Assembly (NCBI RefSeq): GCF_013391105.1
Contig: NZ_CP058335.1
Coordinates: 2,790,001-2,854,000 of the forward strand
Reading direction: 5' to 3'
DNA length: 64,000 nt
Origin: Natronomonas salina
GTDB lineage: Archaea > Halobacteriota > Halobacteria > Halobacteriales > Haloarculaceae
Part shown: positions 1 to 64,000 of the stretch, piece after piece
Layout: the number at the start of each line of letters is the position of its first letter
Position numbering within the stretch: position 1 is the stretch's first letter
Notes under the pieces: generated by a model
What the model was told of the DNA's origin: nothing
The model's database searches: none
Seen by the model: the letters and a program-made list of their open reading frames with translations, nothing else
Made by a program: the position numbers and the translations under genes

Positions 1-232
1 CGATCTCCTCGACGAGGTCCTTGGTCTGGCCGCTGTGGTACCAGCCGTCCTCCTTCGCGTCCTCCGTGAGGTCGGCGGAGAACGAGCGGGCCTCGTCGGG
101 GTCGAGTTCGACGCTGGTCCCCTCGAGTTCGACCTGGACCGTCCCGTCGGACTCGTCGGCCTCCACCGAGACCTGTTCGGCGTTCTCGCCGCCCTCCGAG
201 AGCTTCCGGAACAGCTCCTCTTTGGCTGACAT
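1..232 (-). CDS. Hypothetical small acidic protein (3' end outside window)
   Basis: The reading frame begins at an ATG on the minus strand at 232 and runs off the left edge, so only the first 77 residues are seen. The N-terminus starts MSAKEELFRKLSEGG and continues with an acidic stretch rich in Glu, Asp and Ser. A TATA-like CCAAAAGGTATTG block (plus-strand reading) lies about 30 nt upstream, consistent with a nearly leaderless transcript. I recognise no domain. The composition is typical of haloarchaeal cytoplasmic proteins. Confidence 0.6.
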   Translation of the reverse strand, partial: MSAKEELFRKLSEGGENAEQVSVEADESDGTVQVELEGTSVELDPDEARSFSADLTEDAKEDGWYHSGQTKDLVEEI

Positions 233-633
233 GTACTCGGAACGTCGGCCGCGCGGCCAAAAGGTATTGTTGCCAGTCGGTAGAGACCGGCCGATGCGGG
301 TTTCTCGAACCGGCGTCTACGGGTCGAACTCCCGGTCCTCGTCGTCGTCCATCCTCACCGGCGGTTCGGCCGCTGACGGAATATCACTGACGGGCGCGAA
401 AGGACAGAACCCAGCTCGCAGGCGGCCGCGGCTGGTCAGGCCGGCGTCGCCGAGCGTCGGAGACACGGCGGGCCGCGGGGAGCCGGTTATTTCGGGTGTT
501 TCACCCGTCGACAACTGGGTGGCACTGCGGCCTAACGGTAGCGGCGTGGATACGAGGCGGTTAAAAGGTAGCCGGGGTCGGCGACGTCGACACCTCAAGG
601 ACTACCACCCGGCGGTGCCACGGTTCTAGCACG
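233..633. other. Intergenic region, no gene seen
   Basis: This roughly 400-base gap separates two divergent genes. Open frames exist on both strands but have the Arg/Pro/Ser-rich composition typical of antisense frames in GC-rich DNA. A GGTTAAAAGG stretch near 559-568 could be a TATA element for the rightward hydrolase gene, which would leave a leader of about 40-50 nt. Confidence 0.4.
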
Positions 634-1374
634 ATGGCCGAGTCACACGACGTCCAAGTCGAGGGCGGGGAGTCCGTCGCCGCAGTCCACCACGGCGCGA
701 GCGCCGCGTCCGACGACTGGCTGTTCTTCTGTCACGGGTTCCGCAGCGACAAGTCGGGGAGCTACGAGCGCCGCTGCGAGCGGGCCGTCGAGGAGGGCTA
801 CCGGGCCGTGCGGTTCGACTTCCGCGGCAGCGGCGAGTCCGACCGCGCCTTCGTCGACGCGACGCTGAGCAGCCGCATCGCCGACCTCCGGGCGGTCCTC
901 GACTACTTCGACCCCGAGGCGTACGCGCTGTTCGGCTCCAGTTTCGGCGCGAAGGTCGCGCTGCACGCCGCCTGCGAGGGTCCGAGTGGAGCGAACACCT
1001 CCGGTCACGACCGCCTCCGGGCCGTCGTCGGGCGGGCGCCCCTCACCTACAACCGCGCGTTCGAGGAGTACCGCGATCTCGTCGCCGAGGCGGGGACGCT
1101 CCAGATAGACGACGACCACGCGATCGACGAGGGGTTCTTCGAGGACTTCGACCGCTACGACTTCGTCGACGTCGCCGCCGGCGTCGACGTCCCGGTCGCG
1201 CTCTTCCACGGCACCGACGACGCGTCGGTCCCCCTGACCGACAGTCTCGAGGCCGCCGCGGCGCTGGAGACCGACGTCCTCCTCCAGAAGTACCGCGGCG
1301 AGGGCCACGTCTTCTCCGAGGCCGCCGAGGCGCGGCTGCTGTGCCAGACCTTCGACTGGCTGGCCACCGTCTAG
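634..1374 (+). CDS. Alpha/beta hydrolase family protein
   Basis: This 246-residue protein has a serine-hydrolase arrangement. An early CHGFRSDK loop can form the oxyanion hole, the nucleophile elbow GSSFG places the serine at residue 103, an acidic residue lies in GTDD around 195-196, and the catalytic histidine is in GEGHVF at residue 225. The length matches a minimal alpha/beta fold without a large cap. It is probably a cytoplasmic esterase or acyl hydrolase; the substrate cannot be read from the sequence. The stop codon overlaps the stop of the convergent HNH gene by four bases. Confidence 0.8.
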   Translation: MAESHDVQVEGGESVAAVHHGASAASDDWLFFCHGFRSDKSGSYERRCERAVEEGYRAVRFDFRGSGESDRAFVDATLSSRIADLRAVLDYFDPEAYALFGSSFGAKVALHAACEGPSGANTSGHDRLRAVVGRAPLTYNRAFEEYRDLVAEAGTLQIDDDHAIDEGFFEDFDRYDFVDVAAGVDVPVALFHGTDDASVPLTDSLEAAAALETDVLLQKYRGEGHVFSEAAEARLLCQTFDWLATV

Positions 1375-2402
1375 AAGTCCGCGACGACCTGGTCGTGGTA
1401 GGCGAGGTACTGTGCGCCCACGTCGTGGCCGTCGACGGTCGCGAGGGTCCGACCGGAGACCGCCGACTCGTAGGCGTGGTCGATGGTGAGGGTCTGGGGG
1501 TCGACCGTCAGCAGGCCGTTCTCGAAGTCGGCCAGGTGGTTCGGACAGACCACGACCGCGTTGGCCGGCTCCGCCGGGCCGCCGTGTGCCTCGTCGGTCG
1601 GCATCGGGTGGTGGACCCGGGCGAGGCCCTCGTCGGAGGATCGCTGTCGCCGGTCGCCGCAGACCATGCAGGTGTGGTCGTAGCGCCGCTTCAGGTCGTC
1701 GAACTCGTCGTCGGCCGCCGACCGTGACGGCTGGGAGCCGGGCTGCTCGTTCGCCGCCGACTGGTCGGTCTCTTCCGCCGGTTCGTCTCGCTCGGCAGGG
1801 TCGGCTGTTCCACCAGGCGCCGAGTCCGCCTGGGTCGTCCCCCCTCCCGTCGGTCGGTTCGCTCGCGGCGGCGTCAGGTCGTCGTCGGTCTCGACGCGGC
1901 GCCGCCCCGTCCGGGTCAGGTCGTTGACGCCGCCGTCGTGCTCGACGTAGCCGAGCGCCTGCAGCCACCGCCGGTGGGCGAGGGCCGCCTTCGTCGACTC
2001 GAGGTCCGCGTCGAACTCGCGTTCGAGGAGGTCGCGGAACTCCACGTCGGTCAGCGGCCGCACCGCCAGCGACTCCAGCAGCGTCTCGAACCCGCCGACC
2101 GACGTCGTGAGGGCCCCGTAGAGGGCGCCCTCGTCGTGGGTGTCGAGGAACTCGCGGCCGCGGGGGCCCGGCGTCGCGGTCCCGGACTCGCAGGCGACGA
2201 CGCCGACGGCCTCGAGGAACGCCAGCTGTTCGGCCGCGGCGTCGGCGTCGGCCGCGCCCGCCTCCTCGCGGAGCCACTCGACGGCCGCCTCGCGGCTGGG
2301 CGACTCCGCCCGCAGGTACCGCAGCAGGTCGCGGACGGTCGCTCGCCAGCCGGCCGGCTCGCCCGGCAGCGCCGCGGCGGTCGTGCGTCGCTCGTCGCTC
2401 AT
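1371..2402 (-). CDS. HNH endonuclease-like protein with N-terminal helical/wHTH region
   Basis: The 343-residue protein has a C-terminal HNH-type module. Cys245-x2-Cys248 is followed by a His pair at 264-265, Asn281 and a CPNH block with Cys286 and His289, which can bind zinc and form the beta-beta-alpha metal fold. Residues 1-175 are helical and resemble winged-helix DNA-binding repeats. Residues 176-235 are a low-complexity acidic linker. Many haloarchaea carry HNH proteins of this layout; whether this one cuts DNA is unknown. It is transcribed toward the hydrolase gene and ends tail-to-tail with it. Confidence 0.7.
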   Translation of the reverse strand: MSDERRTTAAALPGEPAGWRATVRDLLRYLRAESPSREAAVEWLREEAGAADADAAAEQLAFLEAVGVVACESGTATPGPRGREFLDTHDEGALYGALTTSVGGFETLLESLAVRPLTDVEFRDLLEREFDADLESTKAALAHRRWLQALGYVEHDGGVNDLTRTGRRRVETDDDLTPPRANRPTGGGTTQADSAPGGTADPAERDEPAEETDQSAANEQPGSQPSRSAADDEFDDLKRRYDHTCMVCGDRRQRSSDEGLARVHHPMPTDEAHGGPAEPANAVVVCPNHLADFENGLLTVDPQTLTIDHAYESAVSGRTLATVDGHDVGAQYLAYHDQVVADF

Positions 2403-2793
2403 CGTCCCCGCGTAGGGGGAGGGGCCACAGGAACCTTCGGATGTCGGACCGCACGCGGTCCGGCGGGGCGTGAAACAGTCCGTAGTAACGGTCTACCCGC
2501 GGTCACGTGAGACTACGCCCGGACGGGACGCCGTCGTGGAACTGAGGACGAGGGCCTCGGTCGTAGAGGCGAGTGCACGACCCCCATCGCACCCGCCGCC
2601 GGAAAGTATCAATTAATCGTTACCAACGTCGCCGTCGCCGGGTCCGCCCCTCCTGAAAGGTCTGGGCACGTTATATGCCGGGCATCCCAAGGGTCGTCGT
2701 ACCCCCGTGGGAGGAGGGACAGCGGTTCCGGCGCGTAGCGGCGGCGCTGGCGCTCGGTCCGCGACCCACCCCTGGGGACGGAGCGATCCAAAC
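2403..2793. promoter_or_regulatory. Intergenic region with divergent promoters
   Basis: No convincing coding frame lies in these 391 bases. AT-rich spots near 2605-2620 (AAAGTATCAATTAATCG) and 2668-2676 (CGTTATATG) stand out from the GC-rich background and are plausible TATA elements for the rightward zinc-ribbon gene or an unannotated transcript. The leftward HNH gene must also start from this gap. Confidence 0.4.
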
Positions 2794-2961
2794 GTGCCAC
2801 TCATCGAACGCGTCCGGCGGCTGCTGGGCGACCGGGACGCCGCGGACGAATCCGGGGACGTCTTCCTGGAGTGTCGGCGGTGCGGGACGACGCTCGACTC
2901 GGAGACCGACCGCTGCCGGGCCTGCGGCGCCCGCGACGTCGCCCGGTACGTCATCGAGTGA
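2794..2961 (+). CDS. Small zinc-ribbon protein
   Basis: A GTG start gives a 55-residue protein beginning MPLIERVRRLLGDRD. Two CxxC knuckles, Cys27/Cys30 and Cys41/Cys44, form a compact zinc ribbon after an amphipathic N-terminal helix. Such tiny zinc proteins are abundant in haloarchaea and mostly uncharacterised; they may bind nucleic acid or proteins. The upstream in-frame ATG would add a Pro/Gly/Arg-rich stretch that looks non-coding, so the GTG is preferred. Confidence 0.65.
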   Translation: MPLIERVRRLLGDRDAADESGDVFLECRRCGTTLDSETDRCRACGARDVARYVIE

Positions 2962-3091
2962 CCGGGCCGCAGCGGCGGTCTCGGCGCCCGTGCCGAGTCA
3001 CGTCGGTCGCGGCGCAGAGCCCCGACGACCGCCTGCTTCGGCGCTCCGAAGCGCCAATACGCTTAACCCGCGGCGTACCGCAGGGTCCCTC

Positions 3092-5713
3092 GTGTCTACG
3101 GGGATCCGGGTACTGCACGTGGACGACGACGACCTCTTCCGCGACCTCGCGACCCGCCACCTGGAGCGGGAGGGGCTGGACGTCACCACGGTCGGCGGCG
3201 CGTCGTCGGCCCTCGACGCCCTCGAGGAGGTCGACGTCGACTGCGTCGTCTCGGACTTCGACATGCCCGGCGCCGACGGCCTCGAGTTGCTCGAGGCCGT
3301 CCGGGAGCGGGACCCCGACCTCCCGTTCGTCCTCTTCACCGGCAAGGGCAGCGAGGAGATCGCCAGCGAGGCCATCAGCGCCGGCGTCACCGACTACCTC
3401 CAGAAGGAGACCAACAGCGACCAGTTCGCGCTGCTGGCCAACCGCATCGAGCGGGCGGTGACCGAGCGGCGGACCGAGGAGGCCCTCGAGGAGAGCGAGC
3501 GGATGCTCTCGACGCTCGTCTCGAACCTCCCGGGCGTCGTCTACCGCTGCCGGAACGAGCCCGGCTGGCCGATGGAGTACGTCGGCGGCAACGTCGAGGA
3601 GGTCACCGGCTACGAGGCGAACGACTTCCTCGACGGCGACGTCTCGTGGGGCGAGCTCATCGTCGAGGAGGACCGCGAGGAGATGTGGGAGACGACCCAG
3701 CGCGCCCTCGAGGCCCGCGAGGCCTTCGAGGTGACCTACCGGATCACCGACGCCGACGGCGAGACGCGGTGGCTGCGCGAGCAGGGCCAGGGCGTCTTCG
3801 CCGCCGAGGACGCCGACGAGCCGGTCGCCCTCGAGGGGTTCATCACCGACGTGACCGGCCGCAAGCGCCGCGAGCGCGAACTCGTCGAGTACGACCGCCT
3901 GGTCGACGCGATGGGCGACCCGGTGTACACGACCGACGCGGCGGGCCGCATCACGACGTTCAACGAGCGCGCGGAGGCGGTGACCGGCTACGACGCCGAC
4001 GACCTCCTCGGCGAGCACGTCTCGACGCTGCTCTCCCGGGAGGACATCGAGCGCGGGGAGGCGGTCATCCGCGAGCTGCTCGGCAGCGACGACGGGACCG
4101 CGACCTACGAGCTCGCCGTCCGGACGGCCGACGGCGACGAGATCGACCTGGAGAACCACGTGGCGCTGCTCACCCACGACGGCGAGTTCCACGGGACCAT
4201 CGGCGTCCTCCGGAGCCGGACTGACCGCACCGACAACCGGCTCCGCCGGCTCCACGACGCCACCCGGAAGCTGATGGGCGAGACCGACCCGGAGCGGATC
4301 GCCGAGCTGACCGTCGAGGCCGCCCGGGAGATCCTCGAGCTCCCGGTCGCCTCCGTCCGGTTCGCACGGGAGGACGCCTTGGAGCTGGTCGCCGTGACCG
4401 AGCCGACCGTCGACACGATGGGCGAGCGTCCCCCGTTCCCCGTCGACGACAGCGTCGCCGGCGAGGTCTTCCGGGCGGGCGAGCCCCGGGTCGAACCGGA
4501 CCTGCACGCCCTCGAGAAACCGATCGACCCCGGCGCGGCGCGCTCTGCGGCGTACTTCCCGCTCGGCGAGCACGGCGTCTTCATCGCGGCCGCGACGGAA
4601 CGCGACGCCTTCGACGAGGGCGACATCCGGCTGGCGACCGTCCTGGCGGCCAACGCCGAGGCCGCCCTCGACCGGGCGCACAAGGAGGCGGCGCTCCGCC
4701 GCGAGCGCGACGACCTCGCCGCCCTCTTCGAGAACATCCCCGACCCCACCGTCGAGACGCTCATGGCCGGCGGCCGGCCCATCGTCCAGCGGGTCAACCC
4801 CGCCTTCGAGGACGTCTTCGGCTACTCGAACGAGGAGATCCACGGGGCGGACCTCGACGACTTCATCGTCCCCGAGGAGCACCGCGACGTCGCCCGCGAG
4901 CACAACGAGCGCATCGAGGGCGGCGACGGGTTCCACGACGAGGTCCGCCGCCTCGCCGACGACGGCCTCCGGGACTTCATCCTCCACGTCGTCCCCCACG
5001 ACGTCGGCGAGGCGTCCACGCGCGGCTACGCCATCTACACCGACATCACCGACCAGAAGCAGCGCGAGCGGAAGCTCGAGCGGCAGAACGAGCGGCTCGA
5101 CCAGTTCGCCAGCGTCGTCAGCCACGACCTCCGGAACCCCCTGTCGGTCGCCCGGGGGCGCCTCGACCTCGCGGAGATGACCGGCGAGGCCGAGCACTTC
5201 GAGGCCGTCGAGCGCGCCCACGACCGGATGGACGAGCTCATCAACGGCCTGCTCGCGCTCGCCCGGCAGGGGGAACTCGCGAACGACCCCATCCCGGTCG
5301 ACGTCGAGAACGCCGCCGAGACCGCCTGGGACACCGCCGAGACGGGCGACCTCGCCCTCTCGCTCGACGACCCACCGACGGTCGACGCCGACCCCGACCG
5401 CCTGCGCCAGCTGCTGGAGAACGTCTTCCGGAACGCCGACCAGCACGGCGGCGACGGCGCCTCGACGGTCACCGTCGGGTCGCTCCCGAACGGCGACGGC
5501 TTCTACGTCGCCGACGACGGCGAGGGCATCCCGGAGGCCGAGCGGGAGACGGTCCTGCAGTCGGGGTACTCCGGGGCCGACGGCACCGGGTTCGGCCTCG
5601 CCATCGCCGAGACCATCGCGGAGGCCCACGGCTGGCGCATCGCCGTCACCGAGAGCGACGAAGGCGGCGCCCGCTTCGAGTTCCGCGACGACCCGGCGCT
5701 AGACGGCGACTGA
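3092..5713 (+). CDS. Hybrid sensor kinase: receiver-PAS-PAS-GAF-PAS-HisKA-HATPase
   Basis: Starting at GTG 3092 the protein has 873 residues. A receiver domain covers about 5-120, with an acidic pocket in VDDDD, phospho-acceptor Asp55 in SDFDMPG and Lys105. PAS domains follow at about 136-258, 262-380 and 550-680, with a GAF domain at about 385-545. The kinase core has the H-box SHDLRNPL with His678, an N-box (ENVFRNADQHGG) and the G-box DDGEGIP, ending with GTGFGLAI. No membrane segment is visible, so it is probably a cytoplasmic sensor that can receive phosphate at its N-terminus. Upstream ATGs give an implausible Arg/Pro-rich extension. No partner response regulator is adjacent. Confidence 0.9.
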   Translation: MSTGIRVLHVDDDDLFRDLATRHLEREGLDVTTVGGASSALDALEEVDVDCVVSDFDMPGADGLELLEAVRERDPDLPFVLFTGKGSEEIASEAISAGVTDYLQKETNSDQFALLANRIERAVTERRTEEALEESERMLSTLVSNLPGVVYRCRNEPGWPMEYVGGNVEEVTGYEANDFLDGDVSWGELIVEEDREEMWETTQRALEAREAFEVTYRITDADGETRWLREQGQGVFAAEDADEPVALEGFITDVTGRKRRERELVEYDRLVDAMGDPVYTTDAAGRITTFNERAEAVTGYDADDLLGEHVSTLLSREDIERGEAVIRELLGSDDGTATYELAVRTADGDEIDLENHVALLTHDGEFHGTIGVLRSRTDRTDNRLRRLHDATRKLMGETDPERIAELTVEAAREILELPVASVRFAREDALELVAVTEPTVDTMGERPPFPVDDSVAGEVFRAGEPRVEPDLHALEKPIDPGAARSAAYFPLGEHGVFIAAATERDAFDEGDIRLATVLAANAEAALDRAHKEAALRRERDDLAALFENIPDPTVETLMAGGRPIVQRVNPAFEDVFGYSNEEIHGADLDDFIVPEEHRDVAREHNERIEGGDGFHDEVRRLADDGLRDFILHVVPHDVGEASTRGYAIYTDITDQKQRERKLERQNERLDQFASVVSHDLRNPLSVARGRLDLAEMTGEAEHFEAVERAHDRMDELINGLLALARQGELANDPIPVDVENAAETAWDTAETGDLALSLDDPPTVDADPDRLRQLLENVFRNADQHGGDGASTVTVGSLPNGDGFYVADDGEGIPEAERETVLQSGYSGADGTGFGLAIAETIAEAHGWRIAVTESDEGGARFEFRDDPALDGD

Positions 5714-5731
5714 ACCCGTCGAGCGCGGCCG

Positions 5732-7144
5732 TCAGCGCGTCCGGACGCGCGCCCGAACCGGCTCCTCGGTGTGGAGGGTGATGGCCATGTCGAGTTCGGG
5801 GTCGGGGTCCGACAGGAGGTCGAACTCTACCCGCTGGAGGACGGTCGGGAGGACGGTCTGCAGCTCGAGCATCGCGAAGCGCATCCCGATGCAGTGCCGC
5901 GGGCCGCCGCCGAACGGGAAGTACGCGAAGTCGGGCAGCGACTCCTCGAAGCCGTCGGTCCAGCGGTCCGGGTCGAACGCCTCGGGGTCGTCGTACCACC
6001 GGTCGTCGGTGTGGACGAAGAACTGCGGCAGCGTGAGCTTCGTCCCCGCCGGAATTCGGTAACCGCCGAGTTCGACGTCCTCGCGGGCCTCTCGGAAGGT
6101 GATGAACGCCGGCGGGTACAGCCGGAGGGTCTCCTTGACGACCCGCTCGGTGTAGTCGAGGGCCCGGACGTCGGCGACGGTCGGCCGGTCGCCGCCGAGG
6201 ACGTCCGCGTACTCCGCGTCGAGGCGGTCGCGAACGTCCCCGTGCTGGGCGACCTGGAGGACGGCGTAGGTCAGCGCGAGCGAGGTGGTTTCGTGGCCGG
6301 CGAAGAGGAACGTCGCCATCTGGTCGCGGAGTTCGACGTCCGACATCGTCCGGCCCGCCTCGTCCTCGGCGGTCAGCAGCGTCGAGAGCACATCGTCGTA
6401 CTCGTCGGCCCGGCCGCGGCGTTCCTCGATGAGGCGCTCGACGAACTCACGGAACTCGGAGAGGACCCGTTTGTAGCGGCGATTCTCCGGGGTGGGCAGC
6501 CACATCGGGAGGAACGTCGAGACGCCGTCCAGCGAGCCGCGGGCGTTCAGCGTCTCCGCGAATTCGGTGACCAGCGCGGCCTCCGCGCCCAGTTCGATGT
6601 CGAACAGCGAGTGGGCGAGCACCTGGAGGGTGAGCTCTGAGAAGGCCTCGTTCAGGACGACCGCCTGGCCGTCGTCCCAGTCGGCGACCAGTTCGTCGGC
6701 GTACCGGGTCATGGCGCCGGCGTAGCTGCCGATCTGTTCCATCGTGAACGCGCCCTGGACGGCCTCGCGCTGGCGGCGCCACTGCTCGCCTTCGGTCAGC
6801 AGCAGCCCCTCGCTGGCGAACTCGCCGCCCAGGTCCTCGAAGCCGTACTTGCCGAACTGCTCGAAGTCGGTCAGCAGCACCCGCCCGATCAGGTCCGGGT
6901 GCAGCACCGTACAGAACTGCAGCCGCGGGAGGCTGTAGCTGACCACGTCGCCGTACCCCGACATCTCCTCGAAGAAGGCCTCCGGATCGCGGACCAGCGA
7001 GTGGGCGTTCCCCACCAGCGGCAGCCCCCTGGGCCCCGGCGGAATCTCCGTCGGTAGTTCCCCTCCGTCGTCACCCGCTCCCGGCTCCGCCGCCTCCTTC
7101 GTCCGGTCGCGCTCCCCCGCCGCGTCGCCGCTCGGAACGGACAT
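5732..7144 (-). CDS. Cytochrome P450
   Basis: This 470-residue protein has all the P450 landmarks. The I-helix oxygen-binding motif is AGHETT, the K-helix ExxR is ETLR, the aromatic/PERF-like segment is FDPDRW, and the haem loop FGGGPRHCIG has proximal thiolate Cys418. The first 35 residues are a low-complexity acidic tail without a membrane anchor, so it is soluble like other archaeal P450s. Substrate is unknown; haloarchaeal P450s are often placed near carotenoid or retinal genes, but none is adjacent here. It diverges from an HTH-10 regulator 57 bases away, which suggests a regulatory link. Confidence 0.93.
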   Translation of the reverse strand: MSVPSGDAAGERDRTKEAAEPGAGDDGGELPTEIPPGPRGLPLVGNAHSLVRDPEAFFEEMSGYGDVVSYSLPRLQFCTVLHPDLIGRVLLTDFEQFGKYGFEDLGGEFASEGLLLTEGEQWRRQREAVQGAFTMEQIGSYAGAMTRYADELVADWDDGQAVVLNEAFSELTLQVLAHSLFDIELGAEAALVTEFAETLNARGSLDGVSTFLPMWLPTPENRRYKRVLSEFREFVERLIEERRGRADEYDDVLSTLLTAEDEAGRTMSDVELRDQMATFLFAGHETTSLALTYAVLQVAQHGDVRDRLDAEYADVLGGDRPTVADVRALDYTERVVKETLRLYPPAFITFREAREDVELGGYRIPAGTKLTLPQFFVHTDDRWYDDPEAFDPDRWTDGFEESLPDFAYFPFGGGPRHCIGMRFAMLELQTVLPTVLQRVEFDLLSDPDPELDMAITLHTEEPVRARVRTR

Positions 7145-7201
7145 ATCCGGCCGTAGGCGCCCCGACGCGGTGGCCGTTGTCCCGATATACCTAGGTCACT
7201 T

Positions 7202-7894
7202 ATGCAGCCGGTGACCGTACACCGCCCGATGCGGTACCTCACCGCGAGGCTGGAGCAGCCGCCGTGGATGCGCCACCCGATGCAGGAGTTCCTGGCGACC
7301 TCCGAGTCGATGCGGCGCGAGGAGCTGCTGGGGTGGAACCTCTCCCGGGACGACGTCCAGGTGCTGCTGTTCTACGTCGAGGGCGACGTCGACGCCTACC
7401 GCGAGTGAATCGCGGCGGTCGACGCCGTCAGGGACGTCGAACTCACGCCGGTCGACGACGAGAGCTTCTACGTCTACGTCACCCAGGCGTACACGCGGTC
7501 GGACGAGACCTTCTTCGGCGCGTTCGCGGAGCTGCGGCTCGTCGTCGTCCCGCCCATCCGCTACGGTTCCGACGGCCACCCGGAACTGACGGTCGTCGGC
7601 AGCGAGGGCAGCCTCACGGCGCTGGTCGAGGCGCTCCGCGAGTGGGCCGGCGTCTCGGTCGACGTCCGCACCGTCGGGACGTTCGACCGCCGGCACGGTA
7701 CGGTCGCCGGCGACCTCACCGACCGGCAGTTCGAGGCCGTCGAGACCGCTACCGAACTCGGCTACTACGCCGCACCCAGGGAGGCGTCGCTGGCGGACGT
7801 GGCCGACGCCCTTGACGTCGCCGAGGGGACCGCCTCCGAGTTGCTCCGCCGCGCCGAATCCCGGCTGATGGCCGGCCTGGTCGGCGCCCCGTGA
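7202..7894 (+). pseudogene. HTH-10 (bacterio-opsin activator-like) regulator, interrupted by in-frame TGA
   Basis: The frame from ATG 7202 to TGA 7892-7894 codes for a 230-codon haloarchaeal regulator with an internal stop at 7406-7408 after residue 68 (GDVDAYRE). Downstream in the same frame the protein continues naturally (IAAVDAVRDVELTPVDDESF) and ends with a typical HTH-10 domain (LTDRQFEAVETA... LADVADALDVAEGTASELLRRAE). One base change (from CGA or TGG) explains the break. The gene is divergent from the P450 and may have controlled it. It is either a real nonsense mutation or a sequence error; no re-initiation signal is obvious. Confidence 0.8.
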
Positions 7895-7934
7895 GGGGGG
7901 TCAGGCTTTTACTCGGCCTCTCCCTGGTCGAGCC

Positions 7935-9134
7935 ATGACAACGGAGCTACCGTCCCCGGAGTTCGACGACCGCCTCGCCGCTGTCCGCGACCGCATCGCC
8001 GAGGCGGGCGCCGACGCGGGCGTCTGGTTCGGCGCCACCGCCATCGAGTACCTCTCCGGCTTCGCGCACATCCAGACCGAGCGGCCGGTCGCGCTGGCGG
8101 TCACCGGCGACACTGTCGCGCTCGTCGTCCCCCGTCTCGAGGTCGAGCGCGCCGAGGCCGTCGACCACGTCGACTGCGTCGACCACTACTTCGACTACCC
8201 GGGCGGCGACCCCGTCGAGACCGTCGCCGAGCTGCTCGCCGACCTCGGCGTCGAGTCGGTCGCCGCCGACGCCGACGGCGCCCCCGGCGTGATGGGCTAC
8301 CAGGGGCCGCCGCTCTCCGAGCACGTCGACGTCGAGACGCAGGCCTGGGTCGACCGGATGCGCTGGGCGAAGAGCGACGCCGAGGTCGACCTGATCCGCG
8401 AGTCGGCCCGCTGGGCCAACCTCGGGCACCGCTACCTCGCAGACCACACCGAGGTCGGCGCCCACCCGGCGACGGTGAGCCAGCGCGCGTCGCTGGAGGC
8501 CTCCCGGGCGATGCTCGACACGCTCGGCGACCGGTACGTCGAGCGCGTCCGCGGCGACGGGCCCGTCCACGCCGGCTACATCAGCGCCGAGGAGACCGCC
8601 CTGCCGCACGGCCACACGCCGAACCAGCGGCTCCGCGAGGGCGACGTCCTCGTCACCGGCGCCACCGCGAACGTCGACGGCTACTTCTCGGAGCTCGAGC
8701 GCACCATGTTCGTCGGCGAGCCGACCGACGAGCAGGTCCACTACTTCGAGCTGATGCTGGAGGCCCAGACCCTCGCCATCGAGGCGCTCGGGCCGGGCGT
8801 CGAACTGTCGTACGTCGACAGCGAGGTCCGCGAGTTCTTCGAGGAGCAGGGGGTCGCCGACCTCGCTCAGCACCACGTCGGCCACAACATCGGCCTCGGG
8901 GCCCACGAGCCGCCGTACATCGACGCGGGGTGGGGCGACCACTGCGAGAGCGAGGCGACGAACTACGGTGCCGCGGACGCCGTAATGGAGCCCGGACACG
9001 TCTACACCATCGAACCGGGGATCTACACCGAGGACGCCGGCTACCGGCACTCCGATACCATCGCGGTCACCGAGGACGGCGTCGAGTGGCTCACGTACTT
9101 CCCCCGGGACCTGGAGTCGAACACGATCAGATAG
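7935..9134 (+). CDS. M24 (creatinase/prolidase-fold) family protein with degenerate metal site
   Basis: The 399-residue protein has the creatinase N-terminal domain (about 10-135) and the pita-bread M24 domain (about 150-395). The family histidine regions are kept (ALPHGHTPN, HHVGHNIGLG) and so is one glutamate (YTIEPGIY). Where dinuclear peptidases have Asp...Asp and a final Glu, this protein has VTGATANVDGYFSELERT and YRHSDT, so about three of five metal ligands are replaced. It may be a metal-independent hydrolase of the creatinase type or a non-enzymatic relative rather than a true Xaa-Pro peptidase. A TATA-like CTTTTACT lies about 25 nt before the ATG. Confidence 0.85.
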   Translation: MTTELPSPEFDDRLAAVRDRIAEAGADAGVWFGATAIEYLSGFAHIQTERPVALAVTGDTVALVVPRLEVERAEAVDHVDCVDHYFDYPGGDPVETVAELLADLGVESVAADADGAPGVMGYQGPPLSEHVDVETQAWVDRMRWAKSDAEVDLIRESARWANLGHRYLADHTEVGAHPATVSQRASLEASRAMLDTLGDRYVERVRGDGPVHAGYISAEETALPHGHTPNQRLREGDVLVTGATANVDGYFSELERTMFVGEPTDEQVHYFELMLEAQTLAIEALGPGVELSYVDSEVREFFEEQGVADLAQHHVGHNIGLGAHEPPYIDAGWGDHCESEATNYGAADAVMEPGHVYTIEPGIYTEDAGYRHSDTIAVTEDGVEWLTYFPRDLESNTIR

Positions 9135-9203
9135 GCTGGCTACCCGACGGCCGGCCTCGACGTGCCCGCCACGTCGTGTCGTCCACCCGAAACCGACCCG
9201 AAG

Positions 9204-9935
9204 CTACGGCTCGAAGACGCGGGCGGACTCGTCGGTCACGACGCCGTACCGGGCCGCCTCGAACTCCGGCGGTCCAGCCTCGCCCTCGTACCGCGACGCC
9301 AGGCTCGCCAGGACGGCGTCCCGGACGCAGGCGCGGGCGGCGCCGCCCACCGCGGTCGCGCTGCCGGCGAACCGCGAGAAGCCGCCGCCGGGGTCGGCTC
9401 CGACGACCACCGCGTCGCTGGTCGTCCCGGGGACGTCGGCGGCGTGGAGCAGCGTCGCTGCCTTGGCCTCGACGGCGGTCGCGAGCAACCCGGCCAGGCC
9501 GCCGTCGTCGAGGGCTCGCGTGGTGCCCACGAAGACGTTCACCGTCCCGGGGCGGAACCCCGGTTTCCCCTCGACCTGTTCGTCGCCCTTCACTTCGGGT
9601 GGAGCGCCGCCTCTCTCGGCGCTCCGGGCATCGACGTCCATCGGCAGCGCGGCGGGGTTCGAGAGCCCGGCGGTGGCGACGACCTCGACGGGACCGAGCC
9701 GAGCGCACCGCGCGTGGCGCTGACTGACGCCCGTGAGGAGTGTCGGGCCGGCGGCGCGGTCGCCGAGGCGCTCGTCGGCGTAGGCGGCGAGGTTGGTGCG
9801 GTCGAACCCCTCGGGCACGGTGAGGTTGTGGGCCGCGTCGGCCTCGCGGTACCCGCCGTCGAAGCCGTTCGAGAGCCACCGCGTCCCCTCGCTGCGGAGC
9901 GTCAGGCGGTCGTCGGTCCGGTCGTACTCGAACAT
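9204..9935 (-). CDS. cbiZ: Adenosylcobinamide amidohydrolase
   Basis: This 243-residue protein matches the CbiZ family, which removes the aminopropanol side chain of adenosylcobinamide so that archaea can salvage incomplete corrinoids through adenosylcobyric acid. Family features are the N-terminal WLSNGFDGG region, the central GLSNPAALP segment and the conserved GTVNVFVGTTRALDDGG run. It is the last gene of a six-gene overlapping leftward operon for cobamide assembly. Its ATG overlaps the stop of the cobD-like gene by one base (9935). Confidence 0.9.
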   Translation of the reverse strand: MFEYDRTDDRLTLRSEGTRWLSNGFDGGYREADAAHNLTVPEGFDRTNLAAYADERLGDRAAGPTLLTGVSQRHARCARLGPVEVVATAGLSNPAALPMDVDARSAERGGAPPEVKGDEQVEGKPGFRPGTVNVFVGTTRALDDGGLAGLLATAVEAKAATLLHAADVPGTTSDAVVVGADPGGGFSRFAGSATAVGGAARACVRDAVLASLASRYEGEAGPPEFEAARYGVVTDESARVFEP

Positions 9936-10948
9936 CAGCGCACCCCGTCGAGGACCGCCAGCAGGCGGTCGGTCGCCGCGCGGTCCCGGACGGCGATGCG
10001 GACGTGGGCGTCCAGGCCGCGGAACGTGGTCGCGTCGCGGAGGACGACGCCGCGGTTGCGGCAGGCCGTCAGGAGGTCCGCGGGGTCCGCCCCGACGTCG
10101 CAGAGCAGGAACGGCGCCGCCGAGGAGTGGACGTCGAAGCCCCTGGATTCGAGCCCCTCTCGGAGGTACTCGCGCTCCCTGGTGACGCGCTCGCGGGTCT
10201 CGGCGACGAACGTCTCGTCGCCCATCGCGTGGGCGCCGACCGCGGCGGCGGGGCCACCGAGCGACCAGGCGGGGCGGGCGGTCCGGAGGCGCTGGAGGAG
10301 GTCACCCCCGGCGACGGCGAAGCCGGCGCGGAGCCCCGGCAGCCCGAACAGCTTCGTCAGCGAGCGCGCGACGACGACGCCCGGACGCCCCGCGAGCGAG
10401 TCCCGCTCCGTGAACCCGAGGAACGCCTCGTCGGCCAGCAGGACCGTTCCGGCCTCGGCACAGCGGTCGGCGAAGGCCGCGAGCGCCGACCCGTCGGGAA
10501 GGTCGCCGGTGGGGTTGTTGGGCGTGCAGACGACCGCCATCGCGTGGTCCGCGGGGTCGCGGTCGAGGAGTTCGTCGTGGGGGACGTGGACGACCTCGCC
10601 GCCGGCCAGTTCGACCTCGCGGGCGTACTCGCCGAAGGAGGGGTACGGCACCAGGACGGTGTCGCTGGGCGAGACGGCGACGCCGACGGCCAGACGGATG
10701 GCGGCGAGGCCGCCCGCGGTGGGCACGACCGCCGCCGGGTCGCAGCCGACGTAGTCGGCGGCCGCCGCGCGGAACTCGGGGTAGCCGTCGTTGGGGTACG
10801 ACCGGGCGTCGTCGAAGGCCGCCTCGTAGACCGCCCGGGAGCCGTCGGGGACGCGAGGGTTGACGTTCGCGCTCAGGTCGAGGACGTCCGGCTCGTCGCT
10901 GGAGCCGTGGGGGACGCGCCCGGCGTCGGCGACGCTGTCAGGGTCCAT
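9935..10948 (-). CDS. cobD: PLP-dependent aminotransferase-fold enzyme, probable L-threonine-O-3-phosphate decarboxylase
   Basis: The 337-residue fold-type I PLP enzyme has the Schiff-base lysine at 199 in SLTKLFGLPG, the YPNDGYPEFR and CTPNNPTG segments, and the DEAF aspartate near 173. The family also contains histidinol-phosphate aminotransferase. Its place between cobY and cbiZ argues for CobD, which makes (R)-1-amino-2-propanol O-2-phosphate for the nucleotide-loop linker. The start overlaps the end of cobY by 11 bases. Confidence 0.85.
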   Translation of the reverse strand: MDPDSVADAGRVPHGSSDEPDVLDLSANVNPRVPDGSRAVYEAAFDDARSYPNDGYPEFRAAAADYVGCDPAAVVPTAGGLAAIRLAVGVAVSPSDTVLVPYPSFGEYAREVELAGGEVVHVPHDELLDRDPADHAMAVVCTPNNPTGDLPDGSALAAFADRCAEAGTVLLADEAFLGFTERDSLAGRPGVVVARSLTKLFGLPGLRAGFAVAGGDLLQRLRTARPAWSLGGPAAAVGAHAMGDETFVAETRERVTREREYLREGLESRGFDVHSSAAPFLLCDVGADPADLLTACRNRGVVLRDATTFRGLDAHVRIAVRDRAATDRLLAVLDGVR

Positions 10949-11519
10949 CGGCGAGCACCTCCGCGACGGCCGCGTCGTCGGGCCGGTTGACGTTCACCGC
11001 GAGCCGGGCGTCGTAGCTGACGTGGACCGTCTCGTCGTCGGTCACCCCTACGATGTTCACCCCGGTCGGCGAGAGTTCGTGACCACCGTGAGCGCGCGTC
11101 GAATCGGCGCTGACGCCCAGCGCCTCCTTCAGCGCCGTCGGGACGCAGACGGTCAGCGAACTGCCGTCCGCCCGGCATTCGGTCTCGTATACATCTAGGA
11201 CCCTATCCACGACGTCGCCGGCCAGCAGCGGGAGGTCCGAGACGACCGTGAGGACGGGCCGCTCTACGGACTCGAGTGCGGTCCCGAGGTCCGCGACGTA
11301 GCCGTCGCCGTCGGTCTCGACGGTGGGGACGCGACCCTCGAGGTGGGCGGCCGTCTCGGGGGCCAGCGGCGAGGTGACGGCGTGGATTGCCTCGACCCGG
11401 CTCGTCTCGAGGGCTGCCAGGACCCGGTCGACCATCGGCTCGCCGGCGACCTCGAACAGCGGCTTCTCGCCGCGGTCGAGGCGGGTTCCGCGGCCGCCGC
11501 ACATCAGAAGTACATCCAC
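10938..11519 (-). CDS. cobY: Adenosylcobinamide-phosphate guanylyltransferase
   Basis: This 193-residue nucleotidyltransferase has the GTP-binding signature MCGGRGTRLD at residues 7-16 followed by EKPLFEVAG, as in archaeal CobY, the non-orthologous replacement of bacterial CobU. It activates adenosylcobinamide phosphate to the GDP form before CobS acts. VVSDLPLL supplies the likely metal-binding aspartate. It overlaps cobS by 16 bases and the cobD-like gene by 11 bases, so translation is probably coupled. Confidence 0.9.
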   Translation of the reverse strand: MDVLLMCGGRGTRLDRGEKPLFEVAGEPMVDRVLAALETSRVEAIHAVTSPLAPETAAHLEGRVPTVETDGDGYVADLGTALESVERPVLTVVSDLPLLAGDVVDRVLDVYETECRADGSSLTVCVPTALKEALGVSADSTRAHGGHELSPTGVNIVGVTDDETVHVSYDARLAVNVNRPDDAAVAEVLADGP

Positions 11520-12256
11520 GTGACCACCCCCGCGTGGAGCGCCGCGACGCGTCCGAGTTCGTTGACGGCGCCGAAGACGTCGCCGTTGACGCCGCCGACG
11601 TGGCGTTCGCCCCAGCCGACGAGCGAGACCGCGACGACCGGCCCAGTGAGGACGGCGACGAGCGCGGCCGGCGAGGGGAACGTCAGCAGGGCCGCCGGGA
11701 CGGCCGCGAGCGCCGGCCCAGCCAGCAGCGCCGGCTCGGCGTTCCGCGTGAACTGCGAGCCGATCCCCTCGTGGCTGGCGGTGCCGATGCAGGCGACCGT
11801 CGCCATCCCGAGCTTGGCGCCGACCTCGGCGGCGATGACGAGCAGGAGCGCGAGGATCTCGGGGAGGCCGGCGAGCGCGAGGCCTGCGAGTGCGAGGCCC
11901 GCGACGACGACGGCGACGGCGCTGACCGCGCCGACGCCGACGGTGGTGTCCTTCAGGACGTCCCGGCGGCCGTCGTCCTCGTGGACCGCCGCGGCGTCGC
12001 CGAGGTCGGCGACCCCGTCGAGGTGGGCGATGCCGGTGACCGCGACGAGCGCCAGGAGGTAGGCGAACGCCGCGGCGGCGCCGGGCAGGACGAGGAACGG
12101 AAGCGCCGCGAGCGCGCCGACGAGGTAGCCCACCAGCGGGAACGCGGCGGGGAACTCCTGGAAGCGGAGCCAGTCGCGCTCGCGGGACTCGACCGGCAGG
12201 CGGGTCAGGAAGGCGACGCCGCCGCGGAGGCCGCTGGCGATCTCGTTCAGAGCCAC
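11504..12256 (-). CDS. cobS: Adenosylcobinamide-GDP ribazoletransferase (cobalamin synthase)
   Basis: Starting at GTG 12256, this gives a 250-residue polytopic membrane protein. It has the CobS hallmarks FLTRLPV near the N-terminus, GIAHLDGVADLGDA with the Asp-rich metal-binding loop around residues 90-105, and several hydrophobic segments rich in Ala, Leu and Val. It joins adenosylcobinamide-GDP to alpha-ribazole phosphate at the membrane. The GTG start overlaps the end of cbiB by about ten bases; longer upstream frames are shadows of cbiB. Confidence 0.9.
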   Translation of the reverse strand: MALNEIASGLRGGVAFLTRLPVESRERDWLRFQEFPAAFPLVGYLVGALAALPFLVLPGAAAAFAYLLALVAVTGIAHLDGVADLGDAAAVHEDDGRRDVLKDTTVGVGAVSAVAVVVAGLALAGLALAGLPEILALLLVIAAEVGAKLGMATVACIGTASHEGIGSQFTRNAEPALLAGPALAAVPAALLTFPSPAALVAVLTGPVVAVSLVGWGERHVGGVNGDVFGAVNELGRVAALHAGVVTWMYF

Positions 12257-13167
12257 CGGACCACCCCCGCGAGCGCGACGGTGCCGTAGGCGGCGACGCC
12301 CGCCCGCCGGACGGCCGCGACGGCGGCCCGGCCGTCGGCGACCGTCGGGTGGTCGGCCACCTCGTTGAGGACGTAGCCGCCGGGCTTCTCGAGACGGACG
12401 TTCAGCGCGGCGGCGAGGGCGCCCATCGGCCAGCCGGCGTTCGGCGACGGCGTGGCGCGGGCGTAGCGGCGCGCCCGCCACGGGGCGTCCGGGTCGCCCG
12501 CAGCCAGGCCGACGAGGAGAGCGGTCAGCCGGGCGGGGACGAACATCACGAGGTCGTCGAGACGGGCGCTCCCCCAGCCGAAGGCGCCGGGGTAGCCGAG
12601 CATCGAGTCCAGCGTGTTGACGGCCTTGACGAACGCCGCGCCCGCGGCGGCCGCCGGCAGCGAGACGAACGACAGGACGGCGAAGGCGAACAGTGGGGCG
12701 ACGAGGCCGTCCGAGAGGTTCTCGGCGAGGCTCTCGACGGCGGCGCTCCGGACGAGTTCGGGGGAGAGGCCGGCGACGTCGCGGCCGACCAGCGCCGGGA
12801 GTGCCTCGCGGGCGGCCTGGAGGTCGTCTGCGCTGTCGGCGACGACCCGCTCCCCGACGTCCAGGAGGAGCCGGAGACTGGTCGTGGTCCAGAGGGCGAG
12901 TCCGGCGAGGACCGAGACGACGACGGCGTGCAGCGGCGTCGCGAGCCACAGCAGGCCGTAGACGAGCGCGGCCGCGCCAAGCGGGAGCGCGAGGGCGACG
13001 AGGGCGCCGACGAGCCGCGGGGCGGGGTACTCGCGGTGGGCGATCCCGTCGACGAGGCGGCCGAACCACGCCACCGGGTGGAGCTCGGCCGGCGGCTCCT
13101 GGAACGCCCAATCGAGGACGGCGGCGACCGCGACGGCGACGGTGACGCCGAGCGGCGTCGCGGTCAC
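12247..13167 (-). CDS. cbiB: Adenosylcobinamide-phosphate synthase CbiB
   Basis: GTG 13167 starts a 306-residue integral membrane protein. Family motifs are the early FQEPPAELHPVAWFG segment, ENLSDGLVAPLF in the middle, and NTLDSMLGY followed by the conserved PNAGWPMGALAAAL region. CbiB attaches aminopropanol phosphate to adenosylcobyric acid and so uses both the CobD product and the CbiZ product encoded in the same operon. The start overlaps the stop of the upstream HAD gene by four bases. Confidence 0.9.
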   Translation of the reverse strand: MTATPLGVTVAVAVAAVLDWAFQEPPAELHPVAWFGRLVDGIAHREYPAPRLVGALVALALPLGAAALVYGLLWLATPLHAVVVSVLAGLALWTTTSLRLLLDVGERVVADSADDLQAAREALPALVGRDVAGLSPELVRSAAVESLAENLSDGLVAPLFAFAVLSFVSLPAAAAGAAFVKAVNTLDSMLGYPGAFGWGSARLDDLVMFVPARLTALLVGLAAGDPDAPWRARRYARATPSPNAGWPMGALAAALNVRLEKPGGYVLNEVADHPTVADGRAAVAAVRRAGVAAYGTVALAGVVRWL

Positions 13168-13784
13168 GCGATCACCTCCAGGGTCTCCGGGAGCTCCGCG
13201 AGCGGGGTCTCTCCCACGTCGACGAACCGGCCGCCCGCGGCCTCGACGCCGCCGTCCGTCTCGGGGTCGTCGCCGACGTGGACCAGGTCGGCGACGTCGG
13301 CGTCCAGCTGCCGCGCGACGGCCTCGAAGGCGCGCCGGTCGGGTTTCCGCCAGCCGCAGCCGACGCTCGTGACGACCGCGTCGAAGGCGTCCCGGAGGTC
13401 CGCGCGGATGAGCGTCCGCCGGGCGAGTTCGGGGACGCTGCAGTTCGAGCAGACGCCGACGGGACCGCGCTCCCGCGCCGCCTCGACGGCCGCCAGCGCG
13501 CCCTCGCGCCGCTCGACGTCGGGGTCGAAGGCGGCGACGACGGCCCGCCGGGCGGCGTTGTTCGGCGCGTCGACGTCGCGGGAGGCCAGCGCCGCCGAGA
13601 CGTGCGCGGGGAGGGGAACCTCTGCGCCGTCGGGGGCGTCGATATGCACCTCGCGGTAGGCGGCGCCGAAGTCCTCGGGGACGGAGACGTCCCGCGCCCG
13701 GAGTTCGCGGGCGACGGCCGCCGCGGGGTCGTCGGGGACGTCGGCGTCGACGAGCGTGTCGAAGAGGTCGAACGAGACTGCCAC
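13164..13784 (-). CDS. HAD-superfamily hydrolase in cobamide operon
   Basis: The 206-residue protein has HAD motif I FDLFDTLVD at residues 5-13, motif II in CSNCS, motif III lysine in WRKPDRRAF and motif IV VGDDPETD. It is the first gene of the overlapping cob operon and shares a GTGA junction with cbiB. HAD enzymes are phosphatases, so it could remove the phosphate from adenosylcobalamin 5'-phosphate or act on another linker intermediate. That role is inferred from position only; a general metabolite phosphatase is equally possible. Confidence 0.8.
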   Translation of the reverse strand: MAVSFDLFDTLVDADVPDDPAAAVARELRARDVSVPEDFGAAYREVHIDAPDGAEVPLPAHVSAALASRDVDAPNNAARRAVVAAFDPDVERREGALAAVEAARERGPVGVCSNCSVPELARRTLIRADLRDAFDAVVTSVGCGWRKPDRRAFEAVARQLDADVADLVHVGDDPETDGGVEAAGGRFVDVGETPLAELPETLEVIA

Positions 13785-13830
13785 TGTCGCGGTGTACCCC
13801 CGCGGACACCTTGAAACTCGCGGGGTCGGC

Positions 13831-14610
13831 TCAGACGGCGTCCTCGACGACGCCGACGAGTTCGTCCCGGAGGGCGCCGGTCCGCGCCGCGACGAACCAG
13901 TCCTCGCCGCTCGCGGTCTCGTGGCCCACCGCCTCGACGAACAGTTCGCCGAGCAGTTGCTCCTCGTCGTCGGGGCGGTAGGCGACCGCGCCGTCGAGCC
14001 GGCCGCGCGCCAGCAGGCCCCAGTGGACCGACGGACTCCAGCTCTCCAGCCGCCGCTTGCAGGCCGACTCGACGCCGCGATCGATCCGCTCGGAGACGGC
14101 GCTGGCCTCGGCGTCCCGCTTCACGTCGTGGCCGATGACCGACATCACCGTCGCGGCCTCCGGGTCGACCGCCGGCGACTCCGTTCCGTCGACCCGGTCG
14201 CCGCCGTAGCGGAGTCCTTCGCCGCGCCGGCAGACGTACAGGTCGTCCGGCACGGGCGCGTGGACGACCGCCAGTTCGGTCCGGCCGTCGACGAGGAGCG
14301 TGACCGCGGTCGCGAACGACGGCAGCCCGGCCTCGAAGTTGTTCGTCCCGTCGAGCGGGTCGACGACCCAGCGGTAGCGGTCGACGCCGGCGTGGACGCC
14401 CGACTCCTCGGCGTCGACCGTGTGGTCGGGGAACGCCGCCCGGACGACGTCCAGCATCCGCGCCTCCGACTCGACGTCCGCGCTGGACTTCGCGTCCGTC
14501 GCGAGGAAGGTGGCCTCGGAACTGCCGTCCTCGAAGACCGTCTCCAGGTAGCGGCCGCCGGCCAGGCAGGCAGCGACAGCGACGGATTCGGCGTTCTCTG
14601 GGAGGGACAT
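13831..14610 (-). CDS. Inositol-monophosphatase family protein
   Basis: From ATG 14610 the protein has 259 residues and the lithium-sensitive phosphatase core. The metal-binding glutamate lies in DAEESG, and DPLDGTNNFEAGLP supplies the two aspartates and backbone contacts. The C-terminal WDxAAG motif is weak (GRLDGAVAYRPDDEEQ), so substrate preference is uncertain among inositol phosphate, fructose bisphosphate and PAP. It lies 46 bases upstream of the cob operon in the same direction. The longer frame beginning at 14766 adds an Arg-rich extension that overlaps truD and is unlikely. Confidence 0.8.
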   Translation of the reverse strand: MSLPENAESVAVAACLAGGRYLETVFEDGSSEATFLATDAKSSADVESEARMLDVVRAAFPDHTVDAEESGVHAGVDRYRWVVDPLDGTNNFEAGLPSFATAVTLLVDGRTELAVVHAPVPDDLYVCRRGEGLRYGGDRVDGTESPAVDPEAATVMSVIGHDVKRDAEASAVSERIDRGVESACKRRLESWSPSVHWGLLARGRLDGAVAYRPDDEEQLLGELFVEAVGHETASGEDWFVAARTGALRDELVGVVEDAV

Positions 14611-14753
14611 GGACTCGGTTCGTGGGTGGGTCCCGGCTAAGGGATTTCGGTTCGCCGTCCGTCTCATAGGGCCATCCCGGCGGAATCCAGATCGCGGGGC
14701 GTCCCAGCCCGGAGAGGCAAGACGCTTGAGCGGGGCCCACCAACCCCCGGCCG

Positions 14754-16088
14754 ATGCGAGAGGCACATCCGGTCGAGCGGGCCGTCGGGATCGACTACTA
14801 CGTCTCCGGGACCGACGGCGTCGGCGGCCGCCTGCGCGACCGACCGGCCGACTTCCGGGTCCGCGAACGGGAGTCCTTCGACGTTGACCTCCACCCGGAG
14901 GACGCCGACACCGGGTCGTACCCCCACCTCGTCTTCCGGGCGACGCTCCGGGGGTGGGACACGAACGACTTCGCGTCGGCGCTCTCCGACGCGCTGGGCG
15001 TGAGCCGCGAGCGGGTCTCGTGGGCCGGCACGAAGGACAAGCACGCCGTCACGACGCAGCTGTTCTCGGTGAAGCTGGAGACGAACGACCTGCCCGAGCT
15101 GGACCACGCCGACGTCGAGGTGCTGGGGCGGGCCGGCCGCCCCGTGCTGTTCGGCGACCTGGCTGGCAACGAGTTCGAGGTCGTCGTCCGGGACGCGGAG
15201 CGACCGGCGAACGCCGACGGGATCGCCGCGGAACTCCGGACGTTCGCCGCCGACGGGGCCGACTCCGAAGACGCGGAGGGTCGGGTCGCCGTCCCGAACT
15301 TCTTCGGCCAGCAGCGCTTCGGGTCGATGCGACCGATCACCCACCGCGTGGGGCTGGACGTCGTCCGCGGCGACTGGGAGTCGGCCGCGGTCCGGTACGT
15401 CTGCGAGTCCAGCGATCGCGAGCCCGACGCGACCCGGGAGGCCCGCGAGGAGGTCGGGGAGACGCGCGACTGGCAGGCGGCGCTGGACCTGCTGCCGGGC
15501 CGGCTGCGCTACGAGCGCGCCATCGCCTCGCGGCTGGCGGAGGGCGCCGCGGAGCCGGCGGACTACCGCGAGGCCCTCGAGCGGCTGCCCACGAACCTCC
15601 AGCGCATGTTCGTCAACGCCGCGCAGTCCTACGCGTTCAACCTGATGCTCTCCGAGCGGCTCGAACGGGGGCTGCCGTTCGGTCGGCCGGTCGAGGGCGA
15701 CGTGGTCTGCTTCGCTGACGACGACGGCCTGCCGGACCCCGACAGAACCCAGGTGGTCGATGCGGGCCGGGTCGAGACGGTGGCGAGACACTGCGAGCGC
15801 GGGCGGGCGTTCGTCACCGCGCCGCTGGTCGGGACTGACACCGAGTTCGGCGACGGCGAACCCGCCGAAATCGCCAGGGAGGTCCTCGACGACCTGGACA
15901 TCGAACCCTCAGACTTCTCGCTGCCTGGCGAGTTCGATTCTACGGGGACGCGACGGGCGATCAGGGTTACGACCGACCTGGAGTTGGAGGAAGAGCCACT
16001 GACGCTGCGCTTCTCGCTGCCGAAGGGGAGCTACGCGACGGTCGTCGCCCGGGAGTTCCTGAAGGCCGACCCGGACGCCCTCTCCTAG
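14754..16088 (+). CDS. truD: tRNA pseudouridine(13) synthase TruD
   Basis: This 444-residue protein has the TruD signature [13 protein letters not shown] with catalytic Asp95, a later NFFGQQRFG motif, and the C-terminal [15 protein letters not shown] block. TruD converts a specific uridine in tRNA to pseudouridine. The archaeal version carries the typical insertion domain in the middle (about 180-330). The ATG lies just after CCGGCCG, with an AGACGCTTGAG segment about 25 nt upstream. Confidence 0.93.
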
Positions 16089-16388
16089 CGGCGGCCTTCG
16101 CTCGTCGCGGTTCTCGCTCCCGAGGGTCGCTCACGGTTCACTGCGTTCACCGTTCGAGTTCTCGAGACGCTCGCTGTACTCGCGTCTCACCTTTGCTCCG
16201 ACGCGCGCAGCTCACGGGTCGCTCCGCTCCCCGTTCGCTCGTCGCGGTTCTCGCTCCCTGGGGTCGCTCCGAACCGCGCTCGTCTCGCGGCTCACTTCGT
16301 TCACCGCTCGACTTCCGAGGCGCTCCCGCGGGTCGCGCCTCGCTCCCGAACCGCCCCGCTTATCGGCCCGCGTCGCCTGCCCCCGGAC
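16089..16388. repeat. Low-complexity CGCTC/TTCACT-rich intergenic region with internal direct repeat
   Basis: No gene is visible in this 300-base gap. It is made of reiterated CGCTC, GTTCAC and TCGCGG words. A 36-base unit beginning TTCGCTCGTCGCGGTTCTCG occurs at 16097-16132 and again at 16234-16269 with two mismatches. A further 35-base stretch at 16278-16312 recurs with three mismatches at 34737-34771. Similar word-salad gaps are common between haloarchaeal genes; their role is unknown. Confidence 0.7.
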
Positions 16389-17111
16389 ATGGAGTGTCGG
16401 TGCTGTGCGACGACGCTGGAGCGGCCGGGTGACTACTGCCTGGTCTGTCGCAGCGCCAACACCGACACCGCGGTCATCGACTGCGAGCGCGAGCGCGCGA
16501 CCGTCACCTGCCTGCTCGAGGAGACGGTCGTCGCCGAGCGGACGGTCACGACGAAGCGGGAGACCGACGAGCGGTGGGCGCCGGCCGAACTCCGGAACTT
16601 CGCGGGCCGCATCGCCGACGAGGTCCGCCGGAAGCGCCCCGAGGAGGTCTACGCCACCGGTCACCGCGACGTCCTGCAGGCGATCCGGGCGGATCTCCAC
16701 TACCCCTTCTACCGCGTGGCCGACGACGACCCCGTCGAGGCGGTCGTCCGCAAGCGCGGCGACCCAGCCCTGGAGGTCGTCGAGGCGCCCGTCGAGGAGA
16801 AGCTCGGCGGCAGCCACTCGACGGTGATCGGCGACCGGGCGGGGCGGCGGGCCCTGCAGACCGTCGCCGGCCACCCCCACGTCAAGAAGATCATCCCCGG
16901 CCCCATCGACGCCGGCGGCGCCAGCTCCCCGACCGGCGTCCGGGCGAAGGCGACCCGCGCCGACGAGCACGGCAACGTCCGGCTCCTCCTCCGGGACGGC
17001 TCCAGCGTCCAGGAGAACCGCGTCGTCACCACCGCCGGCGACCGCGAACTCGGCGAGCACGTCCGCGACGACCTCAACGACGCGCTCGCCGAGGCGGAAC
17101 TCAGGGACTGA
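16389..17111 (+). CDS. DUF2103 metal-binding protein
   Basis: The 240-residue protein begins with a Cys-rich knuckle (Cys3, Cys5, Cys6, Cys17, Cys20) that is probably a zinc site. The body contains YATGHRDVLQAIRADL and the VIGDRAGRRALQTVAGHPHVKKIIPGPI segment characteristic of DUF2103, an archaeal family of unknown function. C-terminal blocks rich in Gly and Arg (GVRAKATRADEHGNVRLLL) could bind nucleic acid. The gene follows the repeat-rich gap and precedes a small membrane protein by 45 bases. Confidence 0.8.
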   Translation: MECRCCATTLERPGDYCLVCRSANTDTAVIDCERERATVTCLLEETVVAERTVTTKRETDERWAPAELRNFAGRIADEVRRKRPEEVYATGHRDVLQAIRADLHYPFYRVADDDPVEAVVRKRGDPALEVVEAPVEEKLGGSHSTVIGDRAGRRALQTVAGHPHVKKIIPGPIDAGGASSPTGVRAKATRADEHGNVRLLLRDGSSVQENRVVTTAGDRELGEHVRDDLNDALAEAELRD

Positions 17112-17156
17112 CACCGAACCCGGCTTTTAGGCGCGGAGCGGCGTACCCCGGGAGCG

Positions 17157-17531
17157 ATGGACGACCGCGAGATCCCGCTGGGCCTCGACGGCCACGCGCT
17201 GGCGATCCTCTTCGCCTCCTCGATGGCGACCGCCGTCGGCGCGGTGCTCGTCGGGGCGCCCGCACTGGCGCCCGTGGCCGCCGGAGGCGTGGGGGTCGGT
17301 CTCGGCGGCGGGCTGCTCTGGGGGCAGTTCCACCTCCGCCGGGCCGTCGCGCGGCAGTTGCTGACCTGGGGCGAGTCGGTCGAGGACGTCCGGCTGGCGG
17401 ACGGCGGGTTCGTCCCCCGGTGGGAGGTCCGACTCGACGGCGGCGACCGGACGGTCGCGCTCGTCGGCACGGCGTTCGGCCCCCAGAACCCGCTGTTCCT
17501 CGAGGACGAGGACGGCCTCCGGCGGGTCTGA
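17157..17531 (+). CDS. Small membrane protein, unknown function
   Basis: This 124-residue protein starts MDDREIPLGLDGH and has a hydrophobic region at about 18-60 that fits two closely spaced membrane helices, separated by a Pro/Val segment. The remaining 60 residues are soluble and beta-rich (DVRLADGGFVPRWEVRLDGG). It probably sits in the cytoplasmic membrane with a cytoplasmic tail. I recognise no family. Confidence 0.6.
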   Translation: MDDREIPLGLDGHALAILFASSMATAVGAVLVGAPALAPVAAGGVGVGLGGGLLWGQFHLRRAVARQLLTWGESVEDVRLADGGFVPRWEVRLDGGDRTVALVGTAFGPQNPLFLEDEDGLRRV

Positions 17532-17549
17532 CGGGAGGACCCGGCTGGA

Positions 17550-17867
17550 CTAGCTTGTCGGGCCGGCGGCGCTCTGGACGCGCCAGCCGCCCTCGACGCC
17601 GCAGGCCTCGCGGACCTCGTAGCCGATCTCGGTGTCCGGGTCGATCCGCTCGCCGTCGACTGATTCGACCCGGAGCGGGACGTCCAGTGAGTCGCCGCAG
17701 CAGCCGACGCCGACGAACTCCTCGAAGACGTCGCCCTCGGCGGCGCGGTCGCGGGTCTTCCGGAGGTACGCCCGGAACCACGGGGTCTCCACCTGCGAGC
17801 GGCCCCACTCGCTGAGGTCCGCCGGGTAGGACAGCACCAGTCGGGTCGCCGCGTCGGTCGATGCCAT
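17550..17867 (-). CDS. Hypothetical protein with GVGCCGDS motif
   Basis: From ATG 17867 the protein has 105 residues. It contains an FVGVGCCGDSLDVPL segment with adjacent cysteines and a third cysteine in REACGVEGGW. It has no signal or membrane segment. It looks like a conserved haloarchaeal protein of unknown function. A much longer frame continues upstream to 18437 only because it lies antisense to the eL43/RpoP genes. Confidence 0.6.
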   Translation of the reverse strand: MASTDAATRLVLSYPADLSEWGRSQVETPWFRAYLRKTRDRAAEGDVFEEFVGVGCCGDSLDVPLRVESVDGERIDPDTEIGYEVREACGVEGGWRVQSAAGPTS

Positions 17868-17969
17868 ACGTCGACGTCGTGGCTTCGGGGGCAAAGCGCT
17901 GTCGCCGAGCGGGTGGTTCCGGGCCAAAACGTGGGGTTTATCCGTTCCCTGCGTCGAAGATAGGATACT

Positions 17970-18269
17970 ATGGCCAACAAGGGCAAGACCGGGAGCGCCG
18001 GCCGCTTCGGCGCGCGGTACGGGCGCGTCGCCCGCCGCCGCGTCGCGGAGATCGAGGCCGACACCGAGGACGCGACCGTCGACGGCGACGCCGTCAAGCG
18101 CGTCGGCACGGGCATCTGGGTCAACGAGGAGACCGGCGAGAAGTTCACCGGCGGCGCCTACCGTCCGCAGACGCCCGCGGGCAAGACCGTCACTCGCTCC
18201 ATCCGCGCGGCGCTCAGCGATGGCGACGACGAGGGCGCCTTCGGCGACGAAGCCGAGGAAGCGGAGTAA
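17970..18269 (+). CDS. rpl37ae: Large ribosomal subunit protein eL43 (L37Ae), zinc-free form
   Basis: The 99-residue protein has the family N-terminus ([22 protein letters not shown]) split from the C-terminal [17 protein letters not shown] block by a short middle segment. Most archaeal and eukaryotic eL43 proteins carry two CxxC pairs there; this copy has none and reads [20 protein letters not shown]. Its C-terminus has an acidic tail. It is followed directly by rpoP and pcc1. A GGTTTATCC box lies about 31 nt before the ATG. Confidence 0.88.
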
Positions 18270-18284
18270 CCCCACCGATAGCTC

Positions 18285-18419
18285 ATGAGCTACAAGTGCT
18301 CCCGCTGCAAGCGCGACGTCGAACTGGACGAGTACGGCGGCGTCCGCTGTCCGTACTGCGGCCACCGCGTCCTGCTGAAGGAGCGGAGCCGCGACGTCAA
18401 GGAGATCAACGTCGACTAG
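18285..18419 (+). CDS. rpoP: DNA-directed RNA polymerase subunit P
   Basis: This 44-residue protein has the zinc motif CSRC near the start and CPYCG further on, followed by the basic [15 protein letters not shown] tail, as in archaeal RpoP (Rpb12 homologue). It is a structural subunit that contacts Rpo3 in the polymerase assembly platform. It lies 15 bases after the eL43 gene, an arrangement common in archaea. Confidence 0.93.
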
Positions 18420-18431
18420 CCGTCGGATAGT

Positions 18432-18674
18432 GTGCACGCTGCCGACCTGGTTTTCACCTACGACGATGCCCGGGCAGCCGCGCTGATCGTCGACGCCATC
18501 TCCCAGGAGGTCGACGAGATCGAGGGCGACCGGACGACCGCGACCGTCGAGCGGGACGGCCGCGAGGTCCGCGTCGACATAGACGCCGACGACCTCGTCG
18601 CCCTGCGGGCCGGCCTGAACACCTGGAGTACGCTGGTCCAGGTCGCAGAGCGGATGGTCGAGGCCGGCGCGTAG
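18432..18674 (+). CDS. pcc1: KEOPS complex subunit Pcc1
   Basis: From GTG 18432 the protein has 80 residues and the Pcc1 pattern: a beta-strand start, a long helix (ARAAALIVDAISQEVDEI), and a C-terminal helix (LRAGLNTWSTLVQVAERMVE). Pcc1 dimers form the core of KEOPS, which makes N6-threonylcarbamoyl adenosine in tRNA together with Kae1. It lies 12 bases after rpoP and is probably in the same transcript. Confidence 0.88.
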   Translation: MHAADLVFTYDDARAAALIVDAISQEVDEIEGDRTTATVERDGREVRVDIDADDLVALRAGLNTWSTLVQVAERMVEAGA

Positions 18675-18751
18675 CTCTGTTCCGGACGGTCGGCCGAGGC
18701 GTCCACCGTCGAAAGCGTGGCTTTTTCAGTGGCCAACACGACGCGTAGGAT

Positions 18752-19150
18752 ATGCAGGGTAACCTTCCGCCGGAGGCCCAGGAGAAGATCGAGGAACTCC
18801 AGGACCTCCAGGAGACCGCACAGCAGGTCGCACAGCAGAAACAGCAGGCCGAGACCCAGCTCCAGGAGTCGAAGACGGCGCTGCAGACCCTCGACGATGT
18901 CGAGGGCGACACCCAGATGTACCGCGAGGTCGGCGAACTCCTCATCGAGACGGAGTACGACGAGGCCTACGACGACCTCGAGGAGAAGATCGACAGTCTC
19001 GAGGTCCGCACCCAGACCCTCGAGAAGCAGGAGAACCGCGTCCAGGAGCAGTTCGAGGAGCTCCAGGAGGAGCTCCAGCAGATGCTGCAGGGCGGCGCCG
19101 GTGGCGGCGGCCCGATGGGACCGGGCGGCCCGGGCGCGGGCGGCGCGTAG
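18752..19150 (+). CDS. pfdB: Prefoldin subunit beta
   Basis: The 132-residue protein starts [19 protein letters not shown] and consists of two long coiled coils rich in Gln, Glu and Leu, joined by a short hairpin. It ends in an unusual Gly-rich tail ([13 protein letters not shown]). Four beta subunits and two alpha subunits form the jellyfish-shaped chaperone that captures unfolded proteins for the thermosome. The gene lies directly upstream of a DUF3194 gene, as in other haloarchaea. Confidence 0.93.
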
Positions 19151-19157
19151 AGCCGAC

Positions 19158-19433
19158 GTGACGGGCGAACCGAGCGACCGGGCGGCGCAGGAACCGACCG
19201 ACGAGGCGGTCGTCGAGGCCGCCTCGGAAGCCGCCGAGGGGCTGATCCTCGACCGCTACAAGCAGTCCGAGGTCGACGACCTCGACGTCACGGTGACGTT
19301 CGAGGACGGCACCCTCGAGGTCGACGTCTACCTCGACGCGCCGGACGACCCCGACCCGGCCGTCGTGGCCCAGGAGGCCATCGAGGCCGCCGAAGAGGCC
19401 GTCGACGAACTGTTCGAGGACGCGGACGGATAG
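19158..19433 (+). CDS. DUF3194 family protein
   Basis: GTG 19158, seven bases after the prefoldin stop, starts a 91-residue acidic protein. Its DLDVTVTFEDGTLEVDVYLDAPDD strand pair and flanking helices match DUF3194, a family nearly always found next to prefoldin beta in euryarchaea. Function is unknown, but position suggests a link to protein folding. Upstream frames are shadows of prefoldin. Confidence 0.8.
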   Translation: MTGEPSDRAAQEPTDEAVVEAASEAAEGLILDRYKQSEVDDLDVTVTFEDGTLEVDVYLDAPDDPDPAVVAQEAIEAAEEAVDELFEDADG

Positions 19434-19469
19434 CGGCCGACCCCTTCTCGACCGTACCTTTCTCCGCCG

Positions 19470-21332
19470 TCAGCCGGCCGCCAGGAACACGAGCAGGCTG
19501 ACGGCCATCGCGGCGCCGACGACGAACAGCAGCAGCGCCCCGCCCATCTGGACCATCGCGTTGGCCGTCGACGCGAGCGTCTCGGTGCGGTCGTTGCCGA
19601 AGACGGTGACCTCGACCTCCTCGACGGCGACGCCGGCCTCGACGGGTTCGAGGTCCGCGGTGGCCTCCCTGACGAGTTCCTCGACCACCGCGACGAGTTC
19701 GGCGTCGTCGATGGCGGCGCCGACCTGGTTGTCGGCCTCCAGCGTGTTGACGACGTGGGTGTCGGTGGTCATCACCTCTGCCTCGTCGGCGTCGACGGCC
19801 TCGAGCAGCGTCTCGCGCAGGCCGGGCTCCATGTTGTTGCCGTCGACGAGGACGTACGCCGTGCGGTGGTCCCCCGCCTCCATCACGGCCACTCGCACTC
19901 CCAGCGGGCCGATGCCCTCCTCGGGCTCCCAGTCGGTGGGGTCCCAGGCGACGCCGACGCGGAGGGGGTGGCGGTCGGCGGCTGCCAGGCGCTCGCCGAG
20001 GCGGCCGGCGGCGGTCATCATGTCGAACGAGCGCCGGGAGCCCGGGACGACGTGGCCGAGGCCGTCGCCGGCGCCCTCGAGGCCGTCGTTGGAGTTGTGC
20101 GCGTCGACGAGCATGACCTCGTCGAGGCCGCCGCCCCTCGCCTCGGCCATCGTGGAGAGCCCGACCGCGAAGTCGACGTCGTCGGCGAACCCGGGGGCGT
20201 GGGTAGTGACCACCAGCGCGTCGTCGCCGAACGCCTGCCCGAGCAGCTTCGAGTCGCCCTCCCGCTCGCGGGCGCTCCGGCTCGCGACGTCGCGGTACTC
20301 GACGCGCTCGTGGGCGCGGTCGGCAGCGTCGACGAGCGCGTCGACCTCGCGCTCGGTGACGAGGTTGAAGTCGTGGCCGGCGGTGGCGTGCGGCGGGAAC
20401 GCCAGCCCCTCGGTGGCGGCGGCGATCCGTTCGGGGAGGTTGCCGCCGCCGATCTCGCCCATCGGCCCCGGGTGGACCATCGGCAGGACGAACCGGGCCT
20501 TCGCCGCGCCGTCGGGCCGGCGGACCGCGAGGACCGTGACGGGGACGACCGCCTCCTCGCCGAGCTGCTCGAAGAACTCCTCGAGTTCGCTCGAACCCTC
20601 GGCGATGTGGCCGACGAAGCCACGGACGAAGTCGAGGACGGAGACGCCGAGGCTGTTGCGCCACGGGCGGTCGATGGTCGCGAGGAAGAGCCAGACCGCG
20701 AGCGCCCAGACGACGCAGAGGCCGCCGAGGAGCGCGAAGTCCGTCGCCTGGACGACCTGCAGCGCCGCGGGAGCCGGGTCGGTGCGCGCCAGGAGGGCGT
20801 CGACCAGCGGGCCGCCGACGCCGAGGTGGAGGACGGCGCCGCTGTAGACGAACACGAGCGCGGCGGCGACGGCGGTCTGGAGGCTCGCCGGGACGCTGGC
20901 CACGAGCAGCGACTGCCCGGAGATGGCCACGAGGACGAGCAGCCGGACCGCGAAGACGAGTGCGAGGCCGACGATCAGGACGTCGAAGACGAAGTCCTGG
21001 CCGAGCGGCGCGACGACGGCGGCGGCGGCCGCCGCGACGAGGAAGACCACGAGCAGGACCTCACAGAGCAGCGCGAGCAGCGCCGAGCGGTTGTACGTCA
21101 GCCGGCCGCCGAAGGCGCGGTCGAGCCACGGCGTCGCGAAGGCGGCGACCACGGTCGGCAGGCCGACGTAGACCATCCCCTGGTAGGCGTCGTCGAGGAC
21201 GAACCGGGAGTCGAACGCGGCCACGCCGGCGACGGCGGCGACGAGCAGCGAGACGAAGAGGCTGGCCGACCAGTCCGGCGCGCGGAAGACGAACCGCGAC
21301 AGCGCCGCCAGGTCGCCCTGGGTCCGCGTCAT
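19470..21332 (-). CDS. DUF2070 family membrane protein
   Basis: This 620-residue protein has about six or seven N-terminal membrane helices (to about residue 220). A large soluble domain follows (about 235-590) with GPMGEIGGGNLPE and TAGHDFNLVTEREVD segments, and then one C-terminal membrane helix (about 594-617). This matches the archaeal DUF2070 family, whose function is unknown. The C-terminal domain has conserved His, Asp and Asn residues that could bind metal. The gene is convergent with the prefoldin/DUF3194 genes. Confidence 0.85.
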   Translation of the reverse strand: MTRTQGDLAALSRFVFRAPDWSASLFVSLLVAAVAGVAAFDSRFVLDDAYQGMVYVGLPTVVAAFATPWLDRAFGGRLTYNRSALLALLCEVLLVVFLVAAAAAAVVAPLGQDFVFDVLIVGLALVFAVRLLVLVAISGQSLLVASVPASLQTAVAAALVFVYSGAVLHLGVGGPLVDALLARTDPAPAALQVVQATDFALLGGLCVVWALAVWLFLATIDRPWRNSLGVSVLDFVRGFVGHIAEGSSELEEFFEQLGEEAVVPVTVLAVRRPDGAAKARFVLPMVHPGPMGEIGGGNLPERIAAATEGLAFPPHATAGHDFNLVTEREVDALVDAADRAHERVEYRDVASRSAREREGDSKLLGQAFGDDALVVTTHAPGFADDVDFAVGLSTMAEARGGGLDEVMLVDAHNSNDGLEGAGDGLGHVVPGSRRSFDMMTAAGRLGERLAAADRHPLRVGVAWDPTDWEPEEGIGPLGVRVAVMEAGDHRTAYVLVDGNNMEPGLRETLLEAVDADEAEVMTTDTHVVNTLEADNQVGAAIDDAELVAVVEELVREATADLEPVEAGVAVEEVEVTVFGNDRTETLASTANAMVQMGGALLLFVVGAAMAVSLLVFLAAG

Positions 21333-21424
21333 CTATCCGAACAGGGGGCCGCGGCGCGGTTAAAGGACTCGGCCCGCGGGCAGAACGCGCACGGTTCCAG
21401 CGAGTTCCGGAGACTACCGGCGGC

Positions 21425-21982
21425 TCACTGCCGGTTCTCGCAGATGTCGAGGAAGTTCTCGAAGACGGCCTCGCCCTCCTCGGTGTGGGCGACCTCGGGG
21501 TGCCACTGGACGCCGTAGAGGTCGCGGTCGGCGTCGCTCATCGCCTCGACGTCGCAGACGTCGCTGGAGGCCGTCCGCGCGAACCCCTCCGGGACCTCCT
21601 TGACCTCGTCGGCGTGGCTGGCCCACACCCGCGTCTCGGGGGCCAGCGAGCCGACGAGGGGGTCGTCGTCGGAATCGATATCGACGGTGACGTCAGCGTA
21701 GCCGCCGTAGTCGCCCGACCCGACCGTGCCGCCGAGTTCTTCCGCGATGAGCTGCATGCCGAGACAGATGCCCAGCACGGGGCGGTCGGCGTCGAGGTAC
21801 TCCGCGGAGCGGCCGATCCGGTCCATATCGGGGCCGCCGGAGAGGACGACGCCGTCGGCGTCGACGTCCCCGGGCGGCGTGTCGTTGTCGACGGTCTCGA
21901 CGTCCACGCCGAGGTCCCGGAGCGTGCGGTGTTCGAGGTGCGTGAACTGCCCGTGGTTGTCCACCACGACGATTCGCGTCAT
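21425..21982 (-). CDS. guaAa: GMP synthase, glutaminase subunit A
   Basis: The 185-residue class I glutamine amidotransferase has the nucleophile Cys73 in GICLGMQ and the catalytic His161 and Glu163 in WHPEV. It supplies ammonia to the separate synthetase subunit (GuaAb), the usual split arrangement in archaea. The N-terminus (IVVVDNHGQFTHLEHR) is typical. GuaAb is not in this window. Confidence 0.92.
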   Translation of the reverse strand: MTRIVVVDNHGQFTHLEHRTLRDLGVDVETVDNDTPPGDVDADGVVLSGGPDMDRIGRSAEYLDADRPVLGICLGMQLIAEELGGTVGSGDYGGYADVTVDIDSDDDPLVGSLAPETRVWASHADEVKEVPEGFARTASSDVCDVEAMSDADRDLYGVQWHPEVAHTEEGEAVFENFLDICENRQ

Positions 21983-22086
21983 TGGCGGTCCCTATCCGGT
22001 CGGTGCGTAAAAAGGGTCTGAAACTCGCGGCACCGACCGCTGGAGCCGTCAGGATTGAGTGTGGCTGGCCCCAAGTAACGGACGTC

Positions 22087-22659
22087 ATGATGACCACGAC
22101 GCACGCGCTGTTCGGGGCGTTCCTCGGGGCGGCGACGGCCCCGTTCGCGCCGGTCGCGACCCCGGGCGCCGTCGTGGTCGGGTTCGTCGGCGGCGCGCTG
22201 CCCGACGTCGACCTGCTGGCCGCCCACCGCCGGTCGACGCACTTCCCGGTGTACGCGGGCTTGGTCGCCGCGCCGGCGTCGGCGCTCGCGCTGCTCGTCG
22301 GGACGCCGCTGGCGACGTTCCTCGCGATCCTCTGCCTCGCCGCGACCGCCCACTGCCTGATGGACGTCCTCGGCGGCGGGCTGGAGCACCGGCCCTGGAA
22401 GGCCACCTCGGATCGGGGCGTCTACGACCACCTCAACGGGCGCTGGCTCAGGCCGCGCCGGTGGGTCCGGTACGCGGGCGCCCCCGAGGACTTCGTCCTG
22501 GGGGCGGCCTTCGCCGCGCCGGTGCTCGCGGTGACGAGCGGCCGCCTCCGGTGGGGGCTCCTCTCGGTGGTCCTGGGCTCGGGGCTGTTCGTCGCCGTCC
22601 GCCGCCGGCTGCCGCCGCTGGCCGAACGGATCTTCGGCGAGGACTCCGGGGACGTGTGA
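22087..22659 (+). CDS. Membrane-bound YdjM/LexA-regulated-type metal-dependent hydrolase family protein
   Basis: Starting MMTTTHALFG, this 190-residue protein has four or five hydrophobic segments and the family's histidine/aspartate pattern: THALFGAFLG, GALPDVDLL and HCLMDVLGGG. It is a polytopic membrane protein with a possible metal site at the bilayer face. Function in archaea is not established. The gene diverges from guaAa with about 100 bases between. Confidence 0.75.
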   Translation: MMTTTHALFGAFLGAATAPFAPVATPGAVVVGFVGGALPDVDLLAAHRRSTHFPVYAGLVAAPASALALLVGTPLATFLAILCLAATAHCLMDVLGGGLEHRPWKATSDRGVYDHLNGRWLRPRRWVRYAGAPEDFVLGAAFAAPVLAVTSGRLRWGLLSVVLGSGLFVAVRRRLPPLAERIFGEDSGDV

Positions 22660-22678
22660 GTGTCGGGCCGCGACGTGG

Positions 22679-23386
22679 TCAGTCGGCCTGCGCCTGGTCG
22701 AAGGGCCGCGGGGGCAACCGGAGCTCGTCGAGGTCGGGCAGGTACTTGACGTTGTAGACGACCTTGAGCCGCTCTGAGGTCGGCCGGCCGACGCAGGAGA
22801 GCCGCAGGCCGCGGTCGGTCATCTCCTCGGGGAGGATGTGGTCGACGGGCTGGGAGAGCTCCCCCTCGGTGACGGCGACGGCGCAGTTCGCGCAGGCGCC
22901 GCCCCGGCAGGCGAACGGCCACGCGAACCCGCGGTTCTCGGCGGCCTCCAGCAGCGTCTCGTCGGGTTCGACGAGGAACCGGCCGTAGTCGTCGGTCGCG
23001 AGGTCGGCGTCGGCGGCCTTCTCGAAGAGGTCGTCGTCTTCGAGGCTCCAGCCGTGGTCCTCGAGGCACTCGAAGTTGAGGTACTCGACGCGCGAGCGCT
23101 CGGGTTCCGGCTCGGCCTCGGCTTCGGATTCTGCGGTCCCGCTCCCGGTGTACCAGCGGTTCGGGTCGGGCGCCGTCGCCCCGTCCGGGCGGTCCAGTTG
23201 CGCGCCCTGCTCCCGGTCGACGTCGCCGGCGACGATCGCCTCGTACGCCGCGCGGACCCGCTTGAACTCCTCTGGCGAGCCGCCGTGGTCGGGGTGGCTC
23301 TCCTTGACCCGGCTTCGGTAGGCGTGCTCGATGGCCTCCTCGTCCGCGTCTGGCTCGACGCCGAGCACCTCGAACGGGGACTCCAC
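22679..23386 (-). CDS. DnaJ-domain/2Fe-2S ferredoxin fusion protein
   Basis: The 235-residue protein joins a J-domain (residues 3-52, HPD at 31-33) to a plant-type ferredoxin domain (about 100-225). The cluster ligands are Cys160, Cys165, Cys168 and Cys198. Residues 60-98 form an acidic linker. This fusion is known in haloarchaea; the J-domain might recruit DnaK to the iron-sulfur protein or its electron-transfer partner. It ends 20 bases from the convergent membrane hydrolase gene. Confidence 0.88.
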   Translation of the reverse strand: MESPFEVLGVEPDADEEAIEHAYRSRVKESHPDHGGSPEEFKRVRAAYEAIVAGDVDREQGAQLDRPDGATAPDPNRWYTGSGTAESEAEAEPEPERSRVEYLNFECLEDHGWSLEDDDLFEKAADADLATDDYGRFLVEPDETLLEAAENRGFAWPFACRGGACANCAVAVTEGELSQPVDHILPEEMTDRGLRLSCVGRPTSERLKVVYNVKYLPDLDELRLPPRPFDQAQAD

Positions 23387-23501
23387 GACCGGGGCTAGCG
23401 CGGTGGGCGGCGAAAAGGTTTCTCTCCCGACCGGTCGTTACCGCGACCCCGCCGGCGCCGGCGGCAGCGGCGGAGTGGTCCGAGACCGGTGATGGACCGG
23501 G

Positions 23502-24137
23502 TCAGGAGATGTCGAGGCCGAGGTCGGGGGCGACCCCGCCTCTCGTCACCTCGATGGTGCCGTCGCGGCGGACGACGACGCCGTATCCGAGCAGCCCCAC
23601 CTCCAGCAGCACGTCCGGCGGCGACCCGCCGTCGGCCCTCGCGGACTCGGCGACGCTGAACGTGACCGACGCCAGCGTCGGCGACTCGCCGACCACGGAC
23701 TCGACGGTCCCCGGCGGGAGGTCGCGGACCGTGCCCTCGACGGTGAACGCGATGGCCCCGGTCGGCGCGTCGGCAGCCCCGCTCCCGCTGGCCTCGTCGA
23801 CCCCACCGTCTCCATCCCCGATACCGCCGGACGAGCGGACCGTGTCGATCCCCTTCCGGACGTCGTCCAGGTCGGGCGTGGCCACGCCGACGTCCACGGA
23901 CTCCAGCCGCAGCGCCCCCGACTCGGCGAGGTCCACCGCGACGGTCTCGCCCCCGCCCAGCGCGAGCTCGACGCGGACCGGCCGGAGGCTCGACCCCTCG
24001 AAGCGGGCCAGCAGCGACTCGGACGGCCTGATCACCCCCTCGGCCTCGAAGGCGATCCGGTCGGGCGGTCGGGCCTCGACGACCTCGTCGGTCACGGTGA
24101 CGCTCGGGTTCCGGTCGATGTGGACTGTGGGGTTCAT
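23502..24137 (-). CDS. Hypothetical beta-rich haloarchaeal protein
   Basis: This 211-residue protein begins MNPTVHIDRNPSVTVTDEVV. It has alternating Val/Thr/Glu strands, a central Gly/Asp/Ser-rich spacer (about 105-128), and a second beta-rich half that mirrors the first, suggesting an internal duplication. No signal peptide, membrane helix or known catalytic motif is visible. Confidence 0.55.
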   Translation of the reverse strand: MNPTVHIDRNPSVTVTDEVVEARPPDRIAFEAEGVIRPSESLLARFEGSSLRPVRVELALGGGETVAVDLAESGALRLESVDVGVATPDLDDVRKGIDTVRSSGGIGDGDGGVDEASGSGAADAPTGAIAFTVEGTVRDLPPGTVESVVGESPTLASVTFSVAESARADGGSPPDVLLEVGLLGYGVVVRRDGTIEVTRGGVAPDLGLDIS

Positions 24138-24286
24138 GGTGGCACGCGAGTGCCAGGACTACGGGACGCCGAGGGGAAACCGTGTCGCAAGAATGTGGGT
24201 CGCGCGCCGGTGGCGGGACGCGTCGGTTGTCGGACGCCGATTCCGAACGGTCGGCGGTTCGGTCGGGCCGACCGCCGAACGGTCCC

Positions 24287-25246
<960 letters not shown>

Positions 25247-25378
25247 AGCCGTTGTGGTCGGCTGGATGGCGGTTCGTCCGTTCGGTCGCTTGCGGTCCCA
25301 TTCGTCTCCTCGGCCGTCACTTCTCGCGGCCCGTACCGCTACGCAAAGCGTCTTGGCGAGCCCGACCGAACGCCGCCC

Positions 25379-26458
25379 GTGCACCTGTTCACCCCCTTCG
25401 AGTGCCGCGAGGTGACCGCCCGGAACCGCGTGATGGTCTCCCCGATGTGCCAGTACTCCTGCGAGGCCGAGGACGGACTCGCCACGGAGTGGCACCGCGT
25501 CCACCTGGGCAGCCGCGCGACCGGCGGCGCCGGCATCGTCATGACCGAGGCGACCGCGGTCACACCGCGTGGCCGCATCTCGCCGGAGGACCTCGGCATC
25601 TGGAGCGACGACCACGCCGACGCGCTCGCGCCGATCGCCGAGTTCGCCCGCGAGCAGGGCGCCACGCCGGCCATCCAGCTGGCCCACGCCGGTCGGAAGG
25701 CCTCGACCCGGCGCCCCTCGGACGGCCACGGGCCCATCCACGGCGACCGCGGGTGGAACCCGGTCGGTCCGACCGCGGAACCGTGGCCCTACGCCGACGA
25801 GCCGCCCCTGGAGACCGAGCGGCTCACCACCGACGCCATCGCCGCCCTGGTCGAGGAGTGGGCCACCGCCGCCCGGCGCGCCGTCGACGCCGGCTTCGAG
25901 ATCGTCGAGATTCACGCCGCCCACGGCTACCTGCTCCACGAGTTCCTCTCGCCGGTCACGAACACCCGCGAGGACGAGTACGGCGGCAGCTTCGAGAACC
26001 GGTCGCGCTTCCTCCGCGAGGTCGTCGACGCGGTCCGGGCGACCGTCCCCGAGGGGACGCCGGTGTTCGTCCGCATCTCCGCGACCGACTGGCTCCCCGA
26101 CCGGGACTCCTGGACCGTCGAGGACTCCGCGCGCCTCGCTGGCGACCTCGGACCCCTCGGCGTCGACCTGATCGACGTCAGCGCGGGCGCGGTCCACCCC
26201 GACCAGCAGGTCCCCGACACCGGCCCGCACTACCAGGTGCCGTACGCCGAGCGCGTCGGCGAGAGCGGCGTCCCGGTCGGCGCCGTCGGCGGCATCACGA
26301 CCCCCCAGGGCGCCGACGCCGTGATCCGGAACGGCCGCGCGGACCTCGCGGTCGTGGGACGCGAACACCTCCGGGACCCCTACTTCGCGATCCGGGCGGC
26401 GCGGGAACTGGGCCAGGAGGCGCCCGTCCCCCGGCAGTACACCCGCGGGTTCGACTAG
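25379..26458 (+). CDS. NADH:flavin oxidoreductase, old yellow enzyme family (YqjM class)
   Basis: GTG 25379 starts a 359-residue TIM-barrel flavoprotein. Class markers are MVSPMCQYS near the N-terminus, [23 protein letters not shown] and the C-terminal flavin-phosphate loop region [11 protein letters not shown]. The cysteine in MCQY is the redox-tuning cysteine of YqjM-type enzymes. It reduces activated C=C bonds with NAD(P)H; the natural substrate is unknown. Its stop overlaps the convergent pth2 stop by four bases. Confidence 0.9.
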
Positions 26459-26793
26459 TACAGGCTCAGGTCGCCGGTCACCTTGTCGACGATGTTCTCC
26501 GATCCCGGGCCGACGGCCAGCGCCGTCACCGTCCCGGGCTCCAGTTGCGTGTGGCCGGCGTCGCGGATCAGCGCGTAGGGCAGCCCCTCGCGGCGGGCCT
26601 CGTCGGCCAGCCGCTGGAGCTCCTTCTCGCCGGAGCCCTTGAGGACGACCTTCTTCTGGCCGCCGGACTTCCAGTCGTTCTGCGCCGACGAGCCCGCGTT
26701 CTCGTACGCCTGCAGCGACGCGTGGGCGACCTGGGCGGCCAGCTTCCCCTGGCCCATGCCGATGTCGGTGCGCGCGACGATGGCCTGCTTCAT
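26455..26793 (-). CDS. pth2: Peptidyl-tRNA hydrolase, archaeal type
   Basis: The 112-residue protein has the Pth2 family signatures [18 protein letters not shown] near the N-terminus, KVVLKG, and [21 protein letters not shown] toward the end. It releases peptides from tRNA that dropped off the ribosome. The length is that of archaeal and eukaryotic Pth2, unrelated to bacterial Pth. Confidence 0.94.
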
Positions 26794-26863
26794 ACCGGGT
26801 GGTGGGCGCGGCCGGTTAAAAGAGCACCTCGACGGCGACCGACGTCTCGAGCCGGTCGAGCGA

Positions 26864-26870
26864 TTTATAT
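26864..26870 (+). promoter_or_regulatory. TATA box for leader ORF/Yip1 gene
   Basis: TTTATAT is the only AT-rich block in the gap and lies 24-30 nt upstream of the ATG at 26894. This spacing predicts a transcript that starts at or next to that ATG rather than at the Yip1 gene start 41 nt further on. Confidence 0.55.
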
Positions 26871-26893
26871 TTCACCTCTCGAAGAACGGATAC

Positions 26894-26935
26894 ATGCTCC
26901 TCCACGCCCTCTCGTACCCGCCGGTGGTCCGTTGA
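26894..26935 (+). CDS. Putative 13-residue leader peptide ORF
   Basis: ATG 26894 opens a short frame MLLHALSYPPVVR that ends with TGA at 26933-26935. The final A of the stop is the A of the ATG of the Yip1 gene, giving a TGATG overlap. With the TATA box at 26864-26870, the predicted transcript would begin at this ATG, so ribosomes would enter here and re-initiate on the next gene. It could be a coupling leader; it could also be chance. Confidence 0.4.
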   Translation: MLLHALSYPPVVR

Positions 26936-27657
26936 TGCGGCTCCCCGCGCCCCTCGCCGCGCTCCTGACGCCGAAGCGGTTCTTCGCCGAGTCCGAGCAC
27001 AGGCGGGACGCCTGGAACGCGCTGGTCGTCGTCTCCGTGATCGCGCTCATCGCGACGGCCTCCTACGGAGGGATGGGCCTCCTGTTCGCGTCCAGCCTCG
27101 ACGCGACCGTCACCGTCGACAACCCCGAACGCCCGCCCGAGTGGGCCTGCGAGACGCCGACGCTCGAGATGAACGAGGAGGACTGCCAACGCCCCGCCGA
27201 GATCGAACGGGACGCCGGCGACCTCCTGCTCGAGATGTGGGTGCAATACATCCCCCACGTCTTCCTCGGGACGTACGCCGCCTGGCTCCTCGTGGGGTCA
27301 CTGCTATTCGGCATGGGTCGGCTCATGGGTGCCGGCGTCCGGTGGAGCGACACCCTCGTGGTCTGGGGGTGGGCGATGCTGGTCGACCTCCTGCAGGCGT
27401 TCGTCGCGCTCGGGTTCGTCGCCTGGCTGACCGCCGGCAGGACCGTCACCGCGGAGACGGAGGCGGAACTCCTGGCGGAGGTGGAGGCGATGGCGGCCGC
27501 GGTCCCTGAGTTCAACCCCCTCCCGCTGCTCGTCGGCGCCTGGCAGATAGTCGTCGTCGGCTACGGACTGAGCGAAACCCAGGATATCTCTGTGGTCCAC
27601 GCCGCCCTCGCAGCCGCGGCCGTCCTCCTCCCCGTCTCGCTGTTCGCGGCGCTCTGA
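26935..27657 (+). CDS. Yip1-domain-like membrane protein
   Basis: The 240-residue protein starts MRLPAPLAALLTPKRFFAE, a typical Yip1-type N-terminus in haloarchaea. It has about five hydrophobic segments (about 28-52, 105-128, 140-165, 190-210, 220-240). An extracytoplasmic loop between the first two holds CETPTLEMNEEDCQR, with two cysteines that could form a disulfide. Function is unknown. Confidence 0.7.
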   Translation: MRLPAPLAALLTPKRFFAESEHRRDAWNALVVVSVIALIATASYGGMGLLFASSLDATVTVDNPERPPEWACETPTLEMNEEDCQRPAEIERDAGDLLLEMWVQYIPHVFLGTYAAWLLVGSLLFGMGRLMGAGVRWSDTLVVWGWAMLVDLLQAFVALGFVAWLTAGRTVTAETEAELLAEVEAMAAAVPEFNPLPLLVGAWQIVVVGYGLSETQDISVVHAALAAAAVLLPVSLFAAL

Positions 27658-27695
27658 CCGTTGCCCTTTAAGCCCTCGTCGGCCTGTATCGGCAT

Positions 27696-28292
27696 ATGAT
27701 ACTCTCCGACGCGGACATCCGTCGCCGCCTGACGGACGGCGACCTCGTCGTCGAGCCGCTCGACGACCCCGAGTTGCAGATCCAGCCCGCCAGCATCGAC
27801 CTGCGGCTCGGCCGGGAGTTCCTCGAGTTCCAGCGGACCAACATCCCCTGCATCCACCCCAACAGCGAGCAGGAGGTCGACGAGTACGTCGACGAGACCT
27901 ACGTCGAGGAGGGCGACGACTTCATCCTCCACCCCGGCGACTTCGTCCTCGGGACGACCAAGGAGCGCGTCGAGATTCCAAACGACATCATCGCCCACGT
28001 CGAGGGCCGGTCGTCGCTGGGACGGCTGGCGGTCGTGGTCCACGCCACCGCGGGGCTGTGCGACCCCGGCTACGAGGGCCAGATCACCCTCGAGCTCTCG
28101 AACCTCGGCACCGCGCCCGTCGCGCTGACGCCCGAGATGCGCATCTCCCAGCTCACGTTCACCGAGCTGAAGAGCCCCGCCGAACGCCCCTACGGCGCCG
28201 AGCGCGGCTCGAAGTACCAGGGCCAGCGCGGCCCACAGGCATCGCGCATCCAGTCCGACGACGAGTTCGGGGGCGAGCAGCTGGACCGATGA
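27696..28292 (+). CDS. dcd: dCTP deaminase
   Basis: The 198-residue protein has the dUTPase-fold motifs [31 protein letters not shown] and the C-terminal [12 protein letters not shown] block that closes over the substrate. It deaminates dCTP to dUTP for dTTP synthesis. The GRSSLGR motif contains the catalytic residues. Its stop shares an ATGA junction with the following regulator gene. Confidence 0.94.
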
Positions 28293-29186
28293 AGTTCGTC
28301 GAAGAGGTCGTCGTCGACGAGTTCCTCCCGACCTTCCGCTCGATGCTGGCGGGGGAGCTCCGCGACCGCAACCTCACGCAGAGCGAGGTGGCCGAGCTGC
28401 TCGGCATCAGCCAGAGCGCCGTCTCGAAGTACGCCCACGGCGACGTCGACGTCAACGACGAGATCGCCGAAGACGACCGCGTCCGGGAGCTGGTCGAGCG
28501 GCTCGCCGACGGGGCTCGCCAGCGGCGAGATGAGCCGTGTGCAGGCGCTCGTCGAGGCCGAGGTCCTCGTCCGGAAGCTCGAGCGCGGCGACCTGCTCGC
28601 GCACCTCCACGAGGCGGCGTTCCCACCGCTGGCCGACTACGAGGGGCCGCTCGACATCCACGACCCGGAGGGCGAACTCCGGATGACCGAGCGCGTCCGG
28701 TCGTCGGTCCGCCGCGGCGTCCGGACCCTGGAGAACACCAGCGGCTTCGCGGCGCTGGTCCCCGCGGTCGGCTCCAACCTCGTCGAGGCGCTGCCCGAGG
28801 CGAGCACCATCGACGACGTCGCCGCCGTCCCGGGCCGCATCCTCGACGTGAAGGGCCAGGCGACCGTGCCGGGCGACCCGGAGTTCGGCGTCTCCGAGCA
28901 CGTCGCCTCGGTGCTGCTGGCCGCCCGCGCCGCGGGCAGCGACGCCCACGCGGCGCTGAACGTCCGCTACACCGACGACGTCGTCGAGAAGCTCGACGCC
29001 GCGGGCTACGAGACCGTCGAGTTCGACGCCGAGGCGGACCTCGAGTCGGCCGTCGCCGAGGCCCTCGACGGCCGCCCCGACGCCGACGTCATCTACCAGA
29101 CGGGCGGCTTCGGGATCGAGCCGATCGTCTACCTGCTCGGCGCCGACGCCTCCGCCGTCGTCGGCACCGTCCGGGACGTCGTCTGA
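28289..29186 (+). pseudogene. thiR: ThiR-type regulator (XRE HTH + ThiN domain), frameshifted
   Basis: ATG 28289 opens a HTH domain (LTQSEVAELLGISQSAVSKY at residues 31-50). The frame continues in another register from GEMSRVQAL through a ThiN domain to TGA 29184-29186. The two halves join perfectly (ADG then LASGEMSRVQ) if one G is removed from the GGGG run at 28511-28514, so a single inserted base breaks the gene. Intact homologues sense thiamine phosphate and repress thiamine genes, which fits thi4 3 kb away. As written, only the first approximately 77 residues plus a foreign tail would be made. Confidence 0.85.
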
Positions 29187-29848
29187 TGGCCGACGTCGCC
29201 GACTTCTACGGCCGCTGGGCCGGCCTCTACGACCGCATCGCGACCGCGCCCGGCGTCGCCCGCTGGCGCCGCGCCGCCGCCGAGCGGGTCGCCGGTCCCG
29301 GCGATACGGTCGTCGAGATGGGCTGCGGGAGCGGCGCGAATCTCCCGTTCCTCCGCGAGCGGGTCGGTCCGGCGGGCCGGGTCGTCGGCGTCGACGTCAC
29401 CCGGCCGCTGCTGGCGCGCGCCCGCGCCCGGACCCGCGAGTTCGACAACGTCGCCGTCGTGGAGGGCGACGCGACCCGGCCGCCGGTCGAGTCGGCCGAC
29501 GCCGTCCTCGCGACGTTCCTCTGCGGCCTCCTCGAGGACCCCGGCGGCGCCGTCGACGACTGGTGCGACCTCGTCGGCAGCGGCGGCCGCGTCGCGCTGC
29601 TGGACGCGACGGCGACCGGGGAGGCCGCGGGCCGACCGTTGAACCCGCTGTTCAGGGCGTTCGTCGCCGCCGGGTCGCCGGGCGCCGGTCCCGTCGACGT
29701 CCTCCGCGCGCCGTTCGGGAGCGACGACGACTCGCTCACCCGGCGGGTCGACGCCTCGCGCGAGGCGCTCGCCGACCGGGCGGTCGAGCGTCGCCACGAG
29801 ACGTTCGCGCTGGGGCTCGTCGGCCTGCTCTCTGGCCGCGTCCGGTGA
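29186..29848 (+). CDS. Class I SAM-dependent methyltransferase
   Basis: The 220-residue protein begins MADVADFYGRWAGLYDR and has methyltransferase motif I EMGCGSGANLPFL at about 43-56, the acidic VVGVDVT end of the next strand, and the VVEGDATRPPVESADAVLATF region. It resembles the UbiE/phospholipid methyltransferase group. The start overlaps the ThiN stop (TGATG), so it belongs to the dcd-thiR operon. Confidence 0.85.
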   Translation: MADVADFYGRWAGLYDRIATAPGVARWRRAAAERVAGPGDTVVEMGCGSGANLPFLRERVGPAGRVVGVDVTRPLLARARARTREFDNVAVVEGDATRPPVESADAVLATFLCGLLEDPGGAVDDWCDLVGSGGRVALLDATATGEAAGRPLNPLFRAFVAAGSPGAGPVDVLRAPFGSDDDSLTRRVDASREALADRAVERRHETFALGLVGLLSGRVR

Positions 29849-29889
29849 CGCAGCGCCAACGTTTTCGCGCGGCCCCGCGAGTCCGGCGT

Positions 29890-30285
29890 ATGGAACGACG
29901 GGTCATCGCCGGTGCCGCCGCGACGCTGCTGGTCGTCGTCGCGGGCGCGGTCGCGAACTTCGCCACCGACGGCGACCTCGTCGTGGCCGTCCTGCTCGCG
30001 GGGATGGCCGGCGGGCTCGTCACCGGACTGCTCTCGCGGTCCGGCGGGCACGTCGGCGCGGGCGCACGGGCGGGCGCCTACGGCGGCGGCGCCGGGTTCG
30101 CGCTGTTCCTCGTCGTCGGCTCCGTCCAGACGGTGGTCGGCGGCGACCTCTCCGTGCTGTACATCGGCGTCCAGTCCTTCCTCGTCGCGGTCCTCGTCGT
30201 CCCGCTGCACGCGCTGCTCGGCGCCGGCGGGGCGGCGATGGGCGTCGCGATCAGGCGCGCCGCGGGGCGGGAGACGGGGCTATAG
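29890..30285 (+). CDS. DUF5518 family membrane protein
   Basis: This 131-residue protein has four hydrophobic segments (about 5-25, 30-50, 70-90, 95-120) with Gly-rich turns, as in the haloarchaeal DUF5518 family of small four-helix membrane proteins. Function is unknown. Its end overlaps the stop of the convergent Tat lipoprotein gene by six bases. Confidence 0.7.
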   Translation: MERRVIAGAAATLLVVVAGAVANFATDGDLVVAVLLAGMAGGLVTGLLSRSGGHVGAGARAGAYGGGAGFALFLVVGSVQTVVGGDLSVLYIGVQSFLVAVLVVPLHALLGAGGAAMGVAIRRAAGRETGL

Positions 30286-31560
30286 CGCCTCGCCGTCGGG
30301 CCTCGGTAACGCGCGCAGCTCCCGCGGCGGGACGAGCCAGTTGCCGCGGTGCTTCACGAAGATGTACCGCAGGATGCCGTTGTTGACGCGCTGGCGGATC
30401 GCCGGCGTCTCCGAGACGACGTCGGCGGCGTTCATCGCCTCGCGGACGGCCTCGAACGTCGAGATCTCCCGCTGGAGGCTCGGGAAGTGGAGGCTGGCGA
30501 CGCCCGAATCCGTCGACTCGACGTGCCGGCGGAGCGTGAGGGCGTTGCCCTCGTCGTCGCGGTTGGCCTCGGCCATCTTCTGGGCGTGGCCGATGGCGCC
30601 GCTGGAACGAGCCGCCTCCACGAGGGCTTCTCGGGAGGTCGGGGCGACGCCGCTGTGGCTGCCGACGTTGTCGCCGACGCCCTCGACGGCGCCGACGCTG
30701 TCGGTGCCGAACAGTTTCTTGACCATGTCGTCGTGGTCGTTCTCGCCGTACCAGCGGTCGAGCCGCTGCTGGAGGGCGGAGACGTGCTTGGTCGTCCCGC
30801 CGGCGAAGGGGCCGTCCTGCAGCGTCACGCGTTCCTCTGTGGCCTGGTTGCCCCGGAAGCCGGCGTCGAAGCCCATGAACAGCTTCGCCGCCTCGGGCAC
30901 CTCCGCGTCGTCCGGGATGCCGTCGACCTCGTCTTGCTTCTCGGCGGGCTGGCCGCGGCCGATGAACCCCGAGCGGCGGTCGGCGACGGTCGCCGGGAGG
31001 GCCGCGGCCTCGACGCCGTTGGCCGTCTCGCGCTCTCCGAACAGCGCCTCCTCGGCCTCGAGGACGACGTCGGCGCGGTCGGAGGCGAGGTGCAGCAGGG
31101 CGTCCTGCTCGTCGAGGTCGGGGTCCTCGAAGTCCGAGAGCCGGCGCGGTGACGGGAGGTCGACGCCCTCGGGCGCGGCGCCGTACCGCTGGAAGTACGC
31201 CGGCGAGTAGCCGATCGAGTACAGGAGGCCGGCCGGCGAGCGCTCGTAGGCGCGGTCCAGGACCGCGAGCGCGTCCGCGACCCGCTGGCGGTCGTCCCCG
31301 GTCGGCTCCCCGTCCGCGTCGAGGTCGAGGTAGAGCAGCGAGTGGTGCTTCGGGAGGATGTGGTTGCCGTGGTCGTCGGTCGCCAGCGTCTCGTTCCAGG
31401 CGTGCTGGCGGCCGGGGAGGTCGGCGGGGTCGTCGACGCCCGAGGGGACAGGCTCCTCGTCGTCGCTCATCTCCAGGCACGCCGAGAGGGCGGCGGCGCC
31501 GCCGGTCGCCACGGCGGCCTTCAGGAACCCACGTCGGGTCGGTGCGTACCGGCGGGTCAT
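30280..31560 (-). CDS. Tat-exported lipoprotein, DUF7405/Dyp-peroxidase-like
   Basis: The 426-residue protein carries a twin-arginine signal (TRRGFLKAAVATGG) and a lipobox ending in SAC at about residue 28, so it should be folded in the cytoplasm, exported, and anchored to the outer face of the membrane by lipid. The mature part (about 45-420) has PKHHSLLYLDLD near the start, MGFDAGFRGNQ in the middle and a C-terminal SLQREISTFEAVREAMN region. This is reminiscent of dye-decolorising peroxidases, though I cannot confirm haem ligands. Confidence 0.65.
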   Translation of the reverse strand: MTRRYAPTRRGFLKAAVATGGAAALSACLEMSDDEEPVPSGVDDPADLPGRQHAWNETLATDDHGNHILPKHHSLLYLDLDADGEPTGDDRQRVADALAVLDRAYERSPAGLLYSIGYSPAYFQRYGAAPEGVDLPSPRRLSDFEDPDLDEQDALLHLASDRADVVLEAEEALFGERETANGVEAAALPATVADRRSGFIGRGQPAEKQDEVDGIPDDAEVPEAAKLFMGFDAGFRGNQATEERVTLQDGPFAGGTTKHVSALQQRLDRWYGENDHDDMVKKLFGTDSVGAVEGVGDNVGSHSGVAPTSREALVEAARSSGAIGHAQKMAEANRDDEGNALTLRRHVESTDSGVASLHFPSLQREISTFEAVREAMNAADVVSETPAIRQRVNNGILRYIFVKHRGNWLVPPRELRALPRPDGEAL

Positions 31561-31624
31561 CTCGCGGGGGTAGGTCGCGGACGGGGTTGGGGGTTTTGGT
31601 TCCGGAGCCGACGAGCCGGACCGC

Positions 31625-32749
31625 CTATCGACCGTCGGTCGCGACGTCGAGCCGGCCGGCCGTCGCCGCCTCCAGGTCCGCTGTCGCGGCGTCGACGACC
31701 GCCTCCGCGGTGAGGTCCGCCGACTGCCACGGTGGCAGCCGGGTGTCCGCGCCCGGCGGCTCGATGGTACCGGCGTAGGCGTCGACCTGCCGCAGCTCGT
31801 CGACGCGGTCGTAGGTCAGGTCGTTGAACGCCGCGTCGAGTTCGTAGGCGTCGACGAGCCGCGCGGCGGCCGTCCGGTAGCGCTCCGCCAGCCCATCGTA
31901 GTCCGGGGCGCCGCCGTTGTCCTCGACGGCGCGGAACAGCGCCGCGGCGACCTGCTCGGACATGTCGGAGAGCCCGCTCGGGCCGGTCACCGTCCGGTGG
32001 TCGTGCTCGTGGACGCCCAGGTCGACCTGCGCGGTGCCGTCGGCGCCGACCAGCCGGTAGGCCTCCCCGAGCGTGCCGACCTCCAGCCCCCAGCCGCGTT
32101 GAACACGCAGTCGGCGGGCCAGCGCCCCGGTCGTCGCGAACTCCCCGGCGAGGGCGTAGCGGAACGCGCCGAGGTAGTCGACGACGGCCACGTGGTCGCC
32201 CGCCGACAGCGCCTCGACGAGCGGCCGGTAGAACAGCCGGAACAGCCGCCCGTAGAGCCGGTCGTTCTCGACGCGGGCGTAGTACCCCTTCGAGAACGCG
32301 TGGCCGTGAGCCAGCGGGAAGAGGAGCTTCGGGACGTGCCGCTCGTCGTAGGTCTTCGCGTCGGCGTCGTGGACGACGACGTAGTCGCTGTCGCTCGCGA
32401 CGCCGAGCGCCAGCCAGACGTCCCGGCCCTTCCCCCGCCGGCCGTCGATCCCCGCCCTCGAGAGCAGCCGCGCGAGTTCGGGGCCGTCACACCACAGCAC
32501 CTCCAGCGGCAGGTCGAAGCCGTCGAGCCACGCCGCCACCTCCCCGACCCGCTCCGGCGAGGCGCTGAGCGGGACGACGACCCGCCCGGGGTCGACGGCC
32601 TCCAGCGCCGAGAGCACCCCCTCTGCGGCGGGGCTCGCGTGCTCCCGCTCGGTCATCGGCACGACCACGGCCGCCCGGTCGGTCGGCGCCGGCGGCGCCG
32701 CCTCGCCGAAGTCGTGCAGCGTGGTCACCCCCTCCTGTACGTACTCCAT
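31625..32749 (-). CDS. Glycosyltransferase, glucosyl-3-phosphoglycerate synthase-like
   Basis: The 374-residue GT-A protein has an early acidic VPLSASPE strand, the metal-binding DAD motif in VVHDADAKTY at about 133-142, and the KGYYARVENDRLYGRLFRLFYRPL segment that resembles the acceptor region of retaining GT81 enzymes (GpgS/MpgS). It may make a glucosyl- or mannosyl-glycerate type solute, but the acceptor is inferred from distant similarity only. No membrane helix is present. Confidence 0.75.
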   Translation of the reverse strand: MEYVQEGVTTLHDFGEAAPPAPTDRAAVVVPMTEREHASPAAEGVLSALEAVDPGRVVVPLSASPERVGEVAAWLDGFDLPLEVLWCDGPELARLLSRAGIDGRRGKGRDVWLALGVASDSDYVVVHDADAKTYDERHVPKLLFPLAHGHAFSKGYYARVENDRLYGRLFRLFYRPLVEALSAGDHVAVVDYLGAFRYALAGEFATTGALARRLRVQRGWGLEVGTLGEAYRLVGADGTAQVDLGVHEHDHRTVTGPSGLSDMSEQVAAALFRAVEDNGGAPDYDGLAERYRTAAARLVDAYELDAAFNDLTYDRVDELRQVDAYAGTIEPPGADTRLPPWQSADLTAEAVVDAATADLEAATAGRLDVATDGR

Positions 32750-32873
32750 CTACCCCCATAGAGAGGACTCCCCTCGAAAAAGGCCGTCGTTCCGGCAGCG
32801 CGTGCGGTCCGTATAAACCACCCTGACGAGTGAGGGAGCAGCGTTTCCGCCCGCCGCCACCTCTATCGACGCG

Positions 32874-33464
32874 ATGAGCCTCACCCTGACAGCGTTCGGC
32901 ATCGGCGTGCTCGCCGCGACGGGGATCGTCGCGATGCTGGTCGTGACGCTCGCGACCGACCGGCGACTGTGGCCGCCGGGCGAGCGGTCGGCCGCCTACT
33001 ACGGCCACTGGTCGCTCGTCTGGATCTTCAACGGCGCGCTGGTCGCGACGGCGTATCTGGACTGGAACGAGTGGGTGCTGCCGCGCCCGTCGTCGTTCGT
33101 CGCCGGTGCAGTCCTCGCCGGGGTCGGCGCCGCGATCTTCGTCCGGAGCGCGGGCGTGATGGACTCCGCGGAGACGATGGGCGTGACCGGCGACCTCTAC
33201 ACCGACGGCCCGTACGCCTACAGCCGCAACCCCCAGTACGTCGGGATGATCGTCGGTATCGCGGGGTTCGCGCTGCTCGTCGACTCCCGGTACGTCGCCG
33301 GCCTCGCCGCCGCCCACGTCGCCTGGGTGCTGTTGCTGCCGCGTGCGGAGGAGCCGCACCTCCGCGCGGAGTTCGGCGAGGCCTACGAGCGCTACGCCGA
33401 GCGCGTCCCGCGGTTCGTCGGCCGGCGGACGCTCCGGCGGTTGCGCTCGCAGGCGTCGACGTGA
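32874..33464 (+). CDS. Isoprenylcysteine carboxyl methyltransferase-like membrane protein
   Basis: This 196-residue protein has four or five membrane helices and the ICMT/PEMT signature: GPYAYSRNPQYVGMI at about 113-127, then AEEPHLRAEFGEAYERYAERVPRF near the C-terminus, which binds S-adenosylmethionine at the membrane. In archaea the substrate is unknown and could be a lipid. The stop abuts the convergent MFS stop. Confidence 0.82.
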   Translation: MSLTLTAFGIGVLAATGIVAMLVVTLATDRRLWPPGERSAAYYGHWSLVWIFNGALVATAYLDWNEWVLPRPSSFVAGAVLAGVGAAIFVRSAGVMDSAETMGVTGDLYTDGPYAYSRNPQYVGMIVGIAGFALLVDSRYVAGLAAAHVAWVLLLPRAEEPHLRAEFGEAYERYAERVPRFVGRRTLRRLRSQAST

Positions 33465-34655
33465 TCAGGAGGGCGTCTCGCCGGGTTGGCCGCCGGTCGG
33501 CAGTCGCCCGGCGCGGTGGAGGACGTACAGGCCGACCGTGGTGAGACCCACGATGGCGGCCAGCCCCCGGTAGGCGGCGGTGTAGCTGACGCCGGCGGCG
33601 ACCACCCAGCCGACGCCGCCGCTGCCGAGCGCCTGCGCCAGCATCATCGCCGCCGAGAACAGCGCGTAGGCGCTGGCGCGGTTCTCGTCGGGGATCGACG
33701 CGAGCATGTAGGTGTCGATGACCGGGAACAGCGCGTGGATGACGTAGCCGACGACGACGCTGAGCGCCGCGACCGCGAGCAGCCCCTCGACGAGCGTCAG
33801 CGCGACGACCGACGCCGCGAACCCGCCGATGATCGACAGCAGCAGCGGGACGTTCGGCACGCGGTCGGCCAGTCGGCCCGAGACGAGGAAGGCCGGGACG
33901 CCGGCGGCGAACATCAGCGACAGCAGCGACCGGCCCGTCGACTCGTCGATGCCCTTCTCGGCCGCCAGGTAGGGCCCGTAGAGGTTGAACAGCCCGTTCC
34001 AGAGGAAGCCGGAGACGCCGACGATGACGACGCCCGTGAGGATGATCCGCCACTGCGCGCGCAGCGCCACCAGCAGGCTCCTGTCGGCGGCACCGGCGTC
34101 TGGCAGCGGCGTCCGCCGCGCCGCGACGACCATCACGACCGTCGTCGCGAGCGCGACCGCCGACAGCGCGAGGAACGTCGTCCGCCAGTCGCCGACCAGC
34201 AGCACCGCGCTGACCCCCAGCGGCGCCCCCACGGCGGCGACCTGGCTGGCCATCCCGTGGAAGCCGACGGCCCACCCGACCCGCTCGGGGTACAGCTCGG
34301 TGACCAGCGGGTTCGCGGCGATGAAGTACATCCCGCTGGAGACGCCCATCAGGAACGCGCCGACGGTGAGCCACCACAGCGACGGCGCGAACGCCGTCCC
34401 CGCCGACGTCGCGACGAGCAGCAACCCGGTCGCGGTGACGACGTAGTGGCGGGGGACGCGGGTCAGCAGGTAGCCGGTCGGCAGCCGCGGCGCCGCGCTG
34501 CCGAGCCACGCGGCCGTCGGGACGACCCCTAGGGCCGCCGGCGCGACCCCGAGGTCGGCGGCGACGGGCTGGACCAGCGGCGCGAAGACCACCCGCGCGA
34601 GGTTGACCAGCGCCACCATCACGCAGAGCGACCCGAACAGTTCCCGGCGGGACAC
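33465..34655 (-). CDS. MFS transporter
   Basis: The 396-residue protein has twelve hydrophobic segments in two halves, an N-terminal RELFGSLCVMVALVNLAR start and the loop GYLLTRVPRHYV between helices 2 and 3 that corresponds to the MFS A motif. The central cytoplasmic loop is at about 180-200 (RRTPLPDAGAADRS). Substrate cannot be predicted; no neighbouring enzyme suggests one. Confidence 0.85.
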   Translation of the reverse strand: MSRRELFGSLCVMVALVNLARVVFAPLVQPVAADLGVAPAALGVVPTAAWLGSAAPRLPTGYLLTRVPRHYVVTATGLLLVATSAGTAFAPSLWWLTVGAFLMGVSSGMYFIAANPLVTELYPERVGWAVGFHGMASQVAAVGAPLGVSAVLLVGDWRTTFLALSAVALATTVVMVVAARRTPLPDAGAADRSLLVALRAQWRIILTGVVIVGVSGFLWNGLFNLYGPYLAAEKGIDESTGRSLLSLMFAAGVPAFLVSGRLADRVPNVPLLLSIIGGFAASVVALTLVEGLLAVAALSVVVGYVIHALFPVIDTYMLASIPDENRASAYALFSAAMMLAQALGSGGVGWVVAAGVSYTAAYRGLAAIVGLTTVGLYVLHRAGRLPTGGQPGETPS

Positions 34656-34822
34656 GCCGGCCGTTCGCGGGCCCCCGGTTTGAACGAATCGAACTCGGCG
34701 CGGCCCGCATCACTCCCGTCGTTCTTCTCGCGAAATGCTCGTCTCGCGGTTCACTCCGTCCACCGCTCGACCACCCGAGACTCCTCGCTACGCTCGGAGT
34801 CTCACGCTCGCTCCGAATCGCG
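34656..34822. repeat. CGCTC-rich low-complexity gap, copy of repeat at 16.3 kb
   Basis: No gene is visible. The segment 34737-34771 (GCTCGTCTCGCGGTTCACTC onward) matches 16278-16312 at 32 of 35 positions. It is followed by more CTCGCTACGCTCGGAGTCTC words that form short inverted repeats. It belongs to the same class of low-complexity intergenic sequence as 16089-16388. Confidence 0.65.
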
Positions 34823-35050
34823 CTACTCGTGCTTCCGTTCGGCCTCGACCACGCGCGGCTCCTGGGGCAGTTCGGTCACCAGCGTGCTCAGCGCCTCCTC
34901 GCCGAGCAACTGGTCGCCGTTCCGGTAGCGCTCGGCCACGTCGTTGACGCGCTCGCGGATCTGCGCCTCCCACTCGCCGTCGTACTCGAGGTCCATCTCG
35001 TCGGTCACCCGACCCGTCCGGCCGTCCGCGTCCTCGAACGTCACTATCAT
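34823..35050 (-). CDS. Small acidic hypothetical protein
   Basis: This 75-residue protein (MIVTFEDADGRTGRVTDEMD) has an N-terminal beta hairpin and a long charged helix (about 30-60). It has no cysteines and no membrane segment. It looks like a genuine haloarchaeal gene by its acidic composition but belongs to no family I know. Confidence 0.55.
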   Translation of the reverse strand: MIVTFEDADGRTGRVTDEMDLEYDGEWEAQIRERVNDVAERYRNGDQLLGEEALSTLVTELPQEPRVVEAERKHE

Positions 35051-35181
35051 CGACCCGGGATACGGCCCTACGAGAGTTGTAGACGTGGGGTAAAGAGTTT
35101 GGTATGCGTTATCGTCAGACAGGTAGGGCCCGAACGGGGATGGGGCGTCAGCCTACGTTTAGACCGCGTCCGGCGACCTCG

Positions 35182-36273
35182 CTACTCGAAGACGCTGTCG
35201 AACGCCTCGGCCCCCATCGGCGAGAACGTCCCGGCTGCGACGTTCTCCGCGACGTGGTCGGGCGAGCCGGTGCCGACGAGCGCGCAGGTGACGCCGGGCG
35301 CGCTGCGCGCGAAGTTTATGGCACGCTGGGCGGGCGTGTCGCCGGCCAGTTTCGCCTCGACGGCTTCGGGAATCTCGCCGGTTTCCGCGAGGTCGCCCTG
35401 CAGGATCGACGCCGAGGTGAACACGTCCAGGCCGGCCTCGCGGGCGAACGACAGCGCGCTCTGCGGGCCGTCGGCCCCCTCGTGGACGTCGAGGGTGAAC
35501 GCGTCGGCCATGTGGACGTTGAACGGTAACTGGACCGCCCGGAAGTGCGTCGCCGTCGTGCCGGCGCGGTCCGACGCCGCGCGGGCGCGAGAGACGACCT
35601 CGGACAGCGAGAGGTGTTTGTCGTGGTCCGGCCGGACGCGGAAGGCCTCCCAGGTCGCGACGCCGTAGTGGCGGAGGTCGCCCGCCGCGGCGCGCTCCTC
35701 AAGCGCCGTGAAGGTGTCCTCCAGCTTGTCGTAGACGGTCTCGCGGTCGAACCGCGCGAGCTGGGCCTCCGGGTTGTGGACGTAGTAGAGGTCGACGGTC
35801 TCGAGGTCGAGGTTCGACAGCGAGCGGTCGAGGCTCCACTCCAGGAAGTCCGGCGCCAGCGAGTTGCCCATCACGAGGTCCTCGGGGTCGAGGAGTCCCG
35901 ACTCGACGAACTCCTCCTCGACGTACGCCGCGGCGTCGGCCGGCCGCTCGCCGTCGAACGGGACGAACCCGCCCTTCGTGGCGACCAGGACGGCCTCGCG
36001 GTCGACGTCGGCGTCGTCGATCGCTCGACCCACGGTCCGCTCGGAGCGCTGGTGGCGGTAGTTGACGGCGGTGTCGACGACGTTGACGCCGCTCTCGAGG
36101 GCCTCGACGACGGCGTCGTGGTACCGGTCGTCGGCCTCGTCCGTGGCGTCGCCCAGGTAGGTCCCGACGCCGACCGAGGAGACCAGGCAGTCGGCGAACC
36201 GCCGGAAGTAGGTCCGCGCGAAGGACTCGTGGAAGCGGTCGCGGTAGGCCCGTGTCGCCCGTTGGGTCGCCAT
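35182..36273 (-). CDS. Aldo/keto reductase family protein
   Basis: The 363-residue TIM-barrel protein has the AKR catalytic tetrad: Asp and Tyr in NVVDTAVNYRHQRSE, Lys in LVATKGG and His in YYVHNPEAQL. The NADP-binding end contains CALVGTGSPDHVAEN. Its length is longer than simple AKRs because of inserts around residues 105-140 and 210-260. Substrate is unknown. Confidence 0.88.
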   Translation of the reverse strand: MATQRATRAYRDRFHESFARTYFRRFADCLVSSVGVGTYLGDATDEADDRYHDAVVEALESGVNVVDTAVNYRHQRSERTVGRAIDDADVDREAVLVATKGGFVPFDGERPADAAAYVEEEFVESGLLDPEDLVMGNSLAPDFLEWSLDRSLSNLDLETVDLYYVHNPEAQLARFDRETVYDKLEDTFTALEERAAAGDLRHYGVATWEAFRVRPDHDKHLSLSEVVSRARAASDRAGTTATHFRAVQLPFNVHMADAFTLDVHEGADGPQSALSFAREAGLDVFTSASILQGDLAETGEIPEAVEAKLAGDTPAQRAINFARSAPGVTCALVGTGSPDHVAENVAAGTFSPMGAEAFDSVFE

Positions 36274-36315
36274 GTCGGTCGGCTACGCGGCTGGGACACA
36301 AAAGCGCCGGGCTCG

Positions 36316-37455
36316 CTACAGTTCGCCGTTCATCGCCGCGAAGAGCTGCGACTGCAGTTCGGGGTGGGAGCCGCTGGTCGACGCCGCCGACAGCGGCGCC
36401 TGTCCGGCGCCCATGCGTGCGTGGCCGCCGCCGCTGGCCTCCGGGATCGACTCCAGGGCCGCCGACAGCGTCCGCCCCATGTGGACCCGGTCGTCCTGGG
36501 AGCGCCCCGAGAGGTGGAGCAACCCGTCGCGTTCGCCGGTGACGACGGCGACCGTGACGCCCTCGAGGCGGACCAGCTCGTCGGCGGCCGCCGGCAGCGC
36601 GTCCCGGTTCGAGATCTCGCCGACGTGGCTGACGAGGAACGACCGGTCCACCTCGCGCTCGGAGATGGCCCGCGCCTTCACGTCCAGCGTCTCGCTGTCG
36701 ACCTGCGGGTTCGCGATCCGCTCGAGGGAGTCGGAGTCGGCGTACGGGAACAGGTACGCCGCCGCCGCGAACTCCGCGTCTGTACACCCGCGGGTGAAGG
36801 ACGTCGTGTCCGACTGGATGCCGTACAGCAGCGCCGTCGCGAGCGTCGACGGCATCCGCTTGTCCTTCCCGCGCGCCTTGCCCCAGCCGCGCTGCTGGAG
36901 GTACTCCGCGAAGATGCCCGAACACGAACCCCTGGTGGGCCGGACGTCGGTGAACGCCGTCCCATCGCCGTCGCCCGGGTGGTGGTCGACGACCGCGTAC
37001 GGGACGATCTCGTCGGCGCCGGGGAAGCCGCGGGGCTCGTTGTGGTCGACGAGGACCACCTGGCTGGCCGCGAGCTCGCTGGCCCGCTCGATGTTCTCGA
37101 AGTCGCAGTCCAGCACCGTCTGGAACGCACGGTTCTCCGGGTGCCGGATCTGGCCGGGGTACTGGACGACCGCCTCGGTGTCGACGGTGTCGGCGAGCGC
37201 CTCGACGGCCATCGCCGACGCCATCGCGTCGGGGTCGGGGTTCGGGTGCATCAGCACGGCGACCCGGTCGCGGTCGGCCAGCGCGGTGACGAACCGGTCG
37301 GCGGGCGTCGTGCGGATGTACCGCCAGATGACGCCCACGACGAGCGCCACGACCAGCCCCAGTAGGAGCAGGACGATGATCAGCGGGAGTTGCTCGCTGG
37401 CCCCGCCGATGGCGCGCTCGCCCACAGCCGCCGCTTTCCCGACGGCCTCGTTCAT
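36316..37455 (-). CDS. Membrane-anchored DHH/DHHA1 phosphoesterase
   Basis: The 379-residue protein has one N-terminal membrane helix (about 24-45) and then a DHH phosphoesterase domain. Metal motifs are HPNPDPDAMASA, LVDHNEP and VVDHHPGDG, and the DHHA1 substrate-binding motif is GGGHARMGAG near residue 347. It resembles membrane-tethered RecJ/NrnA/GdpP relatives, so it may degrade short oligonucleotides or cyclic dinucleotides at the membrane. A second hydrophobic stretch is absent. Confidence 0.87.
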   Translation of the reverse strand: MNEAVGKAAAVGERAIGGASEQLPLIIVLLLLGLVVALVVGVIWRYIRTTPADRFVTALADRDRVAVLMHPNPDPDAMASAMAVEALADTVDTEAVVQYPGQIRHPENRAFQTVLDCDFENIERASELAASQVVLVDHNEPRGFPGADEIVPYAVVDHHPGDGDGTAFTDVRPTRGSCSGIFAEYLQQRGWGKARGKDKRMPSTLATALLYGIQSDTTSFTRGCTDAEFAAAAYLFPYADSDSLERIANPQVDSETLDVKARAISEREVDRSFLVSHVGEISNRDALPAAADELVRLEGVTVAVVTGERDGLLHLSGRSQDDRVHMGRTLSAALESIPEASGGGHARMGAGQAPLSAASTSGSHPELQSQLFAAMNGEL

Positions 37456-37508
37456 ACCGTGTCCTGTTCGCGGGCCAAGGTAAGAACCTTCGGACGTCGA
37501 CTACCGGC

Positions 37509-38399
37509 TCAGTCGTCCCGGTCCCGGAAGGCCTCGACGGCGGCCCCGTATCCCGCCCGATACGTGGGGTAGCGGAACTCGTAGCCCAGTTCCCGCAGGC
37601 GATCGTTCGAACAGCGCTTGCTCGTCAGGATGCGCCGTCGCGCCGCCTCGGAGAGGTCGTCCTCGAGGCGCTCGTCCTTCGTCCGCTTCGGCGGTCGCTC
37701 GACCCCGCACTCGTCGGCCAGCCAGTCCGCGAACGCCCACTTCTCGACCGGTTCGTCGTCGACGGCGAGCAGCAGGTCCTCGTCGGTCGACTCGAGCATG
37801 AACCGCACCACGCCGGCGGCGTCCTCGCGGTGGATCATGTTCAGGTACCCCTCGGTGACCGGCCCCTCGAGGTACCGCTCCAGCCGGTAGCGGTCGGGAC
37901 CGTACAGCCCGGCGAACCGCGCGACCGCGCCGTCGATGCCGTGCTCCGGCGCCTCCTCGCGGGCGACGCGCTCGGCCTCGGCCAGGACCCGCGTCTTCTC
38001 CGTCGTCGGGTCCAGCGGCGTCGACTCGTCGACCCAGTCGCCGTCGTGGTCGCCGTAGACGCCGGTACTCGAGGTGTAGACGAGTCGCTCCGGCGGGTCC
38101 TCCCGCGCGCCGAACGTCTCGAGTACCGTCCGGAGCCCCTCGACGTAGACCCGCCGGGCCGCCTCGGCGCCGCGGCCGCCCGACGACGCCGCGAACACCA
38201 GCGCGTCGACGTCCGGAACGCCCTCCAGGTCGGCGGAGTCCGTCACGTCCGCCTGCACGGCCTCGGCGCCCGTCTCCTCGACGGCTGCGATTCCGTCCGC
38301 GGAGCGCCGCACGCCGACCACCTCGTGGTCGTCGGCGAGCTGGCGGGCGAGCTCCAGTCCGACGTAGCCGCAGCCCAGGATGGCGACCCGCATGGTCAC
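37509..38399 (-). CDS. NAD-dependent epimerase/SDR family protein
   Basis: The protein has the Rossmann motif ILGCGYVGLELAR at the N-terminus, the active-site serine in TSSTGVYGDHDG, and downstream residues typical of extended SDR enzymes, though the YxxxK lysine is not obvious. It resembles YeeZ-type epimerase-like proteins. GTG 38399 overlaps the DUF5791 stop in a GTGA junction; ATG 38393 (MRVAILG) is an alternative start two codons later. Confidence 0.82.
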   Translation of the reverse strand: MTMRVAILGCGYVGLELARQLADDHEVVGVRRSADGIAAVEETGAEAVQADVTDSADLEGVPDVDALVFAASSGGRGAEAARRVYVEGLRTVLETFGAREDPPERLVYTSSTGVYGDHDGDWVDESTPLDPTTEKTRVLAEAERVAREEAPEHGIDGAVARFAGLYGPDRYRLERYLEGPVTEGYLNMIHREDAAGVVRFMLESTDEDLLLAVDDEPVEKWAFADWLADECGVERPPKRTKDERLEDDLSEAARRRILTSKRCSNDRLRELGYEFRYPTYRAGYGAAVEAFRDRDD

Positions 38400-38821
38400 T
38401 TCTTCGACTCGATGAACTGGTGCAGCAGCGCGAACTCCCGGAGCGTCATCGGGAACCGCCCCTCCACCTTCGACTGGATCTCGCGGGCCTCCAGTTCACC
38501 CTCGATCCCCGACTCGACGGCTTCCACGTCCAGCACCGCGTTCGTCATCCCCATCAGCAGCGCGTCGCGGGACAGCGTCGCGATGTCGTCCGCGGACGGC
38601 ATGCCCTCCTGGACGGCCAGGATCGACGCCGCCTCCTCCAGTTCGAGTTCCGGTTCCTCACCGTCCAGCAGCGCCTGCAGCGTCGCCTCGTCGACCGCCG
38701 ACGATGCAGCGACCTCGTCGACGCCGCGGGCCTCGATTGCCTCGACCAGCTCCGCCTCGTAGCGCTCGTACAGCTCCGCCGGCGTGTGCTCGCCGGGTTC
38801 GTCGGCGACCTCGTGGAACAT
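38396..38821 (-). CDS. DUF5791 family protein
   Basis: The 141-residue acidic helical protein begins MFHEVADEPGEHTPAELYERYE and has a central VDEATLQALLDGEEPELELEEAASILA segment and a C-terminal FPMTLREFALLHQFIE motif typical of DUF5791, a haloarchaeal family of unknown function. The ATG follows an ACTAAAAA stretch. It is translationally coupled to the SDR gene and marks the last core gene before the accessory island. Confidence 0.8.
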   Translation of the reverse strand: MFHEVADEPGEHTPAELYERYEAELVEAIEARGVDEVAASSAVDEATLQALLDGEEPELELEEAASILAVQEGMPSADDIATLSRDALLMGMTNAVLDVEAVESGIEGELEAREIQSKVEGRFPMTLREFALLHQFIESKK

Positions 38822-38944
38822 TTTTTAGTATGAATCCGATTTCTTGAATCCGCAATCCGCGTCGTTTCTCCGCACCGATGCGACTCTGATACCTGGAGAT
38901 TGCACGCTTTCAGGTAAAAAGAGTCGGATGCACGGTCGTCAGCA

Positions 38945-39826
38945 TCAGTCGACTGGTTTCACATAGAGTTCACCGAATCCGTATTTCGAGTGGGTTCCGA
39001 CTCGGAGGATGCCCTTCTTCGCCGTCTCCACAGGTCGATCGCCTTCGTATCGCACGACCTGTCCATGATCGACGGTCTGTAACCGATAGACCTCCCGTTG
39101 TTCGAGGACCTTCTCTTCACGCTCCCGAAGATTATCACGTGATCCGTTCCACCACCAGGGGACCGGCTGGTTGTCCGCGTCCGGATACTCGGACTCCAGC
39201 ACGAACGGAGTGGTCAGTTCTAGCAGGAAGGTCGAATGGCCGTCGAGTCGCGAATAATCCAGTTCGTCGAGATCGACCATCTGGCTCTCCTTCAACCGCG
39301 TAACCCCGTAGCCATAGTTCCGTTTCCCGCCGAACTGGAGACCATCTAAAGCAGCTTCGTCAACCGGGAGAACGTCCTCCTCATCTGCGTGGAGATAGGC
39401 GCTGATGTACCACGTCGTCGTCTCTTGCTGTTGTCTGGCCTCCGGCGGTTTCCCCATGACCGTCTCGTGAGTCAGCGCGGGATGGCCGCTCTGCACACGG
39501 ACGTCGTGTGTGTTCAATGCATCTCGCGGGCGAGAGTCCAGAAGCCACGGGTGAGAGGGCCGCCGGAACAGGAATAGGTCGTCATAGGATTCGACCGCTG
39601 GGAGTCCTGTTCCGAGGTACGGCCGAGTGCCACTCTGAGAGTGGTCCGCAGGGAATGTCCCGAACTGGCCGGGGACGAACATCCCGTGGCTCGCATGGAG
39701 ATGCTGATGGACATCACGGGGGAGCTGTTGCCCGAGGGCGTGCAGGATGGCGTTCCCACTCACGTAGTACGGATGCCCGATGTAGTCCATCTCGAGTTCC
39801 CAGTGAATCTGTTGGATGCAGGTCAC
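38945..39826 (-). CDS. RAMP-superfamily protein (Cas5/Cas6-like), third gene of CRISPR-less module
   Basis: From GTG 39826 the protein has 293 residues. It has two glycine-rich loops of the RAMP type: FGGKRNYGYGVTRL at about 165-178 and GTHSKYGFGELYV at 277-289, each at the end of a ferredoxin-like half, which suggests two RRM-like domains. The N-terminal MDYIGHPYYVSGNAILHALG resembles the first strand-helix of Cas5/Csf3-type proteins. The start shares a GTGA junction with the middle gene. The catalytic histidine pattern of Cas6 cannot be assigned. A ttttt run on the minus strand at about 38916-38920 may end the transcript. Confidence 0.6.
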   Translation of the reverse strand: MTCIQQIHWELEMDYIGHPYYVSGNAILHALGQQLPRDVHQHLHASHGMFVPGQFGTFPADHSQSGTRPYLGTGLPAVESYDDLFLFRRPSHPWLLDSRPRDALNTHDVRVQSGHPALTHETVMGKPPEARQQQETTTWYISAYLHADEEDVLPVDEAALDGLQFGGKRNYGYGVTRLKESQMVDLDELDYSRLDGHSTFLLELTTPFVLESEYPDADNQPVPWWWNGSRDNLREREEKVLEQREVYRLQTVDHGQVVRYEGDRPVETAKKGILRVGTHSKYGFGELYVKPVD

Positions 39827-40602
39827 TGGTCGTATGCCCCCTGGAAGTCCTCGATATACTGCAGCGCAGTCGACCACGCGCCGATTCGCCGCAGGTTCGA
39901 ATCAAGCACTCTGTCGTACCTACTGTGCGCAACCTCCAGCGGGTGGGCAGTCAATCGAGACCACGTCGTTGCCCACGACCGCCACGGCCGCGACCCGAGT
40001 CGAGCGGACGGTCTCCTCCCAGGTGAAGCGGTGATTCGTAGAGCGAATCGCTCACCCCGGTAGATAGTTCGATACTGAACGATCGCGTCGGGGGGATCGA
40101 CGACCAGCGAGAGGTCGTCGAACTCGTAGCCACGTCGGTAATTGTCCACGAGAGCGGCGACGAGTAACGTGTGGTACTTGAGCGACGTGTAGGGGTAGTA
40201 CACGCTCTCGTTGAACGCCGAGGCCACGTCGCTGGTTAGCCATGCCTCGTGGAGGGCTTCGGCATCGGATTCAGTGACGAGGCTCTGCACAGCCTGCTCA
40301 ATGCGCTCTCTGCCGAACCGGTCGGAGTCGCACCGACTCTCGCCGTCGACGAGCGACAACCGATAGTGGGTCTCGTGATTGTCGACGGTCGGCGAGGGGT
40401 TGCCATCGGGCCGTGAGAGGCTCGCTGCATCACTGTCAGCACCGAACGGGACCGGCTGGTTTGCCGGAACGCCTGCGAACAACTTGGGCGCGTCGTCGTG
40501 TGGTGTCCCGAGGAACTTGTGGACATCGTGCCGATAGGCCTCCGTCAGGATCCCGGTATCACCGTCTTCCGCAGTGTAATCGATCGATGGCTGCTGGTCC
40601 AT
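39823..40602 (-). CDS. Unknown protein, middle gene of RAMP module
   Basis: The 259-residue protein starts MDQQPSIDYTAEDGDTG exactly where the upstream RAMP gene stops and ends inside the start of the next. It is rich in helices (EQAVQSLVTESDAEALHEAW, SLKYHTLLVAALVDNYRRG) with one beta-rich segment (about 170-195). I see no zinc knuckle, nuclease or helicase motif. Position between two RAMP genes suggests a complex subunit, perhaps equivalent to a small or large subunit of an effector complex, but no sequence signature shows this. Confidence 0.6.
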   Translation of the reverse strand: MDQQPSIDYTAEDGDTGILTEAYRHDVHKFLGTPHDDAPKLFAGVPANQPVPFGADSDAASLSRPDGNPSPTVDNHETHYRLSLVDGESRCDSDRFGRERIEQAVQSLVTESDAEALHEAWLTSDVASAFNESVYYPYTSLKYHTLLVAALVDNYRRGYEFDDLSLVVDPPDAIVQYRTIYRGERFALRITASPGRRPSARLGSRPWRSWATTWSRLTAHPLEVAHSRYDRVLDSNLRRIGAWSTALQYIEDFQGAYDQ

Positions 40603-41460
40603 CTATGACCACCCCTCGAGACGTTGCTGAAGAGCCTCGACGTAGGTGGGCCGATACTCGTCGGCCCACGTCGCGTCTTTCTCGTCCATCGCCGTCGTGG
40701 TGTCCTTCCCACGGTCGAATACGCGCTTCAGTTCGTGTTCCTCGTACAGGGGGTTAACGAGGTCACAGTCGACGATACCAGCGCCGAAGTTTCGAGCGCC
40801 GCCCAGCTGGTGCATGAAGTCCGTCTGATGGTCGTCGAGGTACTCGATCGCTTCGGCGAGCAGGCCGACGAACTCCGGTTTCAGTTCTCGGAAAGAGAGA
40901 TGCCAGCAGCCGTCGAGATTGGCGACAGCGTCAAGCTCGGTGTTCCGTAGCGGTTCCCGATTGTCGTCCCGGTTACGGCTGACGACGTTTCGATTGAGTC
41001 GGCGGTAGTGCCCTTCGGCCTGCCCGCGCGTGTAGTCGACGCTCGAGCGGACCGGACTGAACTGGATCGGTCGACGCATGAACTTCCCCGGGCGGTTCTC
41101 GAAGCCACCGAAGAGGTCGAGAATGACGCAGATGTCGTCGACGTCCATCTCCTCGGCACACGCACCTTTCTCGTGATACCCGTCGTCGAGATCGCGCTCG
41201 TAGACGGCCTGTTTCCTGAAGTCCGCATTGGACTCCCCAGGGTGACAGACCGTTACGCCGTATCGCTGGACGACCTGTTCCATCCCGTGTCGGAGCCAAC
41301 CGGACAGCGGGAAGGCCGGGATGATGCCTCCGACCTGATTCTGTGGGTCGTCGGCATCGTAGTTCCCGTTCGACGCGTGGTGGCGGTCGGTCATGATATA
41401 GTCACCGACCACCAGCAAGTCGGTCTGGATGCGAACGTAGACGTCGTGATCTAGCTTCAT
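40603..41460 (-). CDS. RAMP-superfamily protein, Cas7-like (Csm3/Cmr4/Csf2 group)
   Basis: ATG 41460 gives 285 residues. Three RAMP landmarks appear in order: IIPAFPLSGWLRHGMEQV at 47-64 (compare the iPGSSLKGxxR of Cas7 proteins), ICVILDLFGGFENR at 110-123 (the LFG motif), and the G-rich loop QLGGARNFGAGIVDCDL at 218-234. This set marks the backbone subunit of type III/IV effector complexes. A GTG at 41520 could extend it by 20 residues. It abuts the middle gene with no gap. GC is lower than in the core genes, consistent with transfer. Confidence 0.7.
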   Translation of the reverse strand: MKLDHDVYVRIQTDLLVVGDYIMTDRHHASNGNYDADDPQNQVGGIIPAFPLSGWLRHGMEQVVQRYGVTVCHPGESNADFRKQAVYERDLDDGYHEKGACAEEMDVDDICVILDLFGGFENRPGKFMRRPIQFSPVRSSVDYTRGQAEGHYRRLNRNVVSRNRDDNREPLRNTELDAVANLDGCWHLSFRELKPEFVGLLAEAIEYLDDHQTDFMHQLGGARNFGAGIVDCDLVNPLYEEHELKRVFDRGKDTTTAMDEKDATWADEYRPTYVEALQQRLEGWS

Positions 41461-41509
41461 TTTCTCTTGCAGAGTGGAGTTCTTCACGTTCGGATTGCGT
41501 TTCTCTTGC
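41461..41509 (-). promoter_or_regulatory. Leader of RAMP operon with duplicated decamer
   Basis: The ten bases TTTCTCTTGC (GCAAGAGAAA on the transcribed strand) occur at 41461-41470, touching the ATG, and again at 41500-41509. A TTTACAAA box on the minus strand near 41528-41535 would place transcription start close to the second copy, leaving a leader of about 49 nt between the two copies. The repeats could be regulatory or RNA-binding sites; this is inference. Confidence 0.35.
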
Positions 41510-42768
41510 CCGGCCCACACAGCAGATTTGTAAACTGGAACCTCAAACGCTCTCTATGGCGAAATATCCAGTTTAGGGGATTCACGCTCCTTCGGGAACT
41601 CCACACACAGGCAAGGTGTGGAGAGTCGTAGGGAGCAGTGTGCGTTAACAGCGGTGTCAGGCCGGGCACGGGTCCCTTGTCCCACTATCCTACTTGAATG
41701 TCAGCCCAGCCGAAACCACAGCCATCTTGACTCCAAATCGGCCGGTAGAAAGTTTATCCATGGCGAAACTCGGGTGTGACATCCCTGTGGAATGCCCGAA
41801 AAGATGTGACCTTTCAGCCGTGTGTTCGGCGGCCTCCTATCGAGTCATTTCCAAGTCGCGCAGGCCGGGCCACCCCCTCGTTAATCGGTGGAAGAACGAC
41901 GTAATTCGCAATACCTGAATCCCGAAGTGCGCTGTCGCCCATTTGGCAGGCACTATCTGGGCGCACCCTGAAAACCGAGATCGGCCGGAACACCCCCTGA
42001 TTGTAGGGGGTGTGACGGGGTTTCAGGATTCTAGCCATCCGGGTTCGACTCGGAATTACGTTGCTTCGACGCCGGGTGTCGAACGAGTATGGATCTCATC
42101 GAACAGTCCTCAAGTAGGTTGATTCCACCGGAAACGATGGTGGCCATGCTTCTCGGTATTCGATTGGGGCTTCTCCTGATTCAGCAGTTGAGTAGATCAC
42201 CAGTTTCCACACCCCCTGAAACCCCCCATCCTTTCGGGGTCCGTGACAGCCCTGTGGATGGCCGATTACGGCCGCTATGGTGCCTCCGCGCTGAGCGCTC
42301 GCGAAGACAGGGGTGTGGAATTCCACTCCGCTGTGTGGGCCGGACGCGCTGAATTCCGATAGGGGAAATTACTGTACGTAGAAGCGGTGGTCCCTGGAGG
42401 ACCATACTCAGGCGCTTTCGATGACAGAGATACGCTTTCGGAACAGGGTATCCCTATCTGACCTCCTCTACTTGCTTCTTTCATTCTCTACATCGACCGA
42501 ATGGGAGAAGGATGATTCCGGAACGACAGGACTGAATCGGACGATAGACTGAGCCTGAGTAATTACCGTTGTTCGACTCTCAGTGCATTCTCGGAAAGTG
42601 TATCGCTTGAATACCTTCGAAACGGTGGTCGAAACCCATTGACCCTTGTTCGTAATTAATGTATTTGACATCGAAGAAGTGGATGCCTCGTTTATACCCC
42701 AGCACGCCAGGGTTAAGCGACACCGAGTGTTTTCAGAACTTCGGACATCTCTCCTCCCTCCACCGGGA

Positions 42769-42778
42769 CTTTATATTA
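42769..42778 (+). promoter_or_regulatory. TATA box for membrane protein gene at 42799
   Basis: CTTTATATTA lies 21-30 nt upstream of the ATG at 42799, the spacing expected for a leaderless haloarchaeal transcript. Confidence 0.6.
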
Positions 42779-42798
42779 GTTGCCTGAGTCGCGACACT

Positions 42799-43911
42799 AT
42801 GGCCCTCACCGAACGCGTCCCGCTCATGCAGCCCGGCGCAACCGTCCGAAACGTACTCGTCATCCTCCTCTATTTCGTCATATTTCCCTTCATCATCATC
42901 GCCATCCCATTCTTCCTCCTGTACGCCGTCGGCACAAATCGGAACGGGCTCGCCGACACGCTCGCCGACTCACCACTCGGCGCAATTCCAACCATTGAGG
43001 CCGGTGGCTGGCAAGCTGGCATCACCGTCTTCGTTATCGCGATCGTCCTCCTCGGCGTTGTCGGCGCCGCCCTCCCTGAAACCGACACAACAGGCGACCC
43101 CAGCGCTCTCAACGACACTGGGCCCGGGAGTGATGACGGCGAGTCCACTACCGAGACTCAGGCCACGAGTTCACCCGCAGCCACAGAACCCCCAGTGACG
43201 GATGGCGGGACTGCGACAGACGCCGCACCCGCGACGGATGCTCCTACTGACGAACCGACTACATCCCCGACTGCGGCGCCGACGGCAACGGCGACACCAG
43301 AACCGTCAGTCACGACGCTACAATCCATCCGGAGCGTCGACAACCGCTACGACGACGGCCGCCAACAGTTCTCTGGGACCGGCCAGACCGTGACGGACAC
43401 GTTCTCGCATGGCGGACCCGCGATGGTCGTCGTGTTCGATCACGACGGCTCGAGTAACTTCATCGTCGAGCTCGTGAACGCTGAGACCGGCGAGACCGAA
43501 GATGTCCTCGTGAATAAGATCGGCGAGACCAGCGGTGCGATAGCCATCCCTGCCGGTAGCAGCGACCAGTACCGACTCAACATCGATGCCGACGGCGCAT
43601 GGTCGGTCGAGGTCGCCGAGCCACTCCCGCAGGAAGAGGACATCGAGCAACTCCCCGCTGAAGCCTCGGGATCGGGGCCGGACGTCGTCGGCCCGATTCG
43701 GCTGGAGGGTAACACCGTGGTCTCGGGGACGCACGACGGCGAGTCGAACTTCATCGTGCGCGCGGTCGACGAGCTCGCGATGTTCAATAACGAGCAGGAA
43801 CTCATCTTCAACGAGATTGGGCAGTTCGAGGGCGAGACGCTCGCCCGCTACGACGGCGTGGTCTGGATCTCAGTCGAGGCGGACGGTGAGTGGACCCTCG
43901 AGTTCGAGTAA
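42799..43911 (+). CDS. Membrane-anchored protein with duplicated beta domain
   Basis: The 370-residue protein has two N-terminal membrane helices (about 17-44 and 73-95). A long Thr/Ala/Pro/Ser-rich linker (about 100-175) follows, then two related beta-rich units at about 195-280 and 300-370. The repeats share HDG(S/E)SNFIV and a (D/V)GxW closing motif. The linker may be glycosylated and would hold the repeats away from the cell surface. Function is unknown; such SNF(I/V)-type repeats look like small beta-sandwich binding modules. Confidence 0.7.
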   Translation: MALTERVPLMQPGATVRNVLVILLYFVIFPFIIIAIPFFLLYAVGTNRNGLADTLADSPLGAIPTIEAGGWQAGITVFVIAIVLLGVVGAALPETDTTGDPSALNDTGPGSDDGESTTETQATSSPAATEPPVTDGGTATDAAPATDAPTDEPTTSPTAAPTATATPEPSVTTLQSIRSVDNRYDDGRQQFSGTGQTVTDTFSHGGPAMVVVFDHDGSSNFIVELVNAETGETEDVLVNKIGETSGAIAIPAGSSDQYRLNIDADGAWSVEVAEPLPQEEDIEQLPAEASGSGPDVVGPIRLEGNTVVSGTHDGESNFIVRAVDELAMFNNEQELIFNEIGQFEGETLARYDGVVWISVEADGEWTLEFE

Positions 43912-43914
43912 CCG

Positions 43915-44415
43915 CTACTCGCCGCTGCTACCGATGCCCTCCGGTGGCCACTTGTACTGCTGGCGATACGCCTCCGGGTCCTTGTCGGTTTGCTTCGGGA
44001 GGAGGTAGCCTTTGTTCGGCCAGTCGATCATGACGACGCCGTCTTGCTTGAGCTGCGACATCCAGATGTAGAGGTGCGGCATCGGCTCGAAGTCACACTC
44101 AGGGTAATTATAGAGTCGGAGCTGAAGTTTCCGGGTACGGACACCCTCCGGTTCGTCCTCGAGCATATCGAGGACGCAGGCTTCGAGGTCGTCGCGGACG
44201 GGGGGAGTTTCTTGAGGGCTTCTTGCTTCATACCTGCCGAGTGCGCGAGAGAATAGATGTAGCTCAGGGAGTGGATTCCGAAAGAGCTCACTGTGCAGGT
44301 GAATACAATCCCCAATAAGATATACCATTGATATGGAGAAGAAGTAGGACCAAGAGCGGGCCTGCACAATTAGTATGTAACCCTGCTTGCTGCTTGGGGG
44401 CCAGTTACCACCCAA
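43915..44415 (-). CDS. Putative winged-helix protein, start uncertain
   Basis: The frame ends four bases after the preceding convergent gene. Its C-terminal 105 residues look real: an acidic helix (RDDLEACVLDMLEDEP), basic helix, and a strand-turn region (IWMSQLKQDGVVMIDWPNKGYLLPKQ) that fits a winged helix. The N-terminal part before about residue 60 is doubtful; ATG 44328 is an internal alternative, and an ATG in another frame near 44233 raises the possibility of a shifted start. Function is unknown. Confidence 0.45.
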   Translation of the reverse strand: MGGNWPPSSKQGYILIVQARSWSYFFSISMVYLIGDCIHLHSELFRNPLPELHLFSRALGRYEARSPQETPPVRDDLEACVLDMLEDEPEGVRTRKLQLRLYNYPECDFEPMPHLYIWMSQLKQDGVVMIDWPNKGYLLPKQTDKDPEAYRQQYKWPPEGIGSSGE

Positions 44416-44568
44416 CCAAATCGAGTGAGGAGAAATTAGAATGCGATGGCAAATTCGTAATCATTCGGATCGGCGCTATCAGTCTGAAGATGGAATGACG
44501 ACTGAGCGTGCTTATAGACCTTCGATTCCAGCGGAATCGTTAATGGATATATCCCCTACACCGTTTCT

Positions 44569-44976
44569 ATGCCGCCCTCCAGACTCATTCTCGGCCTGCT
44601 ATTGATTGTCGTTACAGCACTTGTCGGGACATACATTGACGATCCATCCGACACGGAACAGCCGGATGTAGAATGGGACGCTGAAACGGACGAAGGTGGA
44701 ATCCAGCTCATTCACCAAGGCGGTGAAGACGTGCCTCGAGATGCCCTCGTTGTAGTCATCAGAGATAGTGACAGCGTGGACGAGCGGATAACCAATCTCG
44801 CGAGTGCTGACCACCCACGAGTTATCCATCCATTCAGCGACGAAACCGTTAGTCGTGGTGATTCACTCCACGTGGCTGCACCAGCCAATCAAAACACTAT
44901 CGTCGTCCTTCAGTGGGACGGCCCCACCATTAATTCGACACTCGTTTCGTACGAGTACGCGGCTGCCGAGGTGTGA
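44569..44976 (+). CDS. Secreted/membrane-anchored protein, pilin-like C-terminal half
   Basis: The 135-residue protein has one N-terminal hydrophobic helix (LILGLLLIVVTALVGTYI) and an extracytoplasmic domain with IQLIHQGGEDVPRDALVVVIRD, a pattern seen in archaeal type IV pilin/DUF1628-type proteins. It lacks the usual basic signal and class III cleavage site before the helix, so it is probably an anchored relative rather than a true pilin. A GGATATAT box lies about 25 nt upstream. Confidence 0.6.
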   Translation: MPPSRLILGLLLIVVTALVGTYIDDPSDTEQPDVEWDAETDEGGIQLIHQGGEDVPRDALVVVIRDSDSVDERITNLASADHPRVIHPFSDETVSRGDSLHVAAPANQNTIVVLQWDGPTINSTLVSYEYAAAEV

Positions 44977-45092
44977 CAAGCCAGCAACGGACCACCCTCA
45001 ACTCCAACTGGAAGGTGCTGTTCCTATATCTACCAATTCAGATGGAAGATTTCATTCCAATCTCACTGAAGAAGTCAGGTGAACCAGCTTGC

Positions 45093-45512
45093 TTAGCCAT
45101 CGATTCGTTGCTCTGACCAGCTCCAGTTCTCGGCGGCGTGGTGTGCAAGCAAGATACCGAAGGTGAGCATCGCGAGACCGAACGTGAAACCGCCCATCAG
45201 GTTCCGCTCATAGCCGTAGAACGAGAACGAGTACTGAACGAAGATATGAAAAACGTACACGAACAGTGCGACACCACGGTATTCGCCCGCGACGATGAAG
45301 CCCCGGATAGCCGTCTTCGGCCGAGTGCGGTGCTGAATGAGCCAGAATATTGCCCTCAGCATTGCAAGTGCCAGGATAACCAGGATAAGCAGGTCGACCG
45401 CTCGCCGCAGTCCCAGGCCGAGCCACTCCAAGGCGATGAACACGATTGCGACAGATCCGAGCACGTATAGAACGACTGCCGCAACTTGCTGGCCAGGACT
45501 CAGATTCTCCAT
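45093..45512 (-). CDS. Small polytopic membrane protein, unknown
   Basis: The 139-residue protein has four hydrophobic segments (about 10-32, 37-60, 80-97, 105-125) and short charged loops (QHRTRPKTA, HHAAENWSWSEQ). It has no recognised motif. It lies alone in the AT-richer island. Confidence 0.55.
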   Translation of the reverse strand: MENLSPGQQVAAVVLYVLGSVAIVFIALEWLGLGLRRAVDLLILVILALAMLRAIFWLIQHRTRPKTAIRGFIVAGEYRGVALFVYVFHIFVQYSFSFYGYERNLMGGFTFGLAMLTFGILLAHHAAENWSWSEQRIDG

Positions 45513-45701
45513 GGCCGTCTGCGCGACGCCCAGTTACTTCAAATTTTCAACCAGAAGGAACTCACAGTGTTCGGTCGAATGCTATCCTCTACAAACCGAT
45601 TGATGCAAAGCCGACATCGATCAGTGGGAGCGGGACCAACTCAGTCTAGAAACCGTGTACTGGATGTCTAACGAAGTGGTGTCCAGGAGTCGTTCGAGTC
45701 A

Positions 45702-46337
45702 GTGCCCAGAACGCCCCTGATCGACCCCGACGGATTCTTTCGAGAGCATCCTGACCCATCGCTCCAGGCCCCTGCAATACTCCTCGTGGTCGTGTCGATT
45801 GTACAGGCCATCCTGCACGAGGGTATCCTAATTGGCTTACGAGGTTCACTTGAGTTGTTGTTCGTATTCCCCGGTGTAGTGCTAGTGAGCTTCGGTGCCA
45901 TCTTGGTCGCTGGATTGGTGGTATACCCTCTGTATTGGATCGGCGTCGCCGGGTTCTTCTATCTGGTCTCCCTCTGGTTCGATGGTTCGGGGACATTCAG
46001 GCGGGTGGTCGCGTATTTCGGTTGGATGTGGGCCCCATACCTGCTTGGTTTGCTCGTCGTCGGGATTCCGTTGCTCGTCGTCTTCCCGGAGGGGGTCATC
46101 TCGGTCGCAGAGGATCGATTCTTCATCGAGGCGTTCACCGAGCGGCTAACGCTTATCATCCGAATGATCCAAGCCGTCAGTCTCCTGGTGACTCTCTGGA
46201 CCGCGTATATCTGGGTGTACGCGCTCAAGCACGGACGTGGCCTGACGCGTCGCGCAGCAACGATCACCATCGGTGTCCCGATCGGGATTCAGTTGTTCCT
46301 CTGGATCGCTCTTCAGCTGTTCTATCCACCGATTTGA
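45702..46337 (+). CDS. Yip1-domain family membrane protein
   Basis: GTG 45702 starts a 211-residue protein beginning MPRTPLIDPDGFFREHPDP, the PxxFF-type N-terminus of haloarchaeal Yip1 proteins. Five membrane segments follow, with VAYFGWMWAPYLLG in the middle. It is related in plan to the 26935-27657 protein. Function is unknown. Confidence 0.7.
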   Translation: MPRTPLIDPDGFFREHPDPSLQAPAILLVVVSIVQAILHEGILIGLRGSLELLFVFPGVVLVSFGAILVAGLVVYPLYWIGVAGFFYLVSLWFDGSGTFRRVVAYFGWMWAPYLLGLLVVGIPLLVVFPEGVISVAEDRFFIEAFTERLTLIIRMIQAVSLLVTLWTAYIWVYALKHGRGLTRRAATITIGVPIGIQLFLWIALQLFYPPI

Positions 46338-46925
46338 CGTAGATCCACCGACCGAGACGCGCTCATACCACCTCGGTGAGAAATCGAAACTGCAGGGGGT
46401 GGGGTGTAGCCGACGAGCCTTCCCGACCAAAGGGATCAAAGCCAACCACTCGACGACTACATTCGAGGATTCGATGGATGGCTTGTTAAATATCGATCTC
46501 AGTACGGTCCTCGAAAACTGATAGTGGTCTCGAATTACCACCTCTGCGCTTAGCTCCAGGGCTTCAGACGCCCATAGAGCATCCTGGTGTAGCAAACTGG
46601 GCAGCAATCGACTGGCCGCTCGTAATAACAGCCCGGTTGTTCAGCCGGATAATGATTCATGGTATCGAATAACACTATCTATGGTATTGAATCGCTTCCC
46701 CAATAGATTAGGACCACTATCTACGGGCATCTCTTGACGGCTACCCAACAACTGTCGACAGTTGTCGCGTCTCAGAGAGTGCTGTTTGGAGAGGGTTCCT
46801 CGTCTGATTCCATCTGTGAGAATGGTAGACGCTGTGCCGACAGAGCGGATGCAGAGCTGGTACTAGCGGACTAAATTGCTGAGGGAGACCTCGGGGTTAT
46901 CAGTGATCGGATTAGAACAGGAGAT
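46338..46925. other. Intergenic region of the island, no gene seen
   Basis: This 588-base AT-richer stretch has no frame with haloarchaeal character. It contains the exact palindrome at 46748-46765 and direct word repeats (TATCGAATAACACTATC and TGGTATTGAATCG near 46660-46695). It may be decayed mobile or gene DNA. Confidence 0.45.
46748..46765. promoter_or_regulatory. Perfect 18-base palindrome
   Basis: ACAACTGTCGACAGTTGT reads the same on both strands without a spacer. It lies about 160 bases upstream of the zinc-finger gene. It could be an operator for a dimeric regulator; as DNA hairpin it could also be a remnant of a mobile-element end. Confidence 0.4.
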
Positions 46926-47156
46926 ATGGACGTCTCTAAGCATCCCTCTACCCAATCTCCGCGTCGGAAATCAACGCTCTTCTGCGCTGATTGTGGCCAC
47001 GAAAACCCTATCGAAGGAGATTGGATCCTCAGAGAGAATGGCAATTCAACTGACTACGAATGCCCTGAGTGTGAGCTGATTATTACCACGCGACGACACC
47101 CCGTCAGAGCTGCAGCCTCCTCAAATCAACTTCTTTCTCAGTCACCGTGTGACTGA
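46926..47156 (+). CDS. Small zinc-finger protein (DUF8106-like)
   Basis: The 76-residue protein starts MDVSKHPSTQSPRRKSTLFC and has two knuckles, CADC at about 20-23 and CPEC at about 46-49. The GHENPIEGDWILRENGNSTDYEC spacing resembles a haloarchaeal CPxCG-type family. The C-terminal 20 residues are Ser/Gln-rich and may differ from relatives. Function is unknown. Confidence 0.65.
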   Translation: MDVSKHPSTQSPRRKSTLFCADCGHENPIEGDWILRENGNSTDYECPECELIITTRRHPVRAAASSNQLLSQSPCD

Positions 47157-47291
47157 GGTAAATACTTCCACGTCGATTTGGACAATACCACCTCTAAAGC
47201 CCTCAGGTCGCTCGGCGATATATCCTCTTAGATCGGAGAGGGGTCGCCGAGGCCACTAGATGAACGCGAGCCCGCTCGCCCTTTCAGCCCG

Positions 47292-47444
47292 CTAAGAATG
47301 TATCCTCGACCCTAGCAAAACCGGGGTGGAAGCCAGAATCCGGTCGGCTCGCTCCAGGGGCTCCTCGTCGGCCAGTGCCCGCTCGACGGCCGCCAGCCGC
47401 CGTTCGAGGGAGTCGCGGTCGGGGTCGAGGTCGCTGGGAGGCAC
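47292..47444 (-). pseudogene. Truncated coiled-coil protein (DUF7310-like N-terminus)
   Basis: GTG 47444 opens MPPSDLDPDRDSLERRLAAV and 30 further residues, ending abruptly at TAG 47292-47294 after a change in composition (LASTPVLLGSRIHS). The N-terminal heptad pattern and the ERRLAAVERAL motif resemble a longer haloarchaeal coiled-coil family. The sequence leaves GC-rich codon use near 47325, so the rest of the gene was probably removed when the island formed. Confidence 0.45.
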
Positions 47445-47551
47445 GGCTTGGGGTGGCCGCGGGATACGATATAAACCCCGGCCCGGGAAGCAGTCCCGTC
47501 GAGCGAGTTGCTGACGTCGCTGCTAAAACAGAGACGTCCAGACCGCGCCGG

Positions 47552-48847
47552 TCAGTCCACGAGGTCGGACATCGTCACGACGTCGACGTCGGCGTCGTCG
47601 ATGTACTCCAGCAGCTCGCGGTAGTCGTCTTCGGAGATGTCGAAGTCCTCGCCGTTGTCGCCGATGGAGTGCCACATCGGGGCGACCAGCTGGTTGTACT
47701 TCTCGGCGAGGTCCACGGAGTTCTTGACGGCCTCGACGCTCGTGCCGTCGATGCGACCGACCGCGTGGGGGTCGTTCACCGGGAGGCCGACGTTGCCGCC
47801 GCCGTAGCTGATCGATCCCGCGTGGTACTCCCGGAGGAGCTCCATGTTCGTCGCGTCGCGGATGTTCCCTGGGGCGATGTGGTACTTCGCACCGTCTTCG
47901 AAGCCGCGGGTCTCCAGCCAGTTTATCGATTTCTCGATGATGTCGCGCTGTTCCGTCTCGGTCCAGTTCTCCTCGGTCAGCACCGCGCTGCCGTTGTTCT
48001 CCGGGTGCGGGTGGGAGACGATGTCCCAGCCGCTGGAGTTCATCTCGCGCAGTTCGCTGACGTCGAGTCGGGAACTCGCGCCGACGGCGTGGGTGATGAC
48101 CCCGTCGACGCCCGGGAACCCGAACTCCTCCATGATGTCGAAGGCGCGGGTATGCGTGTGGTGGCAGTCGTCCCAGGTGAGCATGACCTTGCCCGTATCG
48201 GGGGCGTCGTGGACGCGAATCTCGTCGATGGCCATGTCGATGGCCTGCCCCTGGCTGCGCTGGCGACCGATCAGACGAAGCTCGTAGACCTCGCCGAGGT
48301 CCGGATCCCCGCGCTCGCCGGTCGCCCCCATGTCGAGGGTCATCCAGTGGTTCGTCGGCCCGGTGTGCGTCCGGTTGAGCCGGAGGACGTTCCCCTGGTC
48401 GGGCGCGACCGGCTGGACCTCTAGGCGATGGATCTGGGGGTTCTTCGCCCGGAACGACACCGAGAGGGTCTTCCCGCGGAGGTCGACCGGTTCCGAGAAC
48501 GCTTTGACGGCCCCGACGTAGGGTTCCGCCTCGTCGGCGAGCAGCCGGATACCTCCCTCGCCGTTCTTGACGTCGTTCGTCGCTTCGAAGGACCCGTACG
48601 TGTCGAGGTCGTACCAGTCGTCGACGCCGTCTTCGAAGTCGATCAGTAGCTCTCCATCCTCACCCTCCTCGCCGTCGTCCGTCGGCGTCGGCTCGTCGGT
48701 CTGTGGGACCGTGTCGTTCCCGTCGTCCGGGTTCTCGTCTCCGGTTCCGAGGTAGCGGTCGAGATCGCCCACACACCCCGCGAGACCGAGCGCGAGTCCG
48801 GTTGTGCCTGCACCTTTCAGGAATCGACGGCGGTTCTGCCCCGTCAT
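47552..48847 (-). CDS. Tat-exported lipoprotein with polysaccharide deacetylase (NodB-like) domain
   Basis: From ATG 48847 the protein has 431 residues. A twin-arginine signal RRRFLKGAGTTG and lipobox LAGC at about residue 21-24 precede an acidic Thr/Asp/Glu-rich spacer (to about 75), a carbohydrate-binding-like beta domain (about 78-215) and a NodB-type barrel (about 220-430). The first NodB motif is VMLTWDDCHHTHTRAF, with the Asp pair, and the HPHPENNG block can provide the metal histidines. It may de-N-acetylate surface polysaccharide outside the cell. Confidence 0.85.
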   Translation of the reverse strand: MTGQNRRRFLKGAGTTGLALGLAGCVGDLDRYLGTGDENPDDGNDTVPQTDEPTPTDDGEEGEDGELLIDFEDGVDDWYDLDTYGSFEATNDVKNGEGGIRLLADEAEPYVGAVKAFSEPVDLRGKTLSVSFRAKNPQIHRLEVQPVAPDQGNVLRLNRTHTGPTNHWMTLDMGATGERGDPDLGEVYELRLIGRQRSQGQAIDMAIDEIRVHDAPDTGKVMLTWDDCHHTHTRAFDIMEEFGFPGVDGVITHAVGASSRLDVSELREMNSSGWDIVSHPHPENNGSAVLTEENWTETEQRDIIEKSINWLETRGFEDGAKYHIAPGNIRDATNMELLREYHAGSISYGGGNVGLPVNDPHAVGRIDGTSVEAVKNSVDLAEKYNQLVAPMWHSIGDNGEDFDISEDDYRELLEYIDDADVDVVTMSDLVD

Positions 48848-49037
48848 AGTAACTGGGTCGTCACTTCCTGGCGTCTTTATTATCAATTGGTTAAGCACCG
48901 TTCCAGGCGGTATGGGGTCGATTCTAGGGAACTCGGCACGGATTCGACGAGCGGCCCGCTAATCGTCGGCCAGGCGTTCGATCGGCTAGTTATTCCTTAC
49001 TTAACTGGTCATTAACGGGTCAATACCGGGTTGTTGG
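48848..49037. other. AT-rich gap between deacetylase gene and reductase remnant
   Basis: No gene is visible. TATTATCAATTGGTTAAG at 48877-48894 is the likely promoter of the leftward deacetylase gene. The stretch TTATTCCTTACTTAACTGGTC near 48989 is the right flank of the AT-rich island. The junction with the truncated reductase gene at about 49038 may be a deletion or insertion scar. Confidence 0.4.
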
Positions 49038-49190
49038 TGGCACCGCATCAACGCCGTCGCGACGGCGCTGCACGCCGGGATGACCGTCGACGAGGCCGAC
49101 GACCTCGACTTCGGCTACTCGCCGCCGTTCGGCCAGGTCTGGGACCCTGTGCTCACCGCTGTCAAGGTGCTGAGCAGCGACCTCGAGTAA
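49038..49190 (+). pseudogene. C-terminal remnant of pyridine-nucleotide disulfide reductase
   Basis: Fifty codons ending at TAA 49188-49190 encode RINAVATALHAGMTVDEADD and then YSPPFGQVWDPVLTAVKVL. This is the dimerisation-domain end of CoA-disulfide reductase/NADH oxidase-type enzymes. No start codon or upstream flavin domains exist, so this is a stump. It marks the right-hand edge of the accessory island, where the rest of the gene was lost. Confidence 0.75.
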
Positions 49191-49204
49191 ACGTTTCCGG
49201 GCGC

Positions 49205-49654
49205 CTACGCGTCGTGCTGGGGAAGGCGGACGACGGAGAGCCAGAACTCCTCGAGGGTGCGGACCGTCTCGATGAACTCGTCGGGGTCGACCGGCTTCGT
49301 GAGGTAGGCGTTCGCGTTGCAGTCGTAGAGCTTCGCGACGTCCTCCTCGGCGGCCGAACTCGTGAGGACGATGACCGGGATGTGGTCGAGTTCGGGGTCC
49401 GCTTTCATCTCCTCGAGGACCTCGTCGCCGTTCTTCCGCGGGAGGTTCAGATCGAGGAGGACGATGTCCGGCCGCGGCGCGTCGGCGTACTCGCCGGTCT
49501 GCTCAAGGAACTTCATCGCCTCGACGCCGTCGGTGGCGACGTGGATCGTCGTCTGGATGCGCCCCTCGCGGAACGCCTCCTGGGTGAGCCGGACGTCGCC
49601 GGGGTTGTCCTCGACGAGCAGGACGTCCGCGGGCTCGCCCCGCCTATTACTCAT
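49205..49654 (-). CDS. Response regulator receiver protein (Rcp1-like)
   Basis: ATG 49654 gives a 149-residue single receiver domain. Acidic residues lie in LLVEDNPGDVRL, the phospho-acceptor Asp in IVLLDLNLPRKNGDEVL, and Lys in LTKPVDPDEF. The RKNG motif and extended beta-hairpin are typical of cyanobacterial Rcp1-like regulators paired with phytochrome-type or PAS kinases. No output domain exists, so it acts by protein contact. No kinase is adjacent. Confidence 0.9.
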   Translation of the reverse strand: MSNRRGEPADVLLVEDNPGDVRLTQEAFREGRIQTTIHVATDGVEAMKFLEQTGEYADAPRPDIVLLDLNLPRKNGDEVLEEMKADPELDHIPVIVLTSSAAEEDVAKLYDCNANAYLTKPVDPDEFIETVRTLEEFWLSVVRLPQHDA

Positions 49655-49899
49655 CCCGATCACCGACCGGTGGTCCGGTCGCGGCTCGCCCTCCGGTTTC
49701 GATACGGGACACCCACCGACGTCCGTTCGCGCTGACCTCTCGCAGACGGGTACCACCGGCGACCGACGCACCCGTCGCTGCAGAGGAGCCCATATACTCG
49801 ATGACAGGTGAACCAGCGGTAAGTCACTTTGGAACGACGAGGTTTTGACGACGACGGGGTCGATCGGCCCTCGTTCTCCCGCTAGCGACCCCGAACCCG
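49655..49899. other. Intergenic region, no gene seen
   Basis: The gap upstream of the response regulator contains no supported frame. It is Arg/Ser-biased in all frames and carries the response regulator promoter. Confidence 0.4.
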
Positions 49900-50289
49900 C
49901 TACGTCGCGACGATTACGGCCGCCTCGACGACCGTGGTCACGACGAACAGCGCGACGACGGCGGCGGTCGCGATTACGGACGGCGACCGGCCGCGGGCGG
50001 TCGCGTACCGCACCGCGCCGGCGCCGATCGCGACCGAGAGGACGAGCAGCCAGCCGAACAGCGCCGCCCAGACGCCCACGGAGAACGGCTGGACCGCCGC
50101 GAGGTACCAGCCCGGCAGCCCCGGGTAGTAGACGTCCGGGTACAGCAGCGCGACGGTCTCGTAGCGGCGGTAGGGTAGTTCGGCCGCGAGCGCGCCGTCG
50201 AGGTACTGGACGCCGCCCCACCACACGAGCAGCAGTGCCAGCGCGACCACTGACGCCGAGACCATGGACCGCCGGGAGGACGCTGTCAT
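49900..50289 (-). CDS. Small membrane protein, unknown
   Basis: ATG 50289 gives 129 residues with three or four membrane helices (about 9-27, 60-85, 88-102, 108-128) and an extracytoplasmic loop rich in Tyr and Pro (LPYRRYETVALLYPDVYYPG). It has no known family motif. The frame extending to 50373 runs into the promoter of the divergent regulator. Confidence 0.6.
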   Translation of the reverse strand: MTASSRRSMVSASVVALALLLVWWGGVQYLDGALAAELPYRRYETVALLYPDVYYPGLPGWYLAAVQPFSVGVWAALFGWLLVLSVAIGAGAVRYATARGRSPSVIATAAVVALFVVTTVVEAAVIVAT

Positions 50290-50432
50290 ACGTGGATCGA
50301 GGGCGACGGGCGGGTTTACGATAGCGCCCGTCGCCGACGACACCCGGTGACTGGGGTGCTGTGGGCTGTCCACCTCGAGCTACTGCCAGTTCGGAGACCG
50401 AGATTTATGTCGAACGGGGCGAACCAGGAGGT

Positions 50433-51243
50433 ATGACGGACGACGACGTCGCGCGGTTCCTCGCCGATTCCCCCGACCGCCGGCGGGTGCTGACGCGCCT
50501 CGCCGACGAGCCGGGGACGCCCGCGGAACTGGCGTCGGCGCTGCCGCTCTCCCGGCGGAGCGTCCAGCGGCACCTCGGCCAGTTCGCCGACCGCGACTGG
50601 GTCGCCAAGCGCGACGGCGCCTACCACCTGACCACGACCGGCGAACTCGTCGTCGCCGAGCACACGGCCTACCTCGAGGCGCTCCAGGGGATCGACGACC
50701 ACGGCGACGTCTATCGCCACCTCCCGGACGCCGACCACGCCCCCGACCCCCGGTGGCTCGACGACGCGACCGTCACCCGTGCGTCGACCGAGGCCCCGCA
50801 GGCGCCGGTCCACAGCTACCTCGACAGCGTCCGCGACTTCGAGACCGACCGGGTCCGGATGATCTCGCCCGTGTTGAGTCGGCTGTTCCACGACGTCCAC
50901 GCCGACCTGGCGCTGGAGGGGACTCACACGGAACTGGTGTTGTCGGCGGCGACGATCGACCGCGCGCGGGAGCTGAACCCCACCGAGTTCGAGATCGTCG
51001 TCAGCGTCGGCGTCCTCGACCTCTACCGCCACCCCGACGACGTCGCCTTTCGGACTCACGCTCGGCGCCGACCGCGTCCTGCTGGGCGCCTACGACGCCG
51101 AGGGGCGGCTGCAGGCCTGCATCGAGTCGACTGTTCCCGCGTTCTACCGGTGGGGAGAGGGGCTGTTCGAGCAGTACCGCGACGCGTCCGAACCGGTCGA
51201 CCCGCCACTGTCGCTGCCGTTCGACCTCGGCTCCGGGGGGTGA
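50433..51243 (+). pseudogene. HTH transcriptional regulator, frameshifted near C-terminus
   Basis: ATG 50433 begins a winged-helix regulator (PAELASALPLSRRSVQRHLG at about 28-47). The frame reads well to HPDDVAF near 51047, then turns into Arg/Pro-rich nonsense. Skipping one T in the TTT at 51048-51050 restores a sensible tail (GLTLGADRVLLGAYDAEG ... FYRWGEGLFEQYRDASEPV) to TGA 51241-51243. The restored protein is about 269 residues and resembles haloarchaeal HTH regulators with a C-terminal ligand or dimer domain. It is broken as written; a sequence error is possible. Confidence 0.8.
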
Positions 51244-51336
51244 CGACTGCCAACCTCGGTATCCCCCGGAGGGGTGGCCGGTCGGACAACGGGTGGCACA
51301 GCGGACGACAGCTCTCGTAAACAGCCCTGCAGCCTG

Positions 51337-51531
51337 ATGGTCGTCGCCTACGCGCTCGTCGACCCGCTGGAACCGTTCCTCGCGCCGGACGGTCCCGTGA
51401 TACGGCTGCTGTTCGTCGGCGGGCCGCTCGTCGCCTACTATCTGTTCGCGGTCGCCCTGACGTGGCTCGAGCGTCGGCTCGCGGCGTTCGGACGGCCCTC
51501 CGAGACGCCGGACACGCGCAACACGAACTGA
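51337..51531 (+). CDS. Small single-helix membrane protein
   Basis: ATG 51337 encodes 64 residues with two hydrophobic stretches (about 2-14 and 23-45) and a charged C-terminal tail (RRLAAFGRPSETPDTRNTN). It ends seven bases before the convergent ATPase-like gene's stop. It belongs to no family I recognise. Confidence 0.5.
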   Translation: MVVAYALVDPLEPFLAPDGPVIRLLFVGGPLVAYYLFAVALTWLERRLAAFGRPSETPDTRNTN

Positions 51532-51537
51532 GTGGGG

Positions 51538-52968
51538 CTACGTCGGGCCGATGCCGTGGCGGTCGATGCTGCGGGCGATGGTCGCCGCGACCTCCTCGGG
51601 CGGGTGGCGTCGCTCCGGCCGCTTCGGGACCACCGCCGGCTGGATGGCGCCGTGGACCGCGTCCACGCCGGCCGCCCGGGCGGTCGCGTCGACGCGACAC
51701 CAGCAGAGCGGCGCCTCGGGCATCGAATCGAGGCCCTCCCGCTGGACGTACCGCTCGACGGCCTCCATCGACCCGGGGCCGAGCGCCGCGGTCTGGTAGG
51801 AGTCGGTCGCCGAATCGAACTCGGCGGCTGGGTGGCGGGTCTCCTCGTCGGTGACGAGGACCCGCGTGGCGACGTGGTCGGCGATCGCGAGGCGAATCGC
51901 CTCCGGGAGTTCGGACGGCGGCGGGCCGCTGAAGATCGGCGCCAGCGGCAGGTCGCCGCTCGTCCGAAGCAGCCGCTGGAAGAGGTCGCCCTCGCCGGCC
52001 AGCAGGTCGTCGAAGCCGTCCAGGACGAGCGGGAACATCGAGGAGGCCGGCGGGGCGAAGGCGGCGACCTCCTGGAGGCGACAGCACAGCGCCGCGACGA
52101 GGACGTGCGTCCGCAACTGCGCCGTCCGGTCGGTCTTCCTGGCGGGTGGCCGGTCCTCGCCCGTCGGTTCGAGCGCTTCGCCGGTGACGATCACGATGTC
52201 GTTCTCCAGCAGCGCCCGGCCGATGTCGTAGGAGCCGTCGCCGACGAGCAGGTCCTCGGGGTGGGCGTCGCCGAGCTGTTCGAGCAGCCAGGCGGCGTCG
52301 ATCGAGGGGTCCCTCGCGCGGTCGAGGGGGCCGTCCATGGCGTGCTTGGCGACCGCCAGCGCCTGCCGGCCGCGCTCGTCGGCGTCCTCGAGGGCGACGG
52401 CCAGGTCGTCGAGCCCCTTCGACTCCAGGGCCTTGCCCACGTCGGCGTACCCGACGTCGTCGCGGAGGAAGACCGCCGGGAGGACCGAGGAGAGCACGCG
52501 GGCGACGTTCCAGTCGAACTCCGGCGCCTCGGAGAAGGCGTCGAGGTAGGCGTTGACCCGCGCGTTCACGGGGTCCAGCTCGAAGGTCGCGGGGTCCGGC
52601 ACCGGCGCGTCGAAGGCGTCGATCGTGACCCGCCGGTCCTCGGGGACGACGAGGTCCCTCGCGACCCGCGAGCGGTCGACGTCGATCCAGACGACGTCGT
52701 CGAGGCGGTCGGCCGGCAGCCGCGCCAGGAGTTCCCGCGGCGCCGTCCCGCCCGGGTGGACGTAGCAGAACCCGTAGCCCGCCTCGGCCCACTGCACGCA
52801 CCAGGAGTCCAGCAGCGCCCCCTGCAGCCCCGGGTCCGTCCCCTCGACGTAGCAGCCGGCCCCCAGGTCGCCGTCCGGAAGGGAGATCGACGCGGACGGG
52901 TCCGCCGGGTCGGGGCCGATCCGCGTCGCGTCGACGCCGCGGTGGACCATCTCGCTGGAGCGTGGCAT
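51538..52968 (-). CDS. VirD4/TraG-like conjugation ATPase homologue lacking the Walker A motif
   Basis: The 476-residue protein parallels the haloarchaeal conjugative ATPase family. A loop-plus-helix region (CYVEGTDPGLQGALLDSWCVQWAEAGYG) stands where the P-loop GxxGxGKS should be, and PLVLDGFDDLLA is a Walker B-like strand. The next helices and the C-terminal LVTDEETRHPAAEFD region follow the same plan. The lysine and GS of Walker A are absent, so ATP hydrolysis is unlikely. It could be a regulatory or structural paralogue. No other conjugation gene is adjacent. Confidence 0.65.
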   Translation of the reverse strand: MPRSSEMVHRGVDATRIGPDPADPSASISLPDGDLGAGCYVEGTDPGLQGALLDSWCVQWAEAGYGFCYVHPGGTAPRELLARLPADRLDDVVWIDVDRSRVARDLVVPEDRRVTIDAFDAPVPDPATFELDPVNARVNAYLDAFSEAPEFDWNVARVLSSVLPAVFLRDDVGYADVGKALESKGLDDLAVALEDADERGRQALAVAKHAMDGPLDRARDPSIDAAWLLEQLGDAHPEDLLVGDGSYDIGRALLENDIVIVTGEALEPTGEDRPPARKTDRTAQLRTHVLVAALCCRLQEVAAFAPPASSMFPLVLDGFDDLLAGEGDLFQRLLRTSGDLPLAPIFSGPPPSELPEAIRLAIADHVATRVLVTDEETRHPAAEFDSATDSYQTAALGPGSMEAVERYVQREGLDSMPEAPLCWCRVDATARAAGVDAVHGAIQPAVVPKRPERRHPPEEVAATIARSIDRHGIGPT

Positions 52969-53207
52969 TCTACTAGGCCGGTTGGCAGTTCCCTCGTTAG
53001 TCCCTTCTGGCCAGTTACTTAGGCGGCTGTGATGGGCGTTCACACGGTCCAGAACGGCTTTTTCGGGTCACTCGTCGCCGCAGAAAAAGCGTCAGTTGAC
53101 GGCCGCGGTCCGAGGCAGCGAGCGCACGGTACCACCACCAGGAGGCCACTTCGGGGCGCTACGCCGCATCCCCCTGGTTGCCATCAGCTCCCTCGGTTCC
53201 GACCGGC
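52969..53207. other. Intergenic region, no gene seen
   Basis: The gap contains AT-richer promoter sequence just upstream of the leftward ATPase-like gene (GTTACTTAGGCGG near 53013) and no supported coding frame. Confidence 0.35.
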
Positions 53208-53327
53208 TCAGTCCCGACGCATCACGCACTCGCAGCTCGGACACCGCAGTTCGCTCCCCGATACCTCGAGGTCGGAATCCGATCCGGTCCAGCCGCACTC
53301 CGGGCACAGCGAGATGTTCTGAGACAT
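53208..53327 (-). CDS. Small zinc-ribbon protein, 39 residues
   Basis: ATG 53327 to TGA 53208 encodes MSQNISLCPECGWTGSDSDL and a second half with RCPSCECVMRRD. Two CxxC knuckles (CPEC, CPSC) form a minimal zinc ribbon. It has its own start and stop and acidic codon use, so it is probably real. Such mini-proteins are common in haloarchaea; function is unknown. Confidence 0.6.
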   Translation of the reverse strand: MSQNISLCPECGWTGSDSDLEVSGSELRCPSCECVMRRD

Positions 53328-53491
53328 GTCCGGTCGACCTAGCCGCGCATCTCGTAAGTGCGTAGTTGCCACCTGTTGGGTCCGTACCTGTCGATTCTCT
53401 CGCCAGCCGAGCGGGTCCGGCCGCGGTCGGAATAAACGGCTCCCGGATAGCCGGCGGCGGGCCTAATAGGATGGGGCCACTCTCGGGAACC

Positions 53492-54937
53492 ATGAGCCAG
53501 GATGGCAAACCACGTAGCCGCCCGGTCGGCGGGGACGACCCACCGTCCACGCCCGACCGCACGGCGACGGACGGGGAGTCGGCCGTCGACGAGACGCTGC
53601 CGCTGCCGCCCTATCCGCCGAACCTCGGCCACCCGCGGCTGCACTTCCTCCACCAGATGCGTGACGTCTACGACTTCGGCGAGAAGGCGCTGCTGACCCG
53701 CGACGTAATCCGGACGCGCCTCCCCGGCGAGGGCGACGTCTACACGCTCGCCCACCCGGAGCACGCCAAGCGGGTGCTGTTGACCCAGCGGGAGGCCTTC
53801 GAGAAGTCCGACGACTTCTCCATCGCCTTCGGCGAGGGCCTGCTGACCGTCGAGGGCGAGGAGTGGCGCCAACAGCGCGACCTCCTCCAGCCGCTGTTCG
53901 CCCGCGACAGCGTGATGGACTACGCCGACGGGATGGTCGCCCAGATCCGCCGGCGGAGCGACCGCTGGAGCGACGGCGACCGATTCGACCTGCAGGCCGA
54001 ACTCACCGACATGACCCTGGACGTGCTGTTCGCGACGGTCCTCGGCCGGGAGCTGGCACTCGACGGCGACCACCGAATCCGCCGGGCCGCCGAGCGCCTC
54101 CACGACTGGTTCGTCCCGACCTCGTACCTGCTGCCGCGGTGGGTGCCGACGCCCGCCCGCCGCCGGTTCCGGGCCGGGAAGGCGACCCTCCAGCGTGAGG
54201 CCCAGCGCCTCCTGGAGGAGAAGGCGGGTGACGCGCCGACCGACCCCGCCGAGGCCGAGGACCTCCTCTCGTTGCTCGTGGGGCTCCGCGAGGCCGGCGT
54301 CACCGACTCGGGGATGCTCTCCGACGAGCGGCTCCGCGACCAGATGGTGACGATCATCTTCGCGGGCCACGACACCACCACGACGTCGCTGACGTTCGCC
54401 TTCTGGGCGCTGGCGAACGACCCCGAGGTCCGCGAGCGGTTCCACGCCGAGGTCGACGCCCTCGACGGTCCGCCGACGCTCGACGACGTCGACGAGCTCC
54501 CGGTGACCGAGCGGGTGATCACCGAGACGCTCCGCATGTTCCCGCCGGTCTACTCGCTGCCGCGGCGCTCGACGAAGACGACGGTCTTCGACGGGTACCG
54601 CGTGCCGGCGGAGAGCCGGGTCATCCTGCCGATCCGCGCCATCCAGCGGGACGCCCGGTTCTTCGACGATCCCGACGTCTTCCGGCCCGAGCGCTGGGAC
54701 GGCGACCTCCGCGGTGAGCTCCACGACTTCGCGTACGCGCCGTTCGGCGGCGGGCCGCGGATCTGCATCGGCCGGGAGTTCGCGCTGCTGGAGGCGAAGC
54801 TGGCGCTGGCGACCATCGGCCGCGAGTACGACCTCTACTGGCTCGGCGAGAACGACCCGGACGGCGAGCCGCCCGTCTCCCCGGAGATGACGACGCGGAT
54901 GGAGACGGGACAGGAGTTCGTCGTCGTCGAGCGGTAG
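53492..54937 (+). CDS. Cytochrome P450 (second copy)
   Basis: The 481-residue protein has the I-helix AGHDTTTT, the K-helix ETLR, FRPERWDGD and the haem loop FGGGPRICIG with the thiolate cysteine. It is related in plan to the P450 at 5732-7144, but the sequences differ through most regions. ATG 53492 (MSQDGKPRS) is preferred over ATG 53471, which is also in frame. The N-terminal 40 residues are a Pro/Asp-rich tail without membrane anchor. Redox partner and substrate are unknown; the closest ferredoxin gene is 30 kb away. Confidence 0.92.
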   Translation: MSQDGKPRSRPVGGDDPPSTPDRTATDGESAVDETLPLPPYPPNLGHPRLHFLHQMRDVYDFGEKALLTRDVIRTRLPGEGDVYTLAHPEHAKRVLLTQREAFEKSDDFSIAFGEGLLTVEGEEWRQQRDLLQPLFARDSVMDYADGMVAQIRRRSDRWSDGDRFDLQAELTDMTLDVLFATVLGRELALDGDHRIRRAAERLHDWFVPTSYLLPRWVPTPARRRFRAGKATLQREAQRLLEEKAGDAPTDPAEAEDLLSLLVGLREAGVTDSGMLSDERLRDQMVTIIFAGHDTTTTSLTFAFWALANDPEVRERFHAEVDALDGPPTLDDVDELPVTERVITETLRMFPPVYSLPRRSTKTTVFDGYRVPAESRVILPIRAIQRDARFFDDPDVFRPERWDGDLRGELHDFAYAPFGGGPRICIGREFALLEAKLALATIGREYDLYWLGENDPDGEPPVSPEMTTRMETGQEFVVVER

Positions 54938-55261
54938 GCGAATCGGTCGCCACCCCTCAGATCCCCGCGGGGTCCGGACGCCTGCCCCCGACGGCGAACC
55001 GACCCGGTACACGCAAGCCCCACCCTTCTCCGGGTGGCACTCCAAGGTACAACCAATCCACGCCAGGCGCCCACCGTCCACGAACCAGACCGAGTTGCGC
55101 CGCGCGTGCCGCCGGTGTCGGGCCGTCGGGTCGGCGACTGCCACGAGGTGGAGTCCGCGAGCGAGAGTACGACCGCGAGTGTGCAGGCGTCCGCGCCCGA
55201 CAGACGGGCTGCGTCGTTTCGAACCAGCAGCGAGTCAGGAAGTCGCGACCGGTGACCACCG
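54938..55261. other. Intergenic region, no gene seen
   Basis: In this 324-base gap all open frames are short and Ser/Arg/Pro biased. No tRNA, repeat or strong TATA box was seen. It probably holds only the promoter of the following small gene. Confidence 0.4.
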
Positions 55262-55570
55262 ATGTCAACACAGCCACGACCCCACGACCTCGAGCCCGGT
55301 ACCGTCGTTCGAGTCGCCTACCACACCCGGAAACAGACGTACAACCTCGAGGGCGTCGTCACGGACGACCCGTCGGACGCCCCCGGCACGATGGTCCGCT
55401 TCGAGGCGGACCCCTACGCTCCGGTGACGACCGCCCGCGTCTACGAGACCCACGAAGCGTGGCTCGACGTCCGGCTACGGGACGGACGCGAGGCCGCGTT
55501 GCCGAACGGCTTCATCCGCGAGCGAATCCACGCCCCCGGAGCGACCGAGCGCGAACGACAGCCCGCCTGA
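55262..55570 (+). CDS. Hypothetical beta-rich protein
   Basis: The 102-residue protein starts MSTQPRPHDLEPGTVVRVAY and is rich in short strands (LEGVVTDDPSDAPGTMVRFEAD), with a final basic/acidic tail. The TVVRVAY...GVVTDD pattern suggests an SH3-like or Tudor-like small barrel, but this is only a structural guess. No catalytic motif is present. Confidence 0.55.
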   Translation: MSTQPRPHDLEPGTVVRVAYHTRKQTYNLEGVVTDDPSDAPGTMVRFEADPYAPVTTARVYETHEAWLDVRLRDGREAALPNGFIRERIHAPGATERERQPA

Positions 55571-55774
55571 GTCCCGCCCGCGAACTTCCTCGGCATTCAT
55601 TCTGACCACCGCTACCCCCCGTCCAGCTACCCGTTCGACGTCACGACTTCGGTCGGCGAGCGCCTGTCGAGACGTGCATTAGCTTGCAGGGTGGCGCGTC
55701 GATCGGTGCCGCACCCCGGCCCGAACCGGGCACCACACCTACTGCGTTAATACCTCGCACGACGTAGGTGCAGC
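55571..55774. other. Intergenic region, no gene seen
   Basis: The gap between two small genes contains no supported frame. A GCGTTAATACC block near 55744-55754 is the likely TATA element for the zinc-finger gene at 55775. Confidence 0.35.
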
Positions 55775-55924
55775 ATGAAGTGCAACCACTGCGGTGGCGA
55801 CGGCGCCGAACGGATGGAGATACGGTACGACAGCGGGGCCGCGATGATCACGTACCTCTGCGGCGACTGTGCGGCCGTAGCGGTCGACGACGGCGAGATC
55901 GAGTCGCTCGTCCCCGCCGGCTAG
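55775..55924 (+). CDS. Small zinc-finger protein, 49 residues
   Basis: ATG 55775 encodes MKCNHCGGDGAERMEIRYDS with a first CxxC knuckle (CNHC) and a later CGDC pair, 25 residues apart, making one zinc site on a beta hairpin. It has an independent start and stop, and the TATA-like TTAATACC lies about 25 nt upstream. Confidence 0.65.
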   Translation: MKCNHCGGDGAERMEIRYDSGAAMITYLCGDCAAVAVDDGEIESLVPAG

Positions 55925-56071
55925 TACCCATCGGTCGTCGATTCCGGCTCCGTCCCCGTCGTCCCTGTCAGCCGTCGACGCACCCTCGCAGGTCGGAGGC
56001 GCCGCTGGAGGCGTCGGTACGCCGGCTGCAGAAACGCGGTACAGATCGCCAGTGGCGGCGTCGGCCGGGCT

Positions 56072-57415
56072 CTACACTAGGCTCGCGCCGTCGAAGTCGC
56101 TGCGGTCGGTCTCGATCTCCAGCAGATCGAGGACGGTCGGCGCGATGTCGTAGAGGTCGGCGTCGGAGATCGACGCGTCGTCGTCGTCGACGAACAGGCA
56201 GGCGTTGTCGAAGCTGTGCATCCCGTTGCGGGGGCCCTTGGCGAACACCTCGTCGCCGCCCTTGAAGCCGGACTTGAGGTCGAAGCCGTGGTTCGGGATG
56301 ACGACGAGGTCCGGCGCGATGTCGTCGTGGTCGCCGCGGAACGCGTCCTCCTTCGTGACGACGCGGTCGGCGACCTTCCGGCCGTCGGGCCCCTCCATCG
56401 CCTCGAGTTCGGCCTTGAGTTCGGCGCGGACCTCCTCGTACTCCTCCTCGGGGACGGACCCACGGGGTTCGCGGCCCTCGAGGTTGACGTAGAAGCGGCC
56501 GGGGATGAGCGAGTACGCGCGCGTGTCGTCGCTGATGTCGCCGAGGCTGTCGTGGTCGTCGTCCTCGTAGGAGAGCCAGCCGTTCTCCTCGAGCCAGACG
56601 TTGCACTTGACCTCGTGGTCGAGCTGCGTGAACCCGTGGTCGGAGGCGACGACCATCGTCGTCTCGTCGTCGAGCAGGTCCCGGAGCTCCCCGAGGTAGC
56701 GGTCGACCTTCCGGTAGAACTCGAGGAACTCCTCCTTGTACTCGCCGTCCTGGACGTAGTCCTTGAACAGGAAGTGGTTGACCCGGTCGGTCGTCATGAA
56801 GACGCCGAAGAAGAGGTTCCAGTCGTCCTCCTCGATGTAGTGTTTGAACGCCTCGAAGCGGGCGTCCAGCGTCTCGTGGGCGTCCTCGATGAAGTCGGAC
56901 TTGTCGTCGGCGTGGCCGAGCTTGGCGTTGACGTCGATCTTGTAGTCGAGGCCCTCGAGGGTCTCGCGCAGTTCGTCGGGGTAGGCGGCCTTCTCGACGC
57001 CGGGCGAGAGGAAGCCGCTGACCATCCGCTGGACGTCGCGGTCCGGCGGGAACGTGACGGGCACGTTCATCACCGTCGCCTCGCGGCCGGCGTCGCTGAC
57101 GCGGGTCCACAGCCGCGTCGCCTGGACGTCCCGGCCCATCGGGACGTACGTGTCGTAGCTGCCGACCTCGCGGTCCTGGAAGCCGTAGACGCCGGTCTCG
57201 CCGGGGTTGACGCCCGTGGTCAGCGCGGGCCAGCAGGCCGACGACTCCGGCGGCACGATGGAGTCGATGGTGCCGCCGGCGCCCTCGCTGCCCATCGCGT
57301 TGAGGTTCGGAAACGTCTCCTCGTTGTCGGCGACCAGCGAGTACGGCACGCCGTCGATCCCGAAGAAGGCGACCCGCGGCCCTTCACCGCCGCGAAGCCG
57401 ATCGAAGAGTCCCAT
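56072..57415 (-). CDS. Alkaline-phosphatase-superfamily phosphodiesterase
   Basis: The 447-residue protein has the type I phosphodiesterase/nucleotide pyrophosphatase layout. The metal-binding Asp lies in AFFGIDGVPYSL, the nucleophile Ser/Thr region in PPESSACWPALTTG, and the late metal histidines in VVASDHGFT and later HGFDLKSG, with FNVP-like MNVPVTFPP between. There is no signal peptide, so it acts in the cytoplasm. Substrate (nucleotide, lipid head group or sugar phosphate) is unknown. Confidence 0.85.
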   Translation of the reverse strand: MGLFDRLRGGEGPRVAFFGIDGVPYSLVADNEETFPNLNAMGSEGAGGTIDSIVPPESSACWPALTTGVNPGETGVYGFQDREVGSYDTYVPMGRDVQATRLWTRVSDAGREATVMNVPVTFPPDRDVQRMVSGFLSPGVEKAAYPDELRETLEGLDYKIDVNAKLGHADDKSDFIEDAHETLDARFEAFKHYIEEDDWNLFFGVFMTTDRVNHFLFKDYVQDGEYKEEFLEFYRKVDRYLGELRDLLDDETTMVVASDHGFTQLDHEVKCNVWLEENGWLSYEDDDHDSLGDISDDTRAYSLIPGRFYVNLEGREPRGSVPEEEYEEVRAELKAELEAMEGPDGRKVADRVVTKEDAFRGDHDDIAPDLVVIPNHGFDLKSGFKGGDEVFAKGPRNGMHSFDNACLFVDDDDASISDADLYDIAPTVLDLLEIETDRSDFDGASLV

Positions 57416-57504
57416 ATCGCCGTGGTGGGCCGTCGGCTACAAGAACTTTCGTTTCTCCCGGCAAACGCGACGCCACTCCGCGAAAGCGGCAAACCCCTCG
57501 CCGA

Positions 57505-57618
57505 CTACGACTCCTCGGCGTCGGCGTCCTCGTCCTCGCCGGTCGACCCGGCATCGAAGTTCTCCGGAACGACGGTCAGGTGCTTGACGCCCATCGTGGT
57601 TCGTCGGTCGGCGCTCAT
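57505..57618 (-). CDS. Tiny hypothetical protein, 37 residues
   Basis: ATG 57618 to TAG 57505 gives MSADRRTTMGVKHLTVVPEN and an acidic tail ending DEDADAEES. The acidic, repetitive C-terminus is typical of haloarchaeal proteins. It is too short to classify; an internal ATG (MGVKHL) is an alternative start. Confidence 0.45.
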   Translation of the reverse strand: MSADRRTTMGVKHLTVVPENFDAGSTGEDEDADAEES

Positions 57619-57854
57619 GTCTACGACGTGGGCTCGCGGACCCATATATCGTTCCATAGCCACGATGTATCCCGCGCATATAGAGTATGCCTTCCGGACA
57701 TTCGGGGCCGGTAGAGTCGGTGTAGGGGACTGCTCCTTGCCGTATTATTCGAACCAATCGACTTCGATGTTGTATGCATTCAGGTAATCATACTCGGGTT
57801 TCGAGACTCGATATCGTCTGGAGCGTTTTCCGCATCGGTGTGCTATTAGATGGC

Positions 57855-58085
57855 ATGACCGAGCCCAACGTCGGCGGTCTCGATCGCATCGCCCGGGTCG
57901 GCGTCGGCGCCATCCTCGCGGTCGTCGGGTTCTCGTTGCTGCTGGCGGGGCCGCTACCGCTGTACTACGGGGCCGCCGTCCTGCTGGCCGCGGTCGTGTT
58001 ACTGACGACCGCCGCGACGCAGCGCTGCCTGCTGAACGAGGCGCTGGGACGGAACACCTGCGAACGGCCGACAGCAGCCGAGTAA
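57855..58085 (+). CDS. DUF2892 family membrane protein
   Basis: ATG 57855 encodes 76 residues with two membrane helices (about 18-38 and 40-60), preceded by VGGLDRIARVGVGAIL and followed by the CLLNEALGRNTC tail. This matches DUF2892, the membrane domain of YgaP-type rhodanese proteins found alone in many haloarchaea. Two conserved cysteines near the end may matter for sulfur or redox handling. Confidence 0.75.
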   Translation: MTEPNVGGLDRIARVGVGAILAVVGFSLLLAGPLPLYYGAAVLLAAVVLLTTAATQRCLLNEALGRNTCERPTAAE

Positions 58086-58166
58086 ACTACTTCTCGAGCG
58101 CCACTGCTGCCGTCGTCCGGTCTCGGGCCGTGCGAATATCGCGGAGAAGGGGTGTGGTCGGTCGCG

Positions 58167-58706
58167 TTACTGGAAGTGCTCTTCGTAGAGGTCCTGGGAG
58201 TGCTCGATGGCGTCGTAGGCGGCCTGCCGGTCCTCCCAGCCCTGCGTCTCGACCTCCTTGCCCTCCTCGAGGTTCTTGTAGGTCTCGAAGAACTCCTCGA
58301 TCTCGTCGAGTTGCTGCTGGGTGATGTCCTCGAGGTCCTCGATGTGGTCGTAGCGGGGGTCCTCGGTCGGGACGGCGATGACCTTGTCGTCCTGCTCGCC
58401 GTCGTCGTCCATCTTCATCAGCGCGACCGGGCGGGCCTCGACGACGCAGCCGGGGAACGTCTGGTCCTCGACGAGGACGAGCACGTCGAAGGGGTCCTCG
58501 TCGTCGTAGTACGACTGCGGGATGAAGCCGTAGTCGGAGGGGTAGTGGACGTTCGAGTGGAGCACCCGGTCGAGGACGACACCGGGGATGTCCTTGTCGT
58601 ACTCGTACTTGTTGCGCTCGCCCTTCAGGCACTCGACGACCGCGTAGATCTCTTCGGGCGGGTTCGGTCCCGTCTCCAGGTCTTCCCACAGGTTCGCTCC
58701 AGCCAT
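58167..58706 (-). CDS. ppa: Inorganic pyrophosphatase (family I)
   Basis: ATG 58706 gives 179 residues with the family I signature DDEDPFDVLVLVED and upstream YEYDKDIPGVVLDRVLHSNVHYPSDYGFIP. These provide the metal-binding aspartates and Lys/Tyr. It hydrolyses pyrophosphate to drive nucleotide polymerisation. The extended frame to 58847 is not needed. Confidence 0.94.
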   Translation of the reverse strand: MAGANLWEDLETGPNPPEEIYAVVECLKGERNKYEYDKDIPGVVLDRVLHSNVHYPSDYGFIPQSYYDDEDPFDVLVLVEDQTFPGCVVEARPVALMKMDDDGEQDDKVIAVPTEDPRYDHIEDLEDITQQQLDEIEEFFETYKNLEEGKEVETQGWEDRQAAYDAIEHSQDLYEEHFQ

Positions 58707-58892
58707 ATCTGGACGTGCGTCTGACCGCCGCAAAGAGCTTTCGACACGCGGTCGCCGCCGCCGCGCGCCCGAGGGGGATTCTGACCCTCTGACGCCCACG
58801 TATTCGGCCGAAATCGGTTGGCAGCGGCGTCTTCCTCCCGTATTCATAGATGTTTGATAAATGTTAAGTGGGTTCCCGACATGTTGACGGGT

Positions 58893-59252
58893 ATGTCAGA
58901 GGCGCAGACAGCCAGCCCCGACCCGGGAGTGTCCAGGGAGCTCACGGCGTTCCAGCAGAACATCCTCACCATCCTCGCCGAGGAACCGCGGTACGGCCTC
59001 GCCATCAAGCGCGAACTCGAGGCCTACTACGGCGACGAAGTGAACCACGGTCGGCTCTACCCCAACCTCGACGACCTCGTCGAGATGGGGCTCGTCGAGA
59101 AGAGCGAACTCGACAAGCGGACCAACGAGTACGGCCTCACCGACGAGGGCTTCGAGGCGGTCCTCGACCAGCTGTCGTGGACGTTCTCGAAGGTCGTGAC
59201 CGACGACGGTCGCGCCGGCGAACTCCACGACCTCGTCGACCAGTTCAACTGA
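58893..59252 (+). CDS. PadR-family transcriptional regulator
   Basis: ATG 58893 encodes 119 residues. The winged helix contains FQQNILTILAEEPRYGLAIKRELEAYYG, NHGRLYPNLDDLVEMGLVEK and the wing KRTNEYGLTDEGFEAV, all typical of PadR-like regulators in haloarchaea. The C-terminal helix dimerises. The gene is convergent with the rnhA operon pair; an in-frame ATG at 58881 is a possible longer start. Confidence 0.87.
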   Translation: MSEAQTASPDPGVSRELTAFQQNILTILAEEPRYGLAIKRELEAYYGDEVNHGRLYPNLDDLVEMGLVEKSELDKRTNEYGLTDEGFEAVLDQLSWTFSKVVTDDGRAGELHDLVDQFN

Positions 59253-59256
59253 CCGC

Positions 59257-59844
59257 TCAGCGGTTCTCGGCGGTTTCGACGATCAACTCGAGCGACCGCT
59301 CCAGGACCTCGCGCTGCTCGTCGCTCGGCCAGGCGTTCCGCGGGAAGTACTCCTCCCGGAACTCCGCGCGCTCGGCGGGGGTGGCGGCCTCGATGGGCTT
59401 GGCGTAGTGGTTGCTCATGAAGTCCGCGAAGTCGTGGGCGGTCTCGCCGTGGACGTCGCCGTGCTCGGCGGCGACGGTCTCGGCGACGGCGCGGTTGTGC
59501 GCCTCGACGGCGTCCCAGTCGTCGCCGCTGCCGGTCCCCGAGAGCGTCACCTCGACCGCGCGGTCGGTGTCGTCGATGCGCTCGACCTGGACGACGCCGT
59601 CCTCGAGCCACGCCTCGGGGTGGAGGACGAGCGTCTCGTTGGTGTCCTCCTCGCGGACGCGGGCGGTGTAGCCGTGCTCGGCCAGGATCTCCGCCCGCTC
59701 CGCGAGATAGGCCGCCCGCTCGTTCTCGTCGACCGCCTCGCGTGCGCGGTGGGTCAGCGTGGCCGCGCGGTCGACGACGGTGTCGGGGAGCGTCGCCTCG
59801 TCGCTGTCGTCGGGTTCGTCGGTGTCGTTCGGTGCGTCACTCAT
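59257..59844 (-). CDS. DUF7108 / RnhA operon protein
   Basis: The 195-residue acidic protein (TLTHRAREAVDENERAAYLAERAEIL near the N-terminus, HDFADFMSNHYAKPIEAATPAERAEF near the C-terminus) is the conserved partner found directly downstream of rnhA in haloarchaea. It overlaps rnhA by eight bases. Function is unknown; genetic linkage suggests a role with ribonuclease HI. Confidence 0.8.
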   Translation of the reverse strand: MSDAPNDTDEPDDSDEATLPDTVVDRAATLTHRAREAVDENERAAYLAERAEILAEHGYTARVREEDTNETLVLHPEAWLEDGVVQVERIDDTDRAVEVTLSGTGSGDDWDAVEAHNRAVAETVAAEHGDVHGETAHDFADFMSNHYAKPIEAATPAERAEFREEYFPRNAWPSDEQREVLERSLELIVETAENR

Positions 59845-60427
59845 CGAGTGCTTCGTTCGCCAGTTCGTCCGCGCGCTCGTTTATCTCCCGCGGAACGTGG
59901 TCGAGGGACCAGTCGTCGAAGCGCTCGAGCAGTTCGCGGACCCGGACGCGTTTCTCCCGGAGTTCGGGGTCGTTGGCGTCCCACTCGCCTCGGACCTGCT
60001 TGACGATGAGCTGGGAGTCGCCCTTCACGACCACCTCGTCGAAGCCGAAGTCGGCGGCGGCCTCCAGGGCGCGGGTCAGCGCCTCGTACTCGGCCTGGTT
60101 GTTCGTCGCCCGGCCGATGGTCTCGCCGCCCTCGGCGGCGATGCCGTCGCCGGTGACGATGACCCACCCGACCGCCGAGGGGCCGGGGTTGCCGCGGCAG
60201 GCCCCGTCGAAGTAGACGTGCGCGCGGCCGCCGCCCCCCTGCAGCAGGCCGACCAGCCGCGCGGGCTGGCCCCCCTGGACGACGACCTTGTCGTCGTAGG
60301 CGACCGCCGTCGCGTCCGCGTGGCTCGCCCGCCACAGTTCGTGGTCGGTGTTGCCGGGGAGTACGTCGATTCCGGCCGCTTCAAGCCGCTCGCGTGCGCG
60401 CTCGGGGTCGCAGTCGATGACCGGCAT
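59837..60427 (-). CDS. rnhA: Ribonuclease HI
   Basis: The 196-residue protein has an N-terminal approximately 66-residue domain of unknown role, then the RNase H fold with catalytic Asp74 (YFDGACRGNPGP), Glu113 (NNQAEYEAL), Asp137 (VKGDSQLIVKQ) and Asp187 (EINERADELAN). It degrades RNA in RNA-DNA hybrids. The glycine run (LLQGGGGRAH) links the domains. This layout is typical of haloarchaeal RnhA. Confidence 0.92.
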   Translation of the reverse strand: MPVIDCDPERARERLEAAGIDVLPGNTDHELWRASHADATAVAYDDKVVVQGGQPARLVGLLQGGGGRAHVYFDGACRGNPGPSAVGWVIVTGDGIAAEGGETIGRATNNQAEYEALTRALEAAADFGFDEVVVKGDSQLIVKQVRGEWDANDPELREKRVRVRELLERFDDWSLDHVPREINERADELANEALDE

Positions 60428-60588
60428 CGTTCGTCCGTCCCGCCTACCCGGTTTTAGCTGTTCCGGTATCCGGCCCTTTCCTCAGGTAACCCTGGCTTTC
60501 ACCCCGCTGCCCTCCGGCGATTCGTGTAAGGTACCATTAGGTGTTGCCGAGATTTTAAGGACTCCGGAGGACTGACTATAAAAATGCG

Positions 60589-61563
60589 ATGACACGGCCC
60601 ACCCGCCAACGGGAGCGCACACGCCACGACGAGGGCGAGACCTCCGAGGAGGAGACCGGATCCCAGGAGACGGTCTGTCCGGAGTGCTCGTCAGACAACA
60701 TCGTCAAGGACGCCGACAGGGGTGAGATGGTCTGCGACGACTGTGGGCTCGTCGTCGAGGAGGACCACATCGACCCCGGCCCGGAGTGGCGCGCCTTCAA
60801 CCACTCCGAGCGACAGGAGAAGTCCCGCGTCGGGGCCCCCACGACCCAGACGATGCACGACAAGGGACTGACGACGACCATCGACTGGAAGGACAAGGAC
60901 GCCTACGGCCGCTCGATCTCTTCGAAGAAGCGCTCGCAGATGCACCGCCTCCGGAAGTGGCAGGAGCGGATCCGGACGAAGGACGCCGGCGAGCGCAACC
61001 TCCAGTTCGCCCTCTCGGAGATCGACCGCATGGCCTCCGCGCTGGGCGTGCCGCGCTCGGTGCGGGAGGTCTCCTCGGTCATCTACCGCCGCGCCCTCGA
61101 CGACGACCTCATCCGCGGGCGCTCCATCGAGGGCGTCGCCACCGCCGCGCTGTACGCCGCCTGTCGCAAGGAGGGCATCCCGCGCTCCCTCGAGGAGATC
61201 AGCGAGGTCTCCCGGGTCGAACGCAAGGAGATCGGCCGCACCTACCGCTACATCTCCCAGGAGCTCGGCCTCGAGATGGAGCCCGTCGACCCCAAGAAGT
61301 ACGTCCCGCGGTTCTGCTCGGAGCTCGAACTCTCCGAGGAGGTCCAGTCGAAAGCCCACGAGATCATCGAGACGACCGCCGAGAAGGGGCTGCTCTCCGG
61401 GAAGTCGCCGACCGGCTACGCCGCCGCGGCCATCTACGCCGCGTCGCTGCTCTGCAACGAGAAGAAGACCCAGCGCGAAGTCGCGGACGTCGCGCAGGTG
61501 ACCGAGGTCACCATCCGCAACCGCTACCAGGAGCAGATCGAGGCGATGGGGATCCACTCCTAG
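60589..61563 (+). CDS. tfb: Transcription initiation factor TFB
   Basis: The 324-residue protein has the N-terminal zinc ribbon (Cys30, Cys33, Cys49, Cys52), the B-finger and linker region ([17 protein letters not shown] at about 68-84), and two cyclin folds (about 125-210 and 220-310). The second fold carries [18 protein letters not shown], which binds the BRE. TFB recruits RNA polymerase to TBP-bound promoters. Haloarchaea have several; which paralogue this is cannot be told. A GATTTTAAGG box lies about 30-35 nt before the ATG. Confidence 0.94.
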
Positions 61564-61683
61564 GCCGCCCCGATCCTCTTCGAATCGGTCTCCCCGAGCA
61601 GTGACCGCTCGGATCGACCTGCTCTCGACGCCAGACTTCCGCAGCCGAGGGGACTTTCAGCCTGCGAACCGATACCACAGTCG

Positions 61684-63429
61684 ATGGGCGACTCCCAGGA
61701 ATCCGGCGAGGGTACCCCGGGCGAGGTGAACGGCCACCCTGCCGGCTGGGTTCCCGCCGGAGAGCCCGAGCCGGCGAACGACGCGGAGGCGAGCTCGGCG
61801 GAGCCTCCCGACGAGTCCGGCGACTCGCTGGACGCCCTCGTCCGGACGGCCTTCGACCTCCTGCCGACGCAGGTCGCGGTGCTCGACGGCGAGGGCACCA
61901 TCCGCCACACCAACCGGACCTGGGCCGCCTTCGGCGAGGCCAACGACCTGGAGGGCCCGGTCGACACGGTCGGCGTCAACTACCTCGAGGTCTGCGACGG
62001 CAGCGACGACGAGCACGCCGACCGCGCCGCCGCGGGCATCCGGTCCGTCCTGGAGGGCGACGGCGGCCCGTTCTCGATGGAGTACCCCTGCCACGGCCCC
62101 GACGAGCTCCGCTGGTTCGTCATGTGGGCCCGCGGCTTCGACCGCGACGGCGAGCGCTACGCGGTCGTGGTCCACCTGGACGTCACCGCCCGGAAGCTCT
62201 CGGAGCTCGCCGTCGAGCGGCGCAACGCCGAGCTCCAGGCGGTCAACCGCATCGGCGAACTCGTCCGCGAGATCGTCGCCTCGCTCGGCCGCGCGACGAC
62301 CCGCGCGGAGGTCGAGCGGAGCGTCTGCGAGCGGTTGACCACCGACGGCGCCTACGCGGCCGCAGCGGTCGTCGACCCCACGCCGACCGACGACGGGTTC
62401 ACCGTCAGGGAGCGGTCAGTCGCGGCCGACGCCGGCGACCCGCCCGCCGCCGCCCACGTGGACGAGCGGACCGCGGCGGTCGTCCGGGCCGCCCTCGACG
62501 CCGGCGAGACGCGCGTCGACCGCGAGCGGTCAGCGCCGGCCTCGACCGACGACGACCGCGACCCCGCCGTCGCGGCCGTGCCGCTCCGACACCGCGAGGC
62601 CGTCTACGGCGTCCTCGCCGTGACGGGCCGCCGTCCGGACGCCTTCGACGAGCGCGAGGCCGCCGCCTTCGACGTCCTCGGGGAGAGCGCCGGCTTCGCC
62701 GTCCATGCCGTCGAGACCGAGCGGTTCCTCCACGCCGACGAGACGCTCGAACTCCGCTTCCGGCTCCGCGAGGACGCCCTGCCGTTCTTCTCCTCCCTCG
62801 GCGCCGGGGAGGACGCCGAGGTCGAGTTCAGCGACGTCGTCCCCGGAGGCGACGGCGCCGTGGTCGTGTACGCCAGCGTCGGCGGCGTCCCGGCCGCGGC
62901 GGTCGAGTCGCGGGCGGCCGACCACGACGCCGTCGAATCCGTCCGCGTGATCGACGCCGGGGGCGACGAGGCGCCGGGGCGGCTGGAGTTCCGGTACCGG
63001 CCGCCGTCGCCGGTCCACGACGTCGTCGCGGCCGGGGGCGCGGTCCGGTCCTGCACCGTCGCGGCCGACGGCGGCCTCCTCGTCGCAGAGGTCGACGACG
63101 CGGCGACGATGCGCGCCGTCGTCGACGCCGTCGCGGGCGACGCCGACCTCGTCGGGAAGCGCGGTCGGAGCACGGCGGACGACGGCCCGCGAGGTGGCGA
63201 GGCGGCGATCGACGCCGGCCTCACCGACCGGCAGCGCGACGCGCTCGTCGCCGCCCACCGTGGCGGTTACTACGAGTGGCCCAGTCGGGACAGCAACGCC
63301 GAGGAGCTGGCGGCGGCCATGGACGTCGCGCCGCAGACGTTCCACGAGCATCTGCGGCGCGCCGAGGCGAAGGTCGTCGACCGGTTCGTCGAGGACGGGC
63401 TGGCGCGCCGGACGCCCGACCCAGAGTAA
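61684..63429 (+). CDS. PAS-GAF-HTH-10 (bacterio-opsin activator-like) regulator
   Basis: The 581-residue protein has a disordered acidic N-terminus (1-48), a PAS domain (about 50-170, with VAVLDGEGTIRHTNRTWAAFG), a GAF domain (about 190-345), a Bat-associated beta domain (about 355-495) and the C-terminal HTH-10 (LTDRQRDALVAAHRGGYYEW ... AAAMDVAPQTFHEHLRRAEAKV). It should sense a signal in PAS/GAF and bind DNA. It is an intact relative of the broken 7202 gene and lies just upstream of a DUF7344-type gene. Confidence 0.9.
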   Translation: MGDSQESGEGTPGEVNGHPAGWVPAGEPEPANDAEASSAEPPDESGDSLDALVRTAFDLLPTQVAVLDGEGTIRHTNRTWAAFGEANDLEGPVDTVGVNYLEVCDGSDDEHADRAAAGIRSVLEGDGGPFSMEYPCHGPDELRWFVMWARGFDRDGERYAVVVHLDVTARKLSELAVERRNAELQAVNRIGELVREIVASLGRATTRAEVERSVCERLTTDGAYAAAAVVDPTPTDDGFTVRERSVAADAGDPPAAAHVDERTAAVVRAALDAGETRVDRERSAPASTDDDRDPAVAAVPLRHREAVYGVLAVTGRRPDAFDEREAAAFDVLGESAGFAVHAVETERFLHADETLELRFRLREDALPFFSSLGAGEDAEVEFSDVVPGGDGAVVVYASVGGVPAAAVESRAADHDAVESVRVIDAGGDEAPGRLEFRYRPPSPVHDVVAAGGAVRSCTVAADGGLLVAEVDDAATMRAVVDAVAGDADLVGKRGRSTADDGPRGGEAAIDAGLTDRQRDALVAAHRGGYYEWPSRDSNAEELAAAMDVAPQTFHEHLRRAEAKVVDRFVEDGLARRTPDPE

Positions 63430-63474
63430 TCAGGGCTCGCGTTGAGGTCGGCTCGACCCCTCAGCTCACCTACA

Positions 63475-63838
63475 ATGAGGGACCACAGTAACGAACCCGG
63501 TGACGCGATCGGTGCGTTCGCCCACCAGCGCCGCCGAGAGACGCTATCCGCGTTGGCCGACCGCGAGCCGCCGGTGCCGCTTCATGAGCTCGCCGCGGCC
63601 GTCGACGAGGCGGAGTCGGACGACGGCTTCGTCGGCGAGCCGGCCACGGACGGGAGGACGTCGGAGGAGAGCGACCCCTCGGACGGGGGCGGTCGCGGGG
63701 GACCGCCGACAGCGTATCGCGATCGAACTCTACCACGTCCACCTCCCGAGGCTCGACGACGCCGGCCTGGTCTCGTTCGACCCGGCCTCGAAGCTGGTCG
63801 AGGACTGGCGGTCGAACATGCTGCTCGACGCGGTGTAG
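63475..63838 (+). pseudogene. DUF7344-type wHTH protein, frameshifted
   Basis: ATG 63475 starts AIGAFAHQRRRETLSALADR and LHELAAAVDEAE, the first half of a DUF7344 winged helix. The second half (RRQRIAIELYHVHLPRLDDAGLVSFDPASKL) lies in another frame and ends at 63838. Removing one G from the G5 run at 63685-63689 (or the one at 63697-63701) joins them (DGAVAGDRRQRIAIELYH). The product as written would be truncated in function. It follows the HTH-10 regulator by 45 bases and may be co-transcribed with it. Confidence 0.78.
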
Positions 63839-63929
63839 CCGGCGTCCAGCGCTCTCGAGCCGGCGTCGAAGGTCCACTTTCACCGCGCCGTCGAACGGTT
63901 GAAGGCCACGCGGGGAGTAGGAGGGACGA

Positions 63930-64000
63930 ATGCGCCTCGACGAGTACGTTGACGACCTCGACCGCGACGAGTCGGTCGAACTGCGGAAGCTCGCCGAGGA
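63930..64000 (+). CDS. Hypothetical protein, N-terminal fragment (3' end outside window)
   Basis: ATG 63930 opens MRLDEYVDDLDRDESVELRK and runs off the right edge after 23 residues. The acidic helical composition fits haloarchaeal coding DNA. Too little is visible to classify it. Confidence 0.4.
   Translation, partial: MRLDEYVDDLDRDESVELRKLAE

Follow-up and report, generated by a model that had tools for sequence, protein, structure and literature searches.

The cysteine-free eL43 (L37Ae) encoded in the window is probably an ordinary ribosomal protein, the only eL43 of its genome, which does without zinc and carries a single old haloarchaeal module that has passed from one lineage to another and displaced the zinc form. 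The window, a stretch of 64,000 nucleotides, covers positions 2790001-2854000 of a one-contig genome (3,746,575 bases, 99.84% complete). The gene and its surroundings comprise the following features, with a DUF2103 gene and truD lying upstream.

17970..18269, + strand: gene for the zinc-free form of eL43 (L37Ae); 99 aa and a stop codon, sole eL43 found in the genome
17991..18056, + strand: conserved N-terminal segment, residues 8-29; mostly invariant in an alignment of 23 zinc-free proteins
18057..18161, + strand: zinc-free core, residues 30-64; 35 aa versus 39 in most cysteine-bearing relatives
18078..18089, + strand: VDGD, residues 37-40, where the zinc form has its first CxxC knuckle; a turn predicted from sequence
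18123..18140, + strand: NEETGE, residues 52-57, where the zinc form has its second CxxC knuckle; a turn predicted likewise
18162..18212, + strand: conserved C-terminal segment, from the alignment of zinc-free proteins
18285..18419, + strand: rpoP (RNA polymerase subunit P) with intact C4 zinc ribbon; profile match
18432-18674: pcc1, downstream of rpoP
18752-19150: prefoldin beta gene, downstream of pcc1

The eL43 gene of the window

A profile match over the entire protein assigns the ORF to the eL43/L37Ae family. It scored 81.9 bits against Pfam Ribosomal_L37ae (PF01780; cut-off 21.9), a profile that does not require the finger, and passed NCBIfam NF003058 (87.2, cut-off 87); the score for TIGR00280 (76.2) lay under the cut-off of 95.8. 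Translation of 17970-18269 gave 99 residues with 0 Cys and hence no C2-C2 zinc finger, as an earlier note on this DNA had claimed. That note also described the linker correctly: the residues it quoted are present, and zinc-form relatives among the haloarchaea have a middle longer by 4 residues. Its statement that both flanking segments are kept was borne out by alignment. In the eL43 family, these end segments serve to bind rRNA. The core of 35 residues compares with 39 in cysteine-bearing haloarchaeal eL43 and 42 in three loci of family f2, and the places of the cysteines appear to be occupied by two turn-like acidic stretches, VDGD and NEETGE. With 0 Cys, a 35-residue middle and turns of both types, the protein fits the zinc-free haloarchaeal form. 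The acidic C-terminal tail (18213-18266) is longer than in the seven other copies of genus group g1, to which the window genome belongs; those copies stop 5 or 6 residues past the RSIR(A/T)A segment. In the window, eL43 and rpoP are separated by 15 bases (18267-18287), whereas 10 of the 11 relatives inspected (L007, L011, L027 and others) have an rpoP start that overlaps the stop codon of eL43 as ATGA.

The consensus of 107 distinct zinc-free middles, taken without loci with a misassigned start, reads IE..M.NA.VDGD.V.R.GTGIW.NEETGE.F.GGAY at modal length. Both turns were nearly constant, and G11, V14, R16, G20, W22, T27, G28 and F31 (counting the I of IE as 0) were invariant; among these are the glycine and one valine of the first turn, the tryptophan, and T-G in the second turn. 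The core is constrained, but more loosely than the ends, since dN/dS in eight Natronomonas genomes was 0.21 for the core, 0.09 for the C part and 0.008 for the N part (28 pairs, short segments). The compensation by acidic contacts that the earlier note proposed is possible but weak, as zinc-free middles are only somewhat more acidic (D+E 21.0% in 115 distinct sequences versus 17.0% in 84 distinct zinc-form ones). An AlphaFold model built from 23 zinc-free sequences was poor (mean pLDDT 51), and its order of elements (helix 22-33, strands 40-46, 49-52 and 58-60) carries no weight. VIA-align of the model gave weak matches, with H. marismortui eL43 in five of the first six rows (Z 3.0-3.1), followed by SH3 domains (Z 2.3-2.8); the absence of the solved chain 9l94_R from these matches carries no meaning.

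The check for a second paralogue suggested by the earlier note yielded a single eL43. In the whole-genome PF01780 search one gene lay above the cut-off, followed by four weaker matches of 8.7 to 14.9 bits, and the 3.75 Mb genome yielded no second, cysteine-bearing eL43 above the cut-off. Across the order, 287 of 293 genomes gave a match with E up to 1e-5, one each, and no genome with two eL43 was seen among the 287; the six genomes without a match are 58-72% complete. It is extremely improbable that the protein of the window is a specialised or non-ribosomal paralogue and that the true eL43 was overlooked. The diverged middle and the score under the TIGR00280 cut-off would fit such a paralogue, but the genome is a single, nearly complete contig with only this eL43, the gene stands ahead of rpoP in every one of 180 loci, and a solved cysteine-free chain carries the name eL43.

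Distribution of the zinc-free and zinc forms

The best PF01780 scores were bimodal, with E-values from 7.7e-36 to 8.3e-27 and from 1.4e-23 to 6.1e-19 and an empty gap between them. A search with the protein of the window as query split the genomes into the same two groups in reversed order. By a hand count from profile scores, about 150 of the 287 haloarchaeal genomes have the zinc-free form. Family counts, which likewise come from scores, showed it in 60/60 genomes of f4, 61/62 of f7 and 14/60 of f1, the family of the window, as well as in six genomes each of f5 and f14, two of f6 and one of f13. The zinc-free members of f1 belong to the genus groups g1 (8/8), g8 (3/3), g12 (2/2) and g10 (1/3). 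The distribution is interspersed, and both forms occur within a single genus in g10, g17, g25 and g26. The lone zinc-form genome among the 62 of f7 is G285 (locus L107), which pairs on 23S with the zinc-free G261, Haloarchaeobius iranensis. Another f7 locus, L170 (G205), is zinc-free and opens with MGNQEVGSAGRF, as do most zinc-form eL43 of g17, a genus of f5; this may be one more case of exchange.

Sequence reading covered 180 genomes, 90 per class, which as a chosen set give no frequency, as well as 80 named loci that are zinc-free throughout because a zinc-free query had selected them; at least 15 of the latter duplicate genomes of the 180 set. Of these 260 loci, 170 had 0 Cys and a 35-residue core, and 90 had four cysteines (one had five) and a core of 39 or 42 residues. 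No intermediate between the two forms occurred among the 260. Outside the order, a DNA pattern for the second turn matched in 3 of the 203 genomes searched from the phylum, counted whether or not an eL43 was present, and none of the three matches lay in an eL43, judged by reading frame. Within the order, by our own count, the pattern was present in 23 of 28 zinc-free genomes in the set searched.

Genus names could be attached through DNA-identical eL43 loci. Three g1 genomes were identical over 600-base stretches to Natronomonas aquatica, Natronomonas sp. LN261 and Natronomonas sp. CBA1123, and in the same way g8 corresponds to Halovenus (two genomes), g12 to Halocatena (one) and g81 to Haloarchaeobius (two). 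The zinc finger is absent in all eight genomes of the Natronomonas genus group, and also in Halovenus and Halocatena; all three genera are placed in the order Halobacteriales at NCBI. The available part of PMC8305020 (2021) reports that the eL43 of Haloferacales and of almost all Natrialbales is without the C2-C2 finger, and states that all Halobacteriales keep it. Our three genera depart from that statement, to which the supplement of the paper may list exceptions. The zinc-free eL43 as such is therefore already known. It does not stand as an oddity of this genome: the earlier note had named wide occurrence as the finding that would speak against its reading, and the form is published and widespread.

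Zinc supply

We considered whether the missing finger is an adaptation to low zinc supply, as the earlier note had suggested and as is conceivable by analogy with bacterial C+ and C- ribosomal proteins (PMC3087516, available part). The rpoP of the window retains its cysteines (CSRC and CPYC), and a C4 ribbon pattern follows within 230 bases downstream of eL43 in 180/180 loci, with either form of eL43. The eL37, eL42 and eS27 of the same genome have four cysteines each, eL42 having been identified by eye next to eS27. The check covered these four ribbons. Since all four are intact, an economy of zinc across the whole ribosome was rejected. A C+ partner, as would accompany a C- paralogue of the bacterial type, is absent from the window genome, which has one eL43 only, and the bacterial pattern of zinc and zinc-free copies side by side does not occur here (0/287 genomes). 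Zinc sparing is thus very unlikely, and the zinc-supply interpretation is unsupported.

Switching of the class on the 23S tree

To span mixed families, 80 genomes were picked, of which 71 had a 23S match and 60 a near-complete gene that was used. On the resulting tree at least 12 class changes were needed, versus a mean of 19.3 and a minimum of 12 in 500 shuffles, indicating that the eL43 class is partly inherited and often switched. For 31 of these genomes, picked from mixed groups, 10 class changes were needed, and a single zinc-free clade was rejected on 23S (lnL 1223 lower, p-AU 0.0008). 23S itself recombines in haloarchaea. The same constraint was not rejected with an alignment of only the ends of eL43 (118 rows of 108 nt, p 0.39), which are too conserved to reject one zinc-free clade, nor with rpoP joined to a part of pcc1 (p 0.20, 94 rows), a set that leaves out loci where the rpoP start overlaps the eL43 stop. 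A scan of 23S columns over seven zinc-free/zinc contrasts gave no signal of rRNA compensation: one column reached 4/7 net, but among 63 sign-flipped controls 41 had a best column that scored at least 4.

Possible exchange within the gene

In mixed genera the ends of the gene tend to follow the species, while the middle appears to follow the zinc class, and the affinities of the gene's surroundings differ from those of its middle. In g26, the upstream 250 bases of the zinc-free G065 match the zinc-form G057 at 0.88 and the zinc-free G014 at 0.67, whereas its core matches G057 at 0.70 and G014 at 0.90, which places a breakpoint between upstream region and core. The gene ends in the g26 trios favour neither partner (e.g. 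6:7, 3:5), the conflict lying only between surroundings and core and not within the gene. Other trios showed the conflict inside the gene. Counted at sites where the two partners differ, G077 sided with its zinc-form genus mate G034 over the zinc-free G117 upstream (72:8) and in the gene start (15:5), with G117 in the core (7:30), and again with G034 in the C part (10:2) and downstream (32:15). For G256, the ratios of zinc-form G206 to zinc-free G000 were 11:2 in the gene start, 7:36 in the core and 11:2 in the C part. Among ten hand-picked trios, the 5' part differed from the core at p <0.05 in nine, as did the 3' part, the exceptions being two different trios (p 0.54 and 0.13).

We extended the comparison to all trios for nine zinc-free focal genomes, with 26 alignable core codons and 36 end codons. 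Agreement with zinc-form relatives was 0.57-0.79 in the ends of eight focal genomes (0.45 in G028) and 0.22-0.34 in the core. Ends exceeded core at p <0.05 in 139, 173 and 199 of 252 trios for the g26 genomes, 603 and 639 of 672 in g17, 134 of 152 in g10, 352 and 305 of 616 in g32, and 11 of 89 for G028. Ten zinc-form controls gave 0.53-0.87 for the ends and 0.63-0.94 for the core, with 0 to 4 significant trios each. This test is inflated, as class-defining residues force cores of the same class to agree, and it was therefore repeated on synonymous sites only. Measured against foreign zinc-free genes, agreement dropped in seven of the eight focal genomes, from 0.58-0.75 in the ends to 0.36-0.61 in the core, with no drop in G014; against foreign zinc-form genes six of eight dropped, while G014 and G256 rose. 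Drops were also seen in 7/12 zinc-form and 8/13 zinc-free controls. The mean drop against foreign zinc-free genes was 0.20 for the focal genomes (n = 8, non-independent, from four groups), 0.03 for the zinc-form controls (n = 12) and 0.02 for the zinc-free controls (n = 13), a difference with p 0.025 and 0.033, respectively; with foreign zinc-form genes it was 0.09 versus 0.01 (p 0.23). Synonymous sites thus lean towards replacement of the middle by foreign DNA, without proof, as controls overlap the focal genomes. Homologous recombination between genera is frequent in haloarchaea, according to the available part of PMC4500145.

Origin of the interspersed distribution

The pattern might be explained if the zinc ligands had been lost many times independently and the gap filled convergently by the same turns. 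The alternation of both forms among close relatives is compatible with repeated loss, as is the weakness of the synonymous-site evidence for replacement of the middle. We nevertheless consider it unlikely, since all 170 zinc-free loci have the 35-residue core without any intermediate and since VDGD and NEETGE are nearly constant in the 107 distinct middles. A stronger competitor is the exchange of whole eL43 genes, with ends that look native only through their strong conservation. The ends do carry little signal, those of the g26 trios are undecided, and the synonymous-site controls overlap the focal genomes; the ratios along the genes of G077 and G256, with both ends siding with the zinc-form partner and the core with the zinc-free one, argue against it, and we regard whole-gene exchange as doubtful, yet a serious possibility. 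That the metal-binding middle is an interchangeable cassette, swapped many times by intragenic recombination between species and families without detectable 23S compensation, is a tentative reading to which we give somewhat less than an even chance.

Spread of the module by recombination is the likeliest explanation, perhaps by events inside the gene, for which step the evidence is modest. According to this preferred model of a mobile module, the CxxC knuckles that hold zinc would have been replaced by the two short acidic turns, and the small ribbon between the rRNA-binding ends would fold and sit on rRNA without metal. The module would be one old invention of haloarchaea that spread from lineage to lineage and displaced the zinc form at its own locus. 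In several instances this may have happened through intragenic recombination, which would leave the ends with the host sequence. We infer that the module had a single origin with transfer as the cause of its distribution, and that the protein of the window itself folds and enters the ribosome without metal. Loss of the finger need not be neutral, given that the available text of PMC8305020 recalls its importance in the yeast protein. L37Ae is described as lying near the subunit interface with many rRNA contacts (PMC12605026, in part).

These results correct what has been printed on the retention of the eL43 zinc finger among haloarchaea. They supply natural pairs of species within one genus that differ in this one ribosomal module and so allow a direct approach to the function of structural zinc in a ribosomal protein. 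They further suggest that not even ribosomal proteins are exempt from exchange, which may be partial, and care is therefore needed with haloarchaeal trees that use eL43 as a marker. As far as the literature was searched, with subscription journals and preprints largely outside, PMC8305020 was the sole treatment of haloarchaeal zinc-free eL43 found, and no report of an exchange of the eL43 middle was found. Within that scope, the zinc-free form in Natronomonas, Halovenus and Halocatena is new, as are the frequent switching on the 23S tree and the lean towards exchange of the gene middle.

Comparison with known systems

HVO_0654, listed without the finger in the available part of PMC8305020, is the same zinc-free protein as that of the window. 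The solved chain 9l94_R, named eL43, likewise has 0 Cys over the aligned 79 of 89 residues and shares the VDGD and NEETGE turns; its closest examined locus belongs to an f4 member (85% identity over the stretch). The eL43 of Haloarcula marismortui (3cpw_Y, 1s72_Z) has ends like those of the window protein, with 3cpw_Y aligning over residues 3-86, but differs in its four cysteines and a middle 4 residues longer. Bacterial S4, as described in the available part of PMC3087516, resembles eL43 in having zinc and zinc-free forms (C+ and C-) of one ribosomal protein, the distribution of which was attributed to horizontal transfer. Both forms of S4 occur together in 26 of 660 genomes, compared with 0 of 287 for eL43, and in eL43 it may be a part of the gene, not all of it, that was exchanged.
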